DNA from: a virus | Length of the DNA stretch: 23,964 nt | Direction: 5' to 3' (one strand) | Virus record (IMG/VR): IMGVR_UViG_3300024258_000116 | Coordinates: 1-23,964 of that record | Part shown: positions 1-23,964 of the stretch, piece by piece | Layout: each line of letters begins with the position of its first letter | Position numbering within the stretch: position 1 is the first letter of the stretch | The notes under the pieces: model-generated | Told to the model about the DNA's origin: nothing | The model's input: only the letters and a program-made list of their open reading frames with translations | The model's database searches: none | Position numbers and translations under genes: made by a program

Positions 1-64
1 GACGGACACTATGGGTGTGGGCTTTGATGCCTTCTAACAGAGATTAACAGGAATTAATTCAACT
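1..64. other. Left flank, probably non-phage DNA
   Basis: A short plus-strand reading frame comes in from the left edge and stops at TAA 35-37 (its last residues read TMGVGFDAF). It is followed by about 27 bases before the recombinase ATG at 65. It may be the 3' end of an upstream host gene, but it is too short to identify. Confidence 0.3.
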
Positions 65-360
65 ATGCACACAAACGCCATCGATAATGTCATTGAAAAA
101 TCTCGTAAAGTTTTACGTGTTAAACATATGGCGTTGAAAACCGAAAAAACATACACGGGCTGGATCGCCAGGTATTGTCGGTGGCGATTTAATTCATAAA
201 GAATTTCTTCGCTTACCTTTAATTGTTTTGATGCCTTACCCAGGATACTGGAAACAGCAAATGGTAGCAGTATCCACATTACCGAAAAAATTATTCCAAA
301 AATAGCCACCAATATAATTACCCATTCTGGCCAGCCTGCTGTGTACTGATTCACCCACAT
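34..360 (-). CDS. Small membrane protein, C-terminus probably chimeric
   Basis: This frame encodes 108 residues. There is one strong membrane segment at about residues 13-35, followed by LLPFAV and a charged helical stretch ending ELNRHR at about residue 61. This plan (short periplasmic start, one membrane helix, LLPFAV, then a helix spaced with Leu) is common in small uncharacterised phage and bacterial membrane proteins. From about residue 62 onward the translation is only the antisense of the recombinase fragment at 65-199. The native protein was therefore probably about 60-70 residues with another ending. It is the last phage gene before the junction, and no function can be assigned. Real gene for the N-terminal half, doubtful for the rest. 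Confidence 0.5.
   Translation of the reverse strand: MWVNQYTAGWPEWVIILVAIFGIIFSVMWILLPFAVSSILGKASKQLKVSEEILYELNRHRQYLAIQPVYVFSVFNAICLTRKTLRDFSMTLSMAFVCIVELIPVNLC
65..199 (+). pseudogene. Truncated tyrosine recombinase (integron/phage integrase N-terminal domain)
   Basis: The plus frame opened by ATG 65 reads about 40 residues that look like the N-terminal core-binding (SAM-like) domain of integron- or phage-type tyrosine recombinases. The diagnostic stretch is KVLRVKHMALKTEKTYTGWI, followed by ARY; relatives carry patterns such as R.KHYS.RTE.TY..WI.R. The frame then ends at TAA 197-199, so the catalytic domain with the R-H-R-Y residues is absent. The fragment runs against all phage genes. 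The similarity fades at about 175-184, where the minus-strand membrane gene begins to look genuine. I infer that a recombinase gene was cut here by the phage or by a rearrangement. The family call is from motif recall only. Confidence 0.6.
175..190. other. Probable phage/host (or rearrangement) junction
   Basis: To the left, the plus strand encodes recombinase-like sequence up to about residue 37-40. To the right, the minus strand encodes a plausible membrane protein up to its residue 57-61. The two recognisable sequences meet within about 15 bases. The exact base cannot be set without the other prophage end. Confidence 0.45.
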
Positions 361-484
361 CCCTTTTTCCTTGAATTGTTTATTTTTTTGGATTACAGCT
401 GTTTTTCGTTCGATGGTGCGTAAATATCACGGGGAATTACCCGCAATCTTGTTTTATATTTACGCTGTGTTGATTGTTTTTTGT

Positions 485-826
485 TCAGTGTAACGATTTG
501 TAGGCTTTTGCCTGTTTGTTGATGACATATAGCCTCATTTTATAATCTTTCGGCCATTTTTTGGCGGCTTGTCGTTTTAGGTTATTGATTATGTTGGTCG
601 GTACTTTGCTGTCCCTGTATTTCAATATTTTTTTATAAGCTGCTTCTTGCTTTTTTATGGTGTATTTTTGCATAGAGTAGTCTTTCGGCCATTTTTGTTT
701 TGCCTGTTGTTTTATCTGGTTTTTGACGTGCCCTGGTATCGATGATACTCCGCTGGCGTTTGTTTGTGCTGTGTAACCTGCGAGCAGGATAACCAGCATT
801 AGCATCATCTTGATTGTGTTTTTCAT
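485..826 (-). CDS. Secreted basic protein with a duplicated KWPKDY domain
   Basis: This encodes 113 residues. Residues 1-25 form a signal peptide (MKN, a hydrophobic core MMLMLVILLAGYTAQ, then a likely cleavage site after NAS). No lipobox Cys is present, so the product should be released to the periplasm. The mature part holds two copies of one domain of about 40 residues, sharing the pattern P..I...(I/L)K(Q/R)QA..KWPKDY.M...Y.I.KQ..AYK. It is strongly basic. KWP-D-Y/F-x-M-Q-type repeats occur in uncharacterised bacterial secreted proteins, but I know of no assigned activity. An AAGGA sequence lies directly against the ATG, which is very close for a ribosome site. It sits after the tail genes in the position of a lysogenic-conversion (moron) gene; a role in surface modification or superinfection exclusion is only a guess. 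Confidence 0.8.
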   Translation of the reverse strand: MKNTIKMMLMLVILLAGYTAQTNASGVSSIPGHVKNQIKQQAKQKWPKDYSMQKYTIKKQEAAYKKILKYRDSKVPTNIINNLKRQAAKKWPKDYKMRLYVINKQAKAYKSLH

Positions 827-858
827 TCCTTTTTATTCCCGCTTTGTTGACACTCTAA

Positions 859-864
859 ACTATA
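859..864 (-). promoter_or_regulatory. Possible -10 box for the secreted-protein gene
   Basis: On the minus strand TATAGT lies 9 bases past the stop of the tail-tip gene and about 33 bases before the ATG of the secreted-protein gene. There is no good -35 hexamer at 17 bases. If used, it would let this accessory gene be expressed apart from the late operon. Weak call. Confidence 0.25.
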
Positions 865-872
865 GCAGTTTT

Positions 873-2549
873 TTATGGGCACGGATTAGCATTTACATAA
901 ATACTTCCAGTTACTATCGCTGTTATCTCTATAGTGGTCGGATTTACTAAAAACACAGCATTAGTAAACATAAAACTTGTGTCAGTAAAACTAACAGTAT
1001 TTATTCCGCTAATACAATTTAAATGCCTGCAATTAAAAAACAAACCGCTAAAGTTAGTCACTAATGGCGTTGTAAGAACTCCAACTGATAGCAGTGATCT
1101 ACAACCATTAAATGCCTCTTTAATTGATATGGCTTGAGGTGCGTCTATATCCCCAACAGATAGCAAGCTAACGCAACCCATCCATGCTTGATACAAGGTA
1201 AGTGCATCATTGGCAATAGGTAAGCTTATTGATCCAAACGATGTAATACTTGTACAACCATACCATGCTCTAGATAACTTTAATGCAGATGAATAGTCTA
1301 GAGTTGGAAATGATAACAGAGAAGTGCATCCCTCACACAAGCTACTAAAATCAGTTACTGAGCTAGTGTCAGCAATCGCTAGCGTTGTCATTGTTGTGTT
1401 ATTTCTAAAAGCACTACTTAGGTTTGTTATAGTACTGCTCTGCTGTATATCTACAGATAGATAACCAATATAAAAAGCTACGCGAGTATTAGAAGCCCCT
1501 CTAATTGTCACGTTCCCCGTAGGCACAGAACTGGCAAGAGATCCACCAGCATATAAAACAAAGGCACCACCACCCCAGTCAACCTCAAAAGCTTCAGGCG
1601 ACCAAAAACGGCAGGTATCAATTAGATTTACAGGCACAGCAACAGCGAGAAAATCACCACCAGCACAGGGCTGCGGATTATCAACAAAACCAACGACAGT
1701 AGGCTGCCCTGCAATATATTCAACAACAACATTATCCCCAACAGTAAAAGCGGCAGCGTCGCAGGTTGAATACACGACCGGGATATTGTTATAAAACGAG
1801 TCTGGGAAACGGGTTATGACTGCACCTTCCCACCAGCTAGTCGGATGGTTGTTGTTTTGTTCGTAGGGATTGGCACTAATGGTGTTTAAATCGGTGTCGA
1901 TAGCGGTTACTGTGGCCGGAATGTATCGTGGTAAATTTTCTTGCGCTGTTGGCATCAGGGCTGCATTAACAAACAGTTCTGATGCTCTCATGACCATGGC
2001 GTGTCTTTGCAGGCCATCACGGGCGGCGCTGTATGGCGCTGTGTCACCCGGTCTGATTAGTATTTTTTGTGGGCTGGTTTTGGGTGTTGCAAATCGGTGC
2101 AGTTCGATACTGCCGACCAGTTGGCCAACGGTTAATGTGTCAGCGCCATCAATGCAAACCGCGTTTTGTACGATTGCCTGATCATCGATTATTTTTTGTA
2201 GCTGCGGAATGGTCTTGTTGTTACCAGCTATGCGCAGATTGTTGCTGGCTTTTTCGTTATTGGCCAGGCCGATACTGCGCGACAGCGTGAAGCTGTAAGC
2301 AGTTTGTTTATTGGCATTGATAATGTCTGGCGGATCCAGCAGTGAATAGGTTTCGATTTGCAGTAATACAGATTCCAGTTCAGATTCAAGATCTGGCAAC
2401 CAGCCGTCTATTTCTGCATTCCTCGCTGCCAGATTGGTGTTTTCGGTTTCCAGTGTTGTGATTCTGGATGCAATACCGGTAACGTCCAGGTGTTCTTTTA
2501 CGGTGTAATTTCCCTCTACACCTACACCCACTATTTCAAATTTAGCCAT
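873..2549 (-). CDS. Tail-tip/fibre protein with C-terminal BspA-like leucine-rich repeats
   Basis: This encodes 558 residues from ATG 2549; the open frame extends 14 codons further to a TTG. The parts in order are: a short N-terminal attachment region; a likely coiled coil at about residues 25-70 (ITTLETENTNLAARNAEID and on); a mixed region; a compact domain at about 230-295 (WWEGAVITRFP ... VGDNVVVEYIAGQPTVVGFVD) of a type seen in phage tail proteins; and, from about 374 to 534, tandem leucine-rich repeats with a recurring F..C.SL pattern (CEGCTSL, WYGCTSI, WMGCVSL, FNGCRSL, FFNCRHL). These match the BspA/DUF285 style used in bacterial surface adhesins. It is the last structural gene after the tape measure, where host-recognition proteins sit, so receptor binding is a reasonable inference. 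The repeat-coding part looks AT-richer than the rest. Confidence 0.75.
   Translation of the reverse strand: MAKFEIVGVGVEGNYTVKEHLDVTGIASRITTLETENTNLAARNAEIDGWLPDLESELESVLLQIETYSLLDPPDIINANKQTAYSFTLSRSIGLANNEKASNNLRIAGNNKTIPQLQKIIDDQAIVQNAVCIDGADTLTVGQLVGSIELHRFATPKTSPQKILIRPGDTAPYSAARDGLQRHAMVMRASELFVNAALMPTAQENLPRYIPATVTAIDTDLNTISANPYEQNNNHPTSWWEGAVITRFPDSFYNNIPVVYSTCDAAAFTVGDNVVVEYIAGQPTVVGFVDNPQPCAGGDFLAVAVPVNLIDTCRFWSPEAFEVDWGGGAFVLYAGGSLASSVPTGNVTIRGASNTRVAFYIGYLSVDIQQSSTITNLSSAFRNNTTMTTLAIADTSSVTDFSSLCEGCTSLLSFPTLDYSSALKLSRAWYGCTSITSFGSISLPIANDALTLYQAWMGCVSLLSVGDIDAPQAISIKEAFNGCRSLLSVGVLTTPLVTNFSGLFFNCRHLNCISGINTVSFTDTSFMFTNAVFLVNPTTIEITAIVTGSIYVNANPCP
948..1430 (-). repeat. Tandem BspA-like leucine-rich repeats (coding)
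   Basis: About six to seven units of 22-26 residues each carry a Cys-x-Ser/His-Leu/Ile core. Five of these Cys are easily seen. The units are diverged in DNA, so this is an old protein-level repeat, not a recent expansion. Confidence 0.65.
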
Positions 2550-2556
2550 AGGATCA

Positions 2557-2577
2557 GTGGAAAGTGGAAAGTGGAAA
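2557..2577. repeat. Three tandem copies of GTGGAAA
   Basis: Three perfect 7-base copies lie just upstream (on the minus strand) of the tail-tip ATG at 2549. They fall in the 56-base gap after the preceding gene and inside the 14-codon extension that begins at the TTG. Confidence 0.85.
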
Positions 2578-2605
2578 GTTTTTACTTGCAACTCGTAACT
2601 GATTT

Positions 2606-3091
2606 TTACACACAGCTATGCTCCATCTGGGTTTGGTTGGCATTGACACTAAGCGATATGCTTTCAATGGTTCTGCTGACTGACTGGTATATCAGCGTAT
2701 CATCGGGTAATGCCTGGATCACTGGTGTTCTGATCCTGAACGATCCAGTTGGGTCGTTGTTGGTGTAAAACGCGGTTTCGACGGTGTGGCTGGTGGGTAC
2801 TGGATTCGATATGGTGGCATAACCGGTCAGGGTAATGCTGGAACTTTGCGCGCCTTTTTGCTCTCTGATGTCGGTTATTGGGCAGGTTATCAGGGTCCAG
2901 TCACCGGTCAGGATTAAATTGCCGTTAGGTCTGGCGGCGATTAATGCAGAATAAGCGCTGACATTTGGCACGACACAGGATAAATAACTATCTTTTGTGC
3001 TATCACGCAGGCGCAGGCTGAAACTGGATATAGGCAATAATACGTCTGTGGTGGCGTCGGGTGCTCCGGTGAGTGTTAATGTGTATTTCAT
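2606..3091 (-). CDS. Tail-tip structural protein, function unknown
   Basis: This encodes 161 residues, starting at ATG 3091, where TAATG couples it to the stop of the upstream gene; the frame can extend six codons further to 3109. It begins KYTLTLTGAPD and is rich in Thr, Ser and short beta-prone runs, with no membrane segment and no catalytic motif I recognise. It lies between a small post-tape-measure gene and the leucine-rich tail-tip protein, so a structural role in the tail tip or baseplate is inferred from position alone. Confidence 0.7.
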   Translation of the reverse strand: MKYTLTLTGAPDATTDVLLPISSFSLRLRDSTKDSYLSCVVPNVSAYSALIAARPNGNLILTGDWTLITCPITDIREQKGAQSSSITLTGYATISNPVPTSHTVETAFYTNNDPTGSFRIRTPVIQALPDDTLIYQSVSRTIESISLSVNANQTQMEHSCV

Positions 3092-3426
3092 TATGTTTTT
3101 AACACACATTCGAGGGTTATTTTCCCATCGATATCGTTTAGTTTTTTAATAACTGCCGTATTAAATCCTTCCCTGGTTGACAGGTTTACTGTGGTGTAAT
3201 TTTCCAGCAAGTATTTAAGGCTGGACATTATTGCGGTTGTCGATTTAACCGCGATTGAGATTGGGCGATCTATGCCTGTAAACCCGTTATCCTCTACCGA
3301 TACCCCACCATCTAGCGTCGCAGTGGCATTGATGCGGCGCGAATATTGACTAATAGCGGTGTCACCTAGTTCGTGCAGGATAAGTTCCCCGGACTGGTCG
3401 AGTGTTGGCGTGCTGATTCCAATCAT
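3091..3426 (-). CDS. Small tail protein after the tape measure
   Basis: This encodes 111 residues, starting one base after the tape-measure stop (3428). It opens MIGISTPTLDQSGELILHEL and contains DGGVSVEDNGFTGIDR, followed by a beta-rich half ending DGKITLECVLKT. No membrane segment, signal peptide or known motif is seen. The gene next to the tape measure in siphophages usually encodes a distal-tail or minor tail protein (gpM/gpL position in lambda). That is the best guess, but the sequence gives no direct family match. Confidence 0.7.
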   Translation of the reverse strand: MIGISTPTLDQSGELILHELGDTAISQYSRRINATATLDGGVSVEDNGFTGIDRPISIAVKSTTAIMSSLKYLLENYTTVNLSTREGFNTAVIKKLNDIDGKITLECVLKT

Positions 3427-3427
3427 T

Positions 3428-6094
3428 TTAGGCTCCTATTAAATAAGCGGCCTGTTCTGCCGTGGCGCGTATCTGGATTTTTTCTAATATTTTAAACATG
3501 AACGCTTCAATTTCAGGCTCTAACCCTGCGGCTGATATATTGATGGCGGCCCCTCCGCTTTTGAGATAGTCATTTTTAAGTTTTATACTATCCAACTCGG
3601 CCTGCACCAGTTCGTTTTGCAGTTTCATTTGCTCTTTTTTCAGCTCGGCTTCATCGCGAATAATGCGCATAACCTGGTCTCGCTCAAACCATTCCAGATT
3701 TGAACCTGACGCCAGACTACCAACCAAATCAGACATAAGTGATTGAGAACCAACAATTGAATCCGTTACTGATTCTATAGCGAGCCTATACGACTCAAGC
3801 TCGTTTTTAGCTTGCTGTATATCCAGCTCGATACTTGCTTTATAGATCTCTGTTGAAAATCCAGCCAGTGCAATTTCCAGTTTCAATGCCTGGTCAGCCG
3901 TGTACTTGATGGCCTTTGCGACTTCCTCTTGATCATCTGTCGCAGTGTTATTAATAGCGACTAATTCACCGGTGCTTTTAGTGACTTCATCAATAGCCTC
4001 TGCTGTTTGCTTTACACCATTTATATAGGTGCCAGAGGCGTACTCCAGATCTTTATTGGATTGCGCCAGCTCAGCGGCTTCTTCATCGACTTTTTTAAAA
4101 CTTTCTCCTAAATCTTTATTTCCCTGCTCTACATCATTTATTCTGTTGTAATATATATCCCACATACCCTGGATATTACTGACCGCCAGATCAGACTCTT
4201 TAACCGTAACCCCTATTGCGGCAAAGCTGTCGATGAGTTTTTTTGATTCAGTTTTAAATTCTTCACTTTGCTCACCCAGGCCGAACAGGCTTTCGGTAAA
4301 ATCAACAACGCTTTCTATTCCATCTTGTATTTCTTCGCCAAAATTGTCATGGATTAGCGATCCTATCTCCCAGCCCACTGCACCGGATGACAATATCCCC
4401 ATGCCTTTGGCGAATTTACCAGCACTAACAGTAGCACTATCAAATTGAGGAATAATCCCGGTCAACCCTTTCGCCGAGTCAACCAAACCCTTAGTTGCCA
4501 GCAAACTAAGACCACCACCCAGCGTAGTAATAGCCGTACTCATGCCATCTAAAACTGGTAACAGAGTATTAACAACCTTCCCTAGCCCCAGAGTCTCACC
4601 TGTTGTTAGTTTTGCTTTTTCACTCAACCCATTAAACGCATCAATCGCATTGAATATCTCTTTAACAAACGGAACCAGGTTGCTGGCCATGCCTTCGGTA
4701 ACAGTACCCAGCGATGAAACACTATCAACTACTTTCTGAATAGCTTCTGACAGACCCTCTGGAGTAGCGACATCAACACCATCAAACAGCCCACTCAACT
4801 GATCGCCCACGCCAGACCATGCAGCCAACGCGCCAGAAAAATTAACCAGGCTTAATGCCTCAGGCAAAGACTCTGCAATTGCCAGCGCAAACTGTTCAAA
4901 ATCAAAACCCAATTCGTTAAGCGCGGCATAAACTTCTTCAAAGGCATCGGTACTGTTAAAACTAAAACTGATGGCTGAAAATACCTGTGAGATTGCTTCT
5001 ACATCCTGGGTGAATTGGGGCAAGATATTCGCACCAAACCCAACAAATGCCAGGCGTAGATTGTTTTGCATGTTCTGGCTGACCAGGTCGAGGTTTTCAG
5101 ACATTTTCGTGAATGCCTCATCCAACAGATTAGCTTCACTCTGCATAATAGCGAGTGATTCAATAAATTTGGCGTTTCCATTACCGGTCAGGGTTAAAAT
5201 TGCATTCAGCCCTTCTACCGAGCCAAATAGTTTTGTCATTGAATCAACAGAACCACCTGTTTTATTTTTGATATCCTCGATAAATCCACCAAATCCTTTA
5301 CTGGATATGGCAGCGCTATCAAATTGCAGACCCAGGCGTTCAGCTTCATCCCTGGCATCTTTTGTCGGCTTTAAAATGTTACCGAGAGCCGCTTTTATTC
5401 CACTGATGGACTCACTGGTACGTATTCCAGACCCTGTCAATGATGCGACCGCTGCTCCAAGCTCTTCAAATGATACGCCTGAGTTCGCGGCGATACCCGT
5501 GACTTTAGACAATGAACTGGATAGTTCAGGGATGGTGGTCTGGCCCTGTTTGACGATCTTGAAAAACGTGTCTGAATAGCCTCCAGCATCACTCATTTCT
5601 GCGCCGTAACTGTTGAGCGTAGAGACCAGCGCAATCAGCGTATCACTGAGCCCTGCTTTTCCGGCAACGGCAAGTTTTTCGGCCTGTGCAACTACCGTTA
5701 GTGAATCTTTATAATCAACACCGGCTGATATTGATGCATAAATCGCGGCATTGATGTCTTCTATTGATTGGGTTGATCCGCCTGCATAATCCTGTATCTG
5801 GGTACTGAACTGGTCGAGATTTTCACCGGTGGTGGTGAATAGCGTGCTGATTTCATTAAATGATGTTTTAAAATCTGCCGCTTCTTTGACAGCAATACCC
5901 GCCATGGCCACTCCCATAGCCACAATAGCAGCATCCACAGCCAGCACAGAATTAGCAATAGAATCTAACGGGCCAGCGATATTGCCAACCGAGGTTCCCA
6001 GTGCATCGATGTTTTTGCCGACACCTTTAACGACGTTGCCGGTGTTATCGACGGCTCCAAATACAATGTCTATGGTTTTTTTAAGGTCAGCCAT
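3428..6094 (-). CDS. Tail tape measure protein (TP901-1 type)
   Basis: This encodes 888 residues. The product sets tail length and is threaded through the tail tube during assembly. Residues about 60-340 carry the recognisable TP901-type core: the hydrophobic run VAMGVAMAGIAV, then EAADFKTSFNEISTLF, and later SGVDYKDSL, STLNSYG and GIAANSGVSFEELG. Further hydrophobic patches lie near 565-620. The C-terminal third is a charged, helix-forming stretch (ELESYRLAIESV, ELKKEQMKLQNELVQAELD), ending in a small conserved-looking tail (IRATAEQAAYLIGA). The gene follows the chaperone/frameshift region directly, as in lambda (G/T then H). Length predicts a tail of similar length to that of lambda, whose gpH has about 850 residues. 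Confidence 0.93.
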   Translation of the reverse strand: MADLKKTIDIVFGAVDNTGNVVKGVGKNIDALGTSVGNIAGPLDSIANSVLAVDAAIVAMGVAMAGIAVKEAADFKTSFNEISTLFTTTGENLDQFSTQIQDYAGGSTQSIEDINAAIYASISAGVDYKDSLTVVAQAEKLAVAGKAGLSDTLIALVSTLNSYGAEMSDAGGYSDTFFKIVKQGQTTIPELSSSLSKVTGIAANSGVSFEELGAAVASLTGSGIRTSESISGIKAALGNILKPTKDARDEAERLGLQFDSAAISSKGFGGFIEDIKNKTGGSVDSMTKLFGSVEGLNAILTLTGNGNAKFIESLAIMQSEANLLDEAFTKMSENLDLVSQNMQNNLRLAFVGFGANILPQFTQDVEAISQVFSAISFSFNSTDAFEEVYAALNELGFDFEQFALAIAESLPEALSLVNFSGALAAWSGVGDQLSGLFDGVDVATPEGLSEAIQKVVDSVSSLGTVTEGMASNLVPFVKEIFNAIDAFNGLSEKAKLTTGETLGLGKVVNTLLPVLDGMSTAITTLGGGLSLLATKGLVDSAKGLTGIIPQFDSATVSAGKFAKGMGILSSGAVGWEIGSLIHDNFGEEIQDGIESVVDFTESLFGLGEQSEEFKTESKKLIDSFAAIGVTVKESDLAVSNIQGMWDIYYNRINDVEQGNKDLGESFKKVDEEAAELAQSNKDLEYASGTYINGVKQTAEAIDEVTKSTGELVAINNTATDDQEEVAKAIKYTADQALKLEIALAGFSTEIYKASIELDIQQAKNELESYRLAIESVTDSIVGSQSLMSDLVGSLASGSNLEWFERDQVMRIIRDEAELKKEQMKLQNELVQAELDSIKLKNDYLKSGGAAINISAAGLEPEIEAFMFKILEKIQIRATAEQAAYLIGA

Positions 6095-6100
6095 GTTGTT

Positions 6101-6705
6101 TTATTTCCGGTTTTTCTGTTCGTAATATTTCGACCAGAGGTGTATTTCTGTGTCGGTTAACAGGCCCTCTGGAAACAGGTCCGGCCGTGATTGATATAAA
6201 TAATTCTGCTTTATATCCGCCAGGCTAAGTGCTGCCTGTATGTCGTTTACTTTCCAGAGGGCTTCGGCTTTACCTCTGCCTGCAGTTTGCCCTGTCCGGT
6301 CAAGATCATTATTTTGTTACTTAACATGCCGAATTCGATGGGGAAACAATCAGCCAGCTTGACGGCCACTGGTAAATCAATGACCGGATCGACCGAGCCC
6401 ATGACTAAATGCTCGATACGCTTTTTGGTTTCTTTCGGCACGTCATCACCAGAAACACCTAGCAAACCGGTTATAGCATCGGCTTTTTCTTTGGATTGGC
6501 CGGTTAATGCGGTGACCAGAGCCTCTATATCTTTACTGGATACGATGGATTCTTCGGCTTTTGCTAGTTCTGCGTGAGTTAAACCGCGCACTGTCCACTC
6601 TGGTTCTTCATCTTTGGCGAAAAAGGCAGCCAAAGCAGGGAGCTGTACGCCCTCCTGCCTGGTGCTGAACTTCGCTTTTTCGAATTGAGCGAGGTCAAAG
6701 GCCAT
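6101..6705 (-). CDS. Frameshifted tail chaperone fusion (gpGT-like), -1 shift near 6250
   Basis: The -1 frame relative to the chaperone is open from before its stop to TAA 6101-6103, adding about 50 residues (starting KVNDIQAALSLADIKQNYLY and ending SKYYEQKNRK). These end 6 bases before the tape-measure ATG. This segment has no start codon or ribosome site of its own. The likely slip point is the T-GGA-AAG heptamer just before the TAA; the lambda site is G-GGA-AAG. The T-like extension is known in lambda to bind the tube protein. The layout and open frame are seen directly. The frameshift itself is inferred from the family rule that tail chaperones are made this way. Confidence 0.65.
6247..6705 (-). 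CDS. Tail assembly chaperone (gpG-like)
   Basis: This encodes 152 residues between tube protein and tape measure, the fixed position of the tail chaperone. It is soluble, acidic and helical, starting MAFDLAQFEKAKF and ending VKPKPSGK at TAA 6247-6249. The stop is preceded by TCT GGA AAG, close to the lambda slip site G GGA AAG, and the -1 frame continues open downstream (see the fused product). A clear GAGGT ribosome site precedes the ATG. The chaperone coats the tape measure before tube polymerisation. Confidence 0.8.
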   Translation of the reverse strand: MAFDLAQFEKAKFSTRQEGVQLPALAAFFAKDEEPEWTVRGLTHAELAKAEESIVSSKDIEALVTALTGQSKEKADAITGLLGVSGDDVPKETKKRIEHLVMGSVDPVIDLPVAVKLADCFPIEFGMLSNKIMILTGQGKLQAEVKPKPSGK

Positions 6706-6708
6706 CAG

Positions 6709-7689
6709 TTATACCTCGACGTCTGAACTTTCTTTTTCTGCAGAAATAGTACAGGCAGCCTGGATACTGTCACCGGCTGGAAAGGTACGACTAATACCCA
6801 GCTTACCCTGTGTCAGCATGTAGTTTGTCTTGTAACGATCTGGATAGAAACGGAACCAGAGGAAGTTATTTTTTTCTTTAACCAGTGCATCTGAAACACC
6901 ATCACTTAAACGGGCATTGAAAGAACCCTGACCGAGACTAGATGAACTTGAACCGACTGTGGAACCATAAACCTGTGTAGATGATACGCTGTGCGATGTT
7001 TCCGCAGGTACAAAGTCAGAGGATAGCTGCACATCTGAGAATATAGGCTCTGCAAAAGAGGCCGATACAATCTTTGGTACACTGGCCGTGTGAATCAAAG
7101 GCAACGAATCAGCAAAGGTGATTTGACCGCTTTCGGTTTCTGTATCCCACACCGGATAATCATAACGCTCCTGATGCAGTCCAACGACCTGGTAGATTTC
7201 TGCTGCAGTGATAGCGGCGGCAACATTGCTGGTGGTGCGTACCTGTGCAATTTCGATAGACCCAACAGCGATAAAAGGAGGCCCACCGGCTGCACCACGC
7301 GTTTCACTAAATGCCGTGCTAGCAGAATCGGTGCCTTTTACGACAGCGATAGCACCTGCAGAAGTAACGGTAATAGCACTGATACTGGCAACGTTTGTAG
7401 ATGCACGGGTAATAGCTTCAGCAGCTGCTGCAGCGACCGTTGCTTTTACGCCAGCCAGATAACAGGTTAAACCAGCTACATCAACTGCATTATTAGCAGC
7501 ATTCGGAATAACAGCGCCACCGGTTGCCAGACCGTTTGGTTTTATATCTGGTTCAAAGCCAGATTTTTTTGACCAGATACTGGCCGCACTGGTAAAGGTT
7601 TTATTATCACCGGAATTAGTCAATGCTGACATCGCTGTCACTGATTGTCCGGCCTCGTATTGCAATTTTGCGTTTTCTGCTGTTGGCAT
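6709..7689 (-). CDS. Major tail tube protein
   Basis: This encodes 326 residues and forms the tail tube as stacked hexamers. Evidence is its position directly before the tail chaperone, the length, and a soluble beta-rich Ala/Ser/Thr-rich composition with no membrane segment. The middle (about residues 75-125) is unusually Ala/Val/Ile-rich (GVKATVAAAAAEAITRA) and may be an inserted, Ig-like or surface domain, since the core fold flanks it. The last 60 residues (FLWFRFYPDRYKTNYML ... FPAGDSIQAACTISAE) look like the conserved closing strands of gpV-type tube proteins. A GAGGT ribosome site lies 7 bases before the ATG. Confidence 0.75.
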   Translation of the reverse strand: MPTAENAKLQYEAGQSVTAMSALTNSGDNKTFTSAASIWSKKSGFEPDIKPNGLATGGAVIPNAANNAVDVAGLTCYLAGVKATVAAAAAEAITRASTNVASISAITVTSAGAIAVVKGTDSASTAFSETRGAAGGPPFIAVGSIEIAQVRTTSNVAAAITAAEIYQVVGLHQERYDYPVWDTETESGQITFADSLPLIHTASVPKIVSASFAEPIFSDVQLSSDFVPAETSHSVSSTQVYGSTVGSSSSSLGQGSFNARLSDGVSDALVKEKNNFLWFRFYPDRYKTNYMLTQGKLGISRTFPAGDSIQAACTISAEKESSDVEV

Positions 7690-7692
7690 GTT

Positions 7693-8112
7693 TTATACCT
7701 CGGTATCTTTTGTTGAATGTGAATAATAAACTCTGAAATGCATCGACTGTTCTATGATCGGGCGCTCCAGGTCTTTTTGCGCGGGTGCGTCATCGATGAC
7801 CGGCTCTGTTCTGTCAATAAATGCTAAACCCTGCGTTATATCCAGCATCAGTGCCTTGTGCACTTCTGCTCGAATCTGGTTAAATGTGGCTTCTGCTGTG
7901 GCGCTTTTTTTGATCTGTATATCGACTGCAAAACTTAGCGCCCGGTTAAATTGCCCGTAAGCTGAATCGATAACGGCATCTGACTCCATTTTTAATACCA
8001 GGGCTGGCACGGCTGGAATTTCTTCAAATGCTCGATGGATAGAAGCACCGGTAACAGTCAACCCCGTTAAGTTTGTTTTAATAGCCTGCAGGCTTTGTTC
8101 TGCTCTATGCAT
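7693..8112 (-). CDS. Tail terminator-like protein (gpU position), second copy
   Basis: This encodes 139 residues immediately upstream of the tube gene, where siphophage tail terminators (lambda gpU) lie. It begins with a helix (HRAEQSLQAIKTNL) and has a central PAVPALVLKMESDAV segment. It closes with IIEQSMHFRVYYSHSTKDTEV, the alternating helix-strand layout of terminator proteins. It starts two bases after the stop of a similar-sized protein of related layout, so the two may be distant paralogues or a completion/terminator pair. Family assignment rests on position and pattern only. Confidence 0.6.
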   Translation of the reverse strand: MHRAEQSLQAIKTNLTGLTVTGASIHRAFEEIPAVPALVLKMESDAVIDSAYGQFNRALSFAVDIQIKKSATAEATFNQIRAEVHKALMLDITQGLAFIDRTEPVIDDAPAQKDLERPIIEQSMHFRVYYSHSTKDTEV

Positions 8113-8113
8113 G

Positions 8114-8554
8114 TTAAGCCCCCGCCCCTACATCAAAACTGGTTTTTAAGATGACCGGGAACTCTGCAAACCCTTCTGAATAATTAGCAACAGGACGCTC
8201 TACTATTTCTAGTGGTGCAAAATTGGCGTTTATCTGATTACCGACCAGGGCGTTAAGTATCGGCGTCATAAAACTACCGGCTTCACTGGCTGTGGTTTGC
8301 GTTGCTGTATTGTTAACGTGCTTAACCATGACAGAGATCTGCCAGAACTGTGTTTCAGTCTGCACCGATCCATCGACACCCTGACTGTATTGGCCATCAC
8401 CACTGAATAAAATAACGGCTGGTAATAATTTAGACGGGTTATTAACACCGGCCATGATGGTTTCATCACTGACCGTTTTAAGCCCGGCCAATGCCAGGCT
8501 GTTAATGACTTGCAGGATGAGCGGCTCTATTTCAAATTGACTGGAGACTGGCAT
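8114..8554 (-). CDS. Tail completion/terminator-like protein, first copy
   Basis: This encodes 146 residues, with its ATG in a TAATG overlap with the gpZ-like gene. An N-terminal helix (FEIEPLILQVINSLAL) leads to LLPAVILFSGDGQYSQ, a strand pair (QFWQISVMVKHVNN), a second helix and a final FPVILKTSFDVGAGA. This matches the general design of phage tail completion and terminator proteins that join tail to head. It has the same gross layout as the gene that follows it. No catalytic motif or membrane segment is seen. Confidence 0.6.
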   Translation of the reverse strand: MPVSSQFEIEPLILQVINSLALAGLKTVSDETIMAGVNNPSKLLPAVILFSGDGQYSQGVDGSVQTETQFWQISVMVKHVNNTATQTTASEAGSFMTPILNALVGNQINANFAPLEIVERPVANYSEGFAEFPVILKTSFDVGAGA

Positions 8555-9129
8555 TAGTTCCGCCCTGTTCTCTGGTACTTTGTTTTTGCAACGTTCAGGA
8601 TATAATTCATTTCCTGATCCATTTTTTTGTATAGCTCACCGGGTATTGCCGCTTCAATTTCATCGACTGAAACAGATTGAACTGGCTCAGTGATTGAGCG
8701 GATTTTACGGCTGTTTTTATTACGATACACAACCGATGGCCGTCCATCGGCTCTCTGAATTAAAAAAGCCTCTTCATAAAATCGACGAGTACGCCCAGAT
8801 CCTACTGTAACACCTCGTTTTGATTCTTTAGCTTTACCAAGGTAACGAGCTTTTACACTGTTTGAACCAGCCCATATTTGTGCCTTTGTAGTATTAAATT
8901 TAATCTTGCTGGTTCTGACTCTGAACCCTTTTACATTTTTTGCACCTTTCTTAAAGATACTGACCGGCATAGCATTTTCTGCTGCCAGTTTTGACGCTTG
9001 TTGGCCACTGGCCCACTTAACGGTTTTTGCCAGTGTTCTATATTTTGCGGTATTAATTTCTTTTGGGAATGCCAACAGAAACTGTGCCGTATGTTTTAAA
9101 TCAATCGGGTTAATATCGACCGTAATCAT
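8554..9129 (-). CDS. Minor tail protein Z-like
   Basis: This encodes 191 residues from ATG 9129, which overlaps the upstream stop as ATGA; an upstream extension to 9156 exists but lacks coupling. It is very basic and soluble. The order FII-like, Z, terminator, tube is that of lambda (FII, Z, U, V). Recognisable stretches are TVKWASGQQASKLAAENAMP near the N-terminus, RYLGKAKESKRGVTVGSGRT in the middle and EAFLIQRADGRPSVVYRN, which fit the minor tail Z family. The product is required to complete functional tails and connect them to heads. Confidence 0.75.
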   Translation of the reverse strand: MITVDINPIDLKHTAQFLLAFPKEINTAKYRTLAKTVKWASGQQASKLAAENAMPVSIFKKGAKNVKGFRVRTSKIKFNTTKAQIWAGSNSVKARYLGKAKESKRGVTVGSGRTRRFYEEAFLIQRADGRPSVVYRNKNSRKIRSITEPVQSVSVDEIEAAIPGELYKKMDQEMNYILNVAKTKYQRTGRN

Positions 9130-9434
9130 CAGTACACCCTCACCATCACATTGCACCAGTTACCGGTTTCATAAATTGGAGCACTGATGATTGTATAGGT
9201 GACACCCTGGTAGATAACCTGGTCATCGACCGCAGGTGCTAATTGATTATAGTCTGATGTTTTAAACGAAAAAGATGGATCTGGCCGCTCTACGTCGGTA
9301 TTACCGACGCTGGTTTTTGCGTACGCATCGGCATAAACACCAACGATGTTACTGTGCGTAATAGTGCCGACCTTTACCTGGAGTTTTTCGCCCCAGGTGT
9401 TGAGGACGGCATTGTTTAGAGCGGACAGATCCAT
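9129..9434 (-). CDS. Head-tail joining protein (gpFII-like)
   Basis: This encodes 101 residues. It starts MDLSALNNAVLNTWGE and has the strand-rich core typical of FII proteins: a predicted loop before VERPDPSFSFKTSDYNQLAPAVDD and then QVIYQGVTYTIISAPIYE, comparable to the lambda pattern of a domain that ends with a measured oxidation-like 'ITIGEENFWVDRV' stretch. The gene lies between capsid-related genes and gpZ, as in lambda. FII caps the portal/W complex on filled heads and offers the tail docking surface. Confidence 0.7.
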   Translation of the reverse strand: MDLSALNNAVLNTWGEKLQVKVGTITHSNIVGVYADAYAKTSVGNTDVERPDPSFSFKTSDYNQLAPAVDDQVIYQGVTYTIISAPIYETGNWCNVMVRVY

Positions 9435-9440
9435 AAGGCC

Positions 9441-9638
9441 CTACTTAGGAGATTCCGTTTTTTCAGCTTCAGCGGGTTTTACCGCTTTTGCCGGTTTCTG
9501 AATATCAACCAGCGAGCCAAGTGCAATGTACCGCTTAACATCGTCATCACTGATGCCAAGGTCTTTTTGCGAGACCTCAACACCAGACTCGATAACTTTG
9601 TCTTTAGTGATATGAAACGTGCTGTTTGTGATAAACAT
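9441..9638 (-). CDS. Small charged protein in the gpFI position
   Basis: This encodes 65 residues from ATG 9638. A GGGGTGA ribosome site precedes it, and the upstream codons to 9674 lie inside the capsid gene and are not needed. The first 50 residues form one compact unit (FHITKDKVIESGVEVSQKD ... DVKRYIALGSLVDI). The end is Lys/Ala/Glu/Pro-rich and probably disordered (KPAKAVKPAEAEKTESPK). It follows the major capsid gene, where lambda has FI, a packaging accessory. A role by position only; no sequence match to FI is claimed. Confidence 0.65.
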   Translation of the reverse strand: MFITNSTFHITKDKVIESGVEVSQKDLGISDDDVKRYIALGSLVDIQKPAKAVKPAEAEKTESPK

Positions 9639-9649
9639 GGCAATCACCC

Positions 9650-10666
9650 CTATGCGACTGTTGCAGCCAGGCAACCATTAACATTGCAAGGCACAACCAA
9701 CGGTGCAGATTGAGTAAGCACCTGACGAACTGCAGGGTCTTGTGGCACCCATGACTTAGGAAAGTATTCCATCGCAATCAAACCAGCCGCATCATCAAGA
9801 ATCGCACCATGCGCCTGAATACCTTCGAGTCCTGCACCACCGAGAATAACAGTTTTATTGGGCAACATTGGCTGAGTTGCACCGGCATCATCGACATACC
9901 ATTCAGCATAAGTGTAAAAATTGAAGTTACCGATTGAACCCTGATACACACCACCCACATTACTTTGTGAATTGCTGCTGAAGTTTGCAGCAACATCACG
10001 ACGATAGTTAAGCTGTGCCTGAACTTCGGTTGATGCAAAGAACAGTTCCCAGGCATCTGCATCCATTGTGATATCAGTCACACCGACCCCACCATTTTTA
10101 AGCACTAACAAAGCCCAGGCGCGTAGATTAGCCAATGGGTTAACCCCGGCAGCACCCCAGGCAGTGGCACCAGCCAGCGTAACACTTAATGCAGCATTAC
10201 GACCAAAGTCGATATTTTGCGTGGGAAATTTATCACCAGACAGGGTAATAGCACCGGTACGCAGGGCAGAAGCTGCCATCCATTCCTTACGACGAGTAAT
10301 CTGGCCGATATGGTCTGCAATAGTCGCTGCAATACGCGCCATTTGACGGTCTGCTGGTGACAGCGTTCCGCCTATTTGCTCACCTGCCATACGCTTTAAC
10401 GCGCCTGATGGTGCCAACGGTGTACGAGGTTTAACATAGGCAGGTTTAACGCTTTTAGCGACCATGCCGGTTTCCTGTACGATTTGACCTTCAACAACTG
10501 CCGACACTAATGGCGCAAGGCGTCGAGCTGTCGTGACTACATCGAAGTTAATTTCCTCCGTTGCGTGAACTTGCACCGAAGGAAAATAGGTATCGAGTAA
10601 AAATGATGACGGGCGGTTCATGAGTTCAACCACTTTCGCCAGTACGTTTGTAGAAAAGATATCCAT
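9650..10666 (-). CDS. Major capsid protein (lambda gpE family)
   Basis: This encodes 338 residues, close to the 341 of lambda gpE. It starts MDIFSTNVLAKVVELMNRP and FLLDTYFP, a clear gpE-type opening. It continues with ARRLAPLVSAVVEGQIV, a long helix around 120-160 (MARIAATIADHIGQITRRKEW), and ends FPKSWVPQDPAVRQVLTQSAPLVVP. HK97-fold shell subunit, assembled on the scaffold from the protease gene upstream and stabilised by the decoration protein. A GGAG ribosome site lies 9 bases before the ATG. Confidence 0.92.
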   Translation of the reverse strand: MDIFSTNVLAKVVELMNRPSSFLLDTYFPSVQVHATEEINFDVVTTARRLAPLVSAVVEGQIVQETGMVAKSVKPAYVKPRTPLAPSGALKRMAGEQIGGTLSPADRQMARIAATIADHIGQITRRKEWMAASALRTGAITLSGDKFPTQNIDFGRNAALSVTLAGATAWGAAGVNPLANLRAWALLVLKNGGVGVTDITMDADAWELFFASTEVQAQLNYRRDVAANFSSNSQSNVGGVYQGSIGNFNFYTYAEWYVDDAGATQPMLPNKTVILGGAGLEGIQAHGAILDDAAGLIAMEYFPKSWVPQDPAVRQVLTQSAPLVVPCNVNGCLAATVA

Positions 10667-10681
10667 TGTTATTATCTCCAG

Positions 10682-11050
10682 TTATGCGCTAACAGATGGA
10701 ACAAGCACAATGCCTTTTCCACGCAGGGTTTCACGGACGCTGTCCGCAGTGTGGCCAGTGCCATAAGTGACAGCGGACTCGTCAAAGTCACCACGGCTGT
10801 ATGCTAGTGTTACCACATCAGCCGCCGTTGCATCGACATCTTCAGCCAGAATTAAATCGGCTGTTTGTGAACCATCACCAGCAGCAGACAGGCTTAAAAT
10901 ATGCTTACCGGATGCAGTAATCTTGCCAAGCAATGCGCCACGACTTAAAACCTGACCGGTTAAAATAGTGACTTTTTGCCCAACCAGCAGATGAGCGTTA
11001 TTACCCACCAGGCGATCTGGTGAATAGATTGTTGATGTAAATTCAGACAT
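10682..11050 (-). CDS. Head decoration protein (lambda gpD family)
   Basis: This encodes 122 residues (lambda gpD has 110). It trimerises on the expanded capsid surface and stabilises the shell. Seen features: a flexible N-terminus (SEFTSTIYSPDRLVGNN), the strand GQKVTILTGQVLSRGALLGKI, then SQTADLILAEDVDAT and YSRGDFDESAVTYG, and the closing RGKGIVLVPSVSA. All are characteristic of this family. It lies directly before the capsid gene, as in lambda. Confidence 0.92.
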   Translation of the reverse strand: MSEFTSTIYSPDRLVGNNAHLLVGQKVTILTGQVLSRGALLGKITASGKHILSLSAAGDGSQTADLILAEDVDATAADVVTLAYSRGDFDESAVTYGTGHTADSVRETLRGKGIVLVPSVSA

Positions 11051-11063
11051 GAGTTATTCCCCC

Positions 11064-11444
11064 TTATGACTGGACCAGTGAAACTACTTTCGCAGCTAAC
11101 TGATCATCGGTTAATTCGGATCCTTCACCGGTATCAACACCGATCTCTGGATTACCCAGGGCATCCATTGCGGCGGTGAAACCATTTGTTGCTTTTGCCG
11201 GTACTGCAACCAGAAATTTGTCTGCAGCTTCAGCTTCAAGACCGTTTTCGATTGCAGCTGATAGCGTTGCATCGATCTTGCCTTTGGCTGAGTCGAGTTT
11301 AAGAATAGAGTTGATGCGGGTTTGCTCCGCTTCGCGTCCAGCTTGTAGACCAGTCTCGTGACCTTCTGCTTTTGCGTTGGCAACAGCAGAGTCGAGATCG
11401 GCCTGTGAAATGACGGACGTTATGCCCGTTTCTTTTTCAGACAT
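11064..11444 (-). CDS. Nested scaffold protein (lambda Nu3-like), in-frame internal start
   Basis: This encodes 126 residues in the same frame as the protease C-terminus, starting MSEKETGITSV. A strong GGAG ribosome site lies at 11451-11454, 6 bases before the ATG, which is not needed for the long protein. In lambda the scaffold Nu3 is made from such an internal start within gene C. The product is helical with coiled-coil-like charge (ISQADLDSAVANAKAEGH, EAEQTRINSILKLD). It guides capsid assembly and is degraded or lost on maturation. The start and ribosome site are seen; the separate product is inferred from lambda. Confidence 0.65.
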   Translation of the reverse strand: MSEKETGITSVISQADLDSAVANAKAEGHETGLQAGREAEQTRINSILKLDSAKGKIDATLSAAIENGLEAEAADKFLVAVPAKATNGFTAAMDALGNPEIGVDTGEGSELTDDQLAAKVVSLVQS

Positions 11445-12347
11445 AATTGTCTCCGGTGATTTACTGGCTGTTGCCAGTGTTGATAAAACTGGTTGCTGTA
11501 TTTCCGCTTCCAGTAGGTTAAGCGCTTCATCATGCGAGGCAATCTGGTCTATTAAACCAACGTCCATAGCATCCTTAGCAGTGTAAATTTGGGCTTGTGT
11601 ATCGATAACATCTTGCTCACTCATGCTAGTGCGACCACTTGCAACATGACGAACAAAGATATCGTAATTTTGATCGACAATATTTTGATAAGTGCCTTGT
11701 GCCTGTTTACTTAAAGGCGCATGACTGCTGCCATCAATTTTGTGATGGCCTGCATAGATTGGCGTGTATTTTTTACCGGCTTTTGCATGTGCTTTGCTTT
11801 GGTCCAGGTGCATCATGATGACGCCTATTGAACCGACCATAGCGGTTTCTGGTGCAATGATTCTGCTAGCACTGGCACCTATTGCGTAAGCAGCACTGAA
11901 CATGCTTTCATTACTAAGAGCCCAAACAGTTTTTACAGAATCTATACGTTTTATTTCTGCAGCCAGGTCAAACAATCCAGAGACAGATCCACCCGGCGAA
12001 TCGACATCGAGCAAGATTGCTTTAACGTCTTGATCTTTTTCAGCTTTGCGTAATTGACTGGCCAACCGGCTATAGCTGGTCATACCCGACAGCGCATCCA
12101 GAAAACCAGCACGATGTGTTAGTGAGCCCATGACAGAGATAACAGCAATTCCACTCGTGGTCATCTGGTACGGCTTACGCTCTGTATTGCTTGGAAATGC
12201 AGCAGCATCAACTTCTGGTGGCTTACCCATTGAGTAACCCTGAATAACATTATGCAGAATTTCTGCTTTACCAGGTGCTATCATCAAAGGCGTGTCGTAA
12301 AGCAAGCCTTGGATAAGTTGATACTTAAATTGTTCAACTTCAGGCAT
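11064..12347 (-). CDS. Head maturation protease with C-terminal scaffold (S49, lambda gpC type)
   Basis: This encodes 427 residues from ATG 12347, which overlaps the portal stop by 8 bases. The frame extends upstream to 12479, but that part lies wholly inside the portal gene and reads as Lys/Met-rich nonsense. The protease domain (about 60-260) is S49/SppA-like: GSLTHRAG, the VDSPGGSVSG strand-loop, Ser151 in MFSAAYAIGASA as nucleophile, SIGVIM, and Lys203 in HHKIDGS as likely base. The Ser-Lys spacing of 52 equals that of bacterial SppA. Residues from 302 form the scaffold region with a helical, charged middle. It processes the procapsid; neighbours are portal, D and E. Confidence 0.88.
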   Translation of the reverse strand: MPEVEQFKYQLIQGLLYDTPLMIAPGKAEILHNVIQGYSMGKPPEVDAAAFPSNTERKPYQMTTSGIAVISVMGSLTHRAGFLDALSGMTSYSRLASQLRKAEKDQDVKAILLDVDSPGGSVSGLFDLAAEIKRIDSVKTVWALSNESMFSAAYAIGASASRIIAPETAMVGSIGVIMMHLDQSKAHAKAGKKYTPIYAGHHKIDGSSHAPLSKQAQGTYQNIVDQNYDIFVRHVASGRTSMSEQDVIDTQAQIYTAKDAMDVGLIDQIASHDEALNLLEAEIQQPVLSTLATASKSPETIMSEKETGITSVISQADLDSAVANAKAEGHETGLQAGREAEQTRINSILKLDSAKGKIDATLSAAIENGLEAEAADKFLVAVPAKATNGFTAAMDALGNPEIGVDTGEGSELTDDQLAAKVVSLVQS

Positions 12348-13938
12348 TAGCCGATTCCTCTTTTTTGGTTTTTTCTTCATCATCTGATTTATCTTGATCT
12401 GTTTCCCGAGAAACATCCGGCGCATACTCAACTTCATGCACACTCGGCAAACCAAGTTCTTGCGCATAATCGTTTTCAAACTTGCGCTGTTCTAAAGTTT
12501 CGCGCCAGTCCAGACCCTGTTCCGCGCATTCGTTTTCCAGAGTAGACACACCAATATCCATTCTGATTTTCGCCGCATTGGCTTCCTTAACTGGGTCAAC
12601 CCAACCACGTCCGGACATGATCCAGCGGCAGCGTAAATAGGCATATTTATTGTCGTAATAATCTGGTGCTTCGACTCTGCCCAGGTTAATGGCTTCTTCT
12701 AGCCATAATTCATAAACAACGTTCAACCAGTAATCAGATATCCAGCGACGACGGCCCCAGAAATAACGCCAGGCTTCGAGCAATGCCATGCGTCCTGATG
12801 AATAATTGACGTTTGAAAAGTCCTTCATCAACAGTTCGTATGGAATATTTAAACCAACTGCCATATTGCGATGTAGACTCTGCATGAATGAGTCATAAGC
12901 AGAGTTATTGCGCCCGGCATTAAGCAGGTGCATTTTTGTGCCTGGTGGTGTTTTTAATACGGCACCACCGGATAGCCTGGGTTTGTATCCACCTAAAAAT
13001 TCGTTGTATTTTTTCTCGGCATTTTCACCGAAAATACTGTTCATAGTTTCCTGATCGAGATCAGATTCCAGCACGGCAGCAATCAGTGAATTTGCAATAG
13101 CGGTTTGCAGTTCGGTAACGGTGTACTTACCAGCCATTTTAAATTCACGCATAACCGATGAAATTAATGGCTTTCCACGACTTGCTCCGGCACGTTTTTT
13201 ATCATGCAGGTGAATAACACGACGACGACCCCAATCGGTGAAAGCGGGAATGCGCTGGTACTCATCGGCCCCGGCATACACAAATCCGTATTTTTCACCC
13301 GGATGGTTTTTCATGATCCAGTATTCGATAGGCCGACCGTGCTGGTCATGCTGTACGCCACCACTCAGGTTCTTTTTCTGTTCCATGCCTGAAGGTGTGT
13401 CGAGTCTGTCAGACTCCATGACCTGTAATCGAGTTGCCCATCGCGTAGCTGGCAGGGGCTTCCAGAGCGGTAACGCCAGTCCATCACCATTGGTAAAAGC
13501 ACCGGAAAACATTTGCTGAGTTAAACCCAGTAGATTGAGTTCGCCACCGGCATCACATTCTGTGGTTTCTGCCCAGCTTCTAAATTGTGCTTCTGTGTTG
13601 TCTGCCCATTCCTGCGCCCAGTCGATAGTTTTACCCAACAATTTATAATCTGGTTTCGCACTTAGGCGCAGGCTGGAACCAATAATATTATCTTTGTGGG
13701 TTTGTTCTGCGCCAGAAGCTATGCCGTTATTGCGGTCAAGGTCACGAGAGCGACCCACCATCGTGACAAGCTCTTCAATCAAATCTATATCTGGTGATGC
13801 TGGCAGGGGATTCCAGTCACCGATTGCACGGTCACTGAGTGACGCCGCATCATGAGCACTGGCCGCCAATGTTGGCAGTTGCTCTATGCCAGCCAGGTCA
13901 GGTGATTGATTATCGAGTGCCAGTTGTGAATCCATCAT
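12340..13938 (-). CDS. Portal protein (lambda gpB family)
   Basis: This encodes 532 residues (lambda gpB 533). It forms the dodecameric ring through which DNA is packaged and ejected. Family landmarks are ASLSDRAIGDWNPLPASPD and LVTMVGRSRDLDRNNGIASG near the N-terminus, then HKDNIIGSSLRLSAKPD, SGAFTNGDGLALPLW, and VMESDRLDTPSGMEQ. In the middle come HLHDKKRAGASRGKPLISSV and NVNYSSGRMALLEAWRYFWG. The last 25 residues are highly charged (DQDKSDDEEKTKKEESANA) and probably disordered. It starts one base after the gpW-like gene stop and overlaps the protease start. Confidence 0.95.
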   Translation of the reverse strand: MMDSQLALDNQSPDLAGIEQLPTLAASAHDAASLSDRAIGDWNPLPASPDIDLIEELVTMVGRSRDLDRNNGIASGAEQTHKDNIIGSSLRLSAKPDYKLLGKTIDWAQEWADNTEAQFRSWAETTECDAGGELNLLGLTQQMFSGAFTNGDGLALPLWKPLPATRWATRLQVMESDRLDTPSGMEQKKNLSGGVQHDQHGRPIEYWIMKNHPGEKYGFVYAGADEYQRIPAFTDWGRRRVIHLHDKKRAGASRGKPLISSVMREFKMAGKYTVTELQTAIANSLIAAVLESDLDQETMNSIFGENAEKKYNEFLGGYKPRLSGGAVLKTPPGTKMHLLNAGRNNSAYDSFMQSLHRNMAVGLNIPYELLMKDFSNVNYSSGRMALLEAWRYFWGRRRWISDYWLNVVYELWLEEAINLGRVEAPDYYDNKYAYLRCRWIMSGRGWVDPVKEANAAKIRMDIGVSTLENECAEQGLDWRETLEQRKFENDYAQELGLPSVHEVEYAPDVSRETDQDKSDDEEKTKKEESANA

Positions 13939-14184
13939 TTACCCCAGGTACACCGGGCCAGACGGTAAACCAGAAGCTTTTGCCGCTTCTGATGCCAGCT
14001 TGTTTTCGTATTCTTTGCGGCGGGTTGTTATCCAGGCTTCATCGGCCTGGGTGAGGCTGCGTCCATTAACTGAGATTTGCTGTCCGGCACCCACGGCGAC
14101 CTCGACACGTATCCAGTAGGTGTAGTGTTCTAGGGTGGTTCTGTTTTCGGGATTGGGTAATCCGTTGTCGATGTCTATTGCCAT
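13939..14184 (-). CDS. gpW-like head-tail joining protein
   Basis: This encodes 81 residues. It lies immediately before the portal, the position of gpW in lambda-type head clusters. Features: a central strand pair (QQISVNGRSLTQADEAWI) and a helix (TTRRKEYENKLASEAAKAS), ending SGLPSGPVYLG, comparable to the gpW pattern of a strand pair, helix and glycine-rich tail (lambda ends RRGPAGFYV). gpW attaches to the portal and lets the tail join. In this genome the gene is separated from the terminase genes by the roughly 7-kb cassette, and a palindrome lies 24 bases upstream of its ATG. Confidence 0.75.
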   Translation of the reverse strand: MAIDIDNGLPNPENRTTLEHYTYWIRVEVAVGAGQQISVNGRSLTQADEAWITTRRKEYENKLASEAAKASGLPSGPVYLG

Positions 14185-14191
14185 GCGACGG

Positions 14192-14197
14192 ACTATG
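14192..14197 (-). promoter_or_regulatory. Possible -10 box for gpW-portal transcription
   Basis: The minus strand reads CATAGT, four of six matches to TATAAT. Its centre is 27.5 bases from the centre of the palindrome at 14208-14236, exactly the distance found for the -10-like box at the other palindrome copy. Weak alone; the equal spacing is what makes it worth listing. Confidence 0.35.
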
Positions 14198-14207
14198 CCA
14201 GAATGTT

Positions 14208-14236
14208 TGTCCGGTTTTTAGGGAGAAAACCGGACA
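14208..14236. repeat. Interrupted palindrome, copy 1 (cassette left border)
   Basis: Arms TGTCCGGTTTT (14208-14218) and AAAACCGGACA (14226-14236) pair perfectly over 11 bases around the 7-base spacer TAGGGAG. With flanking bases the unit is a 32-base sequence shared, with one change, with copy 2 at 21112-21140, in the same orientation. There is no T-run on either side, so an intrinsic terminator is unlikely. A protein-binding dyad or recombination border fits better. Confidence 0.9.
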
Positions 14237-14240
14237 GGTG

Positions 14241-14246
14241 TATAAT
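14241..14246 (+). promoter_or_regulatory. Extended -10 promoter for the plus-strand gene
   Basis: A perfect TATAAT preceded by TG (TGTATAAT, extended -10) lies 4 bases beyond the palindrome and about 12 bases before the first ATG of the only well-supported plus-strand phage gene. No clear -35; the palindrome occupies that region, so occupation of the dyad could control this promoter. Confidence 0.6.
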
Positions 14247-14258
14247 CGTTAATTTTTG

Positions 14259-14699
14259 ATGACCAAAACCATGAAATGTGAGCCTACCTGGATAGATATA
14301 ACCTCCGCTATATCACTCCCAATAATTGCTGCTATTGGATTATTAATCGCATATGTTCAATGGAAAACCAATCAAAATCGACTAAAGAATGAGTTATTTG
14401 ATAGAAGATATGAAGTATTTATAAATATAAAAACATTTCTTTCAGACCTCTCTAGAGAAGGAAATTTAAGTAGTGAAACTCAAGATAACTTCCGCAGATC
14501 AATTATTGGAATCAGATTTATTTTCGATAAAAAAACTTATAATTACGTCTGGAATGACCTTTGGTGCAAAGCCGTAGAAATGGATTTAGCTCATACACAA
14601 AAAAAACACACCAAAAGAGCGGAGCTAATGAAAGAACTAATGACTGAATTTTCAAACATAGAAGATAAATTTGAACCTTATATGCAGCTAAAATATTAA
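14259..14699 (+). CDS. Opposite-strand membrane protein (moron)
   Basis: This encodes 146 residues from ATG 14259; ATG 14271 is an equal alternative and a TTG lies at 14256. One membrane helix sits at about residues 15-35 (SLPIIAAIGLLIAYV). It is followed by QWKTNQNRLKNELFDRRYEVF and a long soluble helical domain (IKTFLSDLSREG, RRSIIGIRFIF, KAVEMDLAHTQKKHTKRAEL). The W.TN.NRLK.ELFDRRY.V signature recurs in uncharacterised bacterial membrane proteins. The gene is clearly AT-richer than its neighbours, opposes the late operon, has its own extended -10, and its stop overlaps the convergent gene by 4 bases. These are the marks of a gene expressed in the lysogen. An exclusion or defence role is possible but not shown by sequence. 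Confidence 0.8.
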   Translation: MTKTMKCEPTWIDITSAISLPIIAAIGLLIAYVQWKTNQNRLKNELFDRRYEVFINIKTFLSDLSREGNLSSETQDNFRRSIIGIRFIFDKKTYNYVWNDLWCKAVEMDLAHTQKKHTKRAELMKELMTEFSNIEDKFEPYMQLKY

Positions 14700-15034
14700 C
14701 TAATATGACCTTGCTCTGCCTCACCTTCTAGCACCCAGGGTAATTCGCTATCACCATCAGATACTTTTATTTCCATCTTTATTTCACCCACTTTGACAGA
14801 CCCCAAACTAGACTTAGGAATATCTACCACAATTTTTGATGCACTCCAATCACCTTCACCATCTGTATGGTCAACCGTGACAGGGTCAACCAATAATGAC
14901 GAACGATCACTGGATATTATCGCTGCCTGCACAGTGGCTGTAATCGGTATATCGAATGTACTGGACACATCATTAACTATTTTTTTAAGAGTTATTACAA
15001 AATGGGCATCATACCCAGTGGTTAGGGTGAACAT
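14696..15034 (-). CDS. Small fibre-associated protein
   Basis: This encodes 112 residues, beta-rich: a strand-forming start (MFTLTTGYDAHFVITLKKIV), then IPITATVQAAIISSDRSSLL, GDWSASKIVVDIPKSS and KVGEIKMEIKVSDG, ending ELPWVLEGEAEQGHIS. This is the plan of small Ig-like or baseplate-upper-type phage structural proteins. It overlaps the preceding gene by 13 bases and follows the giant fibre, so a fibre or tail-tip partner role is inferred. Last minus-strand gene of the cassette. Confidence 0.65.
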   Translation of the reverse strand: MFTLTTGYDAHFVITLKKIVNDVSSTFDIPITATVQAAIISSDRSSLLVDPVTVDHTDGEGDWSASKIVVDIPKSSLGSVKVGEIKMEIKVSDGDSELPWVLEGEAEQGHIS

Positions 15035-15294
15035 TGCAGGGTTGCCTCATATTGTGTTTGAGTGATTTCAGCAGTTAGAACAGTTTTCACTTGTGCCGTC
15101 AATGGCTTTATTTCTATTTCTGCCCGTTGTTCTGGCTGACGGATATCGACCATGAGCACCGCATTATTATTCATGACTTCAGCCACGATGCCTGGGCAGT
15201 TACCACCTAGCTGGTTATTTAAATGGTCCCAAAAAGTAGTGCCTGCCTGCACCGGCAAAGAGCTATTGCCCGTAATTATTTGCCAGAGTGTCAT
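15022..15294 (-). CDS. Small protein after the giant fibre
   Basis: This encodes 90 residues, with its ATG overlapping the fibre stop as ATGA. It opens MTLWQIITGNSSLPVQAGTT and has a middle hydrophobic strand NNNAVLMVDIRQPEQRAEIE. No signal peptide, membrane helix or motif that I recognise. Tight coupling to the fibre gene argues for a chaperone or structural partner, as small genes after phage fibres often are. Confidence 0.65.
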   Translation of the reverse strand: MTLWQIITGNSSLPVQAGTTFWDHLNNQLGGNCPGIVAEVMNNNAVLMVDIRQPEQRAEIEIKPLTAQVKTVLTAEITQTQYEATLQCSP

Positions 15295-18200
15295 GGGAAA
15301 GACTCTGCGCCGAGAATGGCGGTTTTAGTGCCGGTGATAATGTCAGTTTTATCCTGGTCAGATACCGCACTTTGATTATCTTTAATTTGTTCCAGTGAAT
15401 CGGTTAACGTATCAAACCCACCTCCTTTAATCTCTACCAGGTGCGCCACTACATTGTCGATGCTAATTTGACTCGCTGCTGATTTAGCTTCAATATTAGC
15501 CAAAGAAGTTTTTTCACCAGCTGTTAAAGCTGACCCTCCTATATTAGCGACGTAGATATCTCCTACATTCATAGATATCCCAAACCCCCCTGTAGGGGGA
15601 TTTCTTCTAGGATCGCTACCGTCTTTACACGTTAGTAAAGCATTAGAAGTTTCTAGTAAATTTTGAGTACCTACGTTATCTAACTTTACAGTAGCAATAT
15701 CTGTATTAAACTCATAGTGTCCTGCATTAATAGCCTGCATAACATTAAAGAAAAGACGTATGCCCTCTTCTGTCATTAAATTATGCACATACCAGGCATA
15801 CCCATTGAGAATATTAAAAGTAGCTCCGGCAATTTGAATATCTATATTCAATCCATCTGCATCATCTACATAATCAGCAGAGTATCCAGTGACCGTAGAT
15901 CCAGCTATACCGTTATTTTCATATACACTATCTGTTTCTTGACTAGCTACTGCAGACCACCCAGTAGTAGAAACTAAAGCTGTTAAAGTTTGTATCTTCT
16001 TGGCATTTAATCCTGATTGGTAAGCTATTGTAATAGTGAGAACATCTCCATCTGAGTAAGTAGTACCATCAGTATAGGATACTGAGTACCCTGCAGCGGC
16101 TACAACAGTATTTATTGTTTCATCATTATCTACCCCTACATTTCTAACAATTCGTACTCTGCTGCCCGAAATTAGACTAGTAATGCTGCCATTTGCTGTA
16201 ACCGGTTCAACATAATAACTCTCATCATTAGATTGAAATCTCACGAAGTCTGGATGATCAGAACCACCTCTGCTTACATAACAACCGTGCAAAGTCGTTG
16301 TAGTGTCTTGCCCGTCAACATAACCGACTGATGTTGCGTAGTCTGCGCCCTCTTCTATAACAAAATCAGGCCAGTTAAAAGGGTTTTTACTGTGATAAGT
16401 CGCATCCTGAGAAAGGTTATAATTCCACTCTCTTAGAATGTCTTCTGCTGTATTTGTACCACCGTCCTGAATCTCATAATCAAACGACTTACCACCAACT
16501 ACTTTAGGGCTTGCTGTATGGTCTACGACTGTTAAAGTTATAGCAGGATCACCCGTTGCCGCTGTCATGGCTTCAGGCTCCATGCCTACTGTATATTCGT
16601 ACGATTCTAATTCGGTTAATCCCAGACCATTGAGCACATTTGCTCTTGATTCATAATAACCGTTGATATGGTATTCAATAACTAAATGCGTTGAATAGTC
16701 ATAATCTGGTGTACCATCTCCATTAGCGTCTTCATAGAATTTAAATATTTGATCTACTGCGCCTGTAGCTCTTAAATCTGTTGTAGTTGATCCGTCTACT
16801 TGTTGATATTCGCCTTGCCCGCCTGCTGGTATCGTTCCTGCTGATTTGATTGAACACCATTTACCTATTACTTGATCACTAGTATTTTCCCACTGCATTC
16901 CTGCTCCTTTCCAATGATCTAAATCATCAATTGTGCAACCATCTAGAAAGTCTATTCTATCAGGGCCAATAGCTTTTAGATTAAACTGAGTATTAGCCAA
17001 TGTTGATTGGGCTATAAACTCAGCTATCAATGCAGAATAAATGCTTCTTCCCTCTTCCCTGGTAACAAGTGTTAAAACCTTTGTTGTTCTATTGTATGTA
17101 ATATTTGTTGTATAAGCTAAACCGTGACTAGAGGCGTAAATTGGATCTAATGTTTGTGATACTGAAATAGGAATAACTGAATTTCCAGCTGTTACACCTG
17201 CTACACGAATAGGCAAATACCCCGCTTTCATTATCGTGTAATCAACGTCTTGATCAGCAGAATAAACCTCGCTCCACGATTCGCTTGTAGCTGTTGAGTT
17301 ATTTCGTTGTATTTCTGTTTGTGTGCCAGTCTCAAAAATTACGACTTGTGAACCAGCGACTAAACCTGTAAATGATAAGCCTGTGTTAACTGTTGGTGTT
17401 ACGATTGTCAGTGTTCCTGCTCCGGGTACGCCGTTAGTACCATCATGCACACTCAGGCTAGTAGCTGATTGAATCTCAAAATCTGTTGTACCTGTATATT
17501 CAATATCATAAGTGTTGCCAGACACTGTAAGATTTGGATCAGTCCATGTTCCAGACTGATCGCCCGTTATTTTTATTGCTACTGAATTACCGCTAAACGT
17601 ACAGTTGTGTAGCTTTTCAAAATCAGTCTCAGTTGTAACTGTAATTGCTTGAGCATCAACACAGTTTGAGATAACAACACCGCTAGTCATATCAGTGCTA
17701 TTATGAGTAATCTCTTTACACGCGGAAAATGTCAGTCCGCTAAGAATATTATCTAATGGATGAAGAACAACTGTGCCATTTAGAACCAGAACACCATTTG
17801 TAGAGATATCCCCACTAGTTAGTTCAAATACGTGGTAATCACCCATGTTATAGGTATTGGCATCTATAATGGCTGAATTACCTGTACCAAAATCAAACTC
17901 TATACCGAGAGTAGCTGGGTTAATTTGTGATTGTACTTTTAGTTCGGATATATTTGCAGCAATGGGAAATTCAATAGACTGTCCTGTACTATCCCATACC
18001 ACTGCATCTGTGCCGCCATTCCCTATCCTTATCTTTTGCATACAGTAAAACTGCCCTACAGATTGGGTATTCTGCGATTCTATTGTGTATAGTAAGTTTT
18101 GCTGAGCTAGGGTGTAGGCATCTAAAAAGCTCAGCTCGCCTCCAATATACCCCCCTAAAACAGTAAGCGTTCTTAGGAGATAAAGAGGGCTCATGTTAAT

Positions 18201-19421
18201 GCCAGAATAGGAGCTATTAGGTCTAACACCTACACCTATAACTGTTACAGCACTTCTATCAAAAGTGCCATATTCTTGTAACTCATATCCGGTAGATACA
18301 TTGCTTGAGTCTGGCATCTGGATCAAGTGGCTGAAATAACTTTTCACAGTGTTAGGCATAACCTCTGTACCATTAGCTGCCCAAAGCATAGAACCATTAC
18401 CATCTGATACTATGAGAGAACATACTCCTTTGTTGTAAGGAAGTTTGTTACCGGCATCAATTATAAAACGAAAAAGTATTATTTCATCAGTAAGATCAAG
18501 AGAGTCTATTGTAAACGCTCCAATCAAAGGAATTTCGTTATAAGTAGATAGGCTTTGTTGTTGTAAACGAGTACCTGTAAAACCATATTCTTGTTCATTT
18601 CTAACGTTAGAGTTAACCAATTGACCGTCAGCTTCTACTGAATGTGTAGCATTTCCGTCTATATCAGGGATAAGATTACTACCAGTTGCATCAGCAGTAA
18701 TATTTACGCTTCTATCAGTTCCGTCTATACCCGCAAAACTTGCAGTATTAAAAGAGTTTAAAAGAATTGCAGCGGGATTATTTATATCTTTATACGCAGC
18801 TATCTTGCTTGTACCGTCATCTTTAATAGCAACTGTTATTGCTCCGGGATTAGGTTGAGCAGCTGAGTAATAGAGGAAGTCTCCTGTTGCTCCGGCAGTT
18901 ATCTGATATCGCGCAGAAAAAGAACTTCCATGATGGTAGTTGTTATTATTAGCATAACCTAAAGCAGAACTACTCACTTCAGGCAAAGGTATAGTATTAC
19001 CTCCACAGTCTCCAAGACAGGACAGAACTAGACAATTATCTGTAGTAGTTGTAACGCCAGGAGCATCAATAGGAGCGTTATTGCCAGCATTACCTCTTAG
19101 AGAATAACTGTCAATAAAGTTTGTAGCAGGAGCCCCCTTAATAATAGCTATATAATAAGCAACGTAAGTATTGTTAAGCGAATTAATAGTAGTTTCAGTT
19201 ATTGGCGTAGCGCCTGCCACATGAGAGTAACAGTATAGTTCTGGCCCTTGCGTTTCAACTATCTCCTGAGTAAAGTCAGTTATAGCTCCATCGATAAACC
19301 CTGAATCAATAGACACAAACATTATAACTAGATCACCAGTATCATGCACAGGTATAGCTACAGGATGTATGTACTGTTGTGATGTATTGCAAAAAGAAGT
19401 TGTTTTAGTGATATAAGGCAT
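15291..19421 (-). CDS. Giant fibre/spike protein, 1376 residues
   Basis: This is the largest gene here. The protein is beta-rich (many Thr, Ser, Asn, Gly) with no membrane segment. Residues 1-210 look like one lectin- or jelly-roll-like unit (MPYITKTTSFCNTSQQYI ... AITVAIKDDGTSK). About 550-660 shows short repeated strands like a beta-helix (VVISNCVDAQAITVTTE, LHNCTFSGNSVAIKITGD). A Ca-binding loop of EF-hand/thrombospondin type, DANGDGTPDYD, sits near 897. The end (LTAGEKTSLANIEAKS ... EIKGGGFDTLTDSLEQIKD) is a C-terminal module seen on phage fibres. The body looks AT-richer than the last 80 codons. It probably binds the host surface. Unusually, it lies between terminase and portal, not after the tape measure. 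Confidence 0.75.
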   Translation of the reverse strand: MPYITKTTSFCNTSQQYIHPVAIPVHDTGDLVIMFVSIDSGFIDGAITDFTQEIVETQGPELYCYSHVAGATPITETTINSLNNTYVAYYIAIIKGAPATNFIDSYSLRGNAGNNAPIDAPGVTTTTDNCLVLSCLGDCGGNTIPLPEVSSSALGYANNNNYHHGSSFSARYQITAGATGDFLYYSAAQPNPGAITVAIKDDGTSKIAAYKDINNPAAILLNSFNTASFAGIDGTDRSVNITADATGSNLIPDIDGNATHSVEADGQLVNSNVRNEQEYGFTGTRLQQQSLSTYNEIPLIGAFTIDSLDLTDEIILFRFIIDAGNKLPYNKGVCSLIVSDGNGSMLWAANGTEVMPNTVKSYFSHLIQMPDSSNVSTGYELQEYGTFDRSAVTVIGVGVRPNSSYSGINMSPLYLLRTLTVLGGYIGGELSFLDAYTLAQQNLLYTIESQNTQSVGQFYCMQKIRIGNGGTDAVVWDSTGQSIEFPIAANISELKVQSQINPATLGIEFDFGTGNSAIIDANTYNMGDYHVFELTSGDISTNGVLVLNGTVVLHPLDNILSGLTFSACKEITHNSTDMTSGVVISNCVDAQAITVTTETDFEKLHNCTFSGNSVAIKITGDQSGTWTDPNLTVSGNTYDIEYTGTTDFEIQSATSLSVHDGTNGVPGAGTLTIVTPTVNTGLSFTGLVAGSQVVIFETGTQTEIQRNNSTATSESWSEVYSADQDVDYTIMKAGYLPIRVAGVTAGNSVIPISVSQTLDPIYASSHGLAYTTNITYNRTTKVLTLVTREEGRSIYSALIAEFIAQSTLANTQFNLKAIGPDRIDFLDGCTIDDLDHWKGAGMQWENTSDQVIGKWCSIKSAGTIPAGGQGEYQQVDGSTTTDLRATGAVDQIFKFYEDANGDGTPDYDYSTHLVIEYHINGYYESRANVLNGLGLTELESYEYTVGMEPEAMTAATGDPAITLTVVDHTASPKVVGGKSFDYEIQDGGTNTAEDILREWNYNLSQDATYHSKNPFNWPDFVIEEGADYATSVGYVDGQDTTTTLHGCYVSRGGSDHPDFVRFQSNDESYYVEPVTANGSITSLISGSRVRIVRNVGVDNDETINTVVAAAGYSVSYTDGTTYSDGDVLTITIAYQSGLNAKKIQTLTALVSTTGWSAVASQETDSVYENNGIAGSTVTGYSADYVDDADGLNIDIQIAGATFNILNGYAWYVHNLMTEEGIRLFFNVMQAINAGHYEFNTDIATVKLDNVGTQNLLETSNALLTCKDGSDPRRNPPTGGFGISMNVGDIYVANIGGSALTAGEKTSLANIEAKSAASQISIDNVVAHLVEIKGGGFDTLTDSLEQIKDNQSAVSDQDKTDIITGTKTAILGAESFP

Positions 19422-19801
19422 TACAGCAAACTAACCCCAGCAGCTAAAAAGAAAACGCCTATGAACATCATGTGTTCTTTTACTGAGTTAAATCCGTCTA
19501 TGTACTGTGTGAATCTAGTTGCTGCGTAGGTATAAGCAATTGAAACAGGTAGTGTCATGGCCCATTTATTTTCCACGAACCACACATGCCAATGATCTGG
19601 AGGCGTTGCAAGATATATTGCTACACCCCACCAGCCAACACAGACAGCGACAGCAAAGGACATTACACCCATTGTCACCACGATCTTTTCAGCAAATAAG
19701 CTTAATTCACCATGGAAATACCAGACCCAACACCGCCAGGTTAAGTACAAAGCTGTAATCGTTATTGCGTTGTTACCAATTTCTGTAATCCAGTTACCCA
19801 T
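19421..19801 (-). CDS. Four-helix membrane protein, holin candidate
   Basis: This encodes 126 residues with about four membrane segments: around 8-28 (ITITALYLTWRCWVWYF), 38-64 (VVTMGVMSFAVAVCVGWWGV), 80-98 (WAMTLPVSIAYTYAATRF) and 110-126 (MMFIGVFFLAAGVSLL). Aromatic-rich, especially Trp. The start overlaps the upstream small gene by 8 bases and the stop overlaps the fibre start, so it is firmly in the cassette operon. Holins are small membrane proteins of this kind, but no holin family is recognised and no endolysin is visible nearby. Confidence 0.65.
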   Translation of the reverse strand: MGNWITEIGNNAITITALYLTWRCWVWYFHGELSLFAEKIVVTMGVMSFAVAVCVGWWGVAIYLATPPDHWHVWFVENKWAMTLPVSIAYTYAATRFTQYIDGFNSVKEHMMFIGVFFLAAGVSLL

Positions 19802-19967
19802 GATGCACTTGCTCTTTTTGTTTTAACTCATCAAGAAATTCATTTAGTTTATTACGGTTTTCACGCATTAATTTTTTAGACTCTATTCGCTGCGTTTCAC
19901 TTTCATTAAACTCTCTGTCTTCAATATGCTTTTCAGCCTGAGACTTCTTTTTAAAGATCGAAAACAT
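19794..19967 (-). CDS. 57-residue charged helical protein
   Basis: A small gene between two membrane-protein genes: ATG 19967 lies two bases after the upstream TAG, with AAGAG 6-8 bases before it. TAA 19794-19796 overlaps the next start. The product begins MFSIFKKKSQAEKH and continues as a highly charged helix (ESKKLMRENRNKLNEFLDEL). No membrane helix; likely cytoplasmic, perhaps a partner of the adjacent membrane proteins. The overlaps make it very likely translated. Confidence 0.7.
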   Translation of the reverse strand: MFSIFKKKSQAEKHIEDREFNESETQRIESKKLMRENRNKLNEFLDELKQKEQVHHG

Positions 19968-19969
19968 AA

Positions 19970-20194
19970 CTAGCTCTTTAACGCCTCGAGTGTTTTTTCA
20001 AATATTTGAGCGGATTCAAACATTTCTTTTTGAGAGTCACGAGATACATCAAAAGCTTTATTCTGCCAGTGCATACACTCTGTTTCTTTTTTATCAATCA
20101 CCCGAGCCATTAACCTGTTTTGCCAGATTAAATACGCGATAAATAAACCAGCAGTACCGAGCTGTTCAAGATTGATGGCGTTTAAAAACTCCAC
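19970..20194 (-). CDS. Single-helix membrane protein (BhlA/UviB-like layout)
   Basis: This encodes 74 residues from GTG 20194, overlapping the upstream stop as TAGTG with AAGGA nine bases before; a TTG at 20200 would add two residues. There is one membrane helix at about 11-28 (LGTAGLFIAYLIWQN), then a charged cytoplasmic helix (RVIDKKETECMHWQNKAFD, ... QIFEKTLEALKS). This N-terminal helix plus charged tail is the design of BhlA/UviB-type holin-like proteins, so a lysis role is possible. Not proven by any motif. Confidence 0.65.
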   Translation of the reverse strand: MEFLNAINLEQLGTAGLFIAYLIWQNRLMARVIDKKETECMHWQNKAFDVSRDSQKEMFESAQIFEKTLEALKS

Positions 20195-20550
20195 TAACAA
20201 TGGTCCTTATCATGTTGGTTTAACTTTTGACATATCCAGACAGCGAACATAAAGCGCCACTTAATTATTCTGGATGAATGACTGTAAACCTTGAGTTTCT
20301 TATATCGCTTCATCCTTCCTGTAACCAGTTCAGTAAAGCTTCCCGGAGCATCTAAAAACAAAGGTATTAATAAAATATTTACCCACCAGTCGAAGACAAC
20401 AAAAGGCAAAGCAAGGAATATCTTCCCAGGCAATTCCCATTTAGTGCCGACTACCCTGTGTTTAACTTTCATCACGAAAACAAACGCGATAAACAAATAG
20501 ATCATTGCAGTAATGACCAGGCTAAAATATTGATCGATTAGAGCTATCAT
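20194..20550 (-). CDS. Membrane protein, paralogue B (ELVTGRM...HC family)
   Basis: This encodes 118 residues. Two membrane regions: about 10-28 (LVITAMIYLFIAFVFVM) and 45-68 (IFLALPFVVFDWWVNILLIPL). A conserved cytoplasmic part follows: PLFLDAPGSFTELVTGRMK, then RYKKL, and a C-terminus KWRFMFAVWICQKLNQHDKDHC. It is clearly homologous to the gene at 20697-21065, with shared N...PLFLD.P....ELVTGRM.RYKKL and KWR..FA...C..LN..D..HC. The ending in Cys preceded by His, and the LN..D spacing, look functionally conserved. The ATG overlaps the stop of the frameshifted small gene as ATGA. Function unknown. Confidence 0.75.
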   Translation of the reverse strand: MIALIDQYFSLVITAMIYLFIAFVFVMKVKHRVVGTKWELPGKIFLALPFVVFDWWVNILLIPLFLDAPGSFTELVTGRMKRYKKLKVYSHSSRIIKWRFMFAVWICQKLNQHDKDHC

Positions 20551-20697
20551 TTTCTTTTAAACAGTGTGGTTAGAATGGATTCAGGCCGAGGCTTATCATC
20601 TATCGTTTCATGACGTGATTTTGTTTCTGTTCGTAAATCACCGAAGTAGGCCCGGACTACATAAGCGAATAAGTGTTTCTGTTTCAGGTAATTTCAT
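20547..20697 (-). pseudogene. Frameshifted small gene between the two paralogues
   Basis: ATG 20697 overlaps the upstream stop as TAATG. It reads MKLPETETLIRLCSPGLLR and then a TGA. One base out of frame, the same stretch gives a coding-like sequence KQKHLFAYVVRAYFGDLRTE followed by TKSRHETIDDKPRPESILTTLFKRK, ending in a TGA that overlaps the next ATG. Removing one C of the CC at 20687-20688 would join them into a 49-residue protein starting MKLLKQKHLF. So either one base was gained, a sequencing error is present, or the ribosome shifts. No other start exists in the second frame except a CTG at 20687. Confidence 0.6.
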
Positions 20698-21065
20698 TAA
20701 CAATGCCCTGCATCATAACGGTTGAGGTGATTGCATAAACAGATCGCAAAAGATAAACGCCATTTTTTAAGTCTAGATAAATTCCATGGTCGATTCGATT
20801 GTAATTTTTTGTAGCGGGTCATTCTGCCGGTTACCAGCTCAAAGGGATGTGCTGGCAGGTCTAAAAATAGAGGTACAAATACCCAGTTCATCAAACAATC
20901 TGCTATTAAAAATGGAACACCAAATAGGACTTTTATGACGGGGTAGTATTTTGTATTTTCAAACTCTGTTTTTAACTCCACCAAAACAACAAAGAATATA
21001 AACAGAGCAATTAATGACAGAAGGGTAAAGTGAATGTATTGCTCTAAAGCAGCGTGGATCGACAT
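20697..21065 (-). CDS. Membrane protein, paralogue A (ELVTGRM...HC family)
   Basis: This encodes 122 residues from ATG 21065, with GAG 7-9 bases upstream; a TTG at 21077 would add four. Two membrane regions: about 13-31 (FTLLSLIALFIFFVVLV) and 46-66 (VIKVLFGVPFLIADCLMNWVFV). Then PLFLDLPAHPFELVTGRMT, RYKKL and LKKWRLSFAICLCNHLNRYDAGHC. It is paralogous to the gene at 20194-20550. First gene after the palindrome at 21112-21140 and a TATAAA box, so probably the first gene of a separately promoted cassette. Function unknown; a lysis or membrane role is possible. Confidence 0.75.
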   Translation of the reverse strand: MSIHAALEQYIHFTLLSLIALFIFFVVLVELKTEFENTKYYPVIKVLFGVPFLIADCLMNWVFVPLFLDLPAHPFELVTGRMTRYKKLQSNRPWNLSRLKKWRLSFAICLCNHLNRYDAGHC

Positions 21066-21095
21066 CAATATTCTCAACAGTGAACTTGATGTGAA

Positions 21096-21101
21096 TTTAT
21101 A
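21096..21101 (-). promoter_or_regulatory. Possible -10 box of the fibre/membrane cassette
   Basis: The minus strand reads TATAAA (within GTTATAAATTC), centred 27.5 bases downstream of the palindrome centre and about 31 bases before ATG 21065. There is no good -35; the palindrome covers that position, as expected of an activator-dependent promoter. Confidence 0.45.
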
Positions 21102-21111
21102 ACTGATTTAT

Positions 21112-21140
21112 TGTCCGGTTTTTAGGCAGAAAACCGGACA
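21112..21140. repeat. Interrupted palindrome, copy 2 (cassette right border)
   Basis: Arms TGTCCGGTTTT (21112-21122) and AAAACCGGACA (21130-21140) surround spacer TAGGCAG. It differs from copy 1 by a single spacer base over the shared 32 bases and has the same orientation. It begins 14 bases after the stop of the Mor/C-like gene. No T-run follows on either strand. Confidence 0.9.
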
Positions 21141-21153
21141 GGATCACTATTTA

Positions 21154-21450
21154 CTAAACTCCATATTGCTGACAGATAGTAAATACCTGGCTTTTAGACA
21201 TACCTTCTTTATTTGCAATTTCTCGGCATGTCTTTCCTGCCAGTTTTAATTTGCAAATTCTTTCATTGCGAATATCTTTTCTTTCAACAGGAACATAAAC
21301 TCGTTCTGACCCACATCGACGCTTAACCCCGTCATCAACAACCAGGGCAAAATCGTGCAACCGGTTACGACTGAGATCTATTCCGAGTTTTTTGGCGGCC
21401 TGGAACATTTCTTCATAGATGATGTCGCCTAAATTTTCAGAGCCAGCCAT
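21154..21450 (-). CDS. Mor/C-family transcription activator
   Basis: This encodes 98 residues. The N-terminal half is a dimerisation-type region (ENLGDIIYEEMFQAAKKLGI). Next comes a basic strand (VKRRCGSERVYVPVERKDI) that fits the Mor pattern of a Gly-x-x-x-Val-Tyr-x-Pro strand. The C-terminal helix-turn-helix is RNERICKLKLAGKTCREIAN plus KEGMSKSQVFTICQQ. In phage Mu, Mor and C are dimeric activators of middle and late promoters binding dyads. Here the gene overlaps the large-terminase end by 14 bases and is followed 14 bases later by a perfect dyad, an attractive candidate target. The position inside the late operon differs from Mu, where both genes precede it. Confidence 0.8.
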   Translation of the reverse strand: MAGSENLGDIIYEEMFQAAKKLGIDLSRNRLHDFALVVDDGVKRRCGSERVYVPVERKDIRNERICKLKLAGKTCREIANKEGMSKSQVFTICQQYGV

Positions 21451-23515
21451 CGTTACCCCCTACTGAGTCATACATATCTACATTTCCATACGGATCATTA
21501 TCCGCTGTTTGATTGTTATTGGTTTCTTGAGAAACGGCTGGAGCGCTGAACAGATCCACTTGTTGCAATTGATGCTCGATATCATCCCATTGCGCTGGTG
21601 TTTTTAAGTGCAGCTTTTTAGCCCGTGCCGCATGAAGGGCATAGCGTTCTGTGTCTGGAGCTTCGAGTCGTCTGCCAGAGTATTTCTGCCAAACTAGTTT
21701 TTTTCTGTTAGTAGGTGATGGTGCTTTTACTTCACTGTTTAGCTGCTTAAAATAGTCATTCCTAACTGTCTTATAAGCGTGCATCCGCCCTGCCCCATTA
21801 CCCTCCAGCTGTAGCCTTTTATACAGCAGATCCTTTGATTTAAGGGTTCCAATTATATAAACCTTCAACCCATATTTTGATGCTTTTGTCGGCGATTTAT
21901 GATCTATTGATCTTTCGCTGGGCGTTGAAAATATTTCTTTATCAGTTTGATCAGTTGATCCTTTTCCTGCCATGATAAGCACATGAGAATATTTTTTCTT
22001 CATGGCCCTTACCCAGGTATAAACCATGTCGTTTGTACCACCGTCTGATGAGTCGATGGTTAGCGCCTGAGCAAATATGTCAAACCCTTTAACATGCTTG
22101 AATGGCTGGAAGCACAGCTGCTCTAATTCCGTCCATACAGGGTCTTTTATGTCATGGACTACGCCGTATATTTCACCCCAATACACCAGCCAGCTTTCTT
22201 CATTTTTGCCCCATGCCCTGATACAGACAGCAAAGCGATCATCTTGCACATCGATACCTATGGTAATATTTAATCCACCAATCTGCACTTGCATTTCTGG
22301 GTAATCTAACGCCCTTTGCTCAAGCGTTTCAGCTTCTGCATTATTGCTTTCGTATTTATAGGCCAGTGCCAGGCAATTGTTAACAAATGATATCCAGAAG
22401 GTATCTATTCCCTGAGCCAGCTTGTGCTTTGCTTCCAGGTATCTTTCCACCAGTCGTTCCATTCTTGAGCTATTGCCATTTAGATAAATTTCACCTACAC
22501 CGGCATGACCCCTGATGCCTCTGAATTCAGCCGTTGCTTTCCACCCATAATTTTCTGTAAAAACAGCAGACTGAACATTCTTCCATTTTTGTTCGTCATC
22601 CCATATTGACCCACAATGAGGACATACATAGACCGCTGTTTCTGGTTTGCTTCTTCCGTATATTTCATGCACCGTTTCATTGTCTTTATCCCACACTACA
22701 TTATAAAAATCGAGGGGGTGAGACTCTCCACAATCATGGCACGGAATATAAAATTTACTTTTATCAGATTCTTCGTAAGCGGTTTGAATGGCAGATAAAC
22801 CATCTATTGTGGCCGTGCCTCCATAGATAACTTTTCTGTCTTCAACCTGTTTTGTTCGCTCTTCAAAGTTTTTAATCGCATCACCCTGCCCTTTAACATT
22901 GGCGTTTGCATCATCTGGCTCTTCAATGATTGCGACTGTTAACGTCGAGTTTTTACCAGATGCTGGTGAGTTTGATGTGACTAACTTTAAAAACCCACCA
23001 GGAAAGTTACGAAAATTCTTTTTATTACCTGCTTTTCGACTAACACTAACATCAATCTTTCCTTTTAATTTCGGTGTAGCCTTGACTGCTGGTGCCAATT
23101 TTTCCTCAATAAAACCGTCAAATTCCCCCGCCTTAGAAAACATAATTCCTATAGAACATGGGTCAACATCAATCCTTTTCATGACATACCCAATAACTGG
23201 GCCACTAGTCCACGCCTGCTGGCTACATTTCATATTGATTACTTTCCAGACCTCTGGATCGTCGATTGATGCACAAATACCAATTGCCCATGGAATATTC
23301 ATCATATCGAATTTTCCAGCATGATCTGGCGATTCCAGCTTTGTCAGCATTCTATATTTTTCGTTCCATTCTCTGGTGCTAATATCTTCAGGAGGCGACC
23401 ATTTTTTCAAAGCCTTCCTCATCCTCGTCCTCATCGTCTGACGAGTATTCAGCCAGGCGGGCGAGGACGGGGTTTGTAAGACCCTGAAGCTCCTTGAGTT
23501 CACAATCGAGTTCAT
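21437..23515 (-). CDS. Terminase large subunit (GpA family)
   Basis: This encodes 692 residues from ATG 23515 (AGAG 6 bases upstream); ATG 23422 preceded by GAGG is a shorter alternative, since the first 30 residues lie inside the small-subunit gene and look unconserved. The ATPase opens TREWNEKYRML, and the P-loop region is MKCSQQAWTSG at 95-105. The Walker B-like strand is LTVAIIEEPDDA near 192-203. A zinc-finger pair Cys259/Cys262 and Cys298/Cys301 follows. The nuclease begins ITIGIDVQDDRFAV near 417-430 with Asp422. The closing motif that usually reads EALD is YALH here. The product cuts concatemers and pumps DNA into the head. Confidence 0.93.
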   Translation of the reverse strand: MNSIVNSRSFRVLQTPSSPAWLNTRQTMRTRMRKALKKWSPPEDISTREWNEKYRMLTKLESPDHAGKFDMMNIPWAIGICASIDDPEVWKVINMKCSQQAWTSGPVIGYVMKRIDVDPCSIGIMFSKAGEFDGFIEEKLAPAVKATPKLKGKIDVSVSRKAGNKKNFRNFPGGFLKLVTSNSPASGKNSTLTVAIIEEPDDANANVKGQGDAIKNFEERTKQVEDRKVIYGGTATIDGLSAIQTAYEESDKSKFYIPCHDCGESHPLDFYNVVWDKDNETVHEIYGRSKPETAVYVCPHCGSIWDDEQKWKNVQSAVFTENYGWKATAEFRGIRGHAGVGEIYLNGNSSRMERLVERYLEAKHKLAQGIDTFWISFVNNCLALAYKYESNNAEAETLEQRALDYPEMQVQIGGLNITIGIDVQDDRFAVCIRAWGKNEESWLVYWGEIYGVVHDIKDPVWTELEQLCFQPFKHVKGFDIFAQALTIDSSDGGTNDMVYTWVRAMKKKYSHVLIMAGKGSTDQTDKEIFSTPSERSIDHKSPTKASKYGLKVYIIGTLKSKDLLYKRLQLEGNGAGRMHAYKTVRNDYFKQLNSEVKAPSPTNRKKLVWQKYSGRRLEAPDTERYALHAARAKKLHLKTPAQWDDIEHQLQQVDLFSAPAVSQETNNNQTADNDPYGNVDMYDSVGGNDGWL

Positions 23516-23885
23516 AGTTTCTCTTTAAATGTTTTTTTAATTTTCTGGCCAATCGCATCAGTTCAGATCGAGCTGAAAGAATGACACTTTCAAGAGCCCA
23601 CTCGGCATCATCAGCCATCACATACATCCCTGATTTTTCCGCCAGCTCTAACTCTTTTAAATCTCCATTTAATCTATCCAGCCTATCCTTTGCCGACTCT
23701 CTCTGATAACCGGAAGACACAAACTGAACTCGCCACTCAATCACATCCTGAGTGTCATATTCATTTGACTTACCTCGACCAGCATCAACCTTAATTGGCA
23801 TTCCTTTGTCCTGCCAATCGGTCAAAGTTCGCTCACTAACCCCGATGATTTCAGACAATTCCTTTTTGTTAACCACTCGACCCAT
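23388..23885 (-). CDS. Terminase small subunit (Nu1-like)
   Basis: This encodes 165 residues from ATG 23885; the open frame continues upstream to 23945, but the Nu1 similarity starts at VNKKEL, and no better ribosome site is seen further up. The winged helix-turn-helix (VNKKELSEIIGVSERTLTDW then QDKGMPIKVDAGRGKSNEYD, VIEWRV) recognises the packaging site. The middle is a charged helix (RLNGDLKELELAEKSGMYV), as in lambda Nu1. The C-terminus is very acidic (YSSDDEDEDEEGFEKMVAS). It overlaps the large subunit and pairs with it. Confidence 0.88.
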   Translation of the reverse strand: MGRVVNKKELSEIIGVSERTLTDWQDKGMPIKVDAGRGKSNEYDTQDVIEWRVQFVSSGYQRESAKDRLDRLNGDLKELELAEKSGMYVMADDAEWALESVILSARSELMRLARKLKKHLKRNYELDCELKELQGLTNPVLARLAEYSSDDEDEDEEGFEKMVAS

Positions 23886-23964
23886 CAGTAAACAACTAAC
23901 CAATGAAAGAGTAAGGAAGTCCATAGGCAAACTAAATCTGCACAAAACCCACGAGTCTTATGCC
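23886..23964. other. Region upstream of the terminase, cos candidate area
   Basis: In lambda-type phages the packaging site lies just before the small terminase gene. These 79 bases show no convincing Nu1-binding repeats or promoter by eye, so only the position suggests cos. The window ends here. Confidence 0.2.

Follow-up and report, generated by a model that had tools for sequence, protein, structure and literature searches.

A candidate phage attachment site within an integron-integrase-like recombinase gene at the tail-gene end of a lambda-type phage

Introduction

In the usual attachment site of a tyrosine integrase, two inverted integrase sites flank a crossover region of about 7 bp. 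An identical core of ~7 bp is the recombination site of these enzymes, and phages that target coding genes mostly bring a replacement for the severed part (PMC10111431). Insertions of one mobile element into a gene of another, disrupting it, are described for helper-embedded PICIs (PMC10111431).

Two syntenic relatives of the phage studied here bear on where its attachment site would lie. The closest one, IMGVR_UViG_3300032272_000022 (47.9 kb; G004 below), carries a 54-bp repeat (4289-4342; 47800-47853) whose second copy falls inside a tRNA-Pro gene, and has a tyrosine integrase gene at its right end, opposite the tail. Judged from its sequence, this phage has demonstrably integrated site-specifically in tRNA-Pro, and TGGTAGAAGGTTT repeats inside both of its ends look like putative arm sites. 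In the other relative, Marinobacter phage PS3 (MF959999), the integrase gene lies just beyond the tail end, across the presumed attP, so an attachment border is expected at the tail end. The attachment site adjoins the tail end in both phages, in PS3 as deduced from gene order, and this is the edge seen in the DNA analyzed here.

That DNA, referred to as the window, is an entire IMG/VR record of 23,964 bases. At its left edge, the 5' part of an integron-integrase-like gene meets phage sequence. Like a helper-embedded PICI (PMC10111431), the integration that we propose would have a tyrosine integrase target a gene of another mobile element and supply no replacement. Those PICIs are satellites in prophage late genes, whereas here a full-size phage would be the inserted element and an integron-type recombinase gene the target.

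Results and discussion

A recombinase gene fragment at the left edge of the window

The initial annotation had described a plus-strand N-terminal piece of a tyrosine recombinase at the left edge that stops where phage sequence begins, and both points are borne out. Residues 10–40 of the encoded product align with positions 2–32 of PF13495 (Phage_int_SAM_4), the N-terminal domain of integron-type tyrosine recombinases, at E 9.5e-6 in a protein scan. A six-frame search of the record matched the same family at 92-187 with E 8.2e-7. The scores, 26.4 bits in the protein scan and 24.2 bits in the six-frame search, are 0.6 and 2.8 bits short of the Pfam cut-off of 27, as expected because the fragment holds about one third of the domain. 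In tblastn searches, integron-integrase-like recombinases 40–57% identical over 28–40 residues were found on Alteromonas, Acinetobacter and Proteus plasmids, and the top single records or MAGs matched at E 3e-6 to 6e-7. The fragment begins at the N-terminus of the relatives' proteins in plasmids and MAGs (an aligned example is MGQSPFIEKIRAILRTKHYSIQTEKTYLLWIKRF from Alteromonas against MHTNAIDNVIEKSRKVLRVKHMALKTEKTYTGWIARY of the fragment), and an RBS-like motif, AGGAA, stands 10 nt 5' of its ATG. It is homologous to the N-terminus of integron integrases and their relatives with Phage_int_SAM_4. Only about 38 codons are visible here. The region that would encode the catalytic domain (R..H-R..Y), and the extra alpha-helix patch of integron integrases, falls outside the window, and no attC or attI array was seen.

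Likeness to recombinases is lost at codon ~38–40, corresponding to bases ~178-187, and the frame beyond RYCRW is unlike the family. By ~182-187 the resemblance is gone; neither codons 41–44 nor the stop TAA (197-199) belong to a recombinase. The boundaries first given for the piece were accurate to ~15 bases at the 3' end.

The fragment is not conserved in related phages. It matched nothing up to E 1 among 50,697 phage records and no PHROG family, and five related phage records contain no comparable PF13495 match. Since it is absent from phage records and from the syntenic phages, bases 1 to ~176 are most likely host DNA; that absence makes a host origin probable for a flank of only ~176 bases. 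No phage or plasmid DNA resembling the surroundings of the junction was found, and no close relative of the fragment in genome contigs. A degenerate pattern run against genomes recovered nothing closer than distant recombinases, and the matches to a degenerate RYCRW pattern were all chance ones in phage structural genes.

A second PF13495 match, weak at E 0.003, lies at 14427-14504 within the plus-strand ORF 14256-14699. We took it as chance and not as a recombinase; it sits in an unrelated membrane-protein ORF. This ORF has the look of a small membrane protein, runs antiparallel to the head operon and may be an extra gene expressed in lysogeny.

Table 1. Features of the phage border and the phage in the window
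Feature	Position	Strand	Details
Recombinase-frame ORF, 44 codons	65-199	+	Translation MHTNAIDNVIEKSRKVLRVKHMALKTEKTYTGWIARYCRWRFNS, then stop; PF13495 match
5' part (codons ~1–39) of integron-integrase-like tyrosine recombinase gene, probably host	65-181	+	PF13495, tblastn relatives, absence from phage records
Recombinase frame reading on into phage-side sequence, TAA at end	182-199	+	Family similarity stops about there
Inverted repeat ATCGCCA-GGTATTGTCGG-TGGCGAT, candidate integrase core site (C / C')	164-188		Perfect 7-bp arms, 11-bp spacer
Small membrane-protein ORF at phage edge	178-360	-	ORF as called is 34-360 and overruns the recombinase fragment
Small ORF near phage edge	485-826	-	phrog_25501, E 8e-8
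Final large tail-module gene	873-2591	-	Homologous to the final tail gene in Marinobacter phage PS3
Mor-like regulator gene	21154-21450	-	Homology to G004 Mor-domain protein
Terminase large subunit GpA, lambda type	21437-23515	-	PF05876 and PF20454
Terminase small subunit Nu1	23388-23945	-	PF07471, E 5.6e-12

A lambda-type phage bounded at its tail-gene end

On the minus strand the window carries, from right to left, the Nu1/GpA terminase pair, a Mor-like gene, small genes that include membrane-protein ORFs, and the head, tape measure and tail genes. The product of the final large tail-module gene is 27% identical over 317 aa (E 8e-20) to that of the last tail gene of PS3. Its C-terminal third contains a DUF285-like repeat at E 2.6e-5, slightly below cut-off. 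To the left of this gene, two small ORFs run up to the phage edge. The protein of the inner one has an internal repeat, KxWPKDYxMxxYxIxKQxxAYK, present twice, and a start that resembles a signal peptide; neither phage records nor viral contigs contain a close relative. The outer one matches phrog_1009 very weakly (E 0.043, residues 8–61 only), and searches with both small edge proteins gave no result.

Three other contigs, 99.94–99.97% identical to the window, extend the phage rightwards. The longest (L004) overlaps the window by 6.5 kb at 99.95% identity and reaches 9.55 kb beyond its right end. The genes of L004 encode an S24/CI-like repressor, a Cro/YdaS-like regulator, an O-like initiator, a DnaC-like loader, an exonuclease, an M23 peptidase and SSB, and thus include a CI/Cro switch and O-type replication genes. 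The last protein at its far end matches L004 itself only. Because the Nu1/GpA terminase is accompanied by CI-, Cro-, O- and DnaC-like genes and SSB, the phage is, by its gene content, a lambda-type temperate phage. Rightwards, the three extension contigs end before an integrase gene or a host border is reached, and PF00589 (tyrosine integrase) has no match in the sequenced part of the phage, which stops short of the far end.

The two relatives serve as analogues for the unsequenced end. G004 resembles the window in its terminase (52%) and portal (59%), in the order of the peptidase, capsid, O-like, SSB and Mor-like genes, and in having its tail end at the attachment border. Its final tail genes are unrelated to those in the window, and its attB is a tRNA gene with the 54-bp shared repeat, whereas attB of the window would be a protein-coding recombinase gene. 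PS3 shares the terminase (46%), the head genes, the tape measure and the last tail gene in the same order; unlike the window, it has no PF13495 match and no Mor match.

An inverted repeat at the junction and a proposed integration site

We searched the whole window for inverted repeats with perfect 7-bp arms and spacers of 4–13 bp. There are 21 distinct centres in 24 kb, and 1.5% of positions lie at most 8 bases from one. One repeat is centred on base 176, where the recombinase similarity ends (Table 1). The chance of a repeat so near the junction is ~1.5%; as the search followed the discovery of the junction, we treat the repeat as supporting, not decisive, evidence for an attachment core. 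Direct repeats in the surrounding sequence (an 11-bp pair, 23-33 and 227-237; GAATTAATTCA at 51-61) were rejected, being by estimate at chance level for their length.

The initial annotation had left two models standing, an attachment site in a resident recombinase gene and Mu-like insertion. The former is now favoured because of the lambda-type packaging and early genes, the relatives with tyrosine integrases, one of them in tRNA-Pro, and the core-like inverted repeat on the junction. We estimate a probability of roughly 60% that the phage integrated site-specifically within a resident integron-integrase-like recombinase gene and that a lambda-type prophage, seen at its tail-gene end, makes up the rest of the window. 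Window bases 1 to ~176 would then be host and the remainder prophage. A tyrosine integrase, presumably encoded just past the sequenced part of the phage, would act on an attP beside the tail genes and recombine it with an attB in the 5' part of the resident gene. Crossover would take place between the two arms of the inverted repeat, at about 171-181. Integration would cut the gene after codon ~38; its N-terminal piece would remain and read through briefly to the stop at 199, and the other part of the gene should lie at the far prophage end. The frame simply runs into a stop, without a replacement part, which counts against the proposal given the usual habit of phages that target coding genes. 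The recombinase gene would thus be disrupted; it would be off in the lysogen, and excision would restore it.

Alternative origins of the border

The recombinase gene may not have been whole beforehand, the phage having integrated beside an already truncated or decaying relic or the remnant of an integron or genomic island. Integron-type recombinases are often broken, for instance on the plasmids pTE101a of Alteromonas and pR4WN of Acinetobacter, where the copies are interrupted, and the visible part comprises 38 codons only. However, these codons are intact, with a start and the RBS-like motif, and the break falls both on the inverted repeat and on the expected prophage edge. A pre-existing relic is therefore unlikely.

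The border is shown by this one record, and exact patterns from either side of the junction occur in no viral contig, as would be the case if an assembly or binning artefact had fused two unrelated sequences. We consider such a fusion improbable, since the border lies where the syntenic relatives have their attachment side and coincides with the inverted repeat. Elsewhere the record agrees with independent contigs at 99.95% identity, although these stop short of base 1.

Alternatively, the fragment could belong to the phage, as an old integrase remnant or a piece of cargo on the attP side. The PS3 integrase gene flanks the tail genes on just this side, with matching orientation, but PS3 and G004 lack PF13495 and the fragment goes unmatched in phage records even at E 1, so that phage ownership is improbable. 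An SSV-style split of the phage's own integrase was rejected because the N-terminal piece points into rather than out of the phage and does not resemble the relatives' integrases.

The Mor-like gene, previously read as compatible with Mu-like insertion, is real by homology. PF08765 has no direct match in the window; the gene product is 37.6% identical (E 1.5e-20) to a G004 protein encoded at the same place behind the terminase, and that protein matches the Mor domain PF08765 at E 2.6e-8. Because G004 sits in tRNA-Pro and encodes a tyrosine integrase, a Mor-like gene in this phage group is no sign of Mu-like transposition. Nor was a DDE transposase, MuA or MuB noticed among the ORFs and family matches of the window and the 9.5-kb early region, which together cover all but the last few kb. 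A Mu-like transposable phage, inserted at random between copies of a 5-bp target duplication, would account for a Mor-like gene and for a host gene cut anywhere, but we rejected it as very improbable in view of a Nu1/GpA terminase in place of Mu-type packaging, the CI-, Cro-, O- and DnaC-like early genes, the lack of a Mu transposase in the 9.5-kb extension, and the tRNA-Pro integration, by a tyrosine integrase, of a relative whose Mor-domain gene is genuine.

Consequences of site-specific integration in a recombinase gene

Prophage borders within coding genes are ordinary, whereas an integron-type recombinase gene is an unusual target, and the open-licence literature searched yielded no account of a phage that uses an integrase gene as attB. 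After a one-off insertion, the locus would be nothing more than an ordinary prophage border. If, instead, the phage regularly attaches in this gene, it disables the integron-type recombinase of its host, and one mobile element clearly controls another. A single junction is insufficient to establish a regular site. It is a tentative and rather doubtful idea that the normal attB of this temperate phage is a site within the conserved 5' stretch of the coding region (Y-x-x-W-I-x-R-Y) in integron-type recombinase genes, with lysogeny turning the recombinase off and induction turning it back on. Were it true, lysogeny would also halt any cassette shuffling by the recombinase, and one mobile element would gate the recombinase of another.

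Repeated palindromes upstream of the phage operons

Two near-identical palindromes, TGTCCGGTTTT-7-AAAACCGGACA, are present at 14207-14238 and 21111-21142, where none is expected by chance, and each lies upstream of a minus-strand operon. G004 has a repeated dyad at the same two places (L034 3998-4059 and 8218-8279), with the same centre, TTTTTAGGG-A-GAAA, and different arms. In both phages, -10-like boxes follow at similar distance. From this arrangement, the palindrome pairs look like co-evolving activator sites, a prediction under which they would perhaps serve the Mor-like regulator, whose gene adjoins the second copy. In G004, a unit of ~22 nt, ACCCACATTTTTTGTGGGTGGT, occurs in four tandem copies (L034 12686-12789), possibly an operator array.
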